A DNA stretch of 64,000 nt, from positions 36,872 through 100,871 of the forward strand of contig NZ_WQLV01000017.1 of the NCBI RefSeq assembly GCF_009753675.1, given 5' to 3'. The notes under the pieces were generated by a model. It was given only the letters and a program-made list of their open reading frames with translations. It did no database searches and was not told the DNA's origin. This document shows positions 1 to 64,000 of the stretch, one piece after another. The position numbers and the translations under genes were made by a program. The stretch is from Parasedimentitalea huanghaiensis (GTDB lineage: Bacteria; Pseudomonadota; Alphaproteobacteria; Rhodobacterales; Rhodobacteraceae). Numbering within the stretch: the first letter of the stretch is position 1; each line of letters opens with the position of its first letter.

Positions 1-1008
1 GACACTGACCAGCGGTTAGACAGATGGCTGCGTCGACTGTTTCCACATGTCAGCCAGGGTCGGATTGAAAAGATGTGTCGCAAGGGCGATTTGCGCGTCG
101 ACAGCGGCCGGGTGAAGCCTTCGACACGGGTTGTTGCTGGGCAGACCGTTCGGGTGCCACCACTGCCGGCTAGTGATCATCGCCCCAACGAAACCCAGCG
201 CCGGATCTCGGATGCGGATATCAAGATGATCCAGTCCTGTGTGATCTACCGCGACGACCATGTGATTGCGCTGAACAAGCCACATGGGTTGGCCGTGCAA
301 GGGGGCAGCGGCCAAAGCCGCCACGTTGATGGATTGGCCGAAGCACTCAAGTTTGGTTATGAAGAAAAACCCCGTCTTGTGCATCGCTTGGACAAAGATA
401 CATCGGGCGTTTTGCTGCTCGCACGTGATCGGCTCTCAGCCAAAGCACTGACAGCGGCGTTTCGCCATCGCGAGACACAGAAGATTTACTGGTCAGTGGT
501 TGCTGGGGTTCCGCACCCCAAGCTTGGGATGATTAAAACCGGGCTGGTCAAGGCGCATGGGCACGGTCCAGGCGGCGAAGGTGAGAAGATGTACAACATC
601 CACCCGCGCGATATCGAAGACACGCCGGGCGCCAAGAAGGCAATCACCGATTATGTTGTGCTCGAGGCCGCAGGTAAGCGGGCTGCATGGATGGCGTTGA
701 GCCCTGTCACCGGGCGCACCCACCAGCTGCGGGCCCATATGGGTGAACTGGGTCATCCGATTGTTGGTGATGGCAAGTACGGTGGATCTGGCCAAGAGAA
801 CCTCGGCGATGGCTGGGGGTCGCAACTGGGTGACGAAATTTCCAAAAAGCTGCACCTGCACGCGCGTAGCATCAAAATCGAACATCCCTCGAACAGGTCA
901 GTTCTGCATATTACTGCGCCACTGCCGCAACACATGCAGGACACCTGGGACTATTTTCAGTGGGATCCAAAGGATGTGCCGGAAGATCCGTTTGAGGAGC
1001 TGGAATGA
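1..1008 (+). CDS. RluA/RluC-family pseudouridine synthase (5' end outside window)
   Basis: Converts uridine to pseudouridine in rRNA, most likely 23S rRNA. The reading frame is open from base 1, and the first codons already encode an S4 RNA-binding domain (QRLDRWLRRLFPHVSQ, about visible residues 4-19), so the start codon lies upstream of the window. The catalytic motif HRLDKDTSG is at visible residues 128-136, with the nucleophilic Asp at 131, and a GRTHQLRAH motif follows. The S4-plus-catalytic-domain layout is that of RluC, but RluD-type cannot be excluded without the N-terminus. The stop overlaps the next start as ATGA, so the HAD phosphatase gene is translationally coupled. Confidence 0.93.
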   Translation, partial: DTDQRLDRWLRRLFPHVSQGRIEKMCRKGDLRVDSGRVKPSTRVVAGQTVRVPPLPASDHRPNETQRRISDADIKMIQSCVIYRDDHVIALNKPHGLAVQGGSGQSRHVDGLAEALKFGYEEKPRLVHRLDKDTSGVLLLARDRLSAKALTAAFRHRETQKIYWSVVAGVPHPKLGMIKTGLVKAHGHGPGGEGEKMYNIHPRDIEDTPGAKKAITDYVVLEAAGKRAAWMALSPVTGRTHQLRAHMGELGHPIVGDGKYGGSGQENLGDGWGSQLGDEISKKLHLHARSIKIEHPSNRSVLHITAPLPQHMQDTWDYFQWDPKDVPEDPFEELE

Positions 1009-1673
1009 GTACAGACCTGCGCCTGGTTTTATTCGATATGGATGGAACTCTGGTGGACAGCCAGGGCGCTATCACCGGCGCCATGGCAGAGGCCTTTGCC
1101 GAAGTTGGGCATGTTGCCCCGACGCGCGACGCGGTCCTTTCCATCATTGGGCTATCGTTGGATCTGGCGATGGCGGAGCTGGCGCCTGGCGCTGATGGAC
1201 CTACCCTGGATGCCTTGGTGGAGGGGTATAAGTCCTCGTACATGAAGGCGCGTAAGGCTGGCGGTCAGGCGCATTCACCATTGTATCCGGGCACTCTGGA
1301 GATGCTGGCAGCGTTGGACGCCGTGCCGGAGTACCTGTTGGGGGTGGCCACTGGAAAGTCTCAACGTGGGTTGGATGCGGTGGTCGCTGCACATGAGTTG
1401 ACCAGCTTTGTGACCCGGCAGTCTGCTGACCACCACCCGTCGAAACCGCATCCTTCTATGGTTTTGACGGCCATGGCGGAAACAGGGGTCGCGCCGGAGC
1501 ACACCGTGATGATTGGCGACACCAGTTATGACATCGACATGGGCCGTACCGCCGGGGTTCATACCATTGCTGTTGACTGGGGGTATCACCCTGCTGACCA
1601 GCTGAATGCCGATTACACTATCAACAGCTTTGCCGAACTGGCACCGCTTTTACATAGACTTTGGAAGGCCTGA
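1005..1673 (+). CDS. HAD-IA family hydrolase, phosphoglycolate-phosphatase-like
   Basis: A cytosolic phosphatase of the haloacid dehalogenase superfamily, 222 residues. The nucleophile motif DMDGT is at residues 11-15 (Asp11, Asp13), motif II Thr lies in VATGKS, motif III Lys in SKPHPS and the metal-binding motif in IGDTSYDID. A C1-type cap lies between motifs I and II, as in Gph/PGP-like enzymes. The true substrate cannot be read from sequence. The gene overlaps the pseudouridine synthase stop (ATGA) and ends 3 bp before the ATP12 gene, so the three form one operon, a grouping I recognise from other Rhodobacterales. Confidence 0.9.
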   Translation: MSTDLRLVLFDMDGTLVDSQGAITGAMAEAFAEVGHVAPTRDAVLSIIGLSLDLAMAELAPGADGPTLDALVEGYKSSYMKARKAGGQAHSPLYPGTLEMLAALDAVPEYLLGVATGKSQRGLDAVVAAHELTSFVTRQSADHHPSKPHPSMVLTAMAETGVAPEHTVMIGDTSYDIDMGRTAGVHTIAVDWGYHPADQLNADYTINSFAELAPLLHRLWKA

Positions 1674-1676
1674 ACC

Positions 1677-2381
1677 ATGAGTGCATGGAAGCAAAAGCGA
1701 TTCTGGGAACAGGTTCAGGTGATCGAAACCGCAGAGGGTTTCACTGTGGAGCTGGATGGTCGCGCTGTTAAAACGCCTGCCAAAGCAGGTCTGTTTCTGC
1801 CGTCTCGTACTATGGCTGAAGCCATCGCAGTGGAATGGGAGGCCCAGGAAGAAGCGGTAAATCCGAATACGATGCCCTGTACCCGGTCAGCCAATGCAGC
1901 CATCGACAAAGTGCGAATCCAGCACGCGGAAGTGGCCGATATGTTGGCCGATTATGGTGATTCCGACCTGCTGTGTTATCGGGCAGAGACGCCCCGGGAG
2001 CTGGTCTCACGTCAAAATGATCTTTGGGATCCTGCACTGGATTGGGCCGAATCGGCCCTAGGTGTGCGGCTGCTTAAACGGCAGGGGTTGCTTCATAAAC
2101 GGCAGGAGGCCGAGGCATTACAAACTCTCCGTGCAAAAGTTCATGCGCTTTCCGCGTTTCAATTGGCCGCCTTTCACGATTTGGTCAGCATGTCCGGATC
2201 GCTGATTCTGGGATTTGCTGCGGCTGAAAACTGGCGCAGTGTAGGTGAGATTTGGACGCTATCGCGGTTGGATGAACTGTGGCAGGAAGAGCAATGGGGG
2301 CCGGACGATGAGGCCCAAGCTGAGGCTGAAATAAAGCGGCAGGCCTTTTTACATGCCAAAAGATTTTACGATTTTTGTTGA
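1677..2381 (+). CDS. ATP12-family F1-ATPase assembly chaperone
   Basis: Encodes 234 residues resembling the ATP12 chaperone, which in mitochondria binds free F1 alpha subunits before alpha/beta assembly. Among bacteria the family is essentially alphaproteobacterial, which supports the taxonomic reading. Recognisable stretches are the N-terminal KRFWEQV...DGRAVKTPAK, the AIAVEWEAQ segment and the LDELWQEEQWG C-terminal helix. No signal peptide or membrane segment is visible, so it acts in the cytoplasm. Last gene of the three-gene operon; the 233 bp that follow lead into aapJ. Confidence 0.9.
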   Translation: MSAWKQKRFWEQVQVIETAEGFTVELDGRAVKTPAKAGLFLPSRTMAEAIAVEWEAQEEAVNPNTMPCTRSANAAIDKVRIQHAEVADMLADYGDSDLLCYRAETPRELVSRQNDLWDPALDWAESALGVRLLKRQGLLHKRQEAEALQTLRAKVHALSAFQLAAFHDLVSMSGSLILGFAAAENWRSVGEIWTLSRLDELWQEEQWGPDDEAQAEAEIKRQAFLHAKRFYDFC

Positions 2382-2614
2382 CCTGAAGGGCTTTTTCAGT
2401 CGTGAGCGCAATTTTCATTAAATGACTGCGATTGGAACGCAAGTTCGTAATCCGACCATCGAAAATCATGATCCTGCACTTGACGTTTGTTGATGAATAA
2501 GCCCAAAGTTAGCAACGAATTGGGGAAATACCCTAGTTCACACTCATTTTCGACATTGCTGGTGTCGGGAAATAAACCGCCATCTAAGGCGGGAATATCA
2601 GGAAGAGGTAAAAA

Positions 2615-3631
2615 ATGAAAAAGACTGTACTTTTAGGTGCGCTGACTGTAGCCGGCCTGGCTGCTGGCGCAGCCGCCGCTGGCACACTTGACGACGTCAA
2701 GGCTCGCGGCACACTGAACTGCGGCGTCACCACCGGTCTGGTTGGTTTTGCTGCTCCAGACGCCAATGGCGAATGGGCTGGCTTTGATGTTTCCATCTGC
2801 CGTGCCGTTGCTGCTGCGGTTCTGGGTGACTCCAAGGCTGTTGAGTTTGTTCCAACCACTGGTAAGACACGCTTCACCGCGCTGGCTTCTGGCGAAATCG
2901 ACATGCTGGCCCGTAACACCACATGGACCTTCTCGCGCGATGTCGACCTGAAGTTCGAATTCACTGGCGTAAACTACTATGACGGCCAGGGCTTCATGGT
3001 TCCAAAGGATTTGGGTGTTTCCTCGGCCAAGGAACTGGACGGCGCAACCGTTTGTATCCAGACTGGTACCACAACCGAGCTGAACCTGGCCGACTTCTTC
3101 CGCGCCAACAACATCAGCTACGAGCCGGTTCCAATCGAAACCAACGCTGAAGCACAGCAGCAGTACCTTGCCGGTGCTTGCGACGTGTACACAACCGACG
3201 CTTCGGGTCTGGCTGCAACACGCGCCACATTTGACGATCCGGCTGGCCACGTTCTGCTGCCAGAAATCATCTCCAAGGAGCCTCTCGGCCCGCTGGTTCG
3301 CCATGGCGACCACGAGTGGGGCGACGTTGTTCGCTGGACACTGAATGCTCTGGTTTCGGCTGAAGAGCTGGGTGTGACATCGGCAAACATCGCTGAAGTG
3401 TCTGCTGGCTCCAACAACCCTGAAATCAACCGTCTGCTGGGCTCCGAAGGCACACTGGGCGAAATGATGGGTCTGGACGCTGACTGGGCTAAAAGCGCAA
3501 TCATGGCTGGTGGTAACTACGGTGAGATCTTCTCCTCGAACATCGGTGAAGAAACTCCTGTTGGTCTGGCACGTGGCCTGAACGCACAGTGGACAAACGG
3601 CGGCCTGCTGTACTCGCCTCCGTTCCGCTAA
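2615..3631 (+). CDS. aapJ: General L-amino-acid ABC transporter, periplasmic binding protein
   Basis: Binds amino acids in the periplasm for the AapQMP transporter. The 338-residue product starts with a Sec signal peptide (MKKTVLLGALTVAGLAAGAAAAG, likely cut near residue 22) and continues with a bacterial solute-binding family 3 fold that begins LDDVKARGTLNCGV. The length and the RLLG...G..G C-terminus fit AapJ/BztA. ATG is preceded by GGAAGAGG. A stem-loop follows at 3645-3671 before aapQ, a common way to keep the binding protein more abundant than the permeases. Confidence 0.95.
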   Translation: MKKTVLLGALTVAGLAAGAAAAGTLDDVKARGTLNCGVTTGLVGFAAPDANGEWAGFDVSICRAVAAAVLGDSKAVEFVPTTGKTRFTALASGEIDMLARNTTWTFSRDVDLKFEFTGVNYYDGQGFMVPKDLGVSSAKELDGATVCIQTGTTTELNLADFFRANNISYEPVPIETNAEAQQQYLAGACDVYTTDASGLAATRATFDDPAGHVLLPEIISKEPLGPLVRHGDHEWGDVVRWTLNALVSAEELGVTSANIAEVSAGSNNPEINRLLGSEGTLGEMMGLDADWAKSAIMAGGNYGEIFSSNIGEETPVGLARGLNAQWTNGGLLYSPPFR

Positions 3632-3644
3632 GAACCGCAAGGTT

Positions 3645-3673
3645 AAGGGCGCAGGTAACCCCTGCGCCCTTTT
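3645..3673 (+). terminator. Hairpin with T tract between aapJ and aapQ
   Basis: AAGGGCGCAGG pairs with CCTGCGCCCTT around a short loop and is followed by a TTTT run. It lies 13 bp after the aapJ stop and before the co-directional aapQ. It is probably a partial terminator or 3' stabiliser that raises aapJ mRNA over the downstream cistrons. Confidence 0.75.
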
Positions 3674-3758
3674 CCTATCTGCAATACGAACTCGATCAAC
3701 AGGAGTGGGGGGAAACCTCACCCGGATAAGATCGAGGGAGTCACGGGGATCATAAAAC

Positions 3759-5027
3759 ATGACAACTCTCTCGGACCCACCGCAGGAGTCGTTTCGGCTG
3801 TCCCAGCTGATCTACGACACGCGGTACAGGTCGATGACCATCCAGATCATTGCTCTGATCGGATTTCTCCTTCTACTGGGCTGGCTTTTCGGTAATACCG
3901 CACAAAACCTGGCTGACCTTGGTAAAGAGCCAAGCTTTCGATTCCTAAGTGAACCGGCTGGCTACGACATCAACCAGCGCCTGCTGGAATATAATTCACA
4001 AGATACCCACCTGCGTGCTGCCTTTGTTGGCTTGCTGAATACGCTGGTGGTGGCCCTGCTTGGCTGTATTACTGCGACCATTCTGGGTGTGGCGATCGGT
4101 GTTCTGCGCCTGTCCAGCAACTGGGTCGTTTCAAAACTGATGATGATCTACGTGGAAACCTTCCGCAACGTGCCTGTGTTGCTATGGATCGTTTTTGTTA
4201 TGGCAATCATGATCGAAACCATGCCTGCACCACGCGCGTTCAAAGGGGAAAACCCGGCGTCAGAAATGATGCTCAACGATAGCGTGGCTGTGACCAACCG
4301 TGGTGTCTATGTCCCCGAACCTCTGTTTACGAACACATTGGGCGATGTACACCTGTTTGGTGCCGCCAGCATGCGGTTTGATGTCAGCCTGGATTTGCTG
4401 GCCTTGATGCTTGTGTTGGGTGCAAGCCTGTGGGGGGCTTCGTGGTTCCGCAAGCGGGCGGACAAGATTCAGGAATTGACTGGGGATCGTCCAAAGACCT
4501 GGCATGTGCGCCTTGGTTTGATTGTCGTTCCGACAGCTGTCCTGCTGTATGTTTTGGGCTTTCACTTGGGATACCCCGAGCTGAAGGGCTTTAACTTTAA
4601 AGGTGGCACACACTTCCGGAACTCGTTGATCGCACTTTGGTTGGCATTGTCCCTGTACACAGCAGCTTTCATCGCTGAAATCGTACGGGCCGGTATCATG
4701 GCCATCGATCACGGTCAGAGTGAGGCCGCAGCGGCGCTGGGACTACGTCCAAACCGGACTATGAAACTGGTGATCCTGCCACAAGCGCTACGCGTGATCG
4801 TCCCTCCGATGATTTCGAACTATCTGAACCTGACCAAAAACAGCTCTCTGGCGATTGCGGTGGGGTATATGGATCTTACGGGAACCTTGATGGGTATTAC
4901 ATTGAACCAGACCGGCCGCGAGCTGGAGACGGTTCTGTTGACGATGTTGATTTACCTGGCCATCAGTCTGAGCATTTCAGCGGTGATGAACATGTACAAC
5001 AATCGCGTCAAAATGGTGGAGCGGTAA
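3759..5027 (+). CDS. aapQ: General L-amino-acid ABC transporter, permease AapQ
   Basis: Inner-membrane permease of the Aap system, 422 residues. An N-terminal membrane segment (about residues 25-50) precedes the His/Glu/Gln/Arg/opine-type permease core. The EAA loop that docks the ATPase is visible as EAAAALGLRPNRTMKLVILPQAL. The long insertion between the first helices and the C-terminal permease half is typical of AapQ/BztB. It ends 1 bp before aapM, so the two permeases are translationally coupled and presumably form a heterodimer. Confidence 0.95.
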   Translation: MTTLSDPPQESFRLSQLIYDTRYRSMTIQIIALIGFLLLLGWLFGNTAQNLADLGKEPSFRFLSEPAGYDINQRLLEYNSQDTHLRAAFVGLLNTLVVALLGCITATILGVAIGVLRLSSNWVVSKLMMIYVETFRNVPVLLWIVFVMAIMIETMPAPRAFKGENPASEMMLNDSVAVTNRGVYVPEPLFTNTLGDVHLFGAASMRFDVSLDLLALMLVLGASLWGASWFRKRADKIQELTGDRPKTWHVRLGLIVVPTAVLLYVLGFHLGYPELKGFNFKGGTHFRNSLIALWLALSLYTAAFIAEIVRAGIMAIDHGQSEAAAALGLRPNRTMKLVILPQALRVIVPPMISNYLNLTKNSSLAIAVGYMDLTGTLMGITLNQTGRELETVLLTMLIYLAISLSISAVMNMYNNRVKMVER

Positions 5028-5028
5028 T

Positions 5029-6336
5029 ATGAGCGATATTTCATTTGTTCGCACAGAAATGCTGCCGGAACAGGATCCGCCAGCCTCTGAAGTTGGAGCC
5101 CTGGGCTGGGCAAAGCACAACCTGTTTTCAGGCGCCATGAACTCAGCCCTGACAGTGTTTTCCATTTTGGCTATCTACTATGTTCTGGCAGCACTGCTGC
5201 CTTGGGCCTGGTCGCCAACCTGGAATGCAACCTCGCTGGCCGGCTGTCGTGAAATCCTGCATGATCTCGGTCGTGAAGGCCATTTCTCCGGCGCGTGCTG
5301 GGGGGTAATCAATGACCGTTGGGTTCAGCTGTTCATGGGGTTCTACCCGCCTGAACATTACTGGCGGCCTATCGCAGCCTTCATTCTGCTGGGCGTGGCG
5401 CTTTCTCCGGTGCTGTTTTCCGATCAAGTGCCAGCCAAGTTGATCTGGTTCACTGGCTTGTATCCGTTCCTGATGCCTTGGTTGCTATGGGGCGGATCTA
5501 TCTGGGTTCCCCTGATGGTTCTGGCTGGATTTGTCATTGCTTACGCAGCGTATCGGTTCATCTTAGACAAGATGAGCGAGCTGATTGCGCTGATTGCGGC
5601 GGTTATTGTTGCTGTTGTTTGGTGGCTGTTCCTGATGGGGCCGATTGCCGAATTTGTCTTCAATATCATTCCGATTGGTATGGAAGCAGTTGGCAGTCGT
5701 AAGTTTGGTGGCATGATGCTGTCATTGACTATCGGCGTTGTTGCGATTGGCTTTTCGCTGCCGATTGGTGTGGTACTGGCGCTGGGTCGTCAGTCCGATC
5801 TTCTGATCGTCAAGGCACTATGTGTTGGATTCATTGAATTCATTCGGGGTGTTCCGCTGATCACGCTGCTGTTTGTTGCGTCGACCTTGCTGAACATCTT
5901 TATGCCTCCGGGAACCAACTTTGACATCATTATGCGGGTCATCATCATGGCCACCCTGTTTGCCTCCGCCTATATGGCCGAAGTGATCCGGGGTGGTTTG
6001 GCCGCGCTTCCCACTGGACAATATGAGGGTGCAGACAGCCTGGGCCTTAATTATTGGCAGGCTCAGCGGCTGATCATCATGCCGCAGGCGCTGAAAATCT
6101 CTATTCCGGGGATTGTAAGTACCTTTATCGGGCTGTTCAAAGACACCACGCTGGTGTCGGTGATTGGCCTGTTGGATCCTCTGGGACTGTCCAACGGTAT
6201 TCGCGCAAATGCAGAGTGGAACGGTGTCGTGTGGGAAATCTACGGGTTTATCGCGCTGATGTTCTTTGTCTTCTGTTTTTCCATGTCTCGTTATTCCATG
6301 TATCTGGAGCGTAAGCTTCAGACTGGCCATCGTTAA
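5029..6336 (+). CDS. aapM: General L-amino-acid ABC transporter, permease AapM
   Basis: Second permease subunit, 435 residues with about eight hydrophobic segments. The ATPase-docking EAA loop reads YEGADSLGLNYWQAQRLIIMPQAL. It has the AapM/BztC-specific N-terminal extension with a hydrophobic stretch around residues 45-65 and a periplasmic loop that carries two cysteines. The start lies immediately after the aapQ stop and 12 bp separate it from aapP. Partner of AapQ in the inner membrane. Confidence 0.95.
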   Translation: MSDISFVRTEMLPEQDPPASEVGALGWAKHNLFSGAMNSALTVFSILAIYYVLAALLPWAWSPTWNATSLAGCREILHDLGREGHFSGACWGVINDRWVQLFMGFYPPEHYWRPIAAFILLGVALSPVLFSDQVPAKLIWFTGLYPFLMPWLLWGGSIWVPLMVLAGFVIAYAAYRFILDKMSELIALIAAVIVAVVWWLFLMGPIAEFVFNIIPIGMEAVGSRKFGGMMLSLTIGVVAIGFSLPIGVVLALGRQSDLLIVKALCVGFIEFIRGVPLITLLFVASTLLNIFMPPGTNFDIIMRVIIMATLFASAYMAEVIRGGLAALPTGQYEGADSLGLNYWQAQRLIIMPQALKISIPGIVSTFIGLFKDTTLVSVIGLLDPLGLSNGIRANAEWNGVVWEIYGFIALMFFVFCFSMSRYSMYLERKLQTGHR

Positions 6337-6348
6337 GGAGTTCAACAC

Positions 6349-7140
6349 ATGTCTGAACTTGCTACTTCTCGCACTATCGATCGTTCCAAGATGGAGGTCT
6401 CTGATGAGATCGCGATCGATATCAATGCCATGAACAAGTGGTACGGGTCGTTTCACGTGCTGCGTGACATCAACCTGACCGTCAACCAAGGCGAACGGAT
6501 TGTGATCGCCGGGCCTTCGGGCTCGGGGAAATCAACCCTGATCCGCTGCCTGAACGCGCTGGAAGAACACCAGCAGGGCAAGATCACTGTGGATGGGACC
6601 GTTCTGTCGAACGATCTGAAAAACATCGACAAGATCCGCCGTGAAGTGGGGATGGTGTTTCAGCACTTTAACCTGTTCCCGCATCTGACGATCCTGGAAA
6701 ACCTGACTTTGGCTCCGATCTGGGTGCGTAAGACACCTAAGAAAGAAGCTGAAGAAACGGCGATGCACTTCCTTGAGAAGGTGAAGATCCCCGAACAGGC
6801 TGGTAAGTACCCCGGTCAGTTGTCTGGTGGTCAGCAGCAGCGTGTTGCGATTGCCCGCTCGCTGTGCATGAAGCCGCGGATCATGTTGTTTGATGAACCA
6901 ACTTCTGCGCTGGACCCTGAGATGATCAAAGAGGTGCTCGACACCATGATCGAACTCGCAGAAGAAGGCATGACCATGCTCTGCGTGACCCACGAGATGG
7001 GCTTTGCCCGTCAGGTGGCGAACCGCGTTATCTTTATGGATGCGGGTCAGATTGTGGAGCAGAACGAACCAGAAGAGTTCTTCAACAACCCACAAAGCGA
7101 ACGCACCAAGCTGTTCCTGAGCCAGATTCTAGGTCACTAA
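6349..7140 (+). CDS. aapP: General L-amino-acid ABC transporter, ATP-binding protein
   Basis: Cytoplasmic ATPase that powers AapQM, 263 residues. Walker [10 protein letters not shown] is at 55-63, the Q-loop at [10 protein letters not shown], the ABC signature LSGGQQQR at about 158-165, Walker B IMLFDEP at about 179-185 and the switch His in VTHEMGFA. The N-terminal ~20-residue extension before the ABC core is usual for AapP. Last gene of the aapJQMP operon, followed by a strong terminator. Confidence 0.96.
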
Positions 7141-7163
7141 ACCAAATCTGTTTCTAATAAATC

Positions 7164-7190
7164 GGCCCCCGGAAAACCGGGGGCCTTTTT
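7164..7190 (+). terminator. Rho-independent terminator of the aap operon
   Basis: GGCCCCCGG, an AAAA loop and CCGGGGGCC form a perfect 9-bp stem followed by TTTTT. It lies 23 bp after the aapP stop and ahead of the convergent acetyltransferase gene. Confidence 0.92.
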
Positions 7191-7202
7191 CGTTGTGTTG
7201 GG

Positions 7203-7631
7203 TCAGCTTGGCGTGAACATCAGTTCCAGCACCTTGTGACCAAAGAAGGGATCCATCTTTTCGATGCCTTCAACAAAACCGTAGCTCTGGTAAAAGCGGC
7301 GCCCAATGGGGTTGTCCGTAAAGACTTCGAGCCGCAGTTCCCCTTTCAGGTCTACAGCCTTGTCCATCAGGGCTTTGCCAATACGCTTCCCATGATGGCT
7401 CGGCCTTACAAACAGGCCACCGACCTCATTTTCCATGAGTGCGATAAAGCCAACGGCTTGGTCATCGCTGACAGCAATGTAGGTTTCCGCAATATCCAGA
7501 AAATGGTCGCGTATCATTGCCTCAGCCTGATCCAGCTGGTCATGCGTTAGAAACGGATGAGCCAGACTACTGGATTCGCGCCAGATAGAAAGCACAGCGG
7601 TTTTGTCGTTGGGGTGGTAGGGTCTGATCAT
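7203..7631 (-). CDS. GNAT-family N-acetyltransferase
   Basis: A cytosolic acetyl-CoA-dependent acetyltransferase of unknown acceptor, 142 residues from the chosen start. The acetyl-CoA pyrophosphate loop is the HHGKRIGKALMDKA segment, after the GGLFVRPSHHG beta-4 strand. I chose ATG at 7631 (MIRPYHPND) because GNAT homology begins there; an upstream in-frame ATG at 7670 would add 13 residues of poor similarity. It resembles the YjaB/PhnO-like small acetyltransferases. Converges with aapP and shares its terminator region. Confidence 0.85.
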   Translation of the reverse strand: MIRPYHPNDKTAVLSIWRESSSLAHPFLTHDQLDQAEAMIRDHFLDIAETYIAVSDDQAVGFIALMENEVGGLFVRPSHHGKRIGKALMDKAVDLKGELRLEVFTDNPIGRRFYQSYGFVEGIEKMDPFFGHKVLELMFTPS

Positions 7632-7853
7632 TGTCAGAGTATCCTTTAGAGATTGCCACAGGGGCAACATGTCTTGAATCTATGAGATGGGTACACTCAG
7701 CAATTCACCTGCCAGTGATCGGCGGGTGGTATTTTGATAAGCGATACAGGGACCAACATTGGCCCCAAATTCAACGGGACATAAAATCTCCAGGACTGTC
7801 ACGGGTCGCATAACAGAAGAGATCTGGGTATTTCAAGCAGTGTTGGGCTTCGG

Positions 7854-8351
7854 TCAGGCGGCTTCCAGCTCGCGCGGTACTATAAAGTCCACTAGGTGCC
7901 CGCTGTTCCAGTCCAGCTCACTCCAGCTATCAATATCAAACTGAACAACCGAAGTTGCTCCGGTCGGGTAGTTGAAGAACCGCGGATGGTCCGGAGCAAG
8001 TTTTGCAATTTCGCGTGCAAACGAGCCGATACCGGGATTATGCGCGAGTATCATGGTGCAGGGGCGTTCTGCCTCTCTGAGAACCTGTAGAATGATGTCG
8101 GCATTTGCGTGGTACAACCGCTCTACAAACACCGCTGGCGCGCCCAAGTCCATCCGTTCATAGGTTTCGCGTGTGCGCTGGGATGGGGAGGAAATCACCT
8201 GATCAGGCACATGCCCGTTTTGCTTTAACCACAGCCCTAATGCTGTAGCTGACTGGCGCCCCCGCTTGTTCAAAGGGCGGGCATGATCGCTGGGCGCGGA
8301 TGTGTCCCATGCAGATTTGGCGTGGCGGGTGAGAATCAGAGTACAAGTCAT
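7854..8351 (-). CDS. SixA-like histidine phosphatase
   Basis: A 165-residue member of the histidine-phosphatase (phosphoglycerate-mutase-like) superfamily. The phospho-acceptor motif is TRHAKSAW at residues 8-15, the second conserved Arg lies in SSPSQRTRET and the second His in LAHNPGIG. The compact size and RHAK variant fit SixA, which in E. coli acts on phosphohistidine of phosphotransfer proteins; the target here is unknown. ATG at 8351 overlaps the stop of the upstream ferredoxin-like gene (ATGA), so I chose it over the longer open frame. Third gene of a three-gene operon. Confidence 0.88.
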   Translation of the reverse strand: MTCTLILTRHAKSAWDTSAPSDHARPLNKRGRQSATALGLWLKQNGHVPDQVISSPSQRTRETYERMDLGAPAVFVERLYHANADIILQVLREAERPCTMILAHNPGIGSFAREIAKLAPDHPRFFNYPTGATSVVQFDIDSWSELDWNSGHLVDFIVPRELEAA

Positions 8352-8995
8352 CGCGCGTGAAAGTACCTCATATGATGTGCGGTTTGGTCGAATAGTCGTT
8401 TGGCGCCATCGCTTAGCGGGCACGCCCGTCTGGCAAGGCAGCCACGGGACAGGCACTCTGTGCCGTCTGCCGTGTCCAGATAGTCATGACAAACTGCCAG
8501 TTCATAGGGGCCTCCGTCAACCATTGCGTTCACCGGGCAACTGGTCAAGCAGGGCTTTGCCACGCAACTGTCGCAAGGGGAGTGGATGAGAGGAGGTGCT
8601 GGAATGTCGAGTTTGGTATCAAAATGCAACGTGCCGCGATACGAAATCAGCATTCCCACCTGATCGTGCACCAGCATTTTGGTTGGTGATGTGAAGGCCC
8701 GTCCCGACTGAAGAGCCCATTGAATAAAGGGCGGGTAGGGTGGCCCGTTCGAGGGGAAACTGCATGTGGCGTTCAACTTTCTTGCAAGCTGACCGATGAC
8801 CCGTGCCGACCATCGGTCAACCGGATCTGCCTGACCATCGAGATACTCAGCCGATGTCGTAAAGCAGGGCCAAAAGTTTTCACCTGTGCCAAGCAGAACA
8901 ATGGTTTTCCCATATTGGCAGTCACTGGGATGAAGCCCACCCATCAGGATCAGCCCATGTGGTGCAATCGCGGCCTCAATTTCCTCAAAGGTCAT
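8348..8995 (-). CDS. 4Fe-4S ferredoxin-like protein (QueG-related)
   Basis: A 215-residue iron-sulfur protein. The C-terminal part carries CDSCVAKPCLTSCP and CLSRGCLARRACP, enough cysteines for one or two 4Fe-4S clusters. The N-terminal part resembles the cobalamin-binding fold of epoxyqueuosine-reductase/RdhA relatives only faintly, so I give no enzyme name. The start at 8995 gives an ATGA overlap with the preceding desaturase-like gene; an earlier ATG at 9028 would overlap that gene by 37 bp and is less likely. Function unknown; probable redox role. Confidence 0.8.
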   Translation of the reverse strand: MTFEEIEAAIAPHGLILMGGLHPSDCQYGKTIVLLGTGENFWPCFTTSAEYLDGQADPVDRWSARVIGQLARKLNATCSFPSNGPPYPPFIQWALQSGRAFTSPTKMLVHDQVGMLISYRGTLHFDTKLDIPAPPLIHSPCDSCVAKPCLTSCPVNAMVDGGPYELAVCHDYLDTADGTECLSRGCLARRACPLSDGAKRLFDQTAHHMRYFHAR

Positions 8996-9804
8996 TTGCG
9001 ACGAAAGGGTAGGCAGAGGCTCCACCATAGATTGGTGGGTTGATCATCGCGCCATTGCAAACCGACCTTCATCGCGTCGTGCCCCTCTTTTGGCTGCGAA
9101 ACATAGGTTCCAAACATCTTGTCCCAAATGGACAGGGCAAACCCATAGTTGCTGTCGTGCTCGGTGCGACGGGTTGAGTGGTGAACGCGGTGCATGTCGG
9201 GCGTGACCAGAACCAAACGCACCAAACGATCCATCGTCAGCGGAAGATGCAGGTTGGAATGGTTGAACAAGGCCGTACCATTGAGCAGGATTTCAAACAC
9301 GACCACGGCGATTGCTGTTGGACCCAACAGGTAGATCAACCCAATCTTCAGCACCATGGACAGCGCAATTTCCGCCGGGTGAAACCGAACGGCGGTGGTG
9401 ACATCCATATCAAGGTCAGCGTGGTGCACCCGGTGCAGGCGCCACAGCAGCGGAACCTTGTGGGTGATCAGATGTTGCAGCCAGATTGCAAAGTCTAGGA
9501 ACAGCACAGCAAGGGTGAATTCAAGCCAGACAGGCAGTTCAACCGCATTGAACAGGCCCCAGGCCTTTGTCTGTGCATCCAGTGCCGCCCCGACGGCGAG
9601 TAAGGGCAGCCCAAATGCAACCGCGCGCAGGGTCAGTGTGTTGAGAACCGTGATTGAGAGGTTGGTGAACCAACGGTTGGCGCGTGGCTGCTGGCGGGCG
9701 CGGCGCGGGGCCAGGTGCTCGGCGCAGGCAAATACTGCAAACAGCCCCAAGAAGATGCCAAGACGGAGTGTGGTTTCGTTTTCCATGCATTCAGAAAGGC
9801 GCAT
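8992..9804 (-). CDS. Sterol desaturase / fatty-acid hydroxylase family membrane protein
   Basis: A di-iron membrane oxygenase of the sterol-desaturase superfamily, about 270 residues with four to five hydrophobic segments. The histidine boxes are visible in order: HLITH, HRVHHAD, HSNLH and HRVHHS. Bacterial members hydroxylate or desaturate lipids, carotenoids or sterol-like substrates; which applies here is not shown. The start may be ATG at 9804 or at 9786 (MENETT). First gene of the operon that continues with the ferredoxin-like and SixA genes; the iron-sulfur protein could be its electron donor, which is an inference from context only. Confidence 0.85.
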   Translation of the reverse strand: MRLSECMENETTLRLGIFLGLFAVFACAEHLAPRRARQQPRANRWFTNLSITVLNTLTLRAVAFGLPLLAVGAALDAQTKAWGLFNAVELPVWLEFTLAVLFLDFAIWLQHLITHKVPLLWRLHRVHHADLDMDVTTAVRFHPAEIALSMVLKIGLIYLLGPTAIAVVVFEILLNGTALFNHSNLHLPLTMDRLVRLVLVTPDMHRVHHSTRRTEHDSNYGFALSIWDKMFGTYVSQPKEGHDAMKVGLQWRDDQPTNLWWSLCLPFRRK

Positions 9805-9859
9805 ATGAAAGTCAAACGCAAGTCCGGATAATACACGTTGCTGTCAGGTTGCAGCTAAG

Positions 9860-9881
9860 GGCGGGGCGTAAACCCCGCCTT
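9860..9881. terminator. GC-rich hairpin downstream of argB
   Basis: GCGGGG pairs with CCCCGC around CGTAAA, flanked by AAGG and CCTTTCT. It lies just beyond the argB stop on the minus strand. The T-rich side is on the plus strand, so it is a weak candidate terminator for argB. Confidence 0.4.
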
Positions 9882-9887
9882 TCTGTA

Positions 9888-10751
9888 CTAGTCAGGCCGG
9901 ATCATCGATCCAGCGCCGTGGAGTGTAAACAGCTCCAGCAGGACCGAGTTCTGGACGCGTCCATCCACGATGGTACAGGCCCGCACACCGTTGCGAACGG
10001 CCTGCAAAGCAGTTTCGGTTTTGGGGATCATGCCACCGGCAATGACACCACTGCGGGTCATTGCTTCCACATCTGTGGCTTTCAGCTCCGTGACCACATC
10101 GCCCTCGGCATTTTTAACACCGGCGACATCCGTCAGGAGCAGCAACCGGTCCGCCTTGAGCGCAGAGGCCACTGCGCCTGCGGCAGTGTCACCGTTGATG
10201 TTGAATGTCTCTCCGTCGCGACCTGCACCAATTGGGGCAATCACCGGGATCATGTCCTTTTCAAACAGGTGATGCAGAACCGAGGCATCCATGTTTGCCG
10301 GGGTGCCAACAAAACCCAGATCAGGATTGGTCTGATCACAGGTGATCAGGTTAGCATCCTTGCCGGACAGCCCAACACCCATACCACCCTGACGGTTGAT
10401 CGCCTGAACAATGCGTTTATTGACCAGACCGGACAAGACCATTTCCACCACTTCCATGGTGGCTTTGTCGGTGACGCGCTTACCACCCACAAACTCGGAT
10501 TTGATTTCCAGCTTGTCCAGCATGGCGTTGATCATTGGCCCCCCGCCATGAACGATCACCGGGTTTACGCCGACTTGTCGCAGCAGAACCATGTCACGGG
10601 CAAAAGTATCCATTGCTTCGTCGCTGCCCATGGCGTGACCGCCAAGTTTGACGACGACAATAGCCCCATCGTAGCGCTGCAAGTAAGGCAGTGCGCTGGA
10701 CAATGTGGCGGCGGTGGCAATCCAATCGCGGTTCATATGCTGTTTCTTCAT
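9888..10751 (-). CDS. argB: Acetylglutamate kinase
   Basis: Second step of arginine biosynthesis, phosphorylating N-acetyl-L-glutamate, in the cytosol; 287 residues, the usual ArgB length. The VVKLGGHAM phosphate-binding strand is at residues 32-40, [11 protein letters not shown] at about 67-77, a substrate-binding NMDASVLHH region follows, and [11 protein letters not shown] lies near the nucleotide site. The N-terminal [24 protein letters not shown] helix is the extension that mediates hexamer formation and arginine feedback inhibition in long ArgB proteins, so feedback control is plausible. Monocistronic, divergent from the SDR gene. Confidence 0.96.
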
Positions 10752-10871
10752 CGCTTGGGGTCCCTTTGACGGTTTCTGTTACGCGGTTCTGCCGTCGCTG
10801 CCAAGTGTAGCGTTGCAGCTGGGGGCCGCAGTGATAGGGTTGGCTGGAAATTCAAAGCTGAGGACCGGCTA

Positions 10872-11600
10872 ATGCGCCAAAAGACAATGTTGCTGACCGG
10901 AGCCAGCCGGGGCATAGGACATGCCACCGTGCGCCGCTTTAATAGCGAAGGCTGGCGCGTGATCACCTGCTCGCGCCATCCGTTCCCCGTGGAATGCCCC
11001 TGGGGGGGCGGACAGGAAAACCACGTACAGGTTGATCTGGGCGATCCGGCAGGCACCATCAATGCGGTGGGAGTCATTCAGGACCTGCTGGACGGGCCGC
11101 TGGATGCGCTGGTCAACAACGCCGGGATTTCACCCAAAGGCCCAAATGGCGAGCGGTTGAGTACGCTGGACACCGATCTGATGGACTGGGGCAAGGTGTT
11201 CCACGTCAACTTCTTTGCATCCGTCGTGCTGGCACGCGGGTTAAAAGACGAACTGGCCGCCGCCAAAGGTTCAGTTGTCAACGTGACGTCAATCGCGGGC
11301 AGTCGGGTGCATCCATTCGCTGGGGCGGCTTATGCCACCTCCAAGGCCGCGCTGGCGGCGCTGACGCGCGAAATGGCACATGACTTTGGCCCGCTTGGCG
11401 TGCGGGTCAATGCGATTGCGCCAGGAGAGGTGGAAACTGCGATTCTATCGCCAGGCACAGACAAAATCGTCAGGAAGTTGCCAATGCAGCGTTTGGGCCA
11501 GCCAGAGGAAGTCGCAGCCGCGATCTTCTTCCTGTGCTCAAACGACAGTTCCTACATCTCTGGTGCCGAGATTGAGGTGAATGGAGCGCAGCACGTCTAG
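10872..11600 (+). CDS. Short-chain dehydrogenase/reductase, NAD(P)-dependent
   Basis: A 242-residue classical SDR oxidoreductase with a Rossmann fold. The cofactor motif TGASRGIG is at residues 9-16, NNAG lies in the ALVNNAGIS strand, the catalytic Ser is in NVTSIAGS and the catalytic pair YATSK has Tyr154 and Lys158. The C-terminus AEIEVNGAQHV resembles FabG/gluconate-dehydrogenase-like SDRs. The substrate is unknown. It is transcribed alone between divergent argB and the convergent PepSY gene, with a shared terminator after it. Confidence 0.9.
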   Translation: MRQKTMLLTGASRGIGHATVRRFNSEGWRVITCSRHPFPVECPWGGGQENHVQVDLGDPAGTINAVGVIQDLLDGPLDALVNNAGISPKGPNGERLSTLDTDLMDWGKVFHVNFFASVVLARGLKDELAAAKGSVVNVTSIAGSRVHPFAGAAYATSKAALAALTREMAHDFGPLGVRVNAIAPGEVETAILSPGTDKIVRKLPMQRLGQPEEVAAAIFFLCSNDSSYISGAEIEVNGAQHV

Positions 11601-11630
11601 GTTGAAAGCAGAACCGGGTAATTTGAAAAC

Positions 11631-11661
11631 GGGGCCCAGCTTGTTGTTCAAGCTGGGCCCC
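11631..11661. terminator. Bidirectional terminator between SDR and PepSY genes
   Basis: GGGGCCCAGCTTG and CAAGCTGGGCCCC form a perfect 13-bp stem with loop TTGTT. A T-rich GTGTTTCTTTT follows on the plus strand. It lies between the SDR stop (11600) and the convergent PepSY stop (11672), so it can serve both. Confidence 0.9.
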
Positions 11662-11671
11662 GGTGTTTCTT

Positions 11672-13072
11672 TTATGACAATGCGCGTTTTACGGCTGGGA
11701 TGGTGCCCAGGATCAGCACTTCAAAGGCCAGTACAGCCAGCAAGGTCAGGCCAACCAAGGGGAAGGCCAGCGAGGTGACGACGCAGATCAGTGCAGCGCC
11801 TTTCCAAAGCGGAAGGTCCGCTGGTGCCGGAGGGGCGGCAAGACGGCCGGCGCCAGAGGGCCGACGTTTGATCCACATCACCACGCCTGACACGGAGACA
11901 AAGATCACTGACAGGCAGAACACAGTGTTCAGGATAAGGTTCCACAACCCCATGTCGCCTTCGTGCAGGGCAATCCCAACGGCCATGCTTTTACCCATCA
12001 ACGAATAGTCAGCAAAGCCAACATCGGCGAGGATCTTGCCGGTGTGCTGATCAATGTGAACAGTCCGGTCACAGGTCGGGCAATCGCTGTCATTGCTCAT
12101 GCTATCCTGGCTAAGGGTCCAGACACCTGTTTCGCCACTGGGAAAGTTAATCCGGAACCGGCCTTCATAGCCAAGCGCGCGCCCCAGCATGGCAATGCTA
12201 TCGACTGTGGCGGGCACATCTGCGGGCAGGCCTTCTATGCCAGCATCAGAGCCAGACTCGGGCATCAGGGTCTGTTCCAGCGCCCAGGGAACATCCTTGA
12301 TCGCGCCATGGTTCATATTGGCGTGAGTGTCGTCGGACAGCGGCACGTTCTCCCATTTCTCGGCTGGGAAGCTGCTCCAGGCCTGCACAAGTTTTTCGCC
12401 CCAAATGCCAGTCCAGGACAGTCCGGAGAGCAGGAACAACACCAAGACCACTGAGATGTAGAAACCCGTCACTGCGTGCAGGCTTTTCCAAAGCGCGCGA
12501 CCACGGGCCGCCAGATCCGGGACCAGAACGGTGCGCAGCCCGGTTGTGCGGGGCCACCAAAGGTACAGGCCTGTCAGGACCAGAACGATGCCCAATCCAG
12601 CGGCAATTTCAATCAAACGATCGCCGGTGTCCCCGATCAGAAGGGTGCCGTGAATGTCGTTGGCGAAGTCGTACCAACCAGCCTGGCGCACCCAGGAATC
12701 GATCACTGTGGCATCATAGGGATTTACTGCGACCAGATGCTGAGTGCCTTCGGATTTGACCCGGAACACCGAGGCACGATCTGCTTGTGCTGTGCCGATC
12801 CATTCCACCAGCGTGGCGTCAGGCAGGGCGCTAAGGGCTGCCTGTGATTGTTGCTCAAGACTGAGCGCAACCCCTGTTGGGGTCACGGAAATATGCTCTC
12901 CATCACGGCCCGAGAAAACCGCGATATACATCATCACCAATCCGGTGACCGCCAGCATGATCAGGAAGGGGATAACATATAGGCCAGCATAAAAGTGCCA
13001 GCGCCAGACGGTGAAGTAGAATTTTTCAGATAGCGATCGGGCAGGGCCCGTGGTTTGGCTGTCGGTTGCCAT
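11672..13072 (-). CDS. PepSY-associated TM-helix (iron-regulated-type) membrane protein
   Basis: A 466-residue inner-membrane protein with about four to five membrane segments: near residues 30-55, around 160-180, around 205-230, and two at the C-terminus. Two periplasmic PepSY-like segments are present; the WYDFANDIHGTLLIGDTGDRLIEIAAGLGIVLVLTGLYLWWPR block has its two hallmarks HGTLL and LWWPR. Family members often accompany siderophore receptors or are proposed heme-binding ferric reductases; no receptor is present here. It follows the DUF2946 gene, a frequent pair in Rhodobacterales, at the end of the yidC-engB operon. Confidence 0.85.
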   Translation of the reverse strand: MATDSQTTGPARSLSEKFYFTVWRWHFYAGLYVIPFLIMLAVTGLVMMYIAVFSGRDGEHISVTPTGVALSLEQQSQAALSALPDATLVEWIGTAQADRASVFRVKSEGTQHLVAVNPYDATVIDSWVRQAGWYDFANDIHGTLLIGDTGDRLIEIAAGLGIVLVLTGLYLWWPRTTGLRTVLVPDLAARGRALWKSLHAVTGFYISVVLVLFLLSGLSWTGIWGEKLVQAWSSFPAEKWENVPLSDDTHANMNHGAIKDVPWALEQTLMPESGSDAGIEGLPADVPATVDSIAMLGRALGYEGRFRINFPSGETGVWTLSQDSMSNDSDCPTCDRTVHIDQHTGKILADVGFADYSLMGKSMAVGIALHEGDMGLWNLILNTVFCLSVIFVSVSGVVMWIKRRPSGAGRLAAPPAPADLPLWKGAALICVVTSLAFPLVGLTLLAVLAFEVLILGTIPAVKRALS

Positions 13073-13149
13073 TGGATGATCTCTCCATATCGGAACAGGT
13101 GCCGGTCGCCTTGGACGCCGGACAAAAAGGTATTGGAATGTTCAGAAAA

Positions 13150-13506
13150 TCAGGAGAGTGCGGGCGGGCCGCGGGCATCGTAACGCCAGTGAAACCCGGC
13201 GGTGTAATGGGTAAAGGGTTGGTCGTCCCAGCGGGCGGCAAGGAATGTGCCAAGTGTCAGAGCCGGGTCTGACACAGGGATCAGAGCGGCCGTCGTCAGA
13301 GAAAAGAATGGGCAGCTGCGATCGTCCATCTGTTCGGCGGGGGCCGTGTCTCCACCCAGATCAACCCACTGTTCTTGTGTGCCGTCTGTGGTACAGATTA
13401 CCAGCAGTACTTTGCCGTTAGAACTGGTTGCAGGCATCCAGCCAGCCGGGATCATCCCGGCCAGCATGATTGCCACCAACACCAGATATGACAGCAAGCG
13501 CCTCAC
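13150..13506 (-). CDS. DUF2946-type small secreted or membrane protein
   Basis: 118 residues with an N-terminal hydrophobic segment (about 5-24) that may be a signal peptide or anchor. A VICTTDGTQEQW strand and a SCPFF motif supply two cysteines, and the C-terminus ends ARGPPALS. This is the DUF2946 layout: short exported proteins with CP/FC motifs, often next to copper- or PepSY-related genes. Biochemical role unknown; a periplasmic metal role is only suggested by the PepSY gene next to it. The start is 4 bp after the engB stop, so it belongs to that operon. Confidence 0.75.
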   Translation of the reverse strand: MRRLLSYLVLVAIMLAGMIPAGWMPATSSNGKVLLVICTTDGTQEQWVDLGGDTAPAEQMDDRSCPFFSLTTAALIPVSDPALTLGTFLAARWDDQPFTHYTAGFHWRYDARGPPALS

Positions 13507-13509
13507 AGG

Positions 13510-14160
13510 TTAGACCAAGCCAACGATGATCGAACGCAGGGTGGCAATGCCATCGCCCTTTTCGGAGGAGGTCAGCACCATTTCGGGATAGGCGGCCGGG
13601 TGGTTTGCCAGCTTGCTGCGTACCTGATCCAGCATCCGTGCCATGTCTTTGTCTTTGACCTTATCGGCCTTGGTCAGCACGCACTGGAACGTCACAGCGG
13701 AACTGTCGAGCAGCGACATGATCTCTTCGTCCACTGGTTTGACACCGTGGCGTGCGTCAATCAGCACGAAGGCCCGGCGCAAAGTTTGGCGGCCGGACAG
13801 ATATTGTTTCAGCAGGCGTTGCCACTTTTCGACCACCGGCAGCGGCGCGTTGGCATAGCCATAGCCGGGAAGGTCGACCAGATAGTGGTCAGGCCCCTGG
13901 GTGAAATAGTTGATTTCCTGCGTGCGGCCTGGCGTGTTCGACGCCCGTGCCAGACCTTTGGTGCCGGTCAGCGCGTTGATCAGGCTGGATTTGCCAACAT
14001 TGGAACGGCCTGCAAAACAGACCTCCATCCGGTCGGCTGGTGGCAGGCCGGACATGGCCACAACGCCTTTGACAAACTCGGATTCGCCGGCAAACATTTT
14101 GCGGCCCTTTTCCGTTGTGAAGTCGTCGGGCGTTTCGGCCAGGGTAAATTGGATTTGCAT
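13510..14160 (-). CDS. engB: Ribosome biogenesis GTP-binding protein EngB/YsxC/YihA
   Basis: Small essential-type GTPase acting in 50S ribosome assembly, 216 residues. G1 GRSNVGKSS is at 51-59, G3 DLPGYG at about 96-101 and G4 TKAD near 163. The ~45-residue N-terminal extension with the FTLAETPDD segment is common in alphaproteobacterial EngB. The stop is 4 bp from the DUF2946 gene and the start abuts the MOSC stop at 14160, so it is transcribed from yidC through MOSC, the usual Rhodobacterales order. Confidence 0.95.
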   Translation of the reverse strand: MQIQFTLAETPDDFTTEKGRKMFAGESEFVKGVVAMSGLPPADRMEVCFAGRSNVGKSSLINALTGTKGLARASNTPGRTQEINYFTQGPDHYLVDLPGYGYANAPLPVVEKWQRLLKQYLSGRQTLRRAFVLIDARHGVKPVDEEIMSLLDSSAVTFQCVLTKADKVKDKDMARMLDQVRSKLANHPAAYPEMVLTSSEKGDGIATLRSIIVGLV

Positions 14161-14897
14161 CAGAGCACCTCGAGTGTGTCGCCAAGGGCGACATCACCAT
14201 CATTTTGGACGACGGCAAGAATGCCGAAATCAGTATGACCCCAGTGTTCACGCAGGGCCTTGAGTGTGTTGGCGTCGCGCTCGCCTGTGTCCGGGTTGGC
14301 TTCGGTGGCACGGCAACGAGTGATCCGGTCGATCACCTTTAGGCGGGCACCACCAATCTTCAACTCTTGGTCCACCCAGTCAAATTCTTCGAAAGGAGTG
14401 GAGCCGTCAATCCAGAGATTTCCGCGAAGCCGGCGGGGATCAAGGTTTTGACCAAGTTTGTCCCCCAGTGCGTTCAGCGACGCCAGGGACATGATGGAGA
14501 TTGCCGGAACATCTGCGTCCGCCATACCGCCGTCGGGTGATTTGATCAGCGTATGGGGGGCAGGACGTTCGGAGGGATAGATCGATGTGATCCAGTCGAC
14601 CAGCTTGGCGCTGTCCGCAGAGGGATCGATGGTGAGATCATCCTGTTTAGGATGTCTCAGCGTGATCAGGTCACCATCCGTGACAGCAGTTACAGCCATC
14701 AGTTCTGGTCCGAAACAGCCACGAGCGAAGTTGCGGCAATGCTGCCACGCGCCAGTATCCGTGGCTTTCCCGGTCAATAAGGCCCAGGCTCTATCCAACG
14801 GCAAAGGCCCGCCTTCATTCAGGCGGACCTCTGTAAGTGGTTCGGCCCCGATCCCTTTGATCGGGTGCCGCCACATCTGTGCAACTTTGCTTGTCAT
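14160..14897 (-). CDS. MOSC-domain protein (molybdenum cofactor sulfurase C-terminal-like)
   Basis: 245 residues with an N-terminal MOSC_N beta-barrel-like part (VAQMWRHPIKGIGAEPL) and a C-terminal MOSC domain containing RCRATEANPDTGERDANTLKALREHWGHTDFGI. The conserved Cys in RCRATE matches the residue thought to carry or transfer sulfur in MOSC proteins such as YcbX/mARC, which reduce N-hydroxylated compounds with a molybdenum cofactor. Start codon overlaps the yidC stop (ATGA) and its own stop shares base 14160 with the engB start. Confidence 0.88.
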   Translation of the reverse strand: MTSKVAQMWRHPIKGIGAEPLTEVRLNEGGPLPLDRAWALLTGKATDTGAWQHCRNFARGCFGPELMAVTAVTDGDLITLRHPKQDDLTIDPSADSAKLVDWITSIYPSERPAPHTLIKSPDGGMADADVPAISIMSLASLNALGDKLGQNLDPRRLRGNLWIDGSTPFEEFDWVDQELKIGGARLKVIDRITRCRATEANPDTGERDANTLKALREHWGHTDFGILAVVQNDGDVALGDTLEVL

Positions 14898-16708
14898 TTT
14901 TTATCCGTCTTAGGCGTTTTCTTAAAGCCCGACTTGATATTGCCGAAAATGTCTGGGGTATAACCCTGACTGCGCATGATTAGATATTGCTGTGTGAACG
15001 TGATCGTGTTGTTGGCGATCCAGTAGACAACCAGACCCGACGCAAACCCGCCCAGCATGAACATGAACACCCACGGCATCCAGGCAAAGATCATCTGCTG
15101 GGTTGGATCCGTTGGGGCTGGGTTCAGCTTTTGCTGCAGGAACATCGAGATGCCGAGCAACAAAGGCAGGATGCCGATAAAGACCAAGGCAACAATGGTG
15201 CCGGGTTCGGGGCCTGCCCAAGGCAACCAGCCAAAGAAGTTCATGATCGAGGTTGGGTCAGGGGCACTCAGATCCTGGAAGGGACCAAAGAACGGAGCGT
15301 GACGCAGTTCGATTGTGACAAAAATCACCTTATACAGCGAGAAGAAGATCGGGATCTGCAGCAAGATCGGCAGGCAGCCCGCAGCGGGGTTTACCTTTTC
15401 CTTCTTGTACAGCTCCATCATGCCTTTCTGAATGGCCTGACGGTCGTCGCCAGCTTTCTTCTTCAGCTCTTCCATCTGCGGCTGCAGTTCCTTCATCTTC
15501 GCCATTGAGACGTAGGATTTGTAGGCCAGCGGGAAAAGGATTGCCTTGATGATCAGGGTCAGGCCGATGATCGACCAACCCATGTTGCCAATCAGTTGGT
15601 TCAGGTTGTGCAGCAACCAGAAGATCGGCTTGGTCAGCATAAAGAACCAGCCCCAGTCGATGCTGTCGATGAACCCAGAAACGCCACCTGCTTCGTATTC
15701 GCGGATGGTGGCCCATTCCTTGGCGCCGGCAAACAGCTGTGTGGTGACTTCGGAAGATTGGCCTGCTGCAAGGGTGACAGTCGGCAGCACGATATCTGTT
15801 TGATAGATATCGCGGCGGTCATCGTATTTGGCGATAGATTTGAACGCTTGGCCCGATTCAGGGATCAGTGTCGACATCCAGAAGTGATCGGTGAAGCCAA
15901 TCCAGCCGCTTTCGGCAACCTGGGTGACCTCAGCCTTGCCTTCGCGTGGGTCCACGTCGAAATCAGGCATGCTGCTGTAATCGGTTTCCGTCAGCTCGCC
16001 ATCGGCCATGCCAACAACACCTTCGTGCAGGATGAAGAAGTTCTTCAACTCTGCCGGCTCACCGTGACGCGCAAGGGTGCCGTAGGGCGCCAGTGCAACG
16101 GTGTTGCCCGAGGTGTTTTCAACCGATTGGGTGACTTCAAACATATAGTCTTCGTCGATGGCGATGGTGCGCGAGAAGGTCAGGCCCTTGCCATTGTCCC
16201 AGGTCATGGTGACCGGGGTGTCTGGCGTCAGCGTGTTGTCGCCCTGTGGCTGCCAGATGGTATTGGCACCCGGAACCTCGTCCGGTGCTAGACCTGCACC
16301 CGGAGCCCAGCCATAGAGCGCGTAGTAAGCGCCCGGCTCTCCCACTGGGGACAGCATTTTGACGATTTCAGCGTCATCTTCGATCGAGACTCGGTAATCT
16401 TTCAGCGACAAATCATCAATGCGGCCACCCTGCAGCGAGATGCTGCCGGAAAGGCGAGGTGTGTCGATGTCGATACGGGGTGCCTTGGGCGCTTCGGCTT
16501 CGGCAATCTGTGCCGTCGCGGCGGCATCAGTAGCTGCAGCGCCACCAGCAACCGGGGCGCCGGCGGTATCGCCAGTTGCCACGGTTTCGTTCACCGCAGG
16601 TTCTACGACGGGCGCCGGCTCTGGTGGTGGGAAAAAGGTATACCAACCAAGAATCACCAAAAAGCTGAGGACGGTCGCGAGTATTAAATTTTTGTTCTGG
16701 TCGTCCAT
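14894..16708 (-). CDS. yidC: Membrane protein insertase YidC
   Basis: Inserts and folds inner-membrane proteins, alone or with Sec; 604 residues. I start it at MDDQNKN (16708); the longer open frame to 16768 adds residues unlike any YidC. TM1 is about residues 6-24, followed by a proline/alanine linker and a large periplasmic beta-domain (about 60-345). Five C-terminal membrane segments with the cytosolic KMKELQPQMEELKKK coiled region follow, and PAAGCLPILLQIPIF is the hydrophilic-groove signature helix. First gene of the operon yidC-MOSC-engB-DUF2946-PepSY. Confidence 0.96.
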   Translation of the reverse strand: MDDQNKNLILATVLSFLVILGWYTFFPPPEPAPVVEPAVNETVATGDTAGAPVAGGAAATDAAATAQIAEAEAPKAPRIDIDTPRLSGSISLQGGRIDDLSLKDYRVSIEDDAEIVKMLSPVGEPGAYYALYGWAPGAGLAPDEVPGANTIWQPQGDNTLTPDTPVTMTWDNGKGLTFSRTIAIDEDYMFEVTQSVENTSGNTVALAPYGTLARHGEPAELKNFFILHEGVVGMADGELTETDYSSMPDFDVDPREGKAEVTQVAESGWIGFTDHFWMSTLIPESGQAFKSIAKYDDRRDIYQTDIVLPTVTLAAGQSSEVTTQLFAGAKEWATIREYEAGGVSGFIDSIDWGWFFMLTKPIFWLLHNLNQLIGNMGWSIIGLTLIIKAILFPLAYKSYVSMAKMKELQPQMEELKKKAGDDRQAIQKGMMELYKKEKVNPAAGCLPILLQIPIFFSLYKVIFVTIELRHAPFFGPFQDLSAPDPTSIMNFFGWLPWAGPEPGTIVALVFIGILPLLLGISMFLQQKLNPAPTDPTQQMIFAWMPWVFMFMLGGFASGLVVYWIANNTITFTQQYLIMRSQGYTPDIFGNIKSGFKKTPKTDKK

Positions 16709-16831
16709 TTGGGACTGCCACCTTGTACAGGGAATGACAGGGTGTGGTTCAACAGAGATGGACCCCAAAGGTCAAGCAGATTCGGGAGGATCGGGGCGTC
16801 AATACGCCCCAATTGGTAAATTCAGCCGCTG

Positions 16832-18376
16832 TTAGCTGCGCTGTTTGCCAATTGCAGGGGCGTCCTGCAGTTTTGCCTGATGGGCAGTGATCCAGTCCAA
16901 TGTCTGGTCAAATGGCATCGGGCGACCAATGCCAAAGCCCTGCACATGGTCACAGCCAAGCTGCGCCAGCAGCGCATGTTCGCCCACGGTTTCCACACCT
17001 TCGGCCAGGGTTTCCAGCTCCAGCCGCTCGGCCATTGTCAGAATGGCACCGATCAGTTTTTGCTGTTCCGGGTCGCGATCAGCCTTCATCACAAAAGACC
17101 GGTCAATTTTGATACGCGAGATGTTGAAGCGGCGCACCGAGGCAATAGAGGCATGGCCTGTGCCGAAGTCATCCAGATCAATCTGGCAGCCCAGAGTTCC
17201 GAGGCCAGAGATATTGCGGGTGATCACATCATCGGGGGAATCGCTGACCACAGTTTCAAGGATTTCTACCGAGAGCCGTTCCGGGGCCAGGTCAAACCGT
17301 TCCATTTCCCATTTGACGCGGTCCACCAGACCAGGGTTCTGCAATTCATCAGTGGCGAAGTTGACACCAACGGTAGGGACATCCACTCCGGCGGCATCCC
17401 AGGCCTTAAGAGCGGTCAGCGCGTGATACAGCATCACCTGGCTGAGACGTTCCATCAATCCAGCTTCTTCCAAGGCAGGCAGGAAGGTGGAGGGCGGGAT
17501 CATGCCATGTACAGGGTGCGACCAGCGGGCCAATGCCTCAAATCCAGTTACTTTCCCGGTATCGGTTGAAATCTGCGGCTGGAACCAGGGCTGAATTTGA
17601 CCACCTTCCAGTGCTGTGGCGGCATCTTCACGCAGATCGCTGCGCGCCTTGGTGCGGCGGTGAATGTCGGCGCTATAGGCACGAATACCGGATGGCCCGT
17701 TATGTTGAGCATCGCCCAACGCGGCGGCGGAGGCTGATAGCCAGTCAGAGGGGCTGTTTCCTGGGGCGCGGTTACGCATGCAGAAGCCAATTGAACAGGA
17801 CAGGTAGATCGAGGCCCCATCCAGCGAAATGGGCTCTTCCAGAGCGGCCTGCAACCGGCCGGCCAGTTGCACGGTGAGCTCAAGATCTAGCTGTTGTACC
17901 GGCATCAGGCAGATTCCGAATTTGCTATCGCCAATCCGGGCAACGGTGTCGTTATCACGAAGTGTCGCAACGATCCGCTCGCCGCAGCGTTGTAGTGCCG
18001 CATCTCCGGCGGATTGGCCATGTCGCGTGACCAGTTCCTTGTATTCGTCAATTTCCAAAACCAAGGTGGCGGATCTTAGGCCGGTGTCATCGGTGCCGTA
18101 GTAGACCCGCTCAAGCTCCATTTCGAAACCTTCACGCAACAACATGCCTGTGACGCTATCGCGCGGAATGTAAGACATCTTGGAGTTGCCAAAAGCACCC
18201 ATGGCGGCAAACACGATCGGCAGCCCCAGTGCGACACTCAGCAATGCAACCTCACCGCCCAGCCAGAACATGGCAAGGGTCAGTGCTGGTATAAATGCAA
18301 GAACCGGAGGACCAAGCAGGACCGGAGCGATTTTGCTACGAATTCGCATCAGTCGACCTGAATTCGGATTGAGCAT
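16832..18376 (-). CDS. GGDEF/EAL-domain protein, probable c-di-GMP phosphodiesterase
   Basis: 514 residues: two N-terminal membrane segments (about 19-37 and 43-61), a GGDEF-like domain (about 75-235) and an EAL domain (about 250-505). The GGDEF active-site loop reads RIGDSKFG (IGDSK at 148-152), so the cyclase half is probably inactive. The EAL half keeps E280-A281-L282, the ILETV Glu, DDFGTGHAS, KIDRSF and ETLAEGVET. The net prediction is c-di-GMP hydrolysis controlled from the membrane. There is no sensory domain beyond the helices. Transcribed alone, 70 bp after the end of ttcA. Confidence 0.9.
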   Translation of the reverse strand: MLNPNSGRLMRIRSKIAPVLLGPPVLAFIPALTLAMFWLGGEVALLSVALGLPIVFAAMGAFGNSKMSYIPRDSVTGMLLREGFEMELERVYYGTDDTGLRSATLVLEIDEYKELVTRHGQSAGDAALQRCGERIVATLRDNDTVARIGDSKFGICLMPVQQLDLELTVQLAGRLQAALEEPISLDGASIYLSCSIGFCMRNRAPGNSPSDWLSASAAALGDAQHNGPSGIRAYSADIHRRTKARSDLREDAATALEGGQIQPWFQPQISTDTGKVTGFEALARWSHPVHGMIPPSTFLPALEEAGLMERLSQVMLYHALTALKAWDAAGVDVPTVGVNFATDELQNPGLVDRVKWEMERFDLAPERLSVEILETVVSDSPDDVITRNISGLGTLGCQIDLDDFGTGHASIASVRRFNISRIKIDRSFVMKADRDPEQQKLIGAILTMAERLELETLAEGVETVGEHALLAQLGCDHVQGFGIGRPMPFDQTLDWITAHQAKLQDAPAIGKQRS

Positions 18377-18446
18377 GAAATGACCTTTCGCCTAAACGCA
18401 CCTTACGCGCTAATAGGAGAATAGGGTCGTTGGTCTGACTCGACCG

Positions 18447-19343
18447 TTAACGCAGGACGGGAATTTCGTCGAAATTTGTATCGGATTCGGATTTTTTTCG
18501 TTCCAGACCCAAGAAATCAAATAATTTGGGGTCCAACAGGTGCGAAGGGCGGGCATTCATCAGGGCTCGGAACATCACTTGGCGGCGTCCTGGGCTGTTT
18601 GATTCCCATCCATCGAGAATCTGTTTGACCTGTTGACGCTGCAACCCGTCCTGACTGCCACACAGATCACAGGGGATGATTGGATAGTTCATCGCATTAG
18701 CGAATTTTTCACAATCAGCCTCGGCGACATGGGCCAGGGGTCTGTAAACAAACAGATCGCCCTCTTCATTAATCAACTTGGGAGGCATTGTGGCCAAACG
18801 ACCGCCATGGAACAAGTTCATGAAAAAGGTTTCCAGAATATCATCCCGGTGATGGCCCAGCACCACAGCAGAACACCCTTCTTCGCGGGCAACACGGTAC
18901 AGGTTACCCCGGCGCAGACGTGAGCACAGCGCACAGAACGTGCGACCAGCTGGAACTTTGTCCATCACCACGCTGTAGGTGTCCTGATATTCGATTCGGT
19001 GCGGCACACCCATTTTTTCAAGAAATTCAGGCAAAACTGTTGCCGGAAATCCGGGTTGCCCCTGATCCAGATTGCAGGCCAAAAGATCAACCGGCAGTAG
19101 TCCGCGCCATTTCAGCTCATACAGGACTGCCAGCAAGGTATAACTGTCTTTACCGCCAGACAGGCAGACCAGCCACTTCTGCGGTTTGGCATCCGGATCG
19201 CGGGCACCTTGTTCGATCATACCGTACTGTTCAATCGCCTCGCGGGTATAGCGCACAATGCGCTTGCGCAGCTTTTTGAACCCGGTGGTCGAGGGAGCGC
19301 CGGCAAACAGCGGGTGGATATCGTCAAGGTCTGTATCAAGCAT
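18447..19343 (-). CDS. ttcA: tRNA 2-thiocytidine(32) synthetase TtcA
   Basis: Thiolates cytidine 32 in certain tRNAs using ATP and an iron-sulfur cluster; 298 residues. The PP-loop SGGKDS is at 62-67. The CxxC pair is C137/C140 (CALC) and another CxxC is C225/C228 (CDLC), matching the three cluster ligands known in TtcA. The [27 protein letters not shown] block is diagnostic. Its substrate arginine tRNAs are of interest because two tRNA-Arg(ACG) genes lie 6-10 kb away, but that closeness may be chance. Divergent from the cupredoxin gene. Confidence 0.95.
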
Positions 19344-19533
19344 GTCGGCCCCCTAGCGTTTGGGGGGCGTTTTGCCAAGAAAAAACCCGCTTGGATAGGT
19401 CTTACTTCCACAACGCTGCCCTGCTGTTGTTGGCGTGAGTTGAGCTAGCGCAAGGTCGATCCGTTTATGGCTGTGCTAGCCAGTCGCAACAGCAGTGCAA
19501 TCCTGCGTGTGTGTCCGTATTCAGGTGACCCTT

Positions 19534-20025
19534 ATGAAACGAATTTTCTCTTGTCTGTTCTTGATGGCGTTTGCAGCTGCACCGGTCTTGGCCGAGAACA
19601 TCACTGTCGATCTCTCCCAGGCGATGAAACACGATGTGAACCAGGTTACTGACCCGATGGCGACAGCGGCGACGGGTATGTTTCGCTTTGATCCACCGCT
19701 GGTTCAGCTTGAGCCAGGTGAAGCCCTGGTGTTTCTGAATAGCCGTGGTCAGCACACCGTTCATTCGGTGCCACAACTTTGGCCTGCGGACAGAAATCCA
19801 GTTGCCATTTCCAACAAGCCGAGGGTCGAAGTGCAATTCGACGAACCGGGCGTTTATGGGCTGCGCTGCAATCGGCACGGGCAATACGGTATGGCCATGC
19901 TTGTTGTTGTTGGCGACGGTGGTGGGGTGACCAGTATTGATGCAGAAGTTGAGGAGATGCGGGCGCATAAGAAAGAAAAACAAGCGTTTCTTGATCTGTT
20001 TGCCGCGCATCTAGCTGGCAACTGA
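19534..20025 (+). CDS. Cupredoxin (pseudoazurin-like type I copper protein)
   Basis: Exported electron-transfer protein, 163 residues. The start at ATG 19534 is set by AGGTGA just upstream and by the signal peptide MKRIFSCLFLMAFAAAPVLA (cleavage after residue 20). The type I copper site is visible: a His in QHTVHSVP (His77 likely), Cys112, His115 and Met120, with the Cys-x2-His-x4-Met spacing of pseudoazurin. A charged C-terminal tail (EEMRAHKKEKQ) is unlike classical pseudoazurin. The partner is unknown and no denitrification gene is adjacent. Confidence 0.87.
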   Translation: MKRIFSCLFLMAFAAAPVLAENITVDLSQAMKHDVNQVTDPMATAATGMFRFDPPLVQLEPGEALVFLNSRGQHTVHSVPQLWPADRNPVAISNKPRVEVQFDEPGVYGLRCNRHGQYGMAMLVVVGDGGGVTSIDAEVEEMRAHKKEKQAFLDLFAAHLAGN

Positions 20026-20191
20026 GCCAACCCTCTTATCCATGAATGCTCGGGTGATCCGAAGCGAGCAGTGCCCTGAAATGCGGCGCACTGTACCCGT
20101 GTGGGACTGGCCGCTATCCGGATGGGACCTACGTTCTGTTCGGGGGACTACGTACTCTGGTTTTGCAACTGCGTTACATGCGAGGCCAAAC

Positions 20192-20938
20192 ATGAGTGAA
20201 AAGCAAACAAGCTGCGCCGCATTGTTGAATGCCTTTGACAAAGTGTTTGTCATCAATCTGCCAAATCGCAAAGATCGACGGATCGACATTGATCAACAGC
20301 TGAAATCAGTGGGCTTGGGGCTGGGGCACCCGGACGTGTGCCTTTTTCCTGCGTTCAGACCCAGACGCAAGCTTGGCTTTCCATCCATTGGCGCGCGTGG
20401 CTGTTTTCTGAGCCACATTGGGGTTTTGGAACAAGCGATATCAATGAATTTGAAGCGATTTCTGGTGCTAGAAGATGACGCGGATTTTTCAGACAACTTC
20501 TCGCTTAGGTTCAGAGAGGTGTCGCGATATTTGAAGCAAATTGATTGGGATATGGTCTATGGGCATATGCCAGCGGGGGTCCCAAAGCCCGATTTCAAAC
20601 AAAGAATGCGAATCGCACTGGTCGCGCCAGATGCTGCAATTGAATGTTTGCATTTCTATGGGGTTTCCGGACGGTGCGCGGTAAAGGCATTGCCCTACCT
20701 AAAGAAGATTCTGCAGCGCCCTGCTGGCGATCCGCGTGGCGGCGCGATGCATGTTGATGGCGCCTACTCTTGGTTTCGCAAAAGTCATCCGGAATTGGTG
20801 ACAGTGGCGGTTGACCCTCCGTTAGCCGTGCAGCGCCCCTCACGGTCCGACATTCACGACCTTCAGTGGTTTGACCGCCAAAAGTTGCTGCGACCAGTGA
20901 CTAACTTAGCGCGCCGTCTAAAACGGAGTGTTGCCTAG
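20192..20938 (+). CDS. Glycosyltransferase family 25 protein
   Basis: 248 residues from the chosen start. The GT25 opening [15 protein letters not shown] is at about residues 15-29, the [16 protein letters not shown] segment follows, and the metal/nucleotide-sugar DxD-like motif is in [12 protein letters not shown]25 members add galactose or other sugars in lipopolysaccharide or oligosaccharide synthesis. I start at ATG 20192 (MSEKQTS); the open frame extends to 20042 but those 50 residues look non-homologous. It is an isolated gene with no other polysaccharide genes adjacent. The stop shares the palindrome CTAG with the yidD stop. Confidence 0.82.
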
Positions 20939-21177
20939 GGCTCTGGTGGGTCGTTCTTATCAGGGACAGGATCATAGCCATCGCGTCCTAAGGGGTGACA
21001 ACGCCCGATACGTTTGGCGGCCAGCCAGCTGCCCTTTAGCGCACCGTGTTTTTCAAGGGCTTCTAGCGCGTAGGCCGAACATGTCGGTTGATAACGGCAG
21101 TTGAAGCCAACCCAGGGGCTGAAGATCAGCCGATAGGCCCGTACGGGCAGGGCGATGATATAGGCCAGCGGGTTCAT
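20935..21177 (-). CDS. yidD: Membrane protein insertion efficiency factor YidD
   Basis: An 80-residue amphipathic, membrane-associated protein that assists YidC/Sec insertion. The diagnostic block is [32 protein letters not shown] followed by [17 protein letters not shown], with three conserved cysteines. It lies 40 bp downstream of rnpA in the classical rpmH-rnpA-yidD order. Here yidC is not the next gene; about 4.2 kb with GT25, cupredoxin, ttcA and the GGDEF/EAL gene separate them. The stop codon overlaps the convergent GT25 stop by 4 bp. Confidence 0.94.
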
Positions 21178-21217
21178 GAGAGGATAAATAGGGGCGCCAA
21201 CAGGAACAGGAAAGAGA

Positions 21218-21544
21218 TCAGCGGTGAATTTTCTTCAACGCGTAAATGAAGTCGCCCTGCAGGTCTTCAAAAGGCCGATTGGCGGTTTCCTTGGCGCGTC
21301 CGATCAGAACATAGTCCCAGCCGGGCAGGCCATGCTCGGCCAAATTTAAGCGGGCAACTTCACGCAGCCGACGTTTGGCACGATTGCGGGCCACGGCATT
21401 GCCGACTTTCTTGGAACAGGTAAATCCAACCCGAATACCTTCACCATCGCCGCGATTGCGACCCTGCACCATCATGCCTTTGCTGCCTTGCCGACGGGCG
21501 CGGGCAGCAGCAAGGAATTCGCTGCGTTTGGAGAGTACCTGCAT
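21218..21544 (-). CDS. rnpA: Ribonuclease P protein component
   Basis: Protein subunit of RNase P, which matures tRNA 5' ends; 108 residues, basic. The start [19 protein letters not shown] and the RNR-type motif [18 protein letters not shown] (about residues 46-63) identify it. The [11 protein letters not shown] strand contacts pre-tRNA leader in known structures. It lies between rpmH and yidD. The rpmH-rnpA spacer contains a large inverted repeat (21582-21641) that may set its expression relative to rpmH. Confidence 0.94.
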
Positions 21545-21581
21545 ATTGACCTATGGCAATTGAGAGGTGATGGACAAACGG

Positions 21582-21641
21582 AAACCGCCGGAGGCGTTTC
21601 CCAAGGGTGGCAATGCCATCCGTGGGGGCCTCCGGCGGTTT
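21582..21641 (-). repeat. Long inverted repeat between rpmH and rnpA
   Basis: AAACCGCCGGAGGC (21582-21595) pairs perfectly over 14 bp with GCCTCCGGCGGTTT (21628-21641). The 32-base loop can itself fold, GGTGGCA against TGCCATCC. On the minus strand the element lies between the rpmH stop and the rnpA start, with an A/T-rich edge on either side of the stem. It is a likely terminator/attenuator or RNase processing site that keeps L34 abundant and RnpA scarce. Confidence 0.85.
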
Positions 21642-21669
21642 GAAATCCGTCAGAAAACTGAGTGCGCGT

Positions 21670-21804
21670 TTATGCGCTCAGCTCTTTGCGGCCGTGTGCA
21701 CGACGTGCATTCAGGATCTTGCGGCCTGCCTTAGTGGCCATGCGCGCACGAAAACCGTGGCGACGTTTACGAACCAGGTTCGAAGGCTGAAAGGTGCGTT
21801 TCAT
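21670..21804 (-). CDS. rpmH: 50S ribosomal protein L34
   Basis: A 44-residue ribosomal protein read by eye from the minus strand: [18 protein letters not shown]..., ending GRKELSA. The length and the [27 protein letters not shown] blocks are invariant for L34. ATG at 21804 is preceded on the minus strand by GGAGAC. It heads the rpmH-rnpA-yidD operon, which often marks the region near the replication origin, although no dnaA or origin is seen here. Confidence 0.97.
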
Positions 21805-22142
21805 CGCTCCGGTCTCCATCTAATTAAATCGAAGGCATACAAAAGCCCCCGAGGTGTCTATCTCGAACCCGGTCATTAGAAGGGATTGGCGGGCGAGTCA
21901 AACCCTGTGAGGTGGGTTTTCGGTCGGATCGCTATTTTTTTGTCTTTTTGGATTGGGTTGAAGGATGGTTTGCGGAGGTTGCTGTGTCAATCGGCATCAG
22001 GAAGGGCGGGCGCAGCCCGCTAACTGAAACCATTCTCACAAATCTGCTGGCTGAGATCACTGAGCCGTGATTTCTCTGTACCTGTACTCGCCTCATCCAC
22101 ATTTTGAGCATAGCAGGGGACAAACCGGAGACCAAATTACCA
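21805..22142. other. Intergenic region upstream of rpmH and the TVP38 gene
   Basis: A 338-bp divergent gap that must hold the rpmH promoter (minus strand) and the promoter of the TVP38 operon (plus strand). It is A/T-richer near 21930-21965 (TTTTTTTGTC). I find no tRNA, small ORF with a convincing start, or DnaA-box cluster. Confidence 0.5.
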
Positions 22143-22880
22143 ATGACTGAAACGAGTAACACGCCCAAACGCTCCATTTTGCGCCATCTGCCATTGTTGG
22201 TCGTGCTGGTGGTTGCGGTGATCGGTGCCTTTACCCTGCGCGATTATCTGAGCTTTGACACCCTGCGTGACAATCGCGAATCGCTGCTGGCATACCGCGA
22301 TCAGAATTTTGCGGGCCTCGTTGTGCTGTTCCTTGCAGTTTACATAACCATCGTAGCCTTTTCACTCCCGGGGGCGGCTGTTGCATCGGTGACGGGTGGG
22401 TTCTTGTTTGGACTGGCCGCAGGTACCTTGTTCAACGTCTCGGCGGCGACTATCGGCGCGGCAGCAATTTTTACGGCAGCGCGGCTGGGGCTGGGCGACC
22501 TGCTGGCGGCGAAGCTGGAGGCATCTGAAGGACGTATGCAAAAGTTCAAAACCGGACTGCGGGAAAATGAGGTGCCGGTGCTGCTGCTGATCAGGCTGGT
22601 GCCTGCGGTGCCGTTTTTTGTCGCCAATTTGTTGCCCGCACTGGTTGGTGTCAGGTTTCGAACCTTTTTGTGGACCACCGCGCTGGGTATCATTCCCGGC
22701 GCTATAGTCTTTACCTGGATTGGCGTAGGGCTGGGCGAGGTGTTCGATAGGGGGGGCGATCCGGATCTGTCTCTGTTGTGGGAGCCTCATATCATCGGGC
22801 CAATTTTGGCGCTCTGCGCCCTTGCAACACTGCCGATCATCATTAATTCGATCCGTAGCAAGAAAGAGGCCCGAGGATGA
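22143..22880 (+). CDS. TVP38/TMEM64-family (VTT/DedA-like) membrane protein
   Basis: A 245-residue inner-membrane protein with about five to six hydrophobic segments. The VTT/SNARE-associated core is FSLPGAAVASVTGGFLFGLAAGTLFNVSAATIGAAAIFTAAR, followed by the re-entrant FVANLLPALVGVRFRTFLWTTALGIIPGAIVFTWIG. Such proteins are lipid scramblase/flippase relatives; the cargo is unknown. I start at ATG 22143 because GGAGAC precedes it; an ATG at 22104 has no ribosome site. The stop overlaps the flavoprotein start (ATGA), a pairing that is conserved and sometimes fused in bacteria. Confidence 0.88.
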   Translation: MTETSNTPKRSILRHLPLLVVLVVAVIGAFTLRDYLSFDTLRDNRESLLAYRDQNFAGLVVLFLAVYITIVAFSLPGAAVASVTGGFLFGLAAGTLFNVSAATIGAAAIFTAARLGLGDLLAAKLEASEGRMQKFKTGLRENEVPVLLLIRLVPAVPFFVANLLPALVGVRFRTFLWTTALGIIPGAIVFTWIGVGLGEVFDRGGDPDLSLLWEPHIIGPILALCALATLPIIINSIRSKKEARG

Positions 22881-24295
22881 CAGATATCAAATGCGACCTG
22901 CTGGTTATTGGTGCCGGGTCCGGTGGGCTGTCAGTTGCCGCAGGTGCCAGCCAGATGGGGGCCAATGTGGTGCTGCTGGAAGGTCACAAGATGGGCGGCG
23001 ATTGCCTGAACTATGGCTGTGTGCCGTCCAAGGCGCTGCTTGCCAGTGCCAAGGCCGCTTATGCGCAGAACAACACCGCAGCCTTAGGTGTAGCAGATCA
23101 AGTGCCGCAGGTGAGCTATGCGGCTGCAATGGACCATGTCCAAGGCGTGATTACATCCATAGAGCCGATGGACAGTCAGGACCGGTTCGAACGTTTTGGC
23201 GTGAGGGTGATCCGGGAGTTTGGCCATTTCATCTCTCCAACACAGATACAGGCTGGGGAGCAGAAGATAACCGCGCGTCGTGTGGTGATCGCGACGGGAT
23301 CTTCACCGCTTGTGCCGCCTATCCCTGGGCTGGCGGATGTACCTTACGAGACAAATGAGACCCTGTTTGATCAGCGGACAAAGCCAGATCACCTGTTGAT
23401 CATTGGCGGTGGTCCGATTGGTATGGAAATGGCGCAAGCGCATGTCCGACTGGGCTGCAAAGTCACTGTCATCGAAGCTGCAAGAGCGCTGGGCAAAGAT
23501 GATCCCGAACTGGCAAAGATTGTTCTGGATAGTCTTCGCGATGAGGGTGTCGAGATTGCCGAGGGCGCACTGGTGAGCAAAGTGCGCGGCACGGCTGGGG
23601 CAATTGAGGTCGAAACCAAAGATGGGAGCATCTTCAAAGGGTCGCATCTGTTGATGGCAGTTGGACGCAAAGCCAATACCGACCGCTTAAACCTTGAGGC
23701 TGCAGGCATCGCGACTCACCGGACAGGTATTCAGGTCGACGACGAGCTGCGCACCAGCAACAAGCGCGTCTATGCGATTGGCGACGTGGCGGGTGGGATG
23801 CAGTTCACTCATGTGGCCGGCTATCAAGCGGGGGTTATTATACGATCCGTCTTGTTTGGGCTGACATCACGCGTGAAAACTGACCATATCCCCTGGACCA
23901 CCTATACCGACCCTGAATTGGCGCAGGTGGGGATGACGGAACGTCATGCGCGAGATGTCTATGGGGCCAAGCTCGAGGTTATCCGATTCGACTACCGGCA
24001 TAACGACCGGGCCCTAGCAGAGCGTAAGACCAAAGGGTTTATCAAGGTGATGGTGGCCAAAGGACGACCCGTTGGGGCGTCGATTGTTGGGCACCAGGCG
24101 GGCGAGTTGATCAGCACCTGGTCGCTGGCTCTGGCCAACGGCCTGAAGATGAGCCAGATTGCGGCGATGGTGGCGCCCTATCCGACGATTGGCGAGATCA
24201 ACAAACGTGTAGCTGGGGCCTATTTCTCGCCGCGGCTTTTTGATAGTCAGGTGGTTAAACGCGCAGTCCGGTTTGTACAGCGCTGGATTCCCTGA
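22877..24295 (+). CDS. Pyridine nucleotide-disulfide oxidoreductase (lipoamide-dehydrogenase/MerA-like)
   Basis: A 472-residue FAD flavoprotein with the FAD loop GAGSGG at 12-17, a redox-active disulfide Cys43/Cys48 in DCLNYGCVPSK, an NAD(P) motif GGGPIGME and the second FAD motif VYAIGDVAG. The C-terminal dimerisation domain reads APYPTIGE where lipoamide dehydrogenases have HAHPTxSE, so the catalytic His is replaced by Tyr, as in mercuric reductases. No MerA-type C-terminal or N-terminal HMA cysteines are present. The substrate is unknown. Translationally coupled to the TVP38 gene and followed 15 bp later by a histidine kinase gene. Confidence 0.88.
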   Translation: MTDIKCDLLVIGAGSGGLSVAAGASQMGANVVLLEGHKMGGDCLNYGCVPSKALLASAKAAYAQNNTAALGVADQVPQVSYAAAMDHVQGVITSIEPMDSQDRFERFGVRVIREFGHFISPTQIQAGEQKITARRVVIATGSSPLVPPIPGLADVPYETNETLFDQRTKPDHLLIIGGGPIGMEMAQAHVRLGCKVTVIEAARALGKDDPELAKIVLDSLRDEGVEIAEGALVSKVRGTAGAIEVETKDGSIFKGSHLLMAVGRKANTDRLNLEAAGIATHRTGIQVDDELRTSNKRVYAIGDVAGGMQFTHVAGYQAGVIIRSVLFGLTSRVKTDHIPWTTYTDPELAQVGMTERHARDVYGAKLEVIRFDYRHNDRALAERKTKGFIKVMVAKGRPVGASIVGHQAGELISTWSLALANGLKMSQIAAMVAPYPTIGEINKRVAGAYFSPRLFDSQVVKRAVRFVQRWIP

Positions 24296-24310
24296 GCCAG
24301 AAAGGCCGCA

Positions 24311-25696
24311 ATGCTGAATTCGCTCTCAGGCCGGTTTCTGATTCTGACCACGGTGTTCGTGATGTTGGCAGAAATTCTGATTTTTGTGCCGTCGATCGCC
24401 CGATTTCGTGAGGATTACCTGCTGGCGCGCCTAGAGAGGGCGCAGATCGCATCCCTGGCATTGCTGGCGGACGATATGCTGGAAACAGCCCTAGAGGCCG
24501 AACTGCTGGAAAACGCCGGGGTGTTCAACGTGGTGTTGCGCCGCAATGAAATGCGACAGCTGATGTTGTCCTCGCCTATCCCGCAACCCATCGACGAGAC
24601 ATACGACCTGCGGATGGCGAGTCCGTTTGTTCTGATCAAAGATGCACTGGTCCGTCTGGTGACGCCGGGCAATCAGGTTGTCCGCGTAATCGGTGCGCCA
24701 GTGCGTGAAGCTGGTTTATTGATTGAGGTCACGATGGAGACCGCGCCGCTACGGATGGCAATGCTGGATTACGGGGTGCGAATCTTGGTGCTGTCGGCGG
24801 TGATTTCGGTCTTCACGGCATTGCTGCTATTTGTTGCGGTGAGGGCCATTTTGGTCAAGCCTATCAAAGTTGTTGTGGGGTATATGCAGCGCTATGCTGC
24901 TGCCCCCGGAGACGCCCGTGGTATTATCCATCCCAGCGCCGGTGTGACCGAACTGCGCGAAGCTGAAGAAGCTTTGTTGCAGTTGCAGACAGAACTAACC
25001 CAGGCGCTAAAGCAAAAGGAACGGCTGGCGCAATTGGGCGAGGCGGTGGCCAAGGTTAGCCATGACCTGCGCAATATCCTGACCTCGGCACAGCTGTTCA
25101 CCGACCGGATTGAGATGAGCGAAGACCCCTTGGTACGGCGTTTGGCACCTAAACTGGTGAATTCGATCACCCGCGCAGTGTCATTGTGTGAGGGAACATT
25201 GGCCTTTGGACGCGCAGAAGAACCCGCCCCAACGCTGACCATGGTGAATTTGTGCGAAGTGGTTGATGATCTGGTCGAAGCAGAACGGGTGACGCTGGGC
25301 GATGATAAGGTCGACATTGTTAGCGAGGTTCCGACGGATCTGGTGGTGCGCGCCGACCCCGAACAGATTTATCGCATTGTGATGAACCTGGTGCGCAATG
25401 CCCGACAAGCGATCACTGCCACTGGCAATGTGGGAACCGTGACAATCTCGGCCTTTGAAGATGGCGATGCCTGGTGGATCAGCATCAGTGATACCGGGCC
25501 GGGACTGCCCAAGCGGGCACGGGAAAATCTGTTCACTCCGTTTCAAGGAGGCGCCCGCAAAGGTGGGTCGGGGTTGGGGCTGGCAATTGCTGCTGAGTTG
25601 AGCCGGGGCCATGGGGGATCCGTCAGCCTGCGTCAGACCGGCCCTGAAGGTACTATTTTTGATGTTTGCCTGCCCAAAGGGGATGGCACCATTTAA
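24311..25696 (+). CDS. Sensor histidine kinase
   Basis: 461 residues: TM1 about 8-30, a ~125-residue periplasmic sensor region, TM2 about 155-178, then linker and kinase core. The H-box KVSHDLRNILTSAQLF places phospho-acceptor His251. The N box is NLVRNARQAI, G1 DTGPGLP and G2 GGSGLGLAIAAELSRGHGG. The catalytic domain resembles HPK4-like kinases. There is no response regulator within the window, so it is an orphan by position. Third gene of the TVP38-flavoprotein operon; it might sense the same envelope or redox state, which is inferred from position only. Confidence 0.9.
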   Translation: MLNSLSGRFLILTTVFVMLAEILIFVPSIARFREDYLLARLERAQIASLALLADDMLETALEAELLENAGVFNVVLRRNEMRQLMLSSPIPQPIDETYDLRMASPFVLIKDALVRLVTPGNQVVRVIGAPVREAGLLIEVTMETAPLRMAMLDYGVRILVLSAVISVFTALLLFVAVRAILVKPIKVVVGYMQRYAAAPGDARGIIHPSAGVTELREAEEALLQLQTELTQALKQKERLAQLGEAVAKVSHDLRNILTSAQLFTDRIEMSEDPLVRRLAPKLVNSITRAVSLCEGTLAFGRAEEPAPTLTMVNLCEVVDDLVEAERVTLGDDKVDIVSEVPTDLVVRADPEQIYRIVMNLVRNARQAITATGNVGTVTISAFEDGDAWWISISDTGPGLPKRARENLFTPFQGGARKGGSGLGLAIAAELSRGHGGSVSLRQTGPEGTIFDVCLPKGDGTI

Positions 25697-25750
25697 ATTC
25701 GTTTTTGGGGTTGCTCATTTCCGCCGCTCAGATTACATCCCGCCCTTAGT

Positions 25751-25827
25751 GGACCGATAGCTCAGCTGGATAGAGTACCTGACTACGAATCAGGGGGTCG
25801 GGGGTTCGAATCCTCCTCGGTCCGCCA
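25751..25827 (+). tRNA. tRNA-Arg(ACG), copy 1
   Basis: A 77-nt cloverleaf with encoded CCA. The acceptor GGACCGA pairs with TCGGTCC, the D arm is GCTC...GAGT, the anticodon stem CCTGA/TCAGG holds loop CTACGAA (anticodon ACG, read as ICG after deamination), and the T arm contains GGTTCGAATCC. The discriminator is G. It is identical over all 77 bases to the copy at 29020. It decodes CGU/CGC/CGA. Confidence 0.97.
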
Positions 25828-26016
25828 CTTCCCTATTTCGAATGCAAATGACGGCCGGTTTTCTGGGTTGATTTATGCCAGCCTGTATCATTCGGTGGTT
25901 AGATCTTTGCGCAGCCTATGCTACCATCCAAAAACCGGAACATTGATACAACAAAGATCACCTGATGCAATTGGGCCAAGACGCTAAATTGCATTGGGAA
26001 ACAGGACATCTTCCCC

Positions 26017-26457
26017 ATGACAGACAGCAAACGCATCGTTCTCTCCAGCGATCACGCCGCCATTCAGCTCCGACAGGTCGTTGCAGATCATATCGCAGCT
26101 AAAGGCTGGGACGTGGTTGATATTGGACCAACCACGCCTGAAAGCACACATTACCCCATCCATGGTAAAGCAGCCGCGCAGCAGGTTGCGTCTGGTGATT
26201 GCCGGTTTGGTATCATCCTGTGTGGCACGGGTCAGGGAATCATGATGGCAGCAAATAAGGTGGAAGGCATCCGGTGCGGCGTCTGCTCTGACACCTTCTC
26301 GGCCAGCATGATCCGCCAGCATAACGATGCCAATATGCTGTCGATTGGCGTGCGCGTGGTCGGAGAAGGGCTGGCGCTCGACATCGTGGATGCATTCCTG
26401 ACTGCCGAGTTCGAAGGCGGGCGTCATGCAACACGCGTGGATATGATTGAAGAGTAA
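26017..26457 (+). CDS. rpiB: Ribose-5-phosphate isomerase B / LacA-B family sugar isomerase
   Basis: Interconverts ribose 5-phosphate and ribulose 5-phosphate (pentose phosphate pathway) or a related sugar phosphate; 146 residues. RpiB signatures are SSDHAAIQLRQ near the N-terminus, the active-site ILCGTGQGIMMAANK with the catalytic Cys in LCGTG, and RQHNDANMLSIGVRVVG. The GTGQGIMMAANK loop has Met where many RpiB have Ser. The gene sits alone, 189 bp after the first tRNA-Arg, and converges with an acetyltransferase gene. Confidence 0.92.
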   Translation: MTDSKRIVLSSDHAAIQLRQVVADHIAAKGWDVVDIGPTTPESTHYPIHGKAAAQQVASGDCRFGIILCGTGQGIMMAANKVEGIRCGVCSDTFSASMIRQHNDANMLSIGVRVVGEGLALDIVDAFLTAEFEGGRHATRVDMIEE

Positions 26458-26482
26458 GTCTTCGACAGTTCATAAGCAGAAA

Positions 26483-26521
26483 GGAGCAATAGGGCCCGGA
26501 AATTTGGGTGCTATTGCTTCC
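26483..26521. terminator. Imperfect hairpin in the rpiB/acetyltransferase convergent gap
   Basis: GGAGCAATAG pairs with CTATTGCTTCC (one bulge), and the loop region can add CCC/GGG pairs. No T run follows on either strand, so it may be a factor-dependent terminator or mRNA 3' end structure. Confidence 0.4.
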
Positions 26522-26574
26522 AGCTTCATGAAAGATATGGTTTTGCCTTTGCGGCAAAGTGCCTGAAAGTGGTG

Positions 26575-27060
26575 CTACAGAGTGTTCAGGCGGTATTTCA
26601 TAAACCATGCACCAGCATATTCGGTTTCTTCAACAAACTGGGCGCCCAGTCGGGTGAGGGCACCGAGATTCTTGCGGGATGGCGGCAAGAGGAATGTCAC
26701 AAATGGTATTCTTGGATCTGCCTTTGCGATCTTAAGTGCCTTCTTTGAAATGCGCCGCCCCAAACCAAAGCTCTGGGGTTTTAGAACCAGACCAAAGTCC
26801 CATTCATCCCCTTCTTTCTGAAATCCACCCCAGCCAACATAAGCGCCATTGCAAAGAATGGCCCAATGGCCAAGCCCATCGCGTTGCCAGCATTGTTCTT
26901 TGGCGGCAACAAAATCCGCGGCGGTTTTGTGATCCCAGTCAAAAGTCAGCAAGGGCATATGTTCAGCGACACGAGGATCCGACATATGCGCAATTATGTC
27001 GTCGGCAGAGACGTCAGGTAGACGCACAAAAGTGATTTCGCGTTCAGAAGTTTGGGTCAT
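26575..27060 (-). CDS. GNAT-family N-acetyltransferase (RimJ/RimL-like)
   Basis: 161 residues, with GNAT features: the VRLPDVSADDIIAHMSDPRVAEHMP opening, the central GWGGFQKEGDEWDFGLVL strands and an acetyl-CoA loop around FGLGRRISKKALKIAK. The FLLPPSRKNLGALTRLGAQFVEE stretch is the usual GNAT asparagine/gly C-terminal part. The acceptor (ribosomal protein, small molecule) is unknown. Convergent with rpiB; 140 bp separate it from the next minus-strand gene, so it may have its own promoter or be last in that operon. Confidence 0.82.
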   Translation of the reverse strand: MTQTSEREITFVRLPDVSADDIIAHMSDPRVAEHMPLLTFDWDHKTAADFVAAKEQCWQRDGLGHWAILCNGAYVGWGGFQKEGDEWDFGLVLKPQSFGLGRRISKKALKIAKADPRIPFVTFLLPPSRKNLGALTRLGAQFVEETEYAGAWFMKYRLNTL

Positions 27061-27200
27061 TTCAATCTGCTAGATAAGAATTCTTGACCTGTAGTTCGTA
27101 TAGCCCCACCTTTTGCGGTCAAGTCTTCTGCCGGACCATCAGCGGACACTTCTTCGTGTGACTAGCCGCAAGGGGGGCGTTCAACGTGCAGGAAAAACAG

Positions 27201-28061
27201 TCAGTACAGCTTCATTCCAAGCAGGACGACCTCTGAATAAAGATGGTCGATGTCTTCTGGTGGCATGCGGTTTGGGGTGTAGAACCGCGGTACTGCAAAC
27301 TCCTCGGTCATATCAGGGGTTACATCGGCAGGCAGTAAGCGGCGGTCAACCGATAGAATCGCGCGATCCTGCGGTAGCAGGCTGTCGGCGATGGCACGGA
27401 CGTGGCGGGCAAAGAGCGTGCGGTTGCCGAGGTACATGACCTCATACGTGACGTAGTCGTCATGTTTCTGCTTGATCGACAAAATGATGACACAGGGCCC
27501 GTCAGGGGTTTCTACGATGAGTGGGGTTAGGTCTAGTCCCTCGTGGTCGCGCAGCACGCGCAGGTCTTTGGCGTCGAGGGTTTCAGCGCGTGCAAGCGGG
27601 TCGCCGTGGACAGGGAGAGGCGGAGCTGTCACTGCGCGCGGATGCCAGATCAGGCGGGTGGTATCCAATTCCACCAGACCGGCGCTTTTGACGGCGTGAA
27701 CAGCACCGGGGGAACTGGTGAAGTCGGTCACCGTAATGTCAGTGCGGGCGGTGGCCAGATCGATCATGCGGCGGCCAATGCCGGTGCCCCGGTATGGCTT
27801 TAGCAGGTACCACGAGGTCATATTGGCGGTAACACGTAGGCCGTGATCGGTCGGGCGCTGGGCGGTGATCAGGCCCAGAACACCGACCAGTTTTCCATTG
27901 TCCCGTACAGTGACGGCATAGGGATCACCGGGGCGCCCCCAGCGACCATCCAATATCGCCCGCCAGCCATCCATCGACCATTTTGCGCGTGGAAACACCT
28001 GTTGCATGAATTGCGCGATCTCTTCGCGGTCTTCCGGTTTGCCATAGGTGATATCGATCAT
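27201..28061 (-). CDS. GNAT-family acetyltransferase with C-terminal extension
   Basis: 286 residues. The N-terminal half is a GNAT domain: YGKPEDREEIAQFMQQVFPR, GKLVGVLGLITA and the acetyl-CoA loop YRGTGIGRRMIDLA at about residues 94-107. The C-terminal ~140 residues are not recognisable to me; they may be a second, degenerate GNAT domain. It is 9 bp downstream of a polysaccharide-deacetylase gene, so the two form an operon. The pairing of deacetylase and acetyltransferase suggests work on an amino sugar or cell-surface glycan, which is inference. Confidence 0.78.
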   Translation of the reverse strand: MIDITYGKPEDREEIAQFMQQVFPRAKWSMDGWRAILDGRWGRPGDPYAVTVRDNGKLVGVLGLITAQRPTDHGLRVTANMTSWYLLKPYRGTGIGRRMIDLATARTDITVTDFTSSPGAVHAVKSAGLVELDTTRLIWHPRAVTAPPLPVHGDPLARAETLDAKDLRVLRDHEGLDLTPLIVETPDGPCVIILSIKQKHDDYVTYEVMYLGNRTLFARHVRAIADSLLPQDRAILSVDRRLLPADVTPDMTEEFAVPRFYTPNRMPPEDIDHLYSEVVLLGMKLY

Positions 28062-28070
28062 GGGGCGGGC

Positions 28071-28835
28071 CTATTTTTGGTCAAGAAACGAAGACAGTCG
28101 AATCCACTCGCTGGCGCCCTTGTGGGTCAGCCGCTCTAGCAACTGGTCGGTGAAGGACCAAACTGTATCGTCCGTTTGCAGGTGGTGGGTTGAAAGCCCG
28201 GTTGGCTCAGTTTTGTCCACCAGCCCGGTACGACGTTGCACCAGATGTTCGACCACACCTTCAAGGGTGGCCTCTGTGCCGCGGAATTTCGGCCCCTGTT
28301 TCCAGCGGATTGGATCGAAGTGAATGTTCACCTGAGTTACGCCAGCAACGGGCGAGGGAGACTTGCGGGCGTGACAGGTTGAAAGCAGCCGGTAGCCAAG
28401 ATCTGGGAAATGGGCAACGGTTTTGTCAGCGATCCGGTTCCATGGAGCAGCGAAACCGGGCAGTAGGTTGGGGATCTGAGCTTGAACCAGACGTTGCCAC
28501 CCGTCCTTCAGGTCACGCAATTGCAGATCGATATCACGGTGCTCGCCCACTTCGGACGCTCGGGCACCGAAGGGTTCGTTGTTCACATGCGCAAAGCCAT
28601 GTTGCAGTACATAGGTATCAGCTGCATGGCTTAGGCGGTTGGCCAGAGCTGGGCCGACAGATTTTGGCACAACTGCGAGATGAATTGGCACGCTGTGACG
28701 CTGGGCCAGTGCTAAAAGAGTATCCAGAGCAGGAGATGTAGATTCGGCGTCATCATCGCGCCACCAAAACGTCGGAGTGACCCCAGCTGCGTGCCAAATG
28801 CTGAGTTCCCTTTCCAAATCGGACCAAGTAGCCAT
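28071..28835 (-). CDS. Polysaccharide-deacetylase-like (NodB-fold) protein
   Basis: About 254 residues. The TFWWRDDDAES motif near the N-terminus is the Asp-Asp site of carbohydrate esterase 4-like enzymes, HGFAHVNNE supplies the metal His, and LLPGFAAPWNRI is the R/PW active-site strand. It looks like the DUF-type cytosolic NodB-fold proteins of Rhodobacterales, since no signal peptide is visible. I start at ATG 28835 (MATWSDLE) because the longer open frame to 28994 has no family similarity. First gene of a pair with the GNAT protein; located just before the second tRNA-Arg. Confidence 0.8.
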   Translation of the reverse strand: MATWSDLERELSIWHAAGVTPTFWWRDDDAESTSPALDTLLALAQRHSVPIHLAVVPKSVGPALANRLSHAADTYVLQHGFAHVNNEPFGARASEVGEHRDIDLQLRDLKDGWQRLVQAQIPNLLPGFAAPWNRIADKTVAHFPDLGYRLLSTCHARKSPSPVAGVTQVNIHFDPIRWKQGPKFRGTEATLEGVVEHLVQRRTGLVDKTEPTGLSTHHLQTDDTVWSFTDQLLERLTHKGASEWIRLSSFLDQK

Positions 28836-29019
28836 AGCTGGATTGCATTCCTTATCAACTGCATGGAGACAACCAATCGCGGAGGTCTGCGTTGTTGTGC
28901 CTGACACTTTAAGAGGAGTGCAGCAAGCCCCGCTACGCAACCGGGTTGGCCCCGAGATGATTTTGACAAAATTTTGGGGTTGCGCCTGTCTCATGCTGCC
29001 ACTAAACCCCGCAAACAGT

Positions 29020-29096
29020 GGACCGATAGCTCAGCTGGATAGAGTACCTGACTACGAATCAGGGGGTCGGGGGTTCGAATCCTCCTCGGTCCGCCA
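29020..29096 (+). tRNA. tRNA-Arg(ACG), copy 2
   Basis: Base-for-base identical to the tRNA at 25751-25827, anticodon ACG, CCA encoded. Identity extends 3 bp upstream (AGT) and 6 bp downstream (CTTCCC), giving an 86-bp direct repeat. A T-rich stretch (CCCTTTTT) follows and may terminate transcription. Confidence 0.97.
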
Positions 29097-29169
29097 CTTC
29101 CCCCTTTTTGTTGATTTCACCATTTTGAGTGTTTTCGCTTTGTTGGCCCTGCGGTCTAGCCTTGGGCTA

Positions 29170-30081
29170 TCAATTGTTCCGCGCGTCGGTGTTTGCGGTC
29201 TGGGCATCTGCGCCTGAAGTGATGACGTTTTGAAAGGCATCAAACAGGGCGTCGGACAGTCGGCGTCGTGGATTGTTGTTGCGATCCAGCATGATCAGTT
29301 TACGTGCGAGATCCTGAGAGCCAAAATCGCGGACGGTCAGATCGGGTCGGTCCTTTGGTGCACACATTTGCTGGGGTACAACTGAAATCCCAATACCGTG
29401 TCGGACCAGCGATTCCACCGCTTCCAGTGCGCTGACCTCCATGGCTGATTCCACATGGATCTTGCGGTCGAGAATATGACGTTCGATCTGCTGGCCAGCC
29501 CAGGTCTGGCGATTAAACCAGATGAACTGGTAATTGGCGAAGAGCTCTTTTTCGGTCATGTCTTGCGCTGATTTTGGGGCCAGCAACTGCAATGGTTCCG
29601 TGCAGATGACCTGAGCCCTTAGATTGGCCAGAGGGCGATCGGGTTCTGTGACCACAGCCATATCCAAATCACGGTTGCGCACTTGTTGGGCCAGATCAGC
29701 CGAAAGCCCGGTTTTGATCTTGATATGCAATTTGGGGTGGGCGGCGCGCAGGCTGGCAATTGCGGGGGGAACCAGGTTCACCAGAGTTGAAGGAACAACC
29801 CCCATCGTGATTGACCCGATGAGCGTTTCTTCATGAGTTAGCGATTTGATATCATCCACTATTTCGAAAATCTTCTGCGCGTGTTCAACCAATGCAATGC
29901 CACGATCTGTCAGGACAGGCGGACGTTTTTTGCGATCAACCAGAGTGATTTGCAGCTCATCTTCCAGTGTCTTGATATGCACGCTGACGGCCGAATGGCT
30001 CAGGCCCATTGCTTCGCCAGCCGCCACAAAGGTTGGGTATTGAGATACGGCGACAACTGTCCTCAAAAAACGGAGGTTCAT
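29170..30081 (-). CDS. LysR-family transcriptional regulator
   Basis: 303 residues: an N-terminal winged HTH (MNLRFLRTVVAVSQYPTFVAAGEAMGLSHSAVSVHIKTLEDELQ, residues 1-44) and a C-terminal periplasmic-binding-protein-like effector domain. It is divergent from the CoA-transferase/acyl-CoA-dehydrogenase operon with a 135-bp shared gap, the classical position for a LysR activator of that operon. The effector is probably the pathway substrate or a CoA thioester. LysR genes also accompany the known 3-sulfinopropionate act/acd genes, as far as I recall. Confidence 0.9.
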   Translation of the reverse strand: MNLRFLRTVVAVSQYPTFVAAGEAMGLSHSAVSVHIKTLEDELQITLVDRKKRPPVLTDRGIALVEHAQKIFEIVDDIKSLTHEETLIGSITMGVVPSTLVNLVPPAIASLRAAHPKLHIKIKTGLSADLAQQVRNRDLDMAVVTEPDRPLANLRAQVICTEPLQLLAPKSAQDMTEKELFANYQFIWFNRQTWAGQQIERHILDRKIHVESAMEVSALEAVESLVRHGIGISVVPQQMCAPKDRPDLTVRDFGSQDLARKLIMLDRNNNPRRRLSDALFDAFQNVITSGADAQTANTDARNN

Positions 30082-30216
30082 GGCGAGTCCTTTGTTACTA
30101 TTTCGAACACTATAATCGCTAATTTATCGCTTTTCTACATGTTTTCTCGTCGATATCGTTGACCCAAGTTGAAGTGTGTCCAGAAAATGGGCCGCAAAAT
30201 TTAGACGAGGCGCAGC

Positions 30217-31443
30217 GTGGGAAGCAGGGTTCAATCAATCGAAAAACCTACAGGACCGCTGGCCGGGTTGCGAATTCTGGACCTTAGCCGCATCTTGGCT
30301 GGTCCATACTGCACCCAGCTATTGGGTGATATGGGGGCTGATGTCATCAAGGTCGAACGCCCTGGTGCCGGTGACGATACCCGCAGCTGGGGGCCGCCTT
30401 ATGTAACGGATGTCGACGGTGTGGCTAGCAGCGAAAGTGCTTATTATCTGTCGGCCAATCGCAACAAGCGGTCGATTGCAGTGGATATTGCCACAGCTGA
30501 AGGCTTGGCCATCGTGAAAGAGCTGCTTGGTACCTGTGATGTGCTGGTTGAAAACTTCAAGGTTGGCGGATTGGCGCGTTATGGGCTGTCTTACGATGAC
30601 TTGCGGGCCGAGTACCCGGGGCTGGTTTATTGTTCGATCACGGGGTTTGGGCAAACAGGCCCTAACGCGCATCGCGCCGGATATGATCTGCTGGCCCAGG
30701 GGTTTGGTGGTATCATGAGCCTGACAGGTGTTCCCGAGGGCGAACCGATGAAAGTTGGCGTTGGGATCTGTGATGTGATGACCGGTATGTATGCAGCGAC
30801 ATCTATCCTGGCAGCGTTGCGGCACCGCGATGCAACCGGAGAAGGCCAGCAGATTGATCTGGCGCTGGTGGATGTGCAGACCTCTTGGCTGGTCAATGAG
30901 GGCACCAATTATCTGTTGTCAGGGGAGCTGCCGCAGCGACGCGGCAATCAACACCCGAATATTGTTCCCTATCAGGTGTTCGAGGTCAGTGATGGCCATG
31001 TCATTGTGGCGGTGGGCAATGATGGGCAATTTGTCCGGTTCTGTACCATTCTGGGCTGTCCGGATCTGGCTGCGGACCCGGACTATGCAACCAATCCATC
31101 GCGACTGGAAAACCGCGAGGCGCTGATTGCTCTGCTGACACCATTGCTGCGCCAGCAACAGCAAACCCCGTTGTTGACCGCAATGGAGGCGCGTGGCGTG
31201 CCGGGCGGTCCAATCAATCAACTGGATCAGGTGTTTGACAGTGATCAGGTGCGGGCACGGGACATGAAAGTGTCGATGCAGCACCCCAAATCTGGCACCG
31301 GGACCGTCGACTTGATCGGCAGCCCTGCGAAGTTTTCCAAAACGCCTGTGACCTATCGCCGGGCGCCGCCGCTGTGTGGCGCAGACAGTGAAGAAATCTT
31401 GGATGAGATGGCAGAGTTGAGATCTGCCGCTGCCTCCGCTTGA
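30217..31443 (+). CDS. Class III (CaiB/BaiF) CoA-transferase; candidate succinyl-CoA:3-sulfinopropionate CoA-transferase
   Basis: Transfers CoA between carboxylic acids through a glutamyl/aspartyl anhydride; 408 residues. It starts at GTG 30217 behind GACGAGG. LDLSRILAGPYCTQLLGDMGADVIKVERP and the catalytic-Asp segment HRAGYDLLAQGFGG are hallmark blocks. Class III transferases serve carnitine, oxalate, succinate/itaconate and, in Variovorax TBEA6, 3-sulfinopropionate (ActTBEA6). The last substrate is suggested here by the neighbouring desulfinase-like protein and sulfate exporter, but sequence alone does not decide it. The end overlaps or abuts the next cistron. Confidence 0.9.
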   Translation: MGSRVQSIEKPTGPLAGLRILDLSRILAGPYCTQLLGDMGADVIKVERPGAGDDTRSWGPPYVTDVDGVASSESAYYLSANRNKRSIAVDIATAEGLAIVKELLGTCDVLVENFKVGGLARYGLSYDDLRAEYPGLVYCSITGFGQTGPNAHRAGYDLLAQGFGGIMSLTGVPEGEPMKVGVGICDVMTGMYAATSILAALRHRDATGEGQQIDLALVDVQTSWLVNEGTNYLLSGELPQRRGNQHPNIVPYQVFEVSDGHVIVAVGNDGQFVRFCTILGCPDLAADPDYATNPSRLENREALIALLTPLLRQQQQTPLLTAMEARGVPGGPINQLDQVFDSDQVRARDMKVSMQHPKSGTGTVDLIGSPAKFSKTPVTYRRAPPLCGADSEEILDEMAELRSAAASA

Positions 31444-31469
31444 GCCGTAACGAATTGAGGAAGCCTATC

Positions 31470-32651
31470 GTGTTTGACTTAACCGACGACCAAAAAGCGC
31501 TGCAACAAGCAGCCAAAGCCCTGTCTGACGGCCATGTTCGGGACCGAGCCGCTGATGTTGACAGCAGTGAAGACTATCCTTGGGATACCGTTGTAAAGCT
31601 GACCGAGGCCGGTTTCATGGGAATGACGATCCCCACTGAGTTTGGTGGTCGGGGATTGAGCTACTTTGATGCCGTGCTGGTGATTGAGCAGATGGCCCGC
31701 AATTGCGGTGTCACCGCGCGGATTGTGGTTGAGGCCAACATGGGCGGTGTCGGTGCGATCATGGGCTATGGCTCGGACGCACAAAAGAAACTGGCCGCAT
31801 CTTATGTGCTGGCAGGTGACAAGCCGGCGATTTGCATTACCGAACCAGGCGCGGGTAGTGCTGCGACGGAAATGACGACCACCGCAGTGAAAACGGATGG
31901 TGGTTATGTTCTGAATGGTAAGAAGCATTGGATCACCGGGGGCGGGGTCTCCAAGTTGCATCTGGTGTTTGCTCGGGTCATCGACGATGGCAAAGATCTG
32001 GGGATTGGCGGTTTTATCGCGCTTCGTGATGACACCGAGGGCCTGAAAGTTGGCGCCCGTGAATATGCGATGGGGCTGCGAGGCATCCCGGAGACCGAGA
32101 TCCTGTTTGAGGACATGTTTGTCCCGGACGCGCATGTGATCCAACTGCCGCAGGGGTTTAAGCGCGGGTTTGCAGCCCTGATGAGCGCCTATAATGGCCA
32201 GCGTGTTGGTGCCGCAACCGTGGCGCATGGGATTGCGCAGGGCGCCTTTGAACGAGCAGTGGAGTTTGCCAAGGATCGCGAGCAGTTTGGTCGCCCAATT
32301 GCAGAGTTCCAGGGGCTTCAATGGATGATTGCCGATATGGAAATTGGTCTGAGTGCAGCCCAGGCCCTGATTTACAAAGCAGCCAAGAGCGGCGGGACAG
32401 GCTATCCCGACAAGAATGCGGCTGCGCAGGCAAAGGTGTTTGCAGCTGAAAATGCTGTCACGGTGACCAATACCGCGCTGCAGATTTTTGGCGCGCGTGG
32501 GTATGGCCGCAGTCTGCCAATGGAGCGCATGGCGCGTGATGCACGAATGTTCACCATCGGTGGCGGCACCGCGCAGATGCTGCGTAATCAGGTCGCAAGT
32601 GCAGTGCTGGACATGAAACTACCGCAGACCCGCAACGGATATCGCGGCTGA
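31470..32651 (+). CDS. Acyl-CoA dehydrogenase-fold protein; candidate 3-sulfinopropionyl-CoA desulfinase
   Basis: 393 residues with a full acyl-CoA dehydrogenase fold: CITEPGAGSAATEM and KKHWITGGG flavin/substrate strands, REQFGRPIAEFQ, and FTIGGGTAQMLRNQVA at the C-terminus. The start is GTG 31470 behind GAGGAAG. The usual catalytic Glu is absent: the C-terminal position reads GGGT instead of YEGT, and the isovaleryl-type position reads NGQR (Gln244). Arg84 is present. As I recall, the 3SP-CoA desulfinase AcdDPN7 lacks the Glu and uses Arg84 with Gln246. So desulfination to propionyl-CoA and sulfite is the favoured reading; ordinary dehydrogenation is doubtful. Confidence 0.88.
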   Translation: MFDLTDDQKALQQAAKALSDGHVRDRAADVDSSEDYPWDTVVKLTEAGFMGMTIPTEFGGRGLSYFDAVLVIEQMARNCGVTARIVVEANMGGVGAIMGYGSDAQKKLAASYVLAGDKPAICITEPGAGSAATEMTTTAVKTDGGYVLNGKKHWITGGGVSKLHLVFARVIDDGKDLGIGGFIALRDDTEGLKVGAREYAMGLRGIPETEILFEDMFVPDAHVIQLPQGFKRGFAALMSAYNGQRVGAATVAHGIAQGAFERAVEFAKDREQFGRPIAEFQGLQWMIADMEIGLSAAQALIYKAAKSGGTGYPDKNAAAQAKVFAAENAVTVTNTALQIFGARGYGRSLPMERMARDARMFTIGGGTAQMLRNQVASAVLDMKLPQTRNGYRG

Positions 32652-32676
32652 GCCTACCCAAAGTTTGGAGAATAAG

Positions 32677-34005
32677 ATGATTTTGCACGATGGCTTTGGT
32701 GCGCCTGTTTCACATCATAATCAGGCTGCGGTAGATGCATTTACACAGGCCGCGGTGCGTCTGTTAGAATATGCGCCCGCCCCAGGCACGATGATCAAGG
32801 CGGTTCTGAAAACGGACCCCGATTTCATTATGGCCCGGTGTTTTCTGGCGGGTATGTATCTGATCTCCAGCGATAAACGAAAACAGGCTCATTTGCGGGC
32901 TGAATACGATGTTCTGGTTGGATTGGCGAACAAGGCCAATGCGCGTGAATTGGGGCATATTCAGGCGATGACCCTGTGGCTGAGCGGTGATTTCTATGCT
33001 GCGTCACAGGCCTATGCGGATATCCTCTTGCACTGTCCGCGCGATTTGTGTGCGCTGCAGTTTGGTCATCAGGTCGATTTCCTTCTGGGACAGGCCAGTT
33101 CGTGTCGGGACCGGCCAACACGGGTGATGGCGCAATGGAGTGAGGCGGATCCTGAGTATTCCTTTGTGCTTGGTATGTCGGCCTTTGGTCTGGAGGAATG
33201 CGGACACTATCCGCAGGCCGAGGCCGCGGCAATAAAGGCCGTATCTCTGAATCCAGCTGATACCTGGAGTGTGCATGCACTGGCGCATTGCTATGAAATG
33301 CAGGGCAAGGTCGACGAAGGGCTTGGCTTTATGGAGCGTTGTGAGGCGCATTGGGGCGGTGACAGTTACATGTCGATCCACAATCGCTGGCACCAGCAGT
33401 TGTACTGGTTGGAGCAGTGTGAATTTGATCGCGCACTGGCGGCTCATGATGAATATATGCTGGTCACCGACCGTTCCGAACTGATGGATGTGCATGATTC
33501 AGCCGCGTTGCTATGGCGGTTGAACATGGATGGCGTCGATACGGGGGATCGCTGGGGCATTGTTGCGGATCAGTATGCCAAGGTCCTAGATCAAGCCTAT
33601 ATGCCGTTCACAGATCTACATGCGATGATGGCCTTTACTGCCGCCGGTCGGGATGCCGAGGCCAAGGCGCTAATTGCGGCGCTGGAGGCCAATCAAGAGG
33701 GTAGCGGCACCAGTTCAATTGTTATCCGCACCGCTGGTTTGCCGATTGTCAGAGGACTGCAGGCCTTTGGGCGTGGTGACTATGAAAAGGCAAAAGGTTT
33801 GCTGTCGGGTGCGCGTCATTCGGCGCATCTGTTTGGCGGATCCATTGCACAACGCGATGTCATCAATCTGACCCTGATCGAGGCTGCCTCGCGCAGTGGT
33901 GACAGGGCAATGGTTGAAGGGCTTATTGCGGAACGCAGTGTGTTGAAACACGAAACCCCCCTCACAGATTTTTTCCGCAATCGCGCTGCTGCCGCTGCTG
34001 CGTAA
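32677..34005 (+). CDS. TPR-containing protein, TTC38-like family
   Basis: 442 residues of mostly alpha-helical repeats. I start at ATG 32677 behind GGAG; a TTG at 32665 is less likely. Tetratricopeptide-like helices are visible (FVLGMSAFGLEECGHYPQAEAAAIKAVSLNPADTWSVHALAHCYEMQGKVDEGL, about residues 165-220). The VHALAHCYEM...W.....WH..L..LE segment is typical of the TTC38 family found in bacteria and animals. It has no known enzymatic function and no signal peptide. It is co-transcribed with the CoA-transferase and acyl-CoA-dehydrogenase-like genes, so it may scaffold or regulate that pathway. Confidence 0.82.
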   Translation: MILHDGFGAPVSHHNQAAVDAFTQAAVRLLEYAPAPGTMIKAVLKTDPDFIMARCFLAGMYLISSDKRKQAHLRAEYDVLVGLANKANARELGHIQAMTLWLSGDFYAASQAYADILLHCPRDLCALQFGHQVDFLLGQASSCRDRPTRVMAQWSEADPEYSFVLGMSAFGLEECGHYPQAEAAAIKAVSLNPADTWSVHALAHCYEMQGKVDEGLGFMERCEAHWGGDSYMSIHNRWHQQLYWLEQCEFDRALAAHDEYMLVTDRSELMDVHDSAALLWRLNMDGVDTGDRWGIVADQYAKVLDQAYMPFTDLHAMMAFTAAGRDAEAKALIAALEANQEGSGTSSIVIRTAGLPIVRGLQAFGRGDYEKAKGLLSGARHSAHLFGGSIAQRDVINLTLIEAASRSGDRAMVEGLIAERSVLKHETPLTDFFRNRAAAAAA

Positions 34006-34029
34006 TCCCAACTGGGCGAAGGAAATCGG

Positions 34030-35034
34030 ATGTTATCTAATCTGCAGTCGCGGATCCAAGAGGCGATCCCGGGGGTCGTGCTGAGTTCAACCGCGGCTAT
34101 GGCGGCCATGTTTCTTGCTACGCAATATACCGCTCCAGTGATGCTGTTTGCACTGCTTCTGGGCATGGCGTTCAATTTTGTCGACCGTGACGGCAAATTC
34201 ACCGCAGGTATCAATTTCATGTCCCGCACAGTGCTGCGGGTCGGGGTGGCGCTGTTGGGCGCGAGGATCACCTTTGCCCAGATATTCGAGCTTGGGCCAT
34301 ATGCGGTGCTGATTGTATTGGTCAGTTTGGTCAGCACTATTGGCATGGGTATTCTGACGGCCCGGCTTATCGGTCGCACCCTATCCTTTGGCGTTCTGAC
34401 TGGTGGCGCGGTGGGCATCTGTGGGGCTTCAGCCGCCTTGGCTCTGACCTCGGTATTGCCGAAAGGCGAGGGCGGCATTGTCGAGCGGGATACTGTTTTT
34501 ACGGTGGTGGCGGTGACGGTGTTTAGCACCGTTGCCATGATAACCTATCCCATGTTCACCCAGCTCGCTGGTATGTCCGATCAGGTCGCAGGCATCTTTT
34601 TGGGGGCAACGATCCATGACGTGGCTCAGGTGGTGGGCGCTGGCTATACGGTGTCAGAGAGGACAGGCGACATTGCAACGGTGATCAAACTGCTGCGGGT
34701 TGCGATGTTGGTGCCGGTGATCGGTCTTGTCGTGCTGTTTGGCCTGCGCGCATGCAAAGGTGCGCCGCGTGGATCGGTCCCTGTGCCCTGGTTCCTGTTT
34801 GGCTTTGTCGCGCTGGCGACCCTGAATTCGTTGGGTGTCATTCCGGTCGCTACAGCCTTGGTGCTTTCGGATGCTTCTAAATGGGCTTTGGTTGGTGCGA
34901 TTGCGGCCCTGGGGATGAAAACCCTGCTGGGTGAGATCGTCACCGTTGGACCGCGCGCACTGGCCATCGTCTTGATCGAAACGCTGTGGATCGCCGGTTT
35001 TGTCTGGCTGCTTACCCGCGCTTTACCACTTTGA
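34030..35034 (+). CDS. YeiH/PSE-family putative sulfate (sulfite) exporter
   Basis: An inner-membrane transporter of 334 residues with about ten hydrophobic segments. Family blocks are GVALLGARITFAQIFELG, the GGAVGICGASAALAL loop and GATIHDVAQVVGAGYTVS. The family (COG2855, SuyZ and relatives) was named putative sulfate exporters because its genes lie in sulfonate-desulfonation operons of Paracoccus and relatives. Its presence behind a desulfinase-like gene therefore fits the export of released sulfite or sulfate. Many family members elsewhere have no such context, so the substrate is inference. Confidence 0.85.
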   Translation: MLSNLQSRIQEAIPGVVLSSTAAMAAMFLATQYTAPVMLFALLLGMAFNFVDRDGKFTAGINFMSRTVLRVGVALLGARITFAQIFELGPYAVLIVLVSLVSTIGMGILTARLIGRTLSFGVLTGGAVGICGASAALALTSVLPKGEGGIVERDTVFTVVAVTVFSTVAMITYPMFTQLAGMSDQVAGIFLGATIHDVAQVVGAGYTVSERTGDIATVIKLLRVAMLVPVIGLVVLFGLRACKGAPRGSVPVPWFLFGFVALATLNSLGVIPVATALVLSDASKWALVGAIAALGMKTLLGEIVTVGPRALAIVLIETLWIAGFVWLLTRALPL

Positions 35035-35066
35035 ATTTGCAACGTCCTGATATCCGGAGACCAATC

Positions 35067-36353
35067 ATGCCTGATACCAATAGCAACCTGACGGCCCGCC
35101 GGGCCACTGCCATCCCCCGTGGCGTGGGATTGATGAACCCGGTTTTTGCCGCGCGCGCCGAAAACGCCGAAGTTTGGGACGCTGAAGGCCGCCGCTATAT
35201 CGATTTTGCGGCTGGAATTGCGGTGGTCAATACCGGCCACCGGCACCCAAAAGTAGTGCAGGCGATTACGGCACAGTTGGAGGATTTTACCCATACCTGC
35301 CACCATGTCTTACCCTATGCCTCCTACGTGACGTTGGCAGAGCGGCTGAACATGCTGGTACCCGGCGATTTTGCCAAGAAAACCTGTTTTGTGACCACAG
35401 GTGCTGAATCTGTGGAAAATGCGGTCAAAATCGCCCGCGCCCATACTGGACGTGACGCGGTGATTGCTTTTGGTGGTGGGTTTCACGGTCGCACCTATAT
35501 GGGGATGTCGCTGACAGGGAAGGTGGCACCCTATCGTGCGGGATTTGGCAGCATGATGGGCGACACCTATCATGTGCCCTTTCCAACCGCGCAAAACGGG
35601 ATCTCGGCTGAGGCCGCACTTGCGGCGGTGCGCAGCCTGTTTCAAACGGATCTCGATCCATTACGAGCGGCTGCAATCATCATTGAGCCGGTGCAGGGCG
35701 AGGGCGGTTTCAACATCGCGCCAAGGGCGTTGATGACAGGGTTGCGAGAGCTCTGCGATGAATATGGGATCTTGTTGATCGCTGATGAAATTCAAACTGG
35801 ATTTGGTCGCACCGGCCAGATGTTTGCGATGGAGCGCCTTGGCGTTGCGGCTGATTTGACATGTATGGCCAAGGGGTTGGCCGGGGGTATGCCGCTGGCC
35901 GCTGTCACGGGGCGTGCCGAGGTTATGGATGCACCTAATCCGGGAGGTTTGGGCGGGACATACGGCGGCAATCCATTGGCCATTGCAGCCGCACTTGCAG
36001 TGCTGGATGTGCTGGATGAAGAACAATTGTGCCAGCGCGCTAGCAAGTTGGGGGCGGATTTGATCGCGCATTTGCGGGATCTCCAATCCGATGTGCCTGA
36101 ACTTGGCGATGTGCGTGGGCTTGGGTTTATGGTGGCGGCTGAGTTTGTAACTTCTGAGGGCACGCCAAACCCTGAAATGGCGCAACGGGTCAAAGCCAGG
36201 ACAATGGCCCGTGGGCTGATTCTGTTGACTTGTGGCGTTGGCGGCAATGTGATCCGTTTTCTGGCACCGCTGACAATTCCTGATGCGGTCTTTGCCGAAG
36301 CGCTGGGCATTCTGAGTGACGTGATCCCTGCAGCGCGGGAGGCGGGAGAATGA
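35067..36353 (+). CDS. gabT: 4-aminobutyrate aminotransferase (class III transaminase)
   Basis: PLP-dependent omega-transaminase, 428 residues from ATG 35067 (MPDTNSNL, preceded by CCGGAGA). The family motifs are VTTGAESVENAVKIARAHTG, the HGRTYMGMSLTGK strand, the PLP-contact DEIQTGFGRTG and the Schiff-base Lys in CMAKGLAGG. It converts GABA plus 2-oxoglutarate to succinate semialdehyde plus glutamate. GabT enzymes also accept homotaurine (3-aminopropanesulfonate), which matters beside a sulfur-looking operon. The stop overlaps the gabD start (ATGA). Confidence 0.93.
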   Translation: MPDTNSNLTARRATAIPRGVGLMNPVFAARAENAEVWDAEGRRYIDFAAGIAVVNTGHRHPKVVQAITAQLEDFTHTCHHVLPYASYVTLAERLNMLVPGDFAKKTCFVTTGAESVENAVKIARAHTGRDAVIAFGGGFHGRTYMGMSLTGKVAPYRAGFGSMMGDTYHVPFPTAQNGISAEAALAAVRSLFQTDLDPLRAAAIIIEPVQGEGGFNIAPRALMTGLRELCDEYGILLIADEIQTGFGRTGQMFAMERLGVAADLTCMAKGLAGGMPLAAVTGRAEVMDAPNPGGLGGTYGGNPLAIAAALAVLDVLDEEQLCQRASKLGADLIAHLRDLQSDVPELGDVRGLGFMVAAEFVTSEGTPNPEMAQRVKARTMARGLILLTCGVGGNVIRFLAPLTIPDAVFAEALGILSDVIPAAREAGE

Positions 36354-37807
36354 TCCACTTGCAAGACAAAGCCTTGTTTCGCCAGCGGGCTTTCCTAAAT
36401 GGCGACTGGGTTGAGGCCTCTGATGGGGCGGTGATTGCGGTTCATGATCCGGCCACCGGCGAAGAAATTGGTACGGTTCCTGATTTGGGTGTAGCAGAGA
36501 CCAAAGCGGCGATTGCGGCGGCTGAAATCGCGCAAAAAAATTGGGCAGCCCGAACCGCCGGAGAACGGGCAGCCGTGTTGCGGCACTGGTACGACCTAAT
36601 GATGGCACACCGTGAAGATCTGGCCCTGATCCTGACCAGAGAAATGGGTAAACCGCTGGCTGAGGCACTGGGAGAAGTGACCTATGGTGCTGGCTTTATC
36701 CAGTGGTTTGCCGAAGAAGCGCGGCGGGTTTACGGGGAAACGATCCCCGGCCATCAACCGGACAAACGGCTAATGGTGATCAAGCAGCCAGTGGGCGTTG
36801 TGGCGGCGATTACGCCGTGGAATTTTCCCAATGCGATGATCACCCGCAAGGTTGCGCCTGCTCTGGCGGCAGGCTGTGCGGTGGTTCTAAAACCTGCCTC
36901 CGAAACCCCGTTCTCGGCTCTGGCAATGGCAGAACTGGCGGTACGGGCCGGTTTGCCCAAGGGGCTGTTGAACATAGTCACCGGGCGCGATGCCGCAGCC
37001 ATTGGGGGCGAGATGTGTGCCAATCCGACTGTGCGTAAATTGACCTTTACCGGTTCAACCGGCGTTGGGAAGATCCTGATGCGGCAATGTGCAGATACGG
37101 TCAAAAAACTCAGCCTTGAGCTTGGCGGTAATGCGCCGTTTATTGTGTTTGACGATGCGGATCTGGATGCGGCAGTCGAGGGCGCAATGATCGCCAAGTT
37201 CCGCAACAACGGACAAACCTGTGTCTGCGCCAACCGGATCTATGTGCAAGATGGTGTCTATGATGCCTTTGCCGAAAAACTGACACGGGCTGTTTCCGGC
37301 ATCAAAGTTGGTAATGGGGTGCAGGATGGGGTGACAACCGGCCCGTTGATTGATGCCCGTGCGGTGGTCAAAGTGAGCGCCCATATTTCAGATGCCACCA
37401 GCAAAGGTGCGCGGGTGCTGACGGGGGGCGCCCGGCATGAGCTGGGGGGAAGCTTTTTCCAGCCCACGGTACTGGGGGATGTGACGCGTGAGATGGCAAT
37501 TGCCCGCGAAGAAACCTTTGGTCCAGTTGCGCCGCTGTTTCGGTTTAATACGGTTGATGACGTGATTGCGCAGGCCAATGATACCGAATTTGGTCTTGCC
37601 TCATATTTCTATGCGCGTGACCTGTCGCGGGTCTGGCAGGTGGCAGAAGCGCTGGAATACGGCATGGTTGGGGTGAATACTGGGTTGATTTCAACAGAAG
37701 TCGCCCCCTTTGGAGGCATCAAACAATCTGGCCTTGGACGAGAAGGTGCGCGTCAGGGGGTCGAGGATTATCTTGAAATGAAATCCATCTGTTTAGGTGG
37801 TATCTAG
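36350..37807 (+). CDS. gabD: Succinate-semialdehyde dehydrogenase (NAD(P)+)
   Basis: 485 residues, oxidising succinate semialdehyde to succinate after GabT. The aldehyde-dehydrogenase motifs are TPWNFPNAMITRK, the cofactor strand FTGSTGVGK, the catalytic Glu in LELGGNAPF and the catalytic Cys in NNGQTCVCANR. The C-terminal SGLGREGARQGVEDYLEMKS is typical of GabD. Expected substrate range includes related short semialdehydes. Last gene of the plus-strand cluster; a stem-loop at 37816-37843 lies between it and the convergent glutamine amidotransferase gene. Confidence 0.94.
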   Translation: MIHLQDKALFRQRAFLNGDWVEASDGAVIAVHDPATGEEIGTVPDLGVAETKAAIAAAEIAQKNWAARTAGERAAVLRHWYDLMMAHREDLALILTREMGKPLAEALGEVTYGAGFIQWFAEEARRVYGETIPGHQPDKRLMVIKQPVGVVAAITPWNFPNAMITRKVAPALAAGCAVVLKPASETPFSALAMAELAVRAGLPKGLLNIVTGRDAAAIGGEMCANPTVRKLTFTGSTGVGKILMRQCADTVKKLSLELGGNAPFIVFDDADLDAAVEGAMIAKFRNNGQTCVCANRIYVQDGVYDAFAEKLTRAVSGIKVGNGVQDGVTTGPLIDARAVVKVSAHISDATSKGARVLTGGARHELGGSFFQPTVLGDVTREMAIAREETFGPVAPLFRFNTVDDVIAQANDTEFGLASYFYARDLSRVWQVAEALEYGMVGVNTGLISTEVAPFGGIKQSGLGREGARQGVEDYLEMKSICLGGI

Positions 37808-37815
37808 GGCGACCT

Positions 37816-37843
37816 CAGGACGCGCTAAATGCTGCGCGTCCTG
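37816..37843. repeat. Inverted repeat at the gabD/amidotransferase convergence
   Basis: CAGGACGCGC (37816-37825) pairs perfectly with GCGCGTCCTG (37834-37843) around an 8-base loop. The right arm lies inside the last codons of the convergent amidotransferase gene. No T run follows on the plus strand. It may be a 3' end structure for gabD mRNA. Confidence 0.6.
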
Positions 37844-38505
37844 AAAAAGCCAGCGATCTGGCCAGCCAATGTAGCGGTGCTGAGCGGTTGGTCATAGGCA
37901 ATCTTGGCGGCTTCGATCAATTCTGGGGGGAGGGCGTCGCGGCGGTAATCTGAGAGATCGCGACCAAATTCTGCGCTGAATTCAGGATGTGCCTGGACTG
38001 TAAAAGCGCGGTTTCCATAGGTGATAAAGGCGTTTTTGCAAAAGGGTGACCCACCGGTAGCCTGTGCGCCTTGTGGCAGTTTGGTAACCTGATCCTGATG
38101 CCAGGCGACAACACTCAAATCTGTGCCATCCGCCATCTGGTAAGATTGATTCCCGATCGACCACCCCTGATCAAAGCGTTCAACCGTGCCACCTAGGGCC
38201 AAGGCCATGATCTGGTGACCAAAGCAAATGCCGACAATTGGGCGATCTGCTGCATAGGTTTCGCGTAGGAAATTCACCAACTCAGAAATCCACGGCAGAT
38301 CTTCGTAAGCGGAGTGTTTGGAGCCTGTGACCAACCAGCCGTCAGCGGCATCCGGGCTGGGAGGGAAGATACCATCGACCACATTCCAAGTCTGAAACTC
38401 AAACTCTTTCCCCGCCAGCAAGTTGTGGAACATGGCGTCAAAATCACCGTGCTTGTCGATCAAGGACTCGGCTGTGTGGCCTGTCTGCAAAATACCAATT
38501 TTCAT
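37825..38505 (-). CDS. Class I glutamine amidotransferase-like protein
   Basis: 226 residues with a GATase class I fold: nucleophile Cys in GICFGHQIMALALGG and catalytic His in QAHPEFSAE, with a nearby Glu in HPE. It lacks a synthetase domain, so it acts alone or with an unlinked partner. GMP-synthase-like stand-alone amidotransferases and gamma-glutamyl hydrolases (PuuD type) share this fold. It is the third gene after a P450 and its reductase and lies near a glutamine-synthetase-like ligase. A gamma-glutamyl-amide hydrolase role is the attractive inference, unproven. AGGA precedes the start. Confidence 0.85.
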   Translation of the reverse strand: MKIGILQTGHTAESLIDKHGDFDAMFHNLLAGKEFEFQTWNVVDGIFPPSPDAADGWLVTGSKHSAYEDLPWISELVNFLRETYAADRPIVGICFGHQIMALALGGTVERFDQGWSIGNQSYQMADGTDLSVVAWHQDQVTKLPQGAQATGGSPFCKNAFITYGNRAFTVQAHPEFSAEFGRDLSDYRRDALPPELIEAAKIAYDQPLSTATLAGQIAGFFRTRSI

Positions 38506-38518
38506 TATTTAGTCCTGA

Positions 38519-39583
38519 TTAGATGTCCAGAGTCACGTCGCCCTTGGGCACCGCACAGCACAGGAGGGCAAACCCCGTACCTGGGCGTTCCATTGGTTCT
38601 TCGGGGTATTCGACTTCACCTGCTGTTACTCTTGTTTTGCAGGTGTCGCAGGTGCCAGCCCGGCAGCTATAGTCTGCCATCACGCCATGTTCTTCGGCTA
38701 GCTCCAGCAAGTTGGGAATATCCGGATCCCAAGCCACCTGCATCCCGGATTGAGCAAATGTGATCTGTGGCAGGTTGGCGGCCTGCGGTGTGGGGGCTGA
38801 TTTAGATCGTGTTGGTTTTAGCAGCGTGGCAGGGCCGAAGAACTCATAATAGATCAGGTCTTCGTCGACACCCAGCGACAAAAGCAGCGCGTACATTGCT
38901 TCCATAAAAGCGCCGGGACCGCAGAGATAATACTCAGCGGGGGTCTTTGGCATCAACTGCTGCAACAGGGCGCGGGTGACAAAACCACTGCTGTCATAAC
39001 CGCCATCCTGCGGCCGTGGGTTGGCGTAGCAGATATGGCTGGCAAGCTTGTCAAAACTGGATTGTAAATCACGTACTTCCTGACCGAGCGCATGGACGCC
39101 ACCATGTTCGCAAGCATGAATAAACACCGTTTCGCGGCTGCCCTGTGCTGCAAGTGCCTGCAACATGGCCAGCAATGGGGTCTGACCGACGCCACCGCTG
39201 AGCAAAACCACCGGCCGATCCGAGCTCTGGTTCAAGGCAAACTTGCCAGCGGGACCATAAGCGGTGACGGTGTCACCTTCGCTGAGCTTGCTATGAAAAT
39301 AGCTGGATGCAATTCCGGGTGGCACATCTTTGTCTTGGGGGGCGGTTTCATGTTTGATCGTGACCCGCAATCCATCGCTGCTGCGCTGCGAGATGCTGTA
39401 TTCCCGTTTCACCGGCACACCCTGTTCATCGGGTACGGTAAAGACCAGATAGTCCCCAGGGACAAAATCGGGGCAGGCGCCAGTTGTTGGGTTTAGATAG
39501 AACGACATTATGTTGTCGGACTCTGTCTTTTTGCGGGTGATGGTATAGTCCCGGGTCTGCGGGGTCGCGCGGTTGGGCAGCAT
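38519..39583 (-). CDS. FMN/FAD-NAD(P)H-2Fe-2S oxidoreductase, P450 partner
   Basis: 354 residues in the order flavin domain, NAD(P) domain, plant-type 2Fe-2S ferredoxin. The flavin motif is REYSISQRS, the pyridine-nucleotide strand LLSGGVGQTPLLAML and YLCGPGAFMEAM follow, and the C-terminal CRAGTCDTCKTRV...LLCC supplies the four cluster cysteines. A strong AGGAGG lies upstream of ATG 39583. The gene is 25 bp behind the P450 gene, so it should pass electrons from NAD(P)H to it. The same domain order occurs fused to P450 in CYP116B enzymes. Confidence 0.9.
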   Translation of the reverse strand: MLPNRATPQTRDYTITRKKTESDNIMSFYLNPTTGACPDFVPGDYLVFTVPDEQGVPVKREYSISQRSSDGLRVTIKHETAPQDKDVPPGIASSYFHSKLSEGDTVTAYGPAGKFALNQSSDRPVVLLSGGVGQTPLLAMLQALAAQGSRETVFIHACEHGGVHALGQEVRDLQSSFDKLASHICYANPRPQDGGYDSSGFVTRALLQQLMPKTPAEYYLCGPGAFMEAMYALLLSLGVDEDLIYYEFFGPATLLKPTRSKSAPTPQAANLPQITFAQSGMQVAWDPDIPNLLELAEEHGVMADYSCRAGTCDTCKTRVTAGEVEYPEEPMERPGTGFALLCCAVPKGDVTLDI

Positions 39584-39608
39584 CTGCGCCTCCTGTAATT
39601 GGGTGGAA

Positions 39609-40850
39609 CTAGCCGAGGCGGACGACTAGTTTTTCGATGCCATTCACAAAGTTGGAGTGGACGTATTCGGGAGGCTCGGCCAAGGAGATTTTCATGTCGC
39701 GTTTCAGAATTTCCTCAAGCAGGATACGTAATTCAATGCGCGCCAAACCTGCGCCTAGACAGGTGTGGACGCCGCCACCGCCATAGCCGATGTGGGGCAT
39801 TTTGGGGCGGGTAACATCATAGTCGAGCGGTGCGGCGAACCGGGCTTCGTCGAAATTTCCGCTGGCGTACCACATTACAACTTTTTCGCCCTTTTTAACC
39901 GGGGTTCCCGACAGCACGGTGTCGCAGGTTGCGGTGCGGCGAAAGTAGAGGATAGGCGATGCCACCCGGACGATCTCTTCCACGGCCCCATCGATCAGAT
40001 CCGGGTTGTCTTTGATACTGGCAAAGATTTCGGGATTGTTCACCATCTGGATCACCAGATTGGACATTGCTGACCGGGTGGTTTCATTGCCAGCGAAAAT
40101 CAGCAGGCGAAAGAAATTCGTGAATTCTGCCTCGGTCAGTTTTTCACCATCGACTTCGGCGTTGATCAGTTTGGTGACAAGATCATCCTGCGGTTCGGCC
40201 CTGCGTTTGTTGCCAAGATCGCGGGCGTAATTGTCCAGCGCAAAGGCTGCGGGGCTTTCAAATGGCAGGAACCGAAGCGGAGTGGTGTTGCCGTAGGCAT
40301 TGGGATCAAGCGGTTTGTTCGCGGTGCCAGCAACCAGATGATCCGTCAATTCAATCATGTAGTTACGGTCTTCTTCCGGCACACCAAGCATGTCACAGAT
40401 GATGCTGATCGGAATTGGCTTGGCAATTTTTTCGACCCAGTCCCCGCCGCCTTCAGCCACCAGATCATCCAGCAATGCCGAAGCGCGTTGGCGAACAATG
40501 GGTTCAAAAAGCCGGAGGTTTTTGGGGATGAAGCCAGGGTTGACCAAGCGCCGTAACCGGCTGTGGTTGGGCGGGTCCATGTCAATCATCGAGGCGCGTG
40601 CCTCCAGGCAGTCGTCGGGCACTGTATAGATCTGGATGTGGCCAGTGGCGGAACTAAAGGTCTCGGGGTGGCGAGAGACTTCAACGATGTCTTCAAACCG
40701 GGTCACCGCCCAAAATCCATCTTCACCTTGTAACGGGTTCCAGCTCAGCCCGGGTTGTTTGCGGATTTCTGCAAACACCTGGTGGGGAATGCCTGCATCG
40801 TAAAGAGCCGGATCCGATAGGTCGGTTTGGGTGAGGCTGCGATCTGACAA
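39609..40850 (-). CDS. Cytochrome P450 monooxygenase
   Basis: About 413 residues from a TTG at 40850 behind AAGGAAA; an ATG at 40901 would add 17 residues but lies inside the operator region, so the start is uncertain. P450 motifs are the I-helix AGNETTRS, K-helix EEIVR and heme-Cys loop GYGGGGVHTCLGAGLAR, with Tyr where most P450s have Phe. It resembles soluble bacterial class CYP enzymes of the linalool/steroid-acid groups; substrate unknown. First gene of the P450-reductase-amidotransferase operon, with a GntR-type operator immediately upstream. Confidence 0.9.
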   Translation of the reverse strand: MSDRSLTQTDLSDPALYDAGIPHQVFAEIRKQPGLSWNPLQGEDGFWAVTRFEDIVEVSRHPETFSSATGHIQIYTVPDDCLEARASMIDMDPPNHSRLRRLVNPGFIPKNLRLFEPIVRQRASALLDDLVAEGGGDWVEKIAKPIPISIICDMLGVPEEDRNYMIELTDHLVAGTANKPLDPNAYGNTTPLRFLPFESPAAFALDNYARDLGNKRRAEPQDDLVTKLINAEVDGEKLTEAEFTNFFRLLIFAGNETTRSAMSNLVIQMVNNPEIFASIKDNPDLIDGAVEEIVRVASPILYFRRTATCDTVLSGTPVKKGEKVVMWYASGNFDEARFAAPLDYDVTRPKMPHIGYGGGGVHTCLGAGLARIELRILLEEILKRDMKISLAEPPEYVHSNFVNGIEKLVVRLG

Positions 40851-40886
40851 TGGACAATTTCCTTTCCGGCACGAGTGTTGATTCGT

Positions 40887-40917
40887 GAATACTGGATTCA
40901 TTGTATTCTGTATACAA
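40887..40917. promoter_or_regulatory. GntR-type operator pair between P450 and hydrolase genes
   Basis: Two adjacent dyads: GAATACTGGATTC (40887-40899, one mismatch from a perfect 6-1-6 palindrome) and TTGTAT-TCTGT-ATACAA (40901-40917, perfect 6-5-6). They match the palindromes before the GntR gene (43605) and the GS-like gene (43702). They lie between the divergent P450 and hydrolase operons. Confidence 0.75.
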
Positions 40918-41000
40918 AAATCTTGTGAACTTGATTTTGCTATGTCAGTACTGGCGGTGACAAAAGGTGACTTTTGGATGTGAAAAAGGAGCGTGGTGTG

Positions 41001-41819
41001 ATGCAAGGCGATATAATTGTTGAAGAAAAGGGGCCGATCTGCTGGCAAGAGGCCGGAGTCGGTGCGCCGATCCTCTTTCTGCATGCTATGGCAGGATCAC
41101 GTACGGCTTGGGTTCCCCAGTTTGAGTATTTTACGCCGCACTATCGTTGTATCGCCTGGGATATGCCCGGTTTTGGATTGTCCGCAGCCTTGCCTGATGG
41201 TGCGCAGATGGCTGAGGTCACAAGCAGCCTGAAAGGCTTTGTCACTCAGACGTTGGGGCTAACCTCGGCGCATTTTGTTGGCCTGTCAGTTGGCGGAATG
41301 ATCTTACAGCACTTCGCAGCAGAAGAGCCTGAACTGGTCCGATCTCTGACGATTATGGACAGCTCGCCAAAGTTTGGACTGGGTGGCGATATGAGCCCTG
41401 AGGACTTTATGCAGCCAATCTTGTCAGACTTAGCGGATGGGACTTCGGTGCGGGCGTTTTCGGATACCATGATCAAAGCGATTACCGGGCCGAGCTGCAG
41501 CCCTCAGGTTATTGATGCAGCGATCGGCGCAATGGCGCGGGCGCAGTTGTCTGGGCTGGTGCTGACGACACAGTTGATAGGCAACCATGATGCGATGAGC
41601 GCTTTGGGCCATATCAGAGCGCCGACATTGGTAATGGTGGGCGCTGATGATGCGGATACCCCTGTCAGCTACGCCGAAGAGATTGCTAAGACTATCAAAG
41701 GCGCTCAGCTAGAGATCATTCCTGATGCCGGTCATCTTTCGAATCTAGAAAACCCCGAGGCGGTGAATGCGGTGCTCGCGAATTTCCTTGCTGCGCAAGC
41801 GGGGGGAATGTGCCGATGA
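41001..41819 (+). CDS. Alpha/beta-hydrolase
   Basis: 272 residues from ATG 41001 (GGAG 9 bp upstream). The catalytic triad is visible: Ser in GLSVGGM (nucleophile elbow), Asp in VGADDADTPV, His in DAGHLSNLENP. The oxyanion region HAMAGSRTAW is near the N-terminus. It resembles 3-oxoadipate enol-lactonase/ester hydrolase-type enzymes, but the substrate is not shown. It shares a 150-bp divergent promoter region with the P450 operon and overlaps the zinc alcohol dehydrogenase start by ATGA. Confidence 0.88.
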   Translation: MQGDIIVEEKGPICWQEAGVGAPILFLHAMAGSRTAWVPQFEYFTPHYRCIAWDMPGFGLSAALPDGAQMAEVTSSLKGFVTQTLGLTSAHFVGLSVGGMILQHFAAEEPELVRSLTIMDSSPKFGLGGDMSPEDFMQPILSDLADGTSVRAFSDTMIKAITGPSCSPQVIDAAIGAMARAQLSGLVLTTQLIGNHDAMSALGHIRAPTLVMVGADDADTPVSYAEEIAKTIKGAQLEIIPDAGHLSNLENPEAVNAVLANFLAAQAGGMCR

Positions 41820-42910
41820 AAGCCGCCATCTTCCACACAGCGGGCGCGCCGCTGGAGATTGAGACCATCGCCCTTGGAAATCCGGGTCACAATGAAGTGC
41901 TGGTTGAAGTTGCTGCCACTGGATTGTGCCACACAGATTTGCATTTCATGCAGGGCCATCTTCCGCTACAGGCCCCCGCTATTTTGGGCCATGAAACTGC
42001 GGGTATCGTGCGTGTTGTTGGAGCAGGGGTCAGCTATGTGAAGCCCGGCGATCATGTCATCGGCTGTTTGTCGGCGTTTTGTGGTTGTTGCCACATGTGC
42101 CTGTCGGGAAACCCGTCGATCTGTGAAGATCAACTTGCAATTAACCGCAGCGAAGAAGAGCCGCCTCGTTTGCAGCAAAAGGACACCAAGGTTCAGCAGT
42201 TCATGAACCTGTCTGCCTTTGCGGATCACATGTTGGTGCATGAACACGCATTGGCAAAGATTGATCCGGCGATGCCCTTGGACAAGGCGGCGTTGATTGG
42301 CTGTGGGGTGACCACGGGTGTGGGCGCGGTGATGCGAACCGCACAGGTCGAAGTGGGGAGTTCAGTGGTGGTGATCGGCTGCGGTGCGGTTGGGTTGAAT
42401 GCCGTTCAGGGCGCCAGACTAGCCGGAGCGTTGAACATCATAGCGGTTGATATCAATGTTGGTCGTCTGGAGATGGCCCGCAACTTTGGTGCTACGCATG
42501 TGATCAACTCGTCCTTGGACGACGCCGTTGAACAGGTGATGCAGATCACCGCTGGCAAAGGGGTGGAATACGCATTCGAAGCGGTTGGTCATCCGGATCT
42601 CGCACGCAATGGCTTTATGATGTTGCGAAAAAATGGACTGTTGGTGCTGATTGGTCTGATGTCTGCTGACACCGAGGTTTCCCTGCCATTTCACCAGTTC
42701 ATTGCGCAGCGAAAGGTCATGGGCTGTGACATGGGATCAAACCGGTTTCGGAGCGATATGCAGGTGATGGTTCAATTCTATCTCGATGGCAGGTTGAATC
42801 TGGATGATATGCTGACAGGGCGATTGCCGCTTTCACAAATCAACGATGGTTTTGCGGCCATGCAGCGCGGTGAAGGGCTGCGCACGATAATTGACTTTTC
42901 ACTGAGCTAG
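41816..42910 (+). CDS. Zinc-dependent alcohol dehydrogenase, class III-like
   Basis: 364 residues from ATG 41816. The catalytic zinc ligands are Cys in GLCHTDLHF, His-Glu in LGHETAG and a downstream Cys in GCGVTTGVGAV. The structural zinc cysteines are spread through CLSAFCGCCHMCLSGNPSICED. The NAD motif VIGCGAVGLNAVQGA follows. It resembles S-(hydroxymethyl)glutathione/aryl-alcohol dehydrogenases but has an unusual insert (RSEEEPPRLQQKDTK). A role in oxidising the P450 product alcohol is inferred from shared regulation. The stop shares CTAG with the convergent GntR gene. Confidence 0.9.
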   Translation: MKAAIFHTAGAPLEIETIALGNPGHNEVLVEVAATGLCHTDLHFMQGHLPLQAPAILGHETAGIVRVVGAGVSYVKPGDHVIGCLSAFCGCCHMCLSGNPSICEDQLAINRSEEEPPRLQQKDTKVQQFMNLSAFADHMLVHEHALAKIDPAMPLDKAALIGCGVTTGVGAVMRTAQVEVGSSVVVIGCGAVGLNAVQGARLAGALNIIAVDINVGRLEMARNFGATHVINSSLDDAVEQVMQITAGKGVEYAFEAVGHPDLARNGFMMLRKNGLLVLIGLMSADTEVSLPFHQFIAQRKVMGCDMGSNRFRSDMQVMVQFYLDGRLNLDDMLTGRLPLSQINDGFAAMQRGEGLRTIIDFSLS

Positions 42911-43584
42911 GAGGCGGACGGCGCGTCCTTCATGCAGGCCAGCTGAAGATCTAGGCCGGTATGAATATGGGCGCGCATCGCTGCCTCTGACTCGGCGGGG
43001 GTGCCATTGCGCAAAACATCACATAACGCGTGGTGTTCCCCGAGTGACAATTGCAGATCCGCGCTGGGGATCAGCGAGAACATATGCAGTGAAAAGCCAC
43101 GGTTCCACATCTGGTCGAACATATCGAGCAAGTAGCGGTTTTGGGTGCGCTCAACAAATGCACGGTGGATTTTCCGGTTGGCGTCATACAATTCGGCTGC
43201 CGTCTCTAGGTCGCGGCCTTCTTCAAAACTGATGATCGCGTCAATCTGCTGGAAAGTTCTGGTGTTGGCGGCCTCGCTCAGCAGCCGGGCTGAGTACCCT
43301 TCAATGGCAGCGCGGGTCTCATAGATGAAGCGCACTTCCTCATGGCTGACTTTGCGGATGTAAAATCCACCCCGACCAGCAATTTCCAGGATGCCTTCTT
43401 GTTCAAGCCGCAAAAGCGCCTCGCGGACTGGTGTGCGGCTGATGTCGAGCTCGGCTGCCAGCTTTTCCTGTACGATCTTTCGATTCGGATCAATTTCCCC
43501 ATTGGCGATGGCTTCTAAAATTTGAGCATAGGCCTCATCGGCGAGCCGAATTCGGGGGGTTTTGATCTTTTTGAAAGTAGTCAT
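42907..43584 (-). CDS. GntR-family regulator, FCD (FadR) subgroup
   Basis: 225 residues: an N-terminal winged HTH (DEAYAQILEAIANGEIDPNRKIVQEKLAAELDISRTPVREALLRLEQEGIL, about residues 17-67) and a C-terminal all-helical FCD effector domain with the metal/ligand-binding Asp/His residues (NRKIHRAFVERTQN, GEHHALCDVL, AMRAHI). A perfect GAATAC-T-GTATTC palindrome lies 21 bp upstream of its start, so it is likely autoregulated. The same site precedes the P450/hydrolase and GS-like operons, making it the local regulator. Convergent with the alcohol dehydrogenase gene. Confidence 0.92.
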   Translation of the reverse strand: MTTFKKIKTPRIRLADEAYAQILEAIANGEIDPNRKIVQEKLAAELDISRTPVREALLRLEQEGILEIAGRGGFYIRKVSHEEVRFIYETRAAIEGYSARLLSEAANTRTFQQIDAIISFEEGRDLETAAELYDANRKIHRAFVERTQNRYLLDMFDQMWNRGFSLHMFSLIPSADLQLSLGEHHALCDVLRNGTPAESEAAMRAHIHTGLDLQLACMKDAPSAS

Positions 43585-43604
43585 GAAAACACCTGTGGAA
43601 GCGC

Positions 43605-43617
43605 GAATACTGTATTC
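43605..43617. promoter_or_regulatory. Perfect palindrome upstream of the GntR gene
   Basis: GAATAC-T-GTATTC, a 13-bp perfect inverted repeat, 21 bp before the GntR start codon. Best representative of the site shared by three intergenic regions of this island; probable autoregulatory operator. Confidence 0.78.
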
Positions 43618-43701
43618 TTTCTACCAACTTCGACGTCGTTCACAAGCAATATTGATGTTTTCGTGTTGTTACATTGAAAAAATAACAATTTGAAAATTAC
43701 T

Positions 43702-43714
43702 GAACACTGTATAC
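43702..43714. promoter_or_regulatory. GntR-type operator upstream of GS-like gene
   Basis: GAACAC-T-GTATAC, two mismatches from the perfect palindrome at 43605. It shares the segment CTGTATACAAAAA with the P450/hydrolase site at 40908-40920. It lies 43 bp before the GTG start of the ligase gene. Confidence 0.7.
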
Positions 43715-43757
43715 AAAAAGATATATATACGCCGCTACATTTACCTGGGAGAGCCAC

Positions 43758-45053
43758 GTGACCAAAGAAATTTACCCATTGCCCGAAGGCACCCATACCG
43801 TGGTACTTGGTGTTGGGGATGTGAACGGGTACATGCGCGGCAAGCGTATTCCGGCCACCCAGTGGGAGCGAACCTGTAAAGACGGCAACGCCATCATTGC
43901 AGCGATGTTTGCGTTGGATATGACCAGCGACGTTTGGGATACGCCTTATTGCAGCTTCGACAATGGCTATGTCGATATGCACATGTTCCCGCTGAATGCT
44001 CCTGTTGCCTGTCCATTTGAACCAGGTGTTGCAATCACCCTGGCCTATGCTGAGGGCATGGATCACCAACCGGTGCCAATCGATCCGCGTGGCGCGTTGC
44101 TAAAGCAAGTCGAGCGTGCAGCTGCACAGGGATATCAGGTGCAGGTTGGTACAGAATTGGAGTTCTATCTATTGGATCCGGAAACCGGGCTGCCCACCAT
44201 TCAGGGCAATCAAGTCTACGGCATCAATAGAATGGCAGAACTGGAGCATGTGCTGGGGCCGATCCGCGAGGATTTGACCGCGATGGGTATTCCGATTGAG
44301 CAGTCGAATCCCGAATATGCGGCGGGGCAGGTCGAGGTGAACATTCGCTATGACGAAGCCGTTCTGGCCGCCGACCGCATCATTCTGTTCCGCGCTATGG
44401 TGAAGCAGGTCGCAGCAAAGCATGGCTATCTCGCTACCTTTATGGCCAAGCCATTCATCGCTGAATCGGGAAGCGGTTTCCACACTCATTACTCTCTGTG
44501 GAAAGATGGCAAAAACGCTTTTGCTCAAGATGGCAAGATTAACCAAACGGGCCTAGCGTTTGTCGCGGGATTGCAAAACCGTATGGTCGAGATGTCCTTG
44601 GCGGGGTCGACCACCCCCAACGCCTATAAACGGCGCCAGCCTTATACCTTCTGCCCAGTGAACAACAGCTGGGGGTATGACAACCGGACGGTAGGGTTGC
44701 GGGTGATCGAAGGCGGAGATTCTGCGGTGAGGGTAGAGAAACGCGATGCCTCGGCTGACGTGAACCCCTATTACCTGTTGGCCTGTGATATCGCGGCCGG
44801 ATTGGAAGGCATCGAAAACGGCAGTGAGCCCGGTCCCGTGACCAAGGGCGATGCATATGCTGATAATCCTGCGGATATGTTGCCACTTACCCTTGATGAA
44901 GCTGTGGCGCAGGCCAAAAACTCCACTTTCATGTCAGAGGTCTATGGACAGGACCGGCTGGATATCGCCGTCAAGCAATCCGAACGCGAAATTGAGTTTG
45001 TTCGACAGCAGGTTACGGCAGTGGAGACGGAGCGCTACCTGCGAAACCTGTAG
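43758..45053 (+). CDS. Glutamine-synthetase-family ligase (gamma-glutamyl-amine ligase-like)
   Basis: 431 residues, starting at GTG 43758 after GGGAGAG. GS core motifs are SNPEYAAGQVEVNIRYDE (metal-binding Glu), KPF...GSGFHTHYSLW (the HxH metal/ATP loop), the NNSWGYDNRTVGLR substrate loop and VEKRDASADVNPYY (Arg/Glu site). The N-terminal beta-grasp is short, and the protein is closer to GlnA3/PuuA/IpuC-like ligases than to housekeeping GlnA. Such enzymes couple glutamate to an amine; the amine is unknown here. Followed 139 bp later by an ABC transporter operon. Confidence 0.88.
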   Translation: MTKEIYPLPEGTHTVVLGVGDVNGYMRGKRIPATQWERTCKDGNAIIAAMFALDMTSDVWDTPYCSFDNGYVDMHMFPLNAPVACPFEPGVAITLAYAEGMDHQPVPIDPRGALLKQVERAAAQGYQVQVGTELEFYLLDPETGLPTIQGNQVYGINRMAELEHVLGPIREDLTAMGIPIEQSNPEYAAGQVEVNIRYDEAVLAADRIILFRAMVKQVAAKHGYLATFMAKPFIAESGSGFHTHYSLWKDGKNAFAQDGKINQTGLAFVAGLQNRMVEMSLAGSTTPNAYKRRQPYTFCPVNNSWGYDNRTVGLRVIEGGDSAVRVEKRDASADVNPYYLLACDIAAGLEGIENGSEPGPVTKGDAYADNPADMLPLTLDEAVAQAKNSTFMSEVYGQDRLDIAVKQSEREIEFVRQQVTAVETERYLRNL

Positions 45054-45192
45054 AAACGGTTGCTGGCTACGGTTTTCAACGACAGCAAACCGATGTGATT
45101 CAGTGTTACGTTTTGTGGGTATAGCTGAAGAAAAATATCATTTTTGTTGAATTATACGTGAATGTAGCGTGTGAGAAAACGAGGAGGAGCGC

Positions 45193-47094
45193 ATGTCGCA
45201 AGTGGATCTGAATATGGCTTCGAGTGAGATCGCCGCAACGCGTAAGGCGCGTTTGGACACGCGCGGGCGGCAATCCTTTTGGTCCGTTGTGATCATTGCC
45301 CCGGCTCTAAGTGCACTCCTGTTGTTCTTTGCTGGCTTTGGGCTTGCCAATGACAGCTTGCTGAAACTGGCCACGATCAACGTGATTGCCGGGCTTGGGG
45401 TTGGGTTGTTTTGCGGTGGCACCGGGATCCTGTCTCTGGCCCATATTTCGTTCTTTGGAATAGGGGCCTACGTTGCATCCTGGTTCACCATTCCACCGGC
45501 AATCAAGGGCTTTCTGTTGCCTTCGATGCCGTTTTCCATTCAGCAGGCCGATTGGCCGTTGTGGCTGGCGCTGGTGCCGGCTGTCGCGGCTGCGGTTCTG
45601 GTTGGATTGCTGACCGGAATGGTGATGCGGCGGCTTCGCGATACTGCTGCGGTTATTGCCAGTTTTGGGTTTTTGATCATCTCCTATCTTCTTTTTATCG
45701 GGCTAAAGCCGCTGACCAATGGAAAGCAGTCGCTGTACAGTATTCCCAGAGATGCCCTCGGTTGGCCATTGATCCTGGTTGCGTTGGTTGTGGCGCTGAT
45801 TGTGGCCTATGCGGCCAAAGCGAGCATTGCCGGACGTAACGCCGAGGCCACCCGCGAAGATGAACAATCCGCGCGTTCGATTGGTATCGTTTCAGACAAC
45901 TCCATCCTGTTCTTATGGGTTGTCAGCGCCGCAATCATGGGGCTGGCCGGGGCCTTGTTTGTGCATGTCGTTGGAGTTGCGGCGCCGTCCGCCTTTTATC
46001 TGGATAAGACATTTGCCCTGATTGTTATGGTCATAATCGGTGGATACCGCTCGCTCACCGGGGCTGTTGTTGGTGCGGTCATTGTGACCTTCGCTGAGGA
46101 GGTTTTTAAGAAGACTGAAGAGTTTTTGGGCGGTTTCGCCGGTCAGGAGCTTATTGGCGGCATCATTATGCCACAGGTTTTTGGCCTAACCGCGCTGGCA
46201 TTTTCGGTGATGATCCTGCTGGTTCTATACTACCGGCCTGATGGTATCGCTGGCTACAAAGAAGTAGCGACACTGCCTTGGGTCCAGCGACGCTTGGATG
46301 GGTGGTTTGGCACGGCAAATTCCAACATCGCCCCTGCGCATTACCGAGTTTCGGAGGCGGCCCGGCTTAAAACCGTAGATCTGCACAAAAGCTATGGTGG
46401 GTTTGTCGCCATGAGCGGCACCAACCTGGAAGTGAAGGCTGGCCAGATTGTTGGGCTGATTGGTCCCAATGGCGCCGGCAAAAGTACATTCATCAATGTG
46501 ATCACCGGTAATTTGTTTGCCACCAGCGGCTCGATCTCTCTGAATGATCAGGATGCAACGCTGTGGAGTGCCAACAAGCTAGCGAAATCCGGCATGGGCC
46601 GCACATTTCAGAACATCCGGGTATTTGGCTCGCTGACGGTGCTGGAAAATGTCCTGACAGCGGTGAATGTCGCTCGACCCGAGCTGGGTTCTGTTGCGGC
46701 AGAGGATAAAGCCCGCGCCTGGCTACATGCTCTGAATCTGGATGCTGTGGCGCAAACATCAGCCGAGGCGCTGGCCTATGGGGATCAACGTCGATTGGAG
46801 ATTGCCCGAGCTTTGGCCCTGGAGCCTGATTTCCTACTGCTTGATGAGCCGGTTGCTGGGATGAACCACCAGGAAACCGAAGCTTTGACCGCACTGTTGC
46901 GGCAAGTGGTGGCTGATATTGGCTGCGGCATCCTATTGGTCGAGCATGATCTGCCGATGGTGATGGCGCTGTGTGACCACATCTATGTCGTCAACAAAGG
47001 CGAACAGATTGCCGACGGAACGCCCGCTGAAATACGCGCCAATCCAGTCGTGATCGAAGCCTATATCGGCCAAGAATTGGATGACCCTCACTAA
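45193..47094 (+). CDS. Fused branched-chain-amino-acid-type ABC permease and ATPase (LivM-LivG)
   Basis: 633 residues: a LivM-type permease (about residues 30-355, eight hydrophobic segments, with the FGIGAYVASWF loop and the VVGAVIVTFAEEVF C-terminal part) fused to a LivG-type ATPase (about 390-633). Walker A GLIGPNGAGKST, signature ALAYGDQRRLEIARAL, Walker B FLLLDEP and the switch VEHDLPMVMALCDHI are intact. It would act with the LivK, LivF and LivH products that follow. Substrate unknown, probably the amine or amino-acid substrate of this island. GAGGAGG lies upstream of ATG 45193. Confidence 0.92.
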   Translation: MSQVDLNMASSEIAATRKARLDTRGRQSFWSVVIIAPALSALLLFFAGFGLANDSLLKLATINVIAGLGVGLFCGGTGILSLAHISFFGIGAYVASWFTIPPAIKGFLLPSMPFSIQQADWPLWLALVPAVAAAVLVGLLTGMVMRRLRDTAAVIASFGFLIISYLLFIGLKPLTNGKQSLYSIPRDALGWPLILVALVVALIVAYAAKASIAGRNAEATREDEQSARSIGIVSDNSILFLWVVSAAIMGLAGALFVHVVGVAAPSAFYLDKTFALIVMVIIGGYRSLTGAVVGAVIVTFAEEVFKKTEEFLGGFAGQELIGGIIMPQVFGLTALAFSVMILLVLYYRPDGIAGYKEVATLPWVQRRLDGWFGTANSNIAPAHYRVSEAARLKTVDLHKSYGGFVAMSGTNLEVKAGQIVGLIGPNGAGKSTFINVITGNLFATSGSISLNDQDATLWSANKLAKSGMGRTFQNIRVFGSLTVLENVLTAVNVARPELGSVAAEDKARAWLHALNLDAVAQTSAEALAYGDQRRLEIARALALEPDFLLLDEPVAGMNHQETEALTALLRQVVADIGCGILLVEHDLPMVMALCDHIYVVNKGEQIADGTPAEIRANPVVIEAYIGQELDDPH

Positions 47095-47133
47095 CAAAAA
47101 AATCAAACAAGACATGCAATAAGGGAGAAGAGA

Positions 47134-48294
47134 ATGTTCAGAAAAGCCATAGTGTCAGGGGCTCTGGTCGCCTCGCTAGCACTGCCAGCCATCGCTGAGG
47201 AATTTGTTATTGGGGCGGTGAACGCCAAAACCGGGTTCATGGCGTCGTATGACGCTCCCTTTATGCAGGGCGTGTCGATGTTTGTTGCCGAGGCAAACGA
47301 ACGGGGTGGTCTGGCAGGACAATATCCCATTCGGCTGATTGAACGTGATGACCGGTCGGACATTCAGCAATCCACAATCTCTACCTCGGAAATCCTGTCT
47401 GATGAAAAACTAGATCTGTTCATCACCTCGGCGTTGGTTCCTTATGCTGTTTCCGCCGGAATGCAGGCCCTGTCGCAGGGCATGATGACGGCACATGGCA
47501 TTGCATCGCAGCCAACCATCCCGGCGCGTCTGGGCGAGGGCAGCTTTCTGGTGATGATGTCGGATGCCCACATGGGCGCGGTGAACGCTAAATATGCGCT
47601 GGACGACCTGAGTGCCAAAACGGCCTATATCATCAGCTCCGACTTTGACCCGTTTACAGAATTCACGCCGCTCTACTTCCAGGAGGTGTTTGAAGCGGGT
47701 GGTGGCAAGGTTGTTGGCCATTCCGAATTTGCTTACGACCAGCAAGAATTCTCTTCGATGGTGGCGGCAATTAAAGCCCTGCCAGAGCAGCCGGATGTCA
47801 TAATGGGGATGACATTTGACAATGACTTCCCGATCTTCATCAACCAGTTGCGTGCAGCTGGGATCACCTCAACTTATCTGGGCACAGATGTTTTGGATCA
47901 GCCTGCCGTGCGTGGCTTGGGTGAGGTTGTTGAAGGGGTACATTACCTGACCATGGCGGCACCAAACGCCAGTGACGATGCTGCCTCTTTTGTTGACCGT
48001 TTCAAAGTGGCCTACGGTGGCGATGATAGCTTTTACCCGGCGATGGTTGGATATTCCTTCATGCGTCTGGTTGAGCAGGCCTCGATCAATGCGGGTAGCG
48101 GTGATGCCAAAGCCATTCGGGCCGCGTTTGCGGAGTTAGAGGACGTGACGACCGAGATCGGCAGCGTAACGCTGAAAGGCTACGGCGCCTTGCCGAACCT
48201 GCCAGTGCACATCATGCGGATCGAAGGTGGCGAAGGGGTTTATGTAAAATCCACTCTGCTGACCGCAGATGAGATTCCTGACTCCCGTATCTAA
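47134..48294 (+). CDS. ABC transporter substrate-binding protein, LivK type
   Basis: 386 residues with a signal peptide (MFRKAIVSGALVASLALPAIA, cleavage about residue 21). A leucine/isoleucine/valine-binding (peripla_BP_6) fold follows: NAKTGFMASYDAPFMQGVSMFVAEANERGGLAG and the RSDIQQSTISTSEILSDEKLDLFITSA hinge region. Unlike many LivK proteins it has no lipobox. The ligand is not predictable; amides, amines and branched-chain acids are all known for the family. It lies between the fused LivMG and LivF genes and ends before a hairpin at 48307-48330. Confidence 0.92.
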   Translation: MFRKAIVSGALVASLALPAIAEEFVIGAVNAKTGFMASYDAPFMQGVSMFVAEANERGGLAGQYPIRLIERDDRSDIQQSTISTSEILSDEKLDLFITSALVPYAVSAGMQALSQGMMTAHGIASQPTIPARLGEGSFLVMMSDAHMGAVNAKYALDDLSAKTAYIISSDFDPFTEFTPLYFQEVFEAGGGKVVGHSEFAYDQQEFSSMVAAIKALPEQPDVIMGMTFDNDFPIFINQLRAAGITSTYLGTDVLDQPAVRGLGEVVEGVHYLTMAAPNASDDAASFVDRFKVAYGGDDSFYPAMVGYSFMRLVEQASINAGSGDAKAIRAAFAELEDVTTEIGSVTLKGYGALPNLPVHIMRIEGGEGVYVKSTLLTADEIPDSRI

Positions 48295-48306
48295 AGATAA
48301 TCCTGT

Positions 48307-48330
48307 CCGCAGCGGTAAAGGTCGCTGCGG
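48307..48330 (+). terminator. Stem-loop between livK-type and livF-type genes
   Basis: CCGCAGCG and CGCTGCGG form a perfect 8-bp stem around GTAAAGGT, followed by CTCGCTTTT. It lies 12 bp after the binding-protein stop within the operon, consistent with partial termination or 3' protection of the binding-protein mRNA. Confidence 0.6.
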
Positions 48331-48349
48331 CTCGCTTTTGAGGTAAAAT

Positions 48350-49066
48350 ATGACCACCCCATTGCTTGAGGTTTCAAACCTGAATGTGTCCTACGGCCCA
48401 ATTGCTGCGGTGCGCGGAATATCCTTTTGTGTGAACGCCGGTGAACTGGTTACGATCATTGGAGCCAATGGCGCTGGGAAGACGTCAACCCTAAACGCCA
48501 TCACGGGCCTTGCGACGGTGGCCTCCGGGACGATTTCTTTTGACGGTACTGACTTGCTGTCGCTACCCGTTGAACGCAAGGCACAGCTAGGCATTGGGGT
48601 ATCACCAGAAGGGCGCCGGGTCTTTGGTGATCTGACGGTCCGCGAAAACCTGATCGCCGGTGGCATCAGTTTACCTGCGCGACAAGCTGAGGCCCGGATC
48701 GATACGCTGGTAGAGCGGTTCCCCATTCTCAAAGAGAGAATTGACCAAGAGTCAGGAACGCTGTCTGGCGGCGAGCAGCAGATGTTGGCCATTGCACGTG
48801 GGTTGATGACGTCACCCCGGTTTTTGATTCTTGATGAGCCCTCTTTGGGGCTGGCGCCCAAGATTGTGTCGCAGGTGTTTGAGTTGGTGCAGCAACTGAA
48901 TCAGGAAGGGGTGTCCATCCTGTTGGTCGAACAAAACGTGCGCAAAAGTCTGGCCATTGCCCATCGCGCCTATGTGATGGAACTGGGCCAAATTGTCAGA
49001 GATGGGGATGCCAGCAACCTGGCCGCGGACCCTACTATTCATCAAGCCTATCTGGGAGCCGCCTAA
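48350..49066 (+). CDS. ABC transporter ATP-binding protein, LivF type
   Basis: 238 residues, second ATPase of the transporter. Walker A GANGAGKTST is near residue 38, the signature reads TLSGGEQQMLAIARGL, Walker B FLILDEPSLGLAP and the switch LLVEQNVRKSLAIAH. The LivF-specific SPEGRRVFGDLTVRENL segment distinguishes it from LivG. It overlaps in function with the fused LivG domain to form the heterodimeric motor. A GGGAG lies near its end and sets the start of the following permease gene. Confidence 0.94.
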   Translation: MTTPLLEVSNLNVSYGPIAAVRGISFCVNAGELVTIIGANGAGKTSTLNAITGLATVASGTISFDGTDLLSLPVERKAQLGIGVSPEGRRVFGDLTVRENLIAGGISLPARQAEARIDTLVERFPILKERIDQESGTLSGGEQQMLAIARGLMTSPRFLILDEPSLGLAPKIVSQVFELVQQLNQEGVSILLVEQNVRKSLAIAHRAYVMELGQIVRDGDASNLAADPTIHQAYLGAA

Positions 49067-49067
49067 T

Positions 49068-49955
49068 ATGGATCAGGTCATTCAATTCGCGGTCTCCGTC
49101 CTCAGCCTTGGTGGCACCTATGCCTTGCTCGCGCTTGGATTGGCGATTGTGTTCAGCTTGCTGGGGTTTCTAAATTTTGCCCATGGCGATCTGATGACAA
49201 TCTGCGGCTATGGGTTGTACTTTTTGCTGCTAAGGGGTGTTCCGTTTTTGGTGGCGGTCCCCATCGCAATCGCTCTGGCGGGTCTGGTGGCGGTGTTGAT
49301 GGAGCGGATCGCTTTTCGGCCGCTGCGTGGCCGCAGCCCGATGTCGCTGTTGATTACGTCTTTTGCGGTTTCTCTGGCTCTGCATGTCTGTTTTCAGATT
49401 TTCATTAGCCCCAAGTCCAAACCGGTTCCGGTACCGAACTTTCTGTCCGGTTATTTCACCTTTGGCGATGTCTATGTCAGCAAAGCGCAGATCATTGCTA
49501 TTGTGATATCTGTTGCTGCGCTGCTGCTTTTGAATGGGCTGCTGACGCGGACACGTATGGGCATTGCACTACGCGCCTCGGCAACGGATTTTGATGTTGC
49601 GCGGATCATGGGTATCAATGCCAATAAGGTCATCATGATCGCTTTTGCTTTGTCGGGCGTATTGGCGGGTATCGCTGCGGTGATCTGGATTGCGCAACGT
49701 GGTGCGGTCTATCCGGCGATGGGGTTGACCCCGATGATTAAGGCACTGATTGCGGTGATCATTGGTGGGCTATCCAGTCCTAAAGGCGCACTGTACGGTG
49801 GGTTTTTACTCGGATTGCTTGAAAGCACATTCCTGTTTGTTCTGCCGGATGAATTTGTTTTGTACAGGGATGCAGCGGTTCTGATTGCGCTGATTTCATT
49901 TCTGATGCTGCGTCCAAATGGAATCGTTGCAAGAAACGCTGAGCCAATGCGGTAA
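49068..49955 (+). CDS. ABC transporter permease, LivH type
   Basis: 295 residues from ATG 49068 (MDQVIQFAVSVLSLGGTYALLALGLAIVFS), only 1 bp after the livF-type stop. LivH motifs are FLNFAHGDLMTICGYG and FRPLRGRSPMSLLITSFAVS, then the ATPase-contact GIALRASATDFDVARIMGINANKVI. About eight membrane segments. It completes the transporter; the order fused MG, K, F, H differs from the E. coli livKHMGF order. The next gene, IclR, is convergent. Confidence 0.93.
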   Translation: MDQVIQFAVSVLSLGGTYALLALGLAIVFSLLGFLNFAHGDLMTICGYGLYFLLLRGVPFLVAVPIAIALAGLVAVLMERIAFRPLRGRSPMSLLITSFAVSLALHVCFQIFISPKSKPVPVPNFLSGYFTFGDVYVSKAQIIAIVISVAALLLLNGLLTRTRMGIALRASATDFDVARIMGINANKVIMIAFALSGVLAGIAAVIWIAQRGAVYPAMGLTPMIKALIAVIIGGLSSPKGALYGGFLLGLLESTFLFVLPDEFVLYRDAAVLIALISFLMLRPNGIVARNAEPMR

Positions 49956-50018
49956 GGGCAATGGCTCCGCCATTTGTGATTTCGAGGGTTGCCCTCAGCA
50001 CTACTCTGGAACACGCGG

Positions 50019-50831
50019 CTAGTGCGTCTGCAACGGTTCCTCCTGGGCCGTTGTCATCGCGCTGGCGTTTGTTGTCTCAGCCTCTATGACGGAACAATGC
50101 TGGATCGCTGCCGAGGCCCGGATGGCTTGTGCCTGAAGCACCTGTAAGGCGCGGTTTTGGATGATGGGCGTGATACGAGCGGTGGGGCCAACGATGCCGA
50201 TGCTGAAAATCGCCCCCAGCCGTTCCACGTTGATCGGAACTGCCACGCTTGAAACACCTTCGTCGATCTCGCCCTCACACACCGCATAGCCATAGCGGCG
50301 CACCTGGTTCAGTTCACGCAGGATTTGTTCGCGGTCCACATGGGTATTGGCGTTGAATCGCAGCGGGTTGGCCTCTAGCAGGTCGTCGCGCAACTCGGTC
50401 TGGATGAAGGCGGCAATGGCCTTGGCAGAGGAACAGGCATGCGCGGGGCGCGGGCCAAGTCCCGGATAGATATAGGAAACCTTGGGGTCGCTTGGGGTTT
50501 CAACATGGATCAGATCAACGCGCCCACCGCGGTAGCGTGCCAAAAAGGCGGTTTCGCCCAGATCCTTGACGGTCTGCATCAGCATGGCCGACACCGCATT
50601 GATCACATGGGCATCCGATTTGCCGGTCAGAGCGATCTTTACAAAGCGCATCCCCAGCACATAGCGGCCGCCGCCGTCGGTCTCTTCGACAAACCCACAG
50701 TCAACCAAGGCGGCGACGTTTCGATAGATCGTCGCCTTGGGCAAGCCAGTCATACTTATCAGATCTGTGATGCTTATTGGCGAAGGAGCGCCAGAAATTG
50801 CTTCCAGAAGGTGTATTAGCCGTTCTTGCAT
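50019..50831 (-). CDS. IclR-family transcriptional regulator
   Basis: 270 residues: an N-terminal winged HTH (MQERLIHLLEAISGAPSPISITDLISMTGLPKATIYRNVAALVDCGFVEE, residues 1-50) and the GAF-like IclR effector domain (VSYIYPGLGPRPAHACSSAKAIAAF, GYAVCEGEIDEGVSSVAVPI). IclR proteins often bind aromatic or organic-acid effectors. It is convergent with the liv-type operon and faces the chemoreceptor gene across a 418-bp gap, so its target could be either operon or an unlinked gene. Confidence 0.9.
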   Translation of the reverse strand: MQERLIHLLEAISGAPSPISITDLISMTGLPKATIYRNVAALVDCGFVEETDGGGRYVLGMRFVKIALTGKSDAHVINAVSAMLMQTVKDLGETAFLARYRGGRVDLIHVETPSDPKVSYIYPGLGPRPAHACSSAKAIAAFIQTELRDDLLEANPLRFNANTHVDREQILRELNQVRRYGYAVCEGEIDEGVSSVAVPINVERLGAIFSIGIVGPTARITPIIQNRALQVLQAQAIRASAAIQHCSVIEAETTNASAMTTAQEEPLQTH

Positions 50832-51249
50832 GATCTTCTCACAATTGGGACCTCATTGCCGTACATTGAGGTAAGCTGTTTTTGCAATGAAAATCCAGCC
50901 GTGTCGCAGTGTGTTGGTGTAGCAAAAGCGCACCCCCCATACCAGCACCTTACCGTCCCAAAGACCAAGGCTTGTTACCAGATTATTTAATTGGAAATTC
51001 GTATAGCGCACCGTGTGGGCAATTTTAAACGTCTTTTGTTTCCTGCTTAGTATTTTTTAACTCTCTTATTCAATCATGCGAATGTAATTAAGTGGCGCGC
51101 TATTGAAAGTTGGGATTTATTGATGCGTTTGGGTGAAATTCACCGAGCGGCCAAGATTGGCCAATTCTAACCGCCGTTCCGTTTAACAAGCTCCTCGTCT
51201 GTCCGATTGTTGGGCAGATCAATTGATATTTGGTAAGATCAGGTGACCT
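50832..51249. other. 418-bp gap upstream of the chemoreceptor gene
   Basis: Noncoding, and A/T-rich at about 50960-51120, as expected for promoters of the divergent IclR and chemoreceptor genes. The recognisable structure is two perfect palindromes at 51132-51162 (separate entries). No tRNA, sRNA terminator or convincing ORF seen. Confidence 0.6.
51132..51162. promoter_or_regulatory. Two perfect palindromes upstream of the chemoreceptor gene
   Basis: GGTGAA-A-TTCACC (51132-51144) and GGCCAA-GA-TTGGCC (51149-51162), both perfect with 6-bp arms and only 4 bp apart, about 90 bp before the start. They look like binding sites for dimeric regulators. The neighbouring IclR protein is one candidate. 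Confidence 0.6.
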
Positions 51250-53985
51250 ATGACGACACAGTCTACTCTTTCCCCTAAACGCCGACGCATGCCGTTTTCC
51301 AGTGTTGGCGCCAAGATTACTCTGATCCTCTTAGCGTTGGGCGCTGCATCTGCTGCAATCGGTTTCCTGGTGACGCTGGTCTTTGATCGGGTGGCCACCG
51401 ACATGGACACATTGGCCCAGAACAAGCTGCCACAACTTGAATTGAGCAGCAGCCTGATTGAAGCGGCGAGTCAAACCAAGGACGCAATGGCAGTAGTGCT
51501 TCTGGCTACTGGAGCTGACCAGCTTGCAACGGGTGCCGAAAATATTGCGGCTGCGACCACCCAGTTAAACGAGAGCATAGCCTTGCTGCCTGAGGAGGCA
51601 CGCGGGGGGTTTGAAGAAGATGCGCAAAACGCAGCCAGTACATTGGAAGCTCTGGTCGTTGCCCGCAAAAATGCCTTTCGCAACAAGGCTTCAATCGAGG
51701 CACGAACTGCTGTGTTGCAGCAACTGAGTGGCAGATTACAGGCCACACTGGCTGAGCTTGCGGCTGAGTCCTATTCGAGCTTGAAGGCGCGTGGCGAAGA
51801 AACCATGTCGTCGATTGATGAGACCCTGATTGATCTGGTTGAAAACCAATTTGCAATGCTTCAGTCGCTGCTGGAAGCGCGCTCTGAAGTGAATTTGCTG
51901 TCTGGAACCACATTGGCGATTGGTACCGCACGCGAAGACGCAATGCGTTCAACGCTTAAAGATATCGCGCTGTCGTCGCTCGGGCGCCTGTCAGAAATCA
52001 TCGAAACGGTTAAGGCCAATGGTTCCATTGAGTTGAATATGGAAGCCATCAACATGTCGGTTGATACCTTTCAGGCGGCAATCGGCAGCGGCATGTATCA
52101 GACAGATGCCGACAGGCAAGAAGTGTTGCGGGCGCGTATACGTATCAATACCGAGCTTTCAACAGCCGTAGACGACATGGTGTTTGTTTTGTCGATTGCT
52201 GCTGAAGACGCAGGCATTGAGAACCGCGAAGCAATTCAGGGGTTGTTGGACAATGACGTTAGCTTTCTTAACAAGCTGGTAGAAATCAACAGCTGGATCA
52301 GCAGCTTTCAAGTTGCCGCGTTGGATGTGGTTGTCGCTCCTGGCATTGCAGAAACCACCGCTGCGGCAGAGAAGCTGCAACAGGCTGCTAAGGCTCTCAA
52401 AGATTTTACCGATTTCAACGATGGCAGTCTTGAAGGCGATTTGTCCGTTATGATTGCATTGGCCAGCCCGAAAAAAGGGGTTCCGGCCTTTAAAACTGCG
52501 TCGCTGGAAGCGGATGCTACGGCTGCCAAGGCTGCGACGGATACCGCTGAAGCTGTTCGCCAGATTTCCCAACATGCAACTGCTCTTGGTTCTGCCAGTC
52601 TGGTTGAAATTGCGGCAATGGCCAAAGAAGTTTCCGGCGACATTTCCGTTGCGCAGGAACAAATGCAACTGGCACTGATCGCTTCGGGTGTGGTGTTGGT
52701 CGTGGCTCTGATTCTTACGCGGGTGCTGGTCCAGCGACCTCTGGTCAAGATCAGCGCAACCACCGAGCGGCTGGCTGAAGGCGACCTTAGCCCTGTCACC
52801 GGGTTTGACCGGTCGAGTGAAGAAATTTACCGCATTGCCCGTGCGCTGTCTGTGTTCCGCGACGGGCTGGTTGAAAAAGAGGAAATGTCCAAAGCCGTTG
52901 AGGCAGAACGGCAAGAGCGGATGGCCGAGCAGGAGGCAGCCGTTTCCGCGATTGGGGCCGGTCTGGAACGGCTTTCAAAAGGGGATCTGACTGTGCGTAT
53001 CGATGACGACATGAGCGAGGGTTATGCCAAGTTGCGGGATGACTTTAATCAGGCTCTGGACACATTGAAAACGACAGTCTTTGAGGTTGTTAGTGCGTCT
53101 GAAAGTATCCGCAATGGTGCCACTGAAATCAGTCACTCGTCAGACGACCTGTCGCGCCGGACCGAAAGCCAGGCGGCAACATTGGAACAAACCGCAGCGG
53201 CTCTGGATGAGATGACAGCGAGTGTTAAATCGGCAGCCAAAGGCGCAACCCGGGTTGAGACGATAATGGCAGAGGCCAAGTCTGAGGCCGAGCAAAGCGG
53301 TCATGTTGTAAAAAATGCTGTTTCAGCGATGACCGAAATCGAAGATTCAGCGCGTCATATCAGCCAGATCATTGGGGTGATTGATGACATTGCGTTCCAG
53401 ACCAATCTGCTGGCACTGAACGCAGGCGTCGAAGCGGCCCGTGCTGGTGAAGCAGGTCGTGGGTTTGCTGTCGTCGCGTCCGAGGTTCGTGGGCTGGCGC
53501 AGCGGTCTTCTGATGCTGCAATGGAGATTAAAACGCTGATCAGTGATAGTTCGAAGCAGGTCGAGAAAGGCGTCGATCTGGTTGGGAAGGCTGGCGATGC
53601 GCTGACCAGTATCTTCGATCGCGTAAACAACATCTCTCAGATGGTTTCGGAAATTGCGGTTGGGGCTGCGGAACAATCTACCGGTTTGAACGAGATCAAT
53701 ATTGGTGTGACCCAATTGGATCAGGTGACGCAGCAAAATGCGGCAATGGTGGAAGAGGCAACAGCCGCCAGCCATTTGCTAAATACAGATGCAAACAAAC
53801 TGTCCTCTCTGGTGGCCCATTTTAGCATCGATGCTGGTGCTCAGAGCCAGGTTTCCTATGACCCCGAGCAGGCGAATGAGGCGCCGACCCCCAACGCCCA
53901 TTTCGATGACTGGGACACGCCGGATATTGAGATGGAACCCGTTAAGGTATCCGGCGGGGGTGACGACATCTGGCAGAACTTCTAG
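51250..53985 (+). CDS. Methyl-accepting chemotaxis protein, large
   Basis: A 911-residue chemoreceptor: TM1 about 23-46, a long (~420-residue) helical periplasmic sensor region, TM2 about 473-493, a HAMP domain, and a second HAMP-like segment near 565-610 (AGLERLSKGDLTVRI). The signalling domain has its hairpin tip near 712-760 (DDIAFQTNLLALNAGVEAARAGEAGRGFAVVASEVRGLAQR). The last five residues, IWQNF, match the xWxxF docking pentapeptide for CheR/CheB, so it should be a high-abundance receptor. The ligand is unknown. It stands alone, after a 418-bp regulatory gap and before a strong terminator. Confidence 0.93.
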   Translation: MTTQSTLSPKRRRMPFSSVGAKITLILLALGAASAAIGFLVTLVFDRVATDMDTLAQNKLPQLELSSSLIEAASQTKDAMAVVLLATGADQLATGAENIAAATTQLNESIALLPEEARGGFEEDAQNAASTLEALVVARKNAFRNKASIEARTAVLQQLSGRLQATLAELAAESYSSLKARGEETMSSIDETLIDLVENQFAMLQSLLEARSEVNLLSGTTLAIGTAREDAMRSTLKDIALSSLGRLSEIIETVKANGSIELNMEAINMSVDTFQAAIGSGMYQTDADRQEVLRARIRINTELSTAVDDMVFVLSIAAEDAGIENREAIQGLLDNDVSFLNKLVEINSWISSFQVAALDVVVAPGIAETTAAAEKLQQAAKALKDFTDFNDGSLEGDLSVMIALASPKKGVPAFKTASLEADATAAKAATDTAEAVRQISQHATALGSASLVEIAAMAKEVSGDISVAQEQMQLALIASGVVLVVALILTRVLVQRPLVKISATTERLAEGDLSPVTGFDRSSEEIYRIARALSVFRDGLVEKEEMSKAVEAERQERMAEQEAAVSAIGAGLERLSKGDLTVRIDDDMSEGYAKLRDDFNQALDTLKTTVFEVVSASESIRNGATEISHSSDDLSRRTESQAATLEQTAAALDEMTASVKSAAKGATRVETIMAEAKSEAEQSGHVVKNAVSAMTEIEDSARHISQIIGVIDDIAFQTNLLALNAGVEAARAGEAGRGFAVVASEVRGLAQRSSDAAMEIKTLISDSSKQVEKGVDLVGKAGDALTSIFDRVNNISQMVSEIAVGAAEQSTGLNEINIGVTQLDQVTQQNAAMVEEATAASHLLNTDANKLSSLVAHFSIDAGAQSQVSYDPEQANEAPTPNAHFDDWDTPDIEMEPVKVSGGGDDIWQNF

Positions 53986-54024
53986 GTCCGCTGCACAAGT
54001 GAATTTGACGCTAGTACTGTATGT

Positions 54025-54048
54025 AAGGCCAGCCAATGCGCTGGCCTT
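54025..54048. terminator. Bidirectional terminator between chemoreceptor and TetR genes
   Basis: AAGGCCAGC and GCTGGCCTT form a perfect 9-bp stem around CAATGC, followed by TTTC on the plus strand and ending A/T-rich on the minus strand. It serves the convergent chemoreceptor and TetR genes. Confidence 0.8.
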
Positions 54049-54107
54049 TCTTGTGGACGTAATCATCTGCGCGGGTTGCCTGAACGGGCCTGGCTATTGG
54101 CGGGGGT

Positions 54108-54617
54108 TTATATGGAGCGAAGGTTTGATGATGCTGTCCATGTGCCGCCGGACAAGTGGTCTAACAGCAATGTGCCCATGATCATTGCCAGTGTTTCATC
54201 TGTCTTGCTGGCACCGACGATCGCTTCAACCATTTTGCGATAAGTCTCGATTGAGACCTGCATGGCCTCATTTTCAGCGATTTCGGCTTTGCTTTTGTTA
54301 CGCAGATAATCAAAAAGAAGCGCCATTTCAGAGCCGAAATCGACCTGCATCACATTGATCAGTTGCTGAATTTGCTCCTGTTGAGTTGTGCTCTCGTTGA
54401 GCACGCCAACATCAACCTGGGACATTACCTGTTCCGTACAGGCAAGAAATAGCGACTCTTTGTTGGGGAAATAGTGATAGAGCGCGCTTTTTGAAACGCC
54501 AAGATATTCCGCGATGTTTCGCATGCTCCCCCCGGCATACCCGTGTTTTGAGAAGTATTTCGACGCACGAAGCGCCAGGTCTGCCCGGTGGGCAGCGTGG
54601 TCAACAATTTTGGGCAT
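54108..54617 (-). CDS. TetR-family transcriptional regulator
   Basis: 169 residues with an N-terminal TetR HTH (HRADLALRASKYFSKHGYAGGSMRNIAEYLGVSKSALYHYFPNKESLFLACTEQV, about residues 10-64) and a short C-terminal ligand-binding region. It is short for the family. It is divergent from the DUF2269/DUF1295 membrane-protein pair, and two dyads with matching GTCC/GGACGAAA halves lie in the 97-bp gap, so it most likely represses that operon and itself. Confidence 0.88.
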   Translation of the reverse strand: MPKIVDHAAHRADLALRASKYFSKHGYAGGSMRNIAEYLGVSKSALYHYFPNKESLFLACTEQVMSQVDVGVLNESTTQQEQIQQLINVMQVDFGSEMALLFDYLRNKSKAEIAENEAMQVSIETYRKMVEAIVGASKTDETLAMIMGTLLLDHLSGGTWTASSNLRSI

Positions 54618-54623
54618 GTTCTA

Positions 54624-54699
54624 TTTCGTCCTGCTGGTCGAAAAAGCATTGACATCATTTTGACGAAGCGTCTACAGGTATTAAATAGTCCAAATGGAC
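54624..54699. promoter_or_regulatory. TetR-type operators and promoter for the DUF2269 operon
   Basis: Dyad 1 is TTTCGTCC-TGCT-GGTCGAAA (54624-54643, one mismatched pair). Dyad 2 is GTCCA-AA-TGGAC (54688-54699, perfect). Both share a GGWCGAAAAAG half. A candidate sigma70-like promoter lies between them: TTGACG (54660-54665), 16-bp spacer, TAAATA (54682-54687), so dyad 2 overlaps the transcription start region. Confidence 0.6.
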
Positions 54700-54714
54700 G
54701 AAAAAGAGTTTTAG

Positions 54715-55185
54715 ATGTTTGACCCTTACCTTGTTGCCAAGCTAGTCCACATTTTCGCCATTTCGATAATGATAGGGGCGACCCTAATTAATGGGCTCAT
54801 CCATGGGCAGGCCAAAACCGCATCGCCGGTTGAGGCGGCAGGGTTGTTGCGGTGTGTTCTACGCGTCAACCGCCTGCTTATGGGGCCTTCACTTGCAGTG
54901 ATCGTGCTGACTGGTTTTTGGATGGTGCATACCCTGGGGTATGATTTGCAGACCGGATGGATAGCGACTTCGGTCGGAATGAGCCTTGCTCTAATCCTAG
55001 CTTTTGTCGTTGGCGCCCGAGTTGAACATCGTTTGTTGTATATCGCTACCGCTGCCGCCGCTAAGGCAGACATGCGCCTTCCTAAATATTATCAGCGCGT
55101 GTTTTTGCAAGCCGTTCCAATTGGCTTGCTTGCGCTGATCTTGAGTCTGCTCTCGCTCGCCCTAATGATCTTCAAACCCTTCTAA
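54715..55185 (+). CDS. DUF2269-family integral membrane protein
   Basis: 156 residues with four hydrophobic helices (about 8-28, 50-70, 84-104, 130-150). The KLVHIFAISIMIGATLINGLIHG opening and the TGFWMVHTLGYDLQTGWI loop match DUF2269. No known enzymatic residues are obvious; a conserved His pair in the first helices could bind a ligand or metal. It is paired with a DUF1295-like methyltransferase-type membrane protein 11 bp downstream under the divergent TetR regulator. Function unknown. Confidence 0.8.
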   Translation: MFDPYLVAKLVHIFAISIMIGATLINGLIHGQAKTASPVEAAGLLRCVLRVNRLLMGPSLAVIVLTGFWMVHTLGYDLQTGWIATSVGMSLALILAFVVGARVEHRLLYIATAAAAKADMRLPKYYQRVFLQAVPIGLLALILSLLSLALMIFKPF

Positions 55186-55196
55186 GGTATATTCCT

Positions 55197-55874
55197 ATGT
55201 CAAATTCCGGCGGCATCAATCGAGACCACGACCGATCAACCGGTCCCAAACTGATCTTTGCTGTTTTGCATGGCGCCCTCGTTGCGGGGTGCCTCTGGTT
55301 GGCCTTCGGTGGGCTGGATTGGGTGGATGAGCCAAGGGCGCGCATTCTTGCCCTATGTGCTGTGCTGTACTGGTTGCGGCATCTGGTGACGCTGTTTGTC
55401 CTTTTGCAACGCCGCGTCGCGATGTCAGAAGTGTTGGGTCTCTCCGTTTTTATTGGCGTGTTTGAAATTGGGTTCCTGGTTCTTGGCGCTGGGGTCGTTT
55501 CCGGAGTGCTGACCCCATTGGGAATGTTGGACTGGGCAGGCGCAGGGTTGGTTTTGCTTGGTTCATTTCTCAACACAGTGTCGGAACTGCAGCGATGGAA
55601 ATGGAAGAGAAAACCGTCCTCCAAAGGACGGTGCTACATGGGTGGGCTGTTTGGTTACTCGATGCACATCAACTATTTCGGAGATACGGTGCTGTTCACC
55701 GGGTGGGCGATTCTTACCGCTTCGGCTTTTGCTTTAATCATACCCATTTTTGTGACTCTCGGTTTCGTCTTTTTCCATATCCCGCCATTGGATACTTACC
55801 TCGCCGGTCGCTATGGGGAAGAATTTAAGGCCTATGCTAAGCGAACGGCCAAATTTATTCCCTTCGTGTATTGA
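55197..55874 (+). CDS. DUF1295/ICMT-like integral membrane protein
   Basis: 225 residues with about six hydrophobic segments. The C-terminal half carries the steroid-reductase/isoprenylcysteine-methyltransferase-like core: LLGSFLNTVSELQRWKWK, YMGGLFGYSMHINYFGDTVLFTGWA and EEFKAYAKRTAKFIPFVY. DUF1295 members are thought to be membrane oxidoreductases or methyltransferases acting on lipids; which applies here cannot be said. It is co-transcribed with the DUF2269 gene under TetR control. Confidence 0.82.
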   Translation: MSNSGGINRDHDRSTGPKLIFAVLHGALVAGCLWLAFGGLDWVDEPRARILALCAVLYWLRHLVTLFVLLQRRVAMSEVLGLSVFIGVFEIGFLVLGAGVVSGVLTPLGMLDWAGAGLVLLGSFLNTVSELQRWKWKRKPSSKGRCYMGGLFGYSMHINYFGDTVLFTGWAILTASAFALIIPIFVTLGFVFFHIPPLDTYLAGRYGEEFKAYAKRTAKFIPFVY

Positions 55875-56092
55875 ACCCAATTTGTGACATGGCAAAATTA
55901 TTTCATGTTTAGCTTGATGAGCGGAGGACGCGTGAGCTGAGAACGCAGGCCAATCGCTGACGATGTTTTTGCAGATCGCCGCGTTGTCAGATGTTTGAGG
56001 AGAGGGTAACAACTCAGACAGCTGTGTTTCCCGTGTTGACAGTCCGTCGTTCGCACCGCAACGCTGGCGCCGCACTAAAAGGGAGCGCGGAT

Positions 56093-56845
56093 ATGGGCGT
56101 GCAAGAGTCATCAAACTTTCCCGTGATACGGACGGTTGGACTTCAGGGGTTGTTGGTAACATTCGCTGACAAGCTGAGTGAGCCATCGAACCGCGCGGCG
56201 CTGGCATTTCAAGGCGCGTTGGAACAGAGGTTGATGACGGGCGTGATTGAGACCTCTACCTCGCTTGCCTCGGTTTTTGTGCGGTTTGATCCGTCTGAAT
56301 TGTCGCACGACGTTCTGCGAGAGCAGTTACAGGGGTTGCTGGCGGATCGTGATTGGTATGCGGCACCGCTGCCCGAGGGGCGCAGGTTCTGGCGGGTGCC
56401 TACTGTGTATGGCACCGATTTGGCCCCACAATTGGCTGAAGCAGCTGACGCCGCTGGCATGACCGAGGCGCAGGCAATTGACAGTCTCGGCTCAGCCAGA
56501 GTGCGGGTTCTCACCATAGGATTTGCTGCGTCGCAACCTTACCTTGGCACGTTGGGTGAAGAGTGGGATCTGCCACGTCAAACTGAACTGACGCCAATGG
56601 TACCACAGGGCGCATTGGTGCAGGCGATCCGCCAGTTTGTGTTGTTCACAGCACCGGCCCCCACCGGGTGGCGTCATGTTGGGCAGACCGGCATGCGCCT
56701 GTTTCGGCCGGAAATGGAACACCCCTTTGCGCTGCGGGCTGGGGACGAATTAATATTTGAGCCGGTGGCGCGGGCTGACTTTCTGCGGTTGCGTGAGGGT
56801 GATCCGTTGAATGGCGGCGCCTCTGTGTCGGAGATCGCATCATGA
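56093..56845 (+). CDS. pxpB: 5-oxoprolinase subunit PxpB (KipI/allophanate-hydrolase subunit 1-like)
   Basis: 250 residues. It starts at ATG 56093 (MGVQESS) behind GGGAG; the open frame upstream to 55991 has no similarity. The carboxyltransferase-domain subunit 1 fold shows GFAASQPYLGTL, the PRQTELTPMVPQGALVQAIRQF ligand loop and a C-terminal MRLFRPEMEHPF strand. With PxpC and PxpA it forms the ATP-dependent enzyme that opens 5-oxoproline to glutamate in the cytosol. Its stop overlaps the pxpC start (ATGA). Confidence 0.92.
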   Translation: MGVQESSNFPVIRTVGLQGLLVTFADKLSEPSNRAALAFQGALEQRLMTGVIETSTSLASVFVRFDPSELSHDVLREQLQGLLADRDWYAAPLPEGRRFWRVPTVYGTDLAPQLAEAADAAGMTEAQAIDSLGSARVRVLTIGFAASQPYLGTLGEEWDLPRQTELTPMVPQGALVQAIRQFVLFTAPAPTGWRHVGQTGMRLFRPEMEHPFALRAGDELIFEPVARADFLRLREGDPLNGGASVSEIAS

Positions 56846-57873
56846 GCGGGTTGAAAGTCTTAAGTGCAGGTCCCTTGATGTCCGTGCAGGACATGGGACG
56901 CCCGGGCCTGTTGGAACGCGGTATTTCGCAGGGTGGGGCGGCGGATGTGCTGGCGCTTGCAGAAGGTGCGGGGTTGCTAAGCCAGGGGGCAGGGCTGGCT
57001 GCGCTGGAAATGGGTGGAATTGGCGGCACATTTGAAGCCGTCGGTACGCTCCGCATTGCCCTGACCGGAGCACCAATGACAGCCACACTGGATGGTGTGG
57101 CGCTCACCTGGAATGCCTCACATCTGGTGGAGGCGGGGCAGAAGCTGGTGATCGGCGCTGCGCGTCGTGGAGTGTATGGCTATCTCCATTTGGGAGGCGG
57201 CATCGATACCGACCGTTTTCTGGGGTCACGTGCTGCGCATCTGACCGGGGGCATTGGGCAGGCGGTGACAGAAGGCGATCTGCTGCCAGCGGGACAGGAT
57301 GCCCAACGTGAGACAGGTCTGGGACTTGAAGTTGAAGACCGGTTTTCGGGCGGTGCGCTGCGAATTGTCAAAAGCTTTCAGTCGTCGCTGTTTGCAGATG
57401 ATGTGTTGGCGCGGTTTGGGGATACTCAATTTAATCGGGGTGTCCGTGCCAATCGCATGGGTGTTGAAATGGTCTCGGATGGAGAGGGGTTTTCGGCCGC
57501 GGGACAGTTGAACATCTTGTCTGAGGTGATTGTGCCCGGTGATGTCCAGATGACCGGAGACGGAAAACCCTTTGTGCTACTGCGGGAGTGTCAGACAACT
57601 GGTGGCTATCCCCGTATTGGCACAGTGCTGCCATGTGATCTGGCGCGGGTGGCGCAGTCTGGAAACGGCGCAGCCTTGCAGTTTGAATGGGTGAGTTTGG
57701 AGGACGGACTGGCCATTCAGGCCAAGCACGATGCCTTTGTCAAATCGCTGCCGGGGCAATGTCAGCCGCTGATCCGTGATCCTTTGGATATGGCGGATTT
57801 GTTATCTTATCAATTGGTCGGTGGTGCTGTTTCAGCCAATGCTGACCCCTTCGAGAGTGGAGAGAACACATGA
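56842..57873 (+). CDS. pxpC: 5-oxoprolinase subunit PxpC (KipA/biotin-dependent carboxyltransferase-like)
   Basis: 343 residues. The PxpC/carboxyltransferase subunit 2 fold is shown by SAGPLMSVQDMGRPGLLERGISQGGAAD at the N-terminus, RANRMGVEMVSDGEGF, and the GGYPRIGTVLPCDLARVAQ core. Works with PxpB, forming the kinase half for 5-oxoproline. ATGA overlaps join it to both pxpB and pxpA, so the three subunits are translationally coupled. The conserved order B-C-A matches the usual E. coli cluster order. Confidence 0.93.
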   Translation: MSGLKVLSAGPLMSVQDMGRPGLLERGISQGGAADVLALAEGAGLLSQGAGLAALEMGGIGGTFEAVGTLRIALTGAPMTATLDGVALTWNASHLVEAGQKLVIGAARRGVYGYLHLGGGIDTDRFLGSRAAHLTGGIGQAVTEGDLLPAGQDAQRETGLGLEVEDRFSGGALRIVKSFQSSLFADDVLARFGDTQFNRGVRANRMGVEMVSDGEGFSAAGQLNILSEVIVPGDVQMTGDGKPFVLLRECQTTGGYPRIGTVLPCDLARVAQSGNGAALQFEWVSLEDGLAIQAKHDAFVKSLPGQCQPLIRDPLDMADLLSYQLVGGAVSANADPFESGENT

Positions 57874-58643
57874 CCAAATCGGTCGATCTGAATGCTGATA
57901 TGGGCGAGAGCTTTGGTCCCTGGAACATGGGGGATGATGCGGCGCTGTTGGACATCGTGTCGTCGGCCAATGTCGCCTGTGGTTTTCACGCCGGCGATCC
58001 TGATGTGATGGCTGCGACCATGACCCGCGCAATGGAGTGCAACGTAGGTATTGGTTCGCATCCGGGTTTTGCTGATCTGCAGGGGTTTGGGCGGCGTAAG
58101 ATGCAGCTGTCCAAAGATAACCTGAAAAACACCGTACGCTATCAGCTGGGCGCGTCTCGTGGGATGGCAGCGGCGCTGGGCGGGCAAGTACGTCATCTGA
58201 AACTGCATGGGGCGCTGGCCAATATGTCCAGCGTTGATGCGGACATGGCGCGCGCTTGCTATGAAGCCGCTTTGGAAGTCGACCCTGATATTATTATCAT
58301 GGTTCTGGCCGCTACCGAGATGGAAAAAGTGGTGCGCGAACTGGGATGCAACTGGGCGGGTGAGATTTTTGCAGATCGGGCTTACAATGATGATGCAACG
58401 TTGGTGGACAGATCCAAACCCGGCGCGGTGATCCATGATCCGGCAGTCGCAGGCCCTCGTATTCTGCAGATGGTGCAAGAGGGGGCCATTATCACAGAAA
58501 GCGGTAAGCGTATTGCAACTAACATTGATACGATCTGCTTACACGGAGATACGCCAACCGCTGTGGCGCTGGCGGGGGCCGTGCGCAACAGTTTGACCGG
58601 GGGTGGCATAGAAATTGCACAGTTTTCCGGGCGCCGGGGCTAA
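57870..58643 (+). CDS. pxpA: 5-oxoprolinase subunit PxpA (LamB/YcsF family)
   Basis: 257 residues, the hydrolase subunit that finishes 5-oxoproline opening. LamB/YcsF landmarks are DLNADMGESFGPW at the N-terminus, ANVACGFHAGDPDVM, GIGSHPGFADLQGFGRR with the metal His, LKLHGALANM and a C-terminal CLHGDTPTAVALAGAVRNSL. Last gene of pxpBCA; a perfect hairpin follows at 58652-58669. Confidence 0.95.
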   Translation: MTKSVDLNADMGESFGPWNMGDDAALLDIVSSANVACGFHAGDPDVMAATMTRAMECNVGIGSHPGFADLQGFGRRKMQLSKDNLKNTVRYQLGASRGMAAALGGQVRHLKLHGALANMSSVDADMARACYEAALEVDPDIIIMVLAATEMEKVVRELGCNWAGEIFADRAYNDDATLVDRSKPGAVIHDPAVAGPRILQMVQEGAIITESGKRIATNIDTICLHGDTPTAVALAGAVRNSLTGGGIEIAQFSGRRG

Positions 58644-58651
58644 TATCTTTG

Positions 58652-58669
58652 CCCGGCCAATTGGCCGGG
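58652..58669 (+). terminator. Perfect palindromic hairpin after pxpA
   Basis: CCCGGCCAATTGGCCGGG, an 18-bp perfect palindrome (7-bp stem with AATT at the tip), followed by TTTCCC. It lies 9 bp after the pxpA stop and 153 bp ahead of the dehalogenase start; likely terminator for pxpBCA. Confidence 0.75.
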
Positions 58670-58736
58670 TTTCCCACATATTGGTAGGTTCTCGCATATT
58701 GTTTCGATTGAAAACAGCATGTTGGATATGATTTAG

Positions 58737-58787
58737 ACAATATTGTATATTGGATGCTATCAAAGTGATTGTCTTGTGTAGTACAAG
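58737..58787. promoter_or_regulatory. Dyads in the dehalogenase promoter region
   Basis: ACAATATTGT (58737-58746, perfect 10-bp palindrome) and CTTGT-GTAGT-ACAAG (58773-58787). They lie in the 179-bp gap between pxpA and the dehalogenase gene; ATATTG(G/T) also recurs at about 58676-58702. No regulator gene is adjacent, so the cognate protein would be unlinked. Confidence 0.45.
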
Positions 58788-58822
58788 GCAGCAACCATCA
58801 CTGACCATCAGGATCCTTAGCA

Positions 58823-61800
58823 ATGACTTTTCAGTTCTTTTCGGACAAAAATCGCCCAGTCCATTTAGGGCCTTTTCCGCTAGAACGACTTGCACGCGGA
58901 GTGATGCCGGAGCTGGAGGATGTGCCAGGGTTTCAGCCGTTGAATTTTCGCCGTCCAAATTTGCCTGCGTCGATTGTCAATGCGATGGGCGAATATCAGG
59001 CGATGATGGATGCAATCCGCGATGGCATGGTCAATAAGGCCCGTGCCGAATGTCCCAATGATCCGCAGGAGCGCGCTGAGCATATCAAAGGTTTTGGCTA
59101 TTTCTCCGATGCTTCTATGGTTGGCATTGGCCCAATGCCTGCCTCGGCCCGGTTGGATCAGCCTTATCGCAATCCCGATATTGATCGTTTGGCCGAAGAT
59201 CTGAAAACTCGCCAGACCAAAACGCTGGCGGCAGGTATCGATGTCATTATGGCCGATCTGAAGGAGGCCATGAGCGCACCGCCCACCACCATTGGCGACC
59301 ATTCGCGTTCCATTGTGTTCCTGTACGACATGCCCCGCGATCCAGGAGCGGATGAACAAGGGTGTGAGTGGCTGGTGGATGCACAACAGCACCGGGCTTG
59401 TTTGCGTGCCAGCGAAACTGCGGTGGTGTTGGCCAACTATATCCGGTTGTTGGGGTGGGATGCCAAGGCACATACCGGCACCTCGTCTGATGTGGATTTA
59501 AATCAGTTGGTGGTGGCAGCTGGACTGGCTACAGTTGAAGAGGGACAATTGGTGAACCCCTATCTAGGGACACGTTTTGGCGTGGCGGTGGTTACGACAG
59601 ATTTTGATCTGACAATGGATCAACCTCTGCTGCCAATGGATCAGCAACCTATGATGAAGGTCAAGGGGCCGCGCTGGTGGGTTGGACTTGGCTCGCAACG
59701 CTCGGCGCTAAATTTGGACCCCTTTAAAAAGCGAGACTATAAGGATGGAGCACATCCGTTTGAGACGTTGAAACGGGTTGAAGACCCAACAACCTATATC
59801 GACGAAGCCCGTGTGGCGCGGGTGCCGAAACGCGCCGACATGTTTGCCCGCGCGCAGTTCGGAGATATGGGCAAGGGCAATCAAAAGGCCGCCACAGGTG
59901 GCTTCTATGTGCGCAAAGCGGCGCCCTCGATGGCGCAGCGGCGGATGCTGGGGGCCTTTGTTCTTCTCCAAGATGGTGCCGGGGGCGGTGGGTCGCGACC
60001 AACAGATGCCTCACGCAATGCGGCGAATATAAAGGCGACCAGCTATTGGTTGGGTGTCGATGCCGTTGGGATCAGCCGTTGCCCGGACTGGACGTGGTAC
60101 AGCCATGATGCCACCGGCGAAGAAATCGTGCCTGAGCATGACCAGGCGATCAGCATGATAATTGATCAAGGGTTTGAAACAACCGATGCGACGTCCGGGG
60201 ATGACTGGATCGCCGTTGCGCAATCGATGCGCGCCTATTTGCGGTTTTCACTGTTGGGTGGGGTGATCGCGCGTCAAATTCGCAATCTTGGATTTAAAGC
60301 CAAGGCGCATACGGTGATGGACGGCGAGGTGTTGCAGCCTCCGTTGCTGCTGCTCGCGGGATTGGGCGAGGTGAGCCGAATTGGTGAAGTGATCCTGAAC
60401 CCATTTCTGGGGCCTCGATTGAAATCTGGTGTGGTGACCACTGACATGCCTCTGGCGCATGATTTGCCGATCGATTTTGGCCTGCAACGGTTCTGCGAAA
60501 GCTGCAATAAATGCGCGCGTGAATGCCCGTCTGGGGCGATCACGGCCGGACCCAAACGGATGTTCAATGGCTATGAGATCTGGAAAAGCGACAGCCAGAA
60601 GTGCACCACCTACCGAATTACCACTCCTGGTGGAGCGATGTGCGGTCGCTGCATGAAAACTTGCCCCTGGAACCTTGAGGGGCTGTTTTCTGAAAAACCT
60701 TTCCGCTGGGCCGCTATGAATTTGCCAAAAACAGCTCCGGCTTTGGCCAAGTTGGACGATATAGTCGGCAACGGTGAGATGAACGCTGTCAAAAAGTGGT
60801 GGTGGGATCTGGAAATGGAAGAGGACGGCGGTTATCGCCCGACCCGCAATCCAGTGAACGCACGCGCGCTGCAAAAGGATCTGAAGTTAAAGTTTGAAGA
60901 CCAGACTTTGGCTGTCTACCCGGCCAATCTGGCGCCGCACCCCTGGCCTTATCCTTTCCCAATGGACCGTGAGGCCGGCATCGAGGCCTATCAGGCGATG
61001 GTCACAGCAGAAGAGTACAAAGCACGCCGGACTGCGGGTGAAACCGGGGAATGGGATCACATTTATAGCAGTGACAGTGACAGCCCGGTTCTGAGGGTCG
61101 AGGTTTCTAAGGTCGAAGAGATGAGCCCGGATGTCACCAAGTATGAATTCAGTAGCCTGGACGGATCGGAGCTTCCGGAATGGACTGCAGGTGCACATCT
61201 GGACATTGTCGTCGCGCCCGAATTCCTGCGTCAGTACTCAATGTCGGGTGACCCGGCTGACCGCAGCAAATACCAGATTGGTGTTCTGCGAGAAGATCAG
61301 GGCCGGGGTGGGTCGGCGCTTCTGCACCGGATCTTTGCTCAGGGACGAAAGATTTTCATCTCCAAGCCGATCAACCATTTTCCGGTTGTGGAGGGGAGCA
61401 AGAGCTTTTTGATGGGGGGCGGCATTGGTGTTACCCCGATGATAGCGATGGCGCATCAGTTGTATGCGCAGGGCAGGGCGTTTGAGCTGCATTATTCAGT
61501 CTCAAGCCGCGCCGGTGCTGGCTATCTGGAAGACCTAGCGGCGATGCCCTGGGCGCAAAACGTCAAAGTGCATGTTTCGGACGAAGGAACCCGCGCTGAT
61601 CTGGATGCGGTGCTGGCCGGATACCGTGAAGGCTGGCATGTCTACACCTGTGGTCCAGATCGGTACATGGATGGGGTCATGCAGGCTGCTGAACGGCAGG
61701 GGTTTGTCGAAGAGGCACGGCATCTGGAGTATTTTTCAGTGCCAGATCTACCAGAGTATGAGAATTATGATTTCACCTTGAAACTGGCCAAGTCGGGGCG

Positions 61801-62032
61801 CGAATTTGTTGTGCCTGCGGACAAAACCGCAACCGATGTGTTGGCAGAGAATGGTGTACAGGTGGATGTGAAATGCGCCGACGGCATCTGTGGGGTCTGT
61901 AAATGTGGTTTGATTTCGGGTGAGGTCGAACATCGCGATTTTGTTCTGTCCAAGGCACAACGTGAGGTCGCGGTGGTTCTGTGTCAATCACGAGCAGCCC
62001 AAAAGGACGGTGTAATGGTTGTTGACCTGTAA
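58823..62032 (+). CDS. Self-sufficient (catabolic, cytoplasmic) reductive dehalogenase
   Basis: A 1069-residue single-polypeptide dehalogenase. The cobalamin-binding part (about 1-545) shows two related halves (LGWDAKAHTG... and LGFKAKAHTV...). Two 4Fe-4S motifs follow: C558/C561/C564/C568 and C594/C607/C610/C614. The C-terminal reductase (about 755-1069) has flavin motif RQYS at 803-806, GGGIGVTP at 865-872 and a 2Fe-2S site C1018/C1023/C1026/C1054. Tyr472, Lys534 and Arg598 are 62 and 64 residues apart, as are NpRdhA Tyr426, Lys488 and Arg552. No Tat signal or RdhB anchor is present. Predicted substrate is a halogenated (brominated) phenol. ATG 58823 gives the family N-terminus. Confidence 0.95.
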   Translation: MTFQFFSDKNRPVHLGPFPLERLARGVMPELEDVPGFQPLNFRRPNLPASIVNAMGEYQAMMDAIRDGMVNKARAECPNDPQERAEHIKGFGYFSDASMVGIGPMPASARLDQPYRNPDIDRLAEDLKTRQTKTLAAGIDVIMADLKEAMSAPPTTIGDHSRSIVFLYDMPRDPGADEQGCEWLVDAQQHRACLRASETAVVLANYIRLLGWDAKAHTGTSSDVDLNQLVVAAGLATVEEGQLVNPYLGTRFGVAVVTTDFDLTMDQPLLPMDQQPMMKVKGPRWWVGLGSQRSALNLDPFKKRDYKDGAHPFETLKRVEDPTTYIDEARVARVPKRADMFARAQFGDMGKGNQKAATGGFYVRKAAPSMAQRRMLGAFVLLQDGAGGGGSRPTDASRNAANIKATSYWLGVDAVGISRCPDWTWYSHDATGEEIVPEHDQAISMIIDQGFETTDATSGDDWIAVAQSMRAYLRFSLLGGVIARQIRNLGFKAKAHTVMDGEVLQPPLLLLAGLGEVSRIGEVILNPFLGPRLKSGVVTTDMPLAHDLPIDFGLQRFCESCNKCARECPSGAITAGPKRMFNGYEIWKSDSQKCTTYRITTPGGAMCGRCMKTCPWNLEGLFSEKPFRWAAMNLPKTAPALAKLDDIVGNGEMNAVKKWWWDLEMEEDGGYRPTRNPVNARALQKDLKLKFEDQTLAVYPANLAPHPWPYPFPMDREAGIEAYQAMVTAEEYKARRTAGETGEWDHIYSSDSDSPVLRVEVSKVEEMSPDVTKYEFSSLDGSELPEWTAGAHLDIVVAPEFLRQYSMSGDPADRSKYQIGVLREDQGRGGSALLHRIFAQGRKIFISKPINHFPVVEGSKSFLMGGGIGVTPMIAMAHQLYAQGRAFELHYSVSSRAGAGYLEDLAAMPWAQNVKVHVSDEGTRADLDAVLAGYREGWHVYTCGPDRYMDGVMQAAERQGFVEEARHLEYFSVPDLPEYENYDFTLKLAKSGREFVVPADKTATDVLAENGVQVDVKCADGICGVCKCGLISGEVEHRDFVLSKAQREVAVVLCQSRAAQKDGVMVVDL

Positions 62033-62297
62033 TTCCGATTCCATCGGTTGGGTTAACCGGGGCAACGGCACCCATATTGTTTGAGTTTCTGCGTTATTCG
62101 TCGAGAGCGCACCTAGAGATGTATTGTAGTCCATAGGTGTGTCTTAAAACCGGCTCTGCGTGTTTTGCTTTTTGCTGAGCTGGGGGTTGCGAATGTAAGT
62201 GCAGGTTTACCTGACTTGACAGATTATACTCTTGCCCCGACTGTCAGCAAAATTGAGTGCCTGCATATTTTCGAGTGAAATCAGTTTTGAGAGCAAC

Positions 62298-62702
62298 ATG
62301 GAACTAATTCCGGCCAACGAAAGACAAACCCAAAAAAGCGACCGAAGCTGGTTTACTGGCGAAGTTTGGCTAGAGACTATAAATCTAGCCCCAGCACCTG
62401 CCAGGCACCGGGCTGTTCATGTGACATTTGAAGCTGGCGCCCGTACGGCTTGGCATAGTCACCCGTTGGGACAGACAATATATGTGGTCGAAGGGGGCGG
62501 TGTCATTGGCACCCGGGATGCGTTGCCGAGAGTAATACGCGCCGGGGACTCTGTCTGGCTTCCTCCTGGGGAAGAGCATTGGCATGGTGCCGCACCAGAT
62601 GAAAAAATGAAGCACATTTCAATTCAAGAAGCCGAAAGCGGCTTTGTCACCACTTGGATGGAACACGTTGCTGAAGAGGACTATTCGACCTTAGCGGAAT
62701 GA
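62298..62702 (+). CDS. Small cupin-domain protein
   Basis: 134 residues from ATG 62298 (MELIPANE). Single cupin barrel: motif 1 GARTAWHSHPLGQTIYVVEG (two His, one Gln in the metal triad position) and motif 2 PGEEHWHGAAPD. The TGEVWLETINLAPAPARHRAVHVTFEAGARTAWHSHPLGQ layout is that of the mandelonitrile-lyase/carboxymuconolactone-decarboxylase-associated cupins. Function unknown. It lies 265 bp after the dehalogenase gene on the same strand, so it could be part of the same response, though not necessarily the same mRNA. The 3' end overlaps the convergent aldolase gene by 22 bp. Confidence 0.85.
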   Translation: MELIPANERQTQKSDRSWFTGEVWLETINLAPAPARHRAVHVTFEAGARTAWHSHPLGQTIYVVEGGGVIGTRDALPRVIRAGDSVWLPPGEEHWHGAAPDEKMKHISIQEAESGFVTTWMEHVAEEDYSTLAE

Positions 62703-63415
62703 GGTTCGTCATTGGCTGCTGATCTGTGGTGGCCATTGTTCAATTGACGCGCTTGGTGTGCCAGTTGACGGATGTCGCCCCAGAGTTCCGCTTTTTGCAA
62801 CTCTAACGGGGCTGGCCAACTGCCACTTACACAGGCCACATTCACCAGTTCCAAGTATTCATGTGCGTTGGATTGGGAAATCCCTCCGGTTGGGCAAAAA
62901 TGTATCTGTGGAAATGGGGCGCCGAGTGCTTTCAGTGTTGCAACCCCACCTGTCGCGGCGGCGGGAAAGAACTTTATGAGATCAAATCCCCGATCCAGCA
63001 GCTGCATAATCTCACTGGCTGTGGCTGCACCTGGTAGCAGTGGAAACCCATGTTCCTTGCAACAATCGATCAAACTGTGGGCGAATCCAGGAGAGGTGGC
63101 GAAAGTCGCACCAGCCTGAAGAGCCTCCATGGCGTGCTTGGCGGTCATGACGTTCCCGGCTCCAATTGTTGCGCCAGGGACGCGGGCCATTAAAGACATT
63201 GCTTGCAAGGCGACCGGAGTGCGTAGAGCGACCTCCAGAACAGGCAGGCCTCCTGCGACCAAGGCTTCCGCTAACGGTACCGCATGGGCGAGATCCTCAA
63301 TAACCAACACAGGGATGACCGGTGCCTGACGGCAGATCATATGCATTGAAGGTACCGCATTGGGTCGCTGCTTAGGGCTCGGCTGTAGTGTCGGCTGGGA
63401 CGACGGCACGATCAT
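62681..63415 (-). CDS. eda: 2-dehydro-3-deoxy-phosphogluconate (KDPG) aldolase
   Basis: Class I aldolase of the Entner-Doudoroff pathway (KDPG to pyruvate plus glyceraldehyde 3-phosphate), or a KDPGal homologue. The Eda blocks are APVIPVLVIEDLAHAVPLAEALVAGGLPVLEVALRT, the GAGNV strand, TSPGFAHSLIDCCKEHGFPLLPGAATASEI and the Schiff-base Lys in FDLIKFFPAAATGG. The start is uncertain: 63415 gives 244 residues, ATG 63346 (MHMICRQ) gives 221, closer to family length. There is no edd or zwf nearby. Convergent with the cupin gene, overlapping 22 bp. Confidence 0.9.
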   Translation of the reverse strand: MIVPSSQPTLQPSPKQRPNAVPSMHMICRQAPVIPVLVIEDLAHAVPLAEALVAGGLPVLEVALRTPVALQAMSLMARVPGATIGAGNVMTAKHAMEALQAGATFATSPGFAHSLIDCCKEHGFPLLPGAATASEIMQLLDRGFDLIKFFPAAATGGVATLKALGAPFPQIHFCPTGGISQSNAHEYLELVNVACVSGSWPAPLELQKAELWGDIRQLAHQARQLNNGHHRSAANDEPHSAKVE

Positions 63416-64000
63416 ATCTGATCACCGGTTATAGTCAGCTGTGCGAGTATCCGGAGGGCCGGGCAAGAAATTCGGGCGCATTCTTTGAGGTTTAGGTGCT
63501 CGGGACATGCAAAGCTGTCGGTTGTTTCCTGGGGGCGTGGTGTCGCCATTGCTTGGGTCATGGTTTGGATTACCTTTGTATCAGGATTTAGGGCGTGCGT
63601 GGGAAAGGTAAATGCCCGAACGTCATTGTCGATATCTTGCTCTGGTGGGTTGGTTCTAAAGCTGCTGGCTTTCTACCTCAGCCTGAGGGGGCAGCGAGTT
63701 GGACGGCTTGGCGAGATGCATATTGCTGAATTGGCATGGAGCTGTTTCTCCGACTCGCGATAAATCATCGTGCTTTAGTGGTCTGAGTGGTTGTGACTAC
63801 TATATCTGGATGTTTTACGCGAACTTGTAGTCACTGTTGCTTAACCCTTGTTGGCCTGAGCAAAACCAAAAGCCTAGAAAGCGCACCATTTTCTGAGTAT
63901 TTCGTTTGTTTACAGTGTGTTATAAGAAAGTTTCAAAAAGGTAGATTTAGCGCTTGCGGGTTTGGTTGGATAACCCTAGAACCCCCCTTACCGGCGGCGC
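63416..64000. other. Terminal stretch without a supported gene
   Basis: 585 bp at the right edge. The only longer open frame, 63485-63763 (92 codons, plus strand), has no ribosome site and a composition unlike the genes around it; I treat it as noise. The last ~200 bp are A/T-richer (TTTACAGTGTG at about 63910), which may be an upstream promoter for a gene beyond the window. No tRNA, repeat or mobile-element end recognised. Confidence 0.5.

Follow-up and report, generated by a model that had tools for sequence, protein, structure and literature searches.

JtRdhA of the marine bacterium Jhaorihella thermophila is a Tat-less fusion of a reductive dehalogenase (RdhA) to a phthalate dioxygenase reductase (PDOR). 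The purified enzyme contained cobalamin, FMN and Fe-S clusters, and with NADPH it removes bromine or iodine from ortho-halogenated phenols, also under air; the chlorinated compounds tested only inhibit it (PMC10463259). BhbA of Comamonas sp. 7D-2 is likewise a fused catabolic RdhA-PDOR, and lies in a plasmid-borne herbicide (bromoxynil) gene cluster that already runs through 4-hydroxybenzoate, the product of BhbA (PMC10463259, PMC13101508). Ros_A3X954 of Roseobacter sp. MED193 is a Tat-less catabolic enzyme from a Roseobacter that converts 2,6-dibromophenol to 2-bromophenol and loses its activity on exposure to oxygen (PMC13101508). The best solved relative of the protein described below is NpRdhA of Nitratireductor pacificus (4ras, 6zxu, 6zxx, 6zy0, 6zy1), which has neither a fused reductase nor the insertion listed below.

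The window, by which we mean the whole 64,000-nucleotide stretch of DNA analysed here from Parasedimentitalea huanghaiensis, a bacterium of the Roseobacter group, encodes a member of this already described and widespread enzyme family. By description, its protein shares with JtRdhA the RdhA-PDOR fusion, the lack of a Tat signal, the Tyr/Lys/Arg triad, an insert relative to NpRdhA and a marine host, but JtRdhA has been assayed (PMC10463259), whereas we found no assay of the window protein. The name Jhaorihella appears neither among the best 120 matches of each of two protein searches (each with more than 2600 matches) nor among the 80 loci kept. The preliminary description of the gene was right in kind but overstated, since this architecture has already been assayed in JtRdhA (PMC10463259) and the gene is not rare: it occurs in all eight genomes of the genus that were examined and, at E<=1e-60, 161 of 394 sampled genomes of the family have a match. 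In nine of those 161 the best E does not reach 1e-100, and what they carry may be fragments or other dehalogenases. The nearest named record among the kept loci is Zongyanglinia marina DSW4-44 (99%), from a genus now placed under Parasedimentitalea. One genus member, an assembly 85% complete, has the gene in two pieces that cover residues 1-638 and 660-1069 (G006:C27:3047-6258), through either disruption of the gene or an error of assembly.

Domain make-up and cellular location

The reading frame of 1069 codons is far beyond chance and encodes the single large protein that had been described. Its parts are as follows.

58823..62032, + strand: rdhA-PDOR fusion gene, one ORF from ATG to stop, 1069 aa
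58823..61042, + strand: NpRdhA-like dehalogenase part, residues 1-740
59138..59296, + strand: insertion of ~42 residues relative to NpRdhA, residues 106-158 (phmmer gap, query 106-158 against chain 101-111)
60494..60664, + strand: eight cysteines of two predicted 4Fe-4S clusters, residues 558-614 (Pfam Fer4_7/Fer4_16; conserved in 240 of 240 listed proteins)
61085..62029, + strand: phthalate dioxygenase reductase-like module, residues 755-1069

The proposed order of a dehalogenase, two 4Fe-4S clusters and a flavin/2Fe-2S reductase holds up. The TIGR02486 'reductive dehalogenase' model matches at 197.7 bits (cut-off 160.35), and the Pfam domain list for the protein contains Fe-S and reductase domains, including Fer4_7/Fer4_16, and no corrinoid domain. 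Residues 754-1067 match phthalate dioxygenase reductase 2pia (phmmer, E 2.7e-57), and within this module R803QYS806 and G865GGIG869 can be read as flavin and nucleotide motifs, with the 2Fe-2S cysteines at 1018, 1023, 1026 and 1054. Together, the eight cysteines at 558-614 and the four at 1018-1054 would fit two 4Fe-4S clusters and one 2Fe-2S cluster, and by homology the protein probably binds cobalamin and the other cofactors. The first structure model had a pLDDT of 67.4 and was weak near residues 563-619; a more diverse alignment raised this to 84.7. The predicted structure matches the NpRdhA fold across residues 1-740, and its C-terminal module matches, by phmmer and in the model, both 2pia and the CYP116B self-sufficient P450s 6kbh and 6laa. 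In those proteins the reductase module feeds a dioxygenase or a P450, not a corrinoid domain. Elsewhere in the window (38519-41084) a cytochrome P450 gene adjoins a flavin/2Fe-2S reductase-like gene, which may be viewed as the two-gene equivalent of the fusion's own electron supply. The insertion at residues 106-158 is possibly the insert described for JtRdhA-type fusions (PMC10463259). Recent import of the gene was considered and rejected: its GC content (0.553) is close to that of the window (0.551) and so gives no sign of it.

Neither Tat export nor an RdhB membrane anchor had been expected, and neither was found. The protein contains no RRxFxK motif, its highest 19-residue hydropathy mean is 1.42, and the genes directly adjoining it, which match pxpA upstream and an (R)-mandelonitrile-lyase (cupin-like) model downstream, include no rdhB. 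Together, these features point to a cytoplasmic protein, and the Tat signal and adjacent rdhB of the respiratory RdhA/RdhB type are both missing here. Epoxyqueuosine reductases and reductive dehalogenases form one class of corrinoid enzymes (PMC10463259), and the QueG model TIGR00276 does match the fusion protein weakly, so that one might think of a corrinoid reductase of another kind, epoxyqueuosine-reductase-like for example, that performs no dehalogenation. That match reaches only 24.1 bits against a 200-bit cut-off, whereas TIGR02486 is above its own cut-off, and the protein retains the catalytic triad of a dehalogenase with a solved crystal structure; we regard such a function as extremely improbable.

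Active site and conservation

NpRdhA (4ras) aligns with the window protein at E 2.5e-153 (phmmer), with 43.3% identity over 503 aligned residues, and the two have the Fe-S cysteines in common. The preliminary description had singled out three residues as equivalents of the NpRdhA triad Tyr426/Lys488/Arg552 and had proposed this alignment as the check; in it, all three land on active-site residues of 4ras.

60236..60238, + strand: Tyr472, equivalent to NpRdhA Tyr426, the proposed proton donor (phmmer alignment to 4ras; role from PMC7565698)
60422..60424, + strand: Lys534, equivalent to NpRdhA Lys488 (phmmer alignment to 4ras)
60614..60616, + strand: Arg598, equivalent to NpRdhA Arg552 (phmmer alignment to 4ras)

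The separations from Tyr472 to Lys534 to Arg598 are 62 and 64 residues, as claimed. The triad is invariant in all 78 sequences taken from genomes (77 loci and the window; L042, L053 and L086 were left out because ORF clustering gave no rdh there) and in all 240 listed proteins, which are the two sets of 120 best matches and include the window protein. The pocket residues Phe341, Ser468 and Met469, which match NpRdhA Phe291, Ser422 and Met423, are invariant in the 240 as well, as are the eight 4Fe-4S cysteines; 239 of them have all four 2Fe-2S cysteines, and the remaining row is gapped.

The pocket is nonetheless not identical to that of NpRdhA, since Met340, Thr358, Tyr362, Val465 and Val498 replace Phe290, Lys307, Pro311, Ala419 and Asn452. 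Val occupies position 465 in 239 of the 240 listed proteins, and position 498 likewise in 239. At position 340, the window's group (best 120) has 118 Met and 2 Leu, and the other group (best 120) has Phe throughout. At position 358, the window's group is divided between 63 Thr and 52 Lys, and the other has 118 Lys and 2 Arg; among the 78 genome sequences, Lys occurs 38 times and Thr 29 times. NpRdhA Lys307 contacts the carboxylate, though in a non-productive pose (PMC7565698, also the source for the roles of the other NpRdhA residues). We rejected Thr358 as proof of a different substrate, because five of the six relatives with a directly adjoining pobA likewise have Thr here.

Gene neighbours and the pobA linkage

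55991..58643, + strand: pxpB-pxpC-pxpA (5-oxoprolinase subunits), upstream neighbours
58698..58759, + strand: upstream stretch with conserved blocks ATTGTNT and ATTGNATNTTGG (alignment of 8 sequences, window included)

The neighbourhood of the window gene itself was rejected as a guide to function. Linkage to pxpC and pxpA was seen in 14 places and to pxpB in 12 (window included), all of them in loci 81-99% identical in rdh; because the linkage is limited to such near relatives, the pxp genes are probably unrelated housekeeping next door. The ATTGTNT and ATTGNATNTTGG blocks are kept in all eight aligned 5' intergenic regions, where mean column identity is 52%, and are a possible operator or promoter. 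In MED193 (L014:9129-9917) and eight further loci, the gene immediately upstream of rdh, on the other strand, belongs to one and the same cluster, whose MED193 member carries a LuxR-type HTH; this gene was not seen beside rdh in the window, L007, L008, L009 or L020. Another single cluster supplies the opposite-strand gene downstream of rdh in L058, L061, L066, L067 and L085, and its L058 member matches vitamin-B12-dependent ribonucleotide reductase. The window also holds two tRNA-Arg(ACG) genes (25751-25827 and 29020-29096), ~3.3 kb apart on the same strand.

Some relatives carry a gene of ring catabolism next to rdh. By our own ORF picking we collected 130 directly adjacent genes from 77 loci and the window, leaving out one of 131 neighbour proteins for a coordinate error and taking only neighbours of up to 700 aa that lie within 4 kb. 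Seven of these match the 4-hydroxybenzoate hydroxylase model at E<=1e-10, and an adjacent pobA exceeds the 538.7-bit cut-off in six loci (L035, L047, L050, L055, L071 and L080). Five of the six have pobA downstream on the rdh strand, with its start 9-49 bp beyond the rdh stop codon; the exception is L035, where pobA is upstream, shares one base with the rdh start, and has a gene for an HpaA-related regulator (103.8 bits, below cut-off) divergent from it. L069 and L081 have pobA 5.6 and 6.7 kb downstream of rdh. This gives pobA in 8 of 80 loci (L042, L053 and L086 included), against ~0.3 expected in 1.23 Mb of flanks if one copy per 3.9 Mb is assumed; the other 72 have no match at E<=1e-15 within the fetched flanks, which are often short. 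The six adjacent cases are not independent, since L047, L050 and L080, whose pobA is 75-76% identical to that of L071, look like one arrangement inherited together with L071. The arrangements in L055 and L035 differ from these four and from each other. L055 (333-7237, a Nitratireductor MAG) has the order arylsulfatase, coniferyl-alcohol-dehydrogenase-like SDR, fused rdh, pobA, the first two being family matches below their cut-offs, and this order reads like a possible route that starts with a sulfated bromobenzyl alcohol and ends in protocatechuate.

In the window the fusion gene adjoins not pobA but the 5-oxoprolinase genes and the cupin-like gene; on other contigs, the genome does encode pobA (680.6 bits), pcaH (358.3 bits) and cobN. 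Given these genes and the pobA beside rdh in relatives, the substrates that we favour are halogenated 4-hydroxybenzoates and precursors of these, a reading with which the product of BhbA is consistent, although the lack of pobA linkage in the window and Thr358, without the carboxylate contact of NpRdhA Lys307, speak against it. The marine bromophenols named in the preliminary description were thus a reasonable but loose suggestion. In the literature searched, which covered few subscription papers, we found no earlier statement of an rdh-pobA link in marine relatives, nothing on rdh with arylsulfatase and bromophenol, and nothing on self-sufficient reductive dehalogenases in Rhodobacteraceae. 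The 'reductive dehalogenase' mentioned there in a passage of one paper on rdh with 4-hydroxybenzoate 3-monooxygenase is a GST-type enzyme.

One neighbour suggests other natural substrates, namely halogenated products of tyrosine breakdown (3-bromo- or iodo-4-hydroxyphenylpyruvate or -phenylacetate), dehalogenated before the homogentisate/homoprotocatechuate route. A gene for 4-hydroxyphenylpyruvate dioxygenase (L119:3697-4797) immediately precedes that of a second-group fused dehalogenase, ~53% identical, and with 3-bromo-4-hydroxyphenylacetate JtRdhA reaches 99% of its highest rate (PMC10463259). When used as a query against 119 loci, however, this dioxygenase was found only in L119 itself (nine of the 119 are stretches from the genome of the window, and one is just 100 bases long), and we think it improbable that such compounds are the natural substrates.

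Proposed reaction and a second dehalogenase

The reading we consider probable is that this Tat-less fusion of an NpRdhA-type dehalogenase and a PDOR module is a cytoplasmic enzyme that uses NAD(P)H to remove ortho bromine or iodine from 4-hydroxybenzoate-like phenols. We infer its cofactor loading, reaction, substrate and physiological role, the Br/I-removal chemistry by analogy with JtRdhA. NAD(P)H would reduce the flavin of the reductase module, and electrons would pass singly through the 2Fe-2S and the two 4Fe-4S clusters to a base-off corrinoid, whose cobalt would directly engage the halogen. With the phenolate oxygen held by Ser468, Lys534 and Arg598, Tyr472, tuned by Lys534, would donate the proton, so that hydrogen replaces the ortho Br or I. 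The bare ring would then enter the pobA/protocatechuate route and serve the cell as a carbon source rather than being respired.

This genome also has a gene for a second reductive dehalogenase, a short protein of 392 aa (G000 C35:272101-273276; locus L002:1372-2550, - strand), which also passes TIGR02486 (168.2 bits). It was found in seven of the eight genus genomes, the exception being the one that is 85% complete. Its identity to a protein of MED193 is 80%. Counted from the start chosen here, that protein has 395 aa, with CDICTKCADACP beginning at residue 283 and CAICMRVCP at residue 337; these motifs and positions are those reported for Ros_A3X954 (PMC13101508). Unlike the fusion, it has no reductase module. 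MED193 also has a relative of the fusion (L014, 83%), and the available part of PMC13101508 mentions no second dehalogenase in this strain beyond a general remark on bhbA homologs.

The presence of this counterpart of a MED193 protein with the motifs of Ros_A3X954, which debrominates 2,6-dibromophenol (PMC13101508), would fit a different role for the fusion: the detoxification of simple bromo- or iodophenols, of the 2,6-dibromophenol or 2,4,6-tribromophenol type, rather than growth on brominated 4-hydroxybenzoates. The exchange of the carboxylate-contacting lysine for Thr358 and the absence of a ring-catabolism gene directly adjoining the fusion gene in the window would also suit detoxification, but the same Thr in most directly pobA-linked relatives and the slowness of JtRdhA on 2,6-dibromophenol (6.8% of maximum; PMC10463259) count against it, and we hold it to be unlikely.

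With the fusion architecture already known, the gene by itself is no new discovery; it is of value as a pointer to physiology, and the pobA linkage and the second dehalogenase add to its interest. The rdh-pobA pairs in relatives make the natural substrate of marine fused dehalogenases testable, and the occurrence of the short enzyme alongside the fusion suggests that marine bacteria divide the work of debromination between enzymes. Very tentatively, and with more doubt than confidence, marine Roseobacters may run a two-enzyme aerobic route for algal organobromine, in which a short oxygen-sensitive bromophenol debrominase of the Ros_A3X954 type works alongside an NAD(P)H-driven fusion that takes brominated 4-hydroxybenzyl and 4-hydroxybenzoyl compounds, some of them from algal sulfate esters, into the pobA/protocatechuate pathway. 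If so, the fusion would be a major, mostly unassigned step in the oceanic cycling of bromine and iodine.
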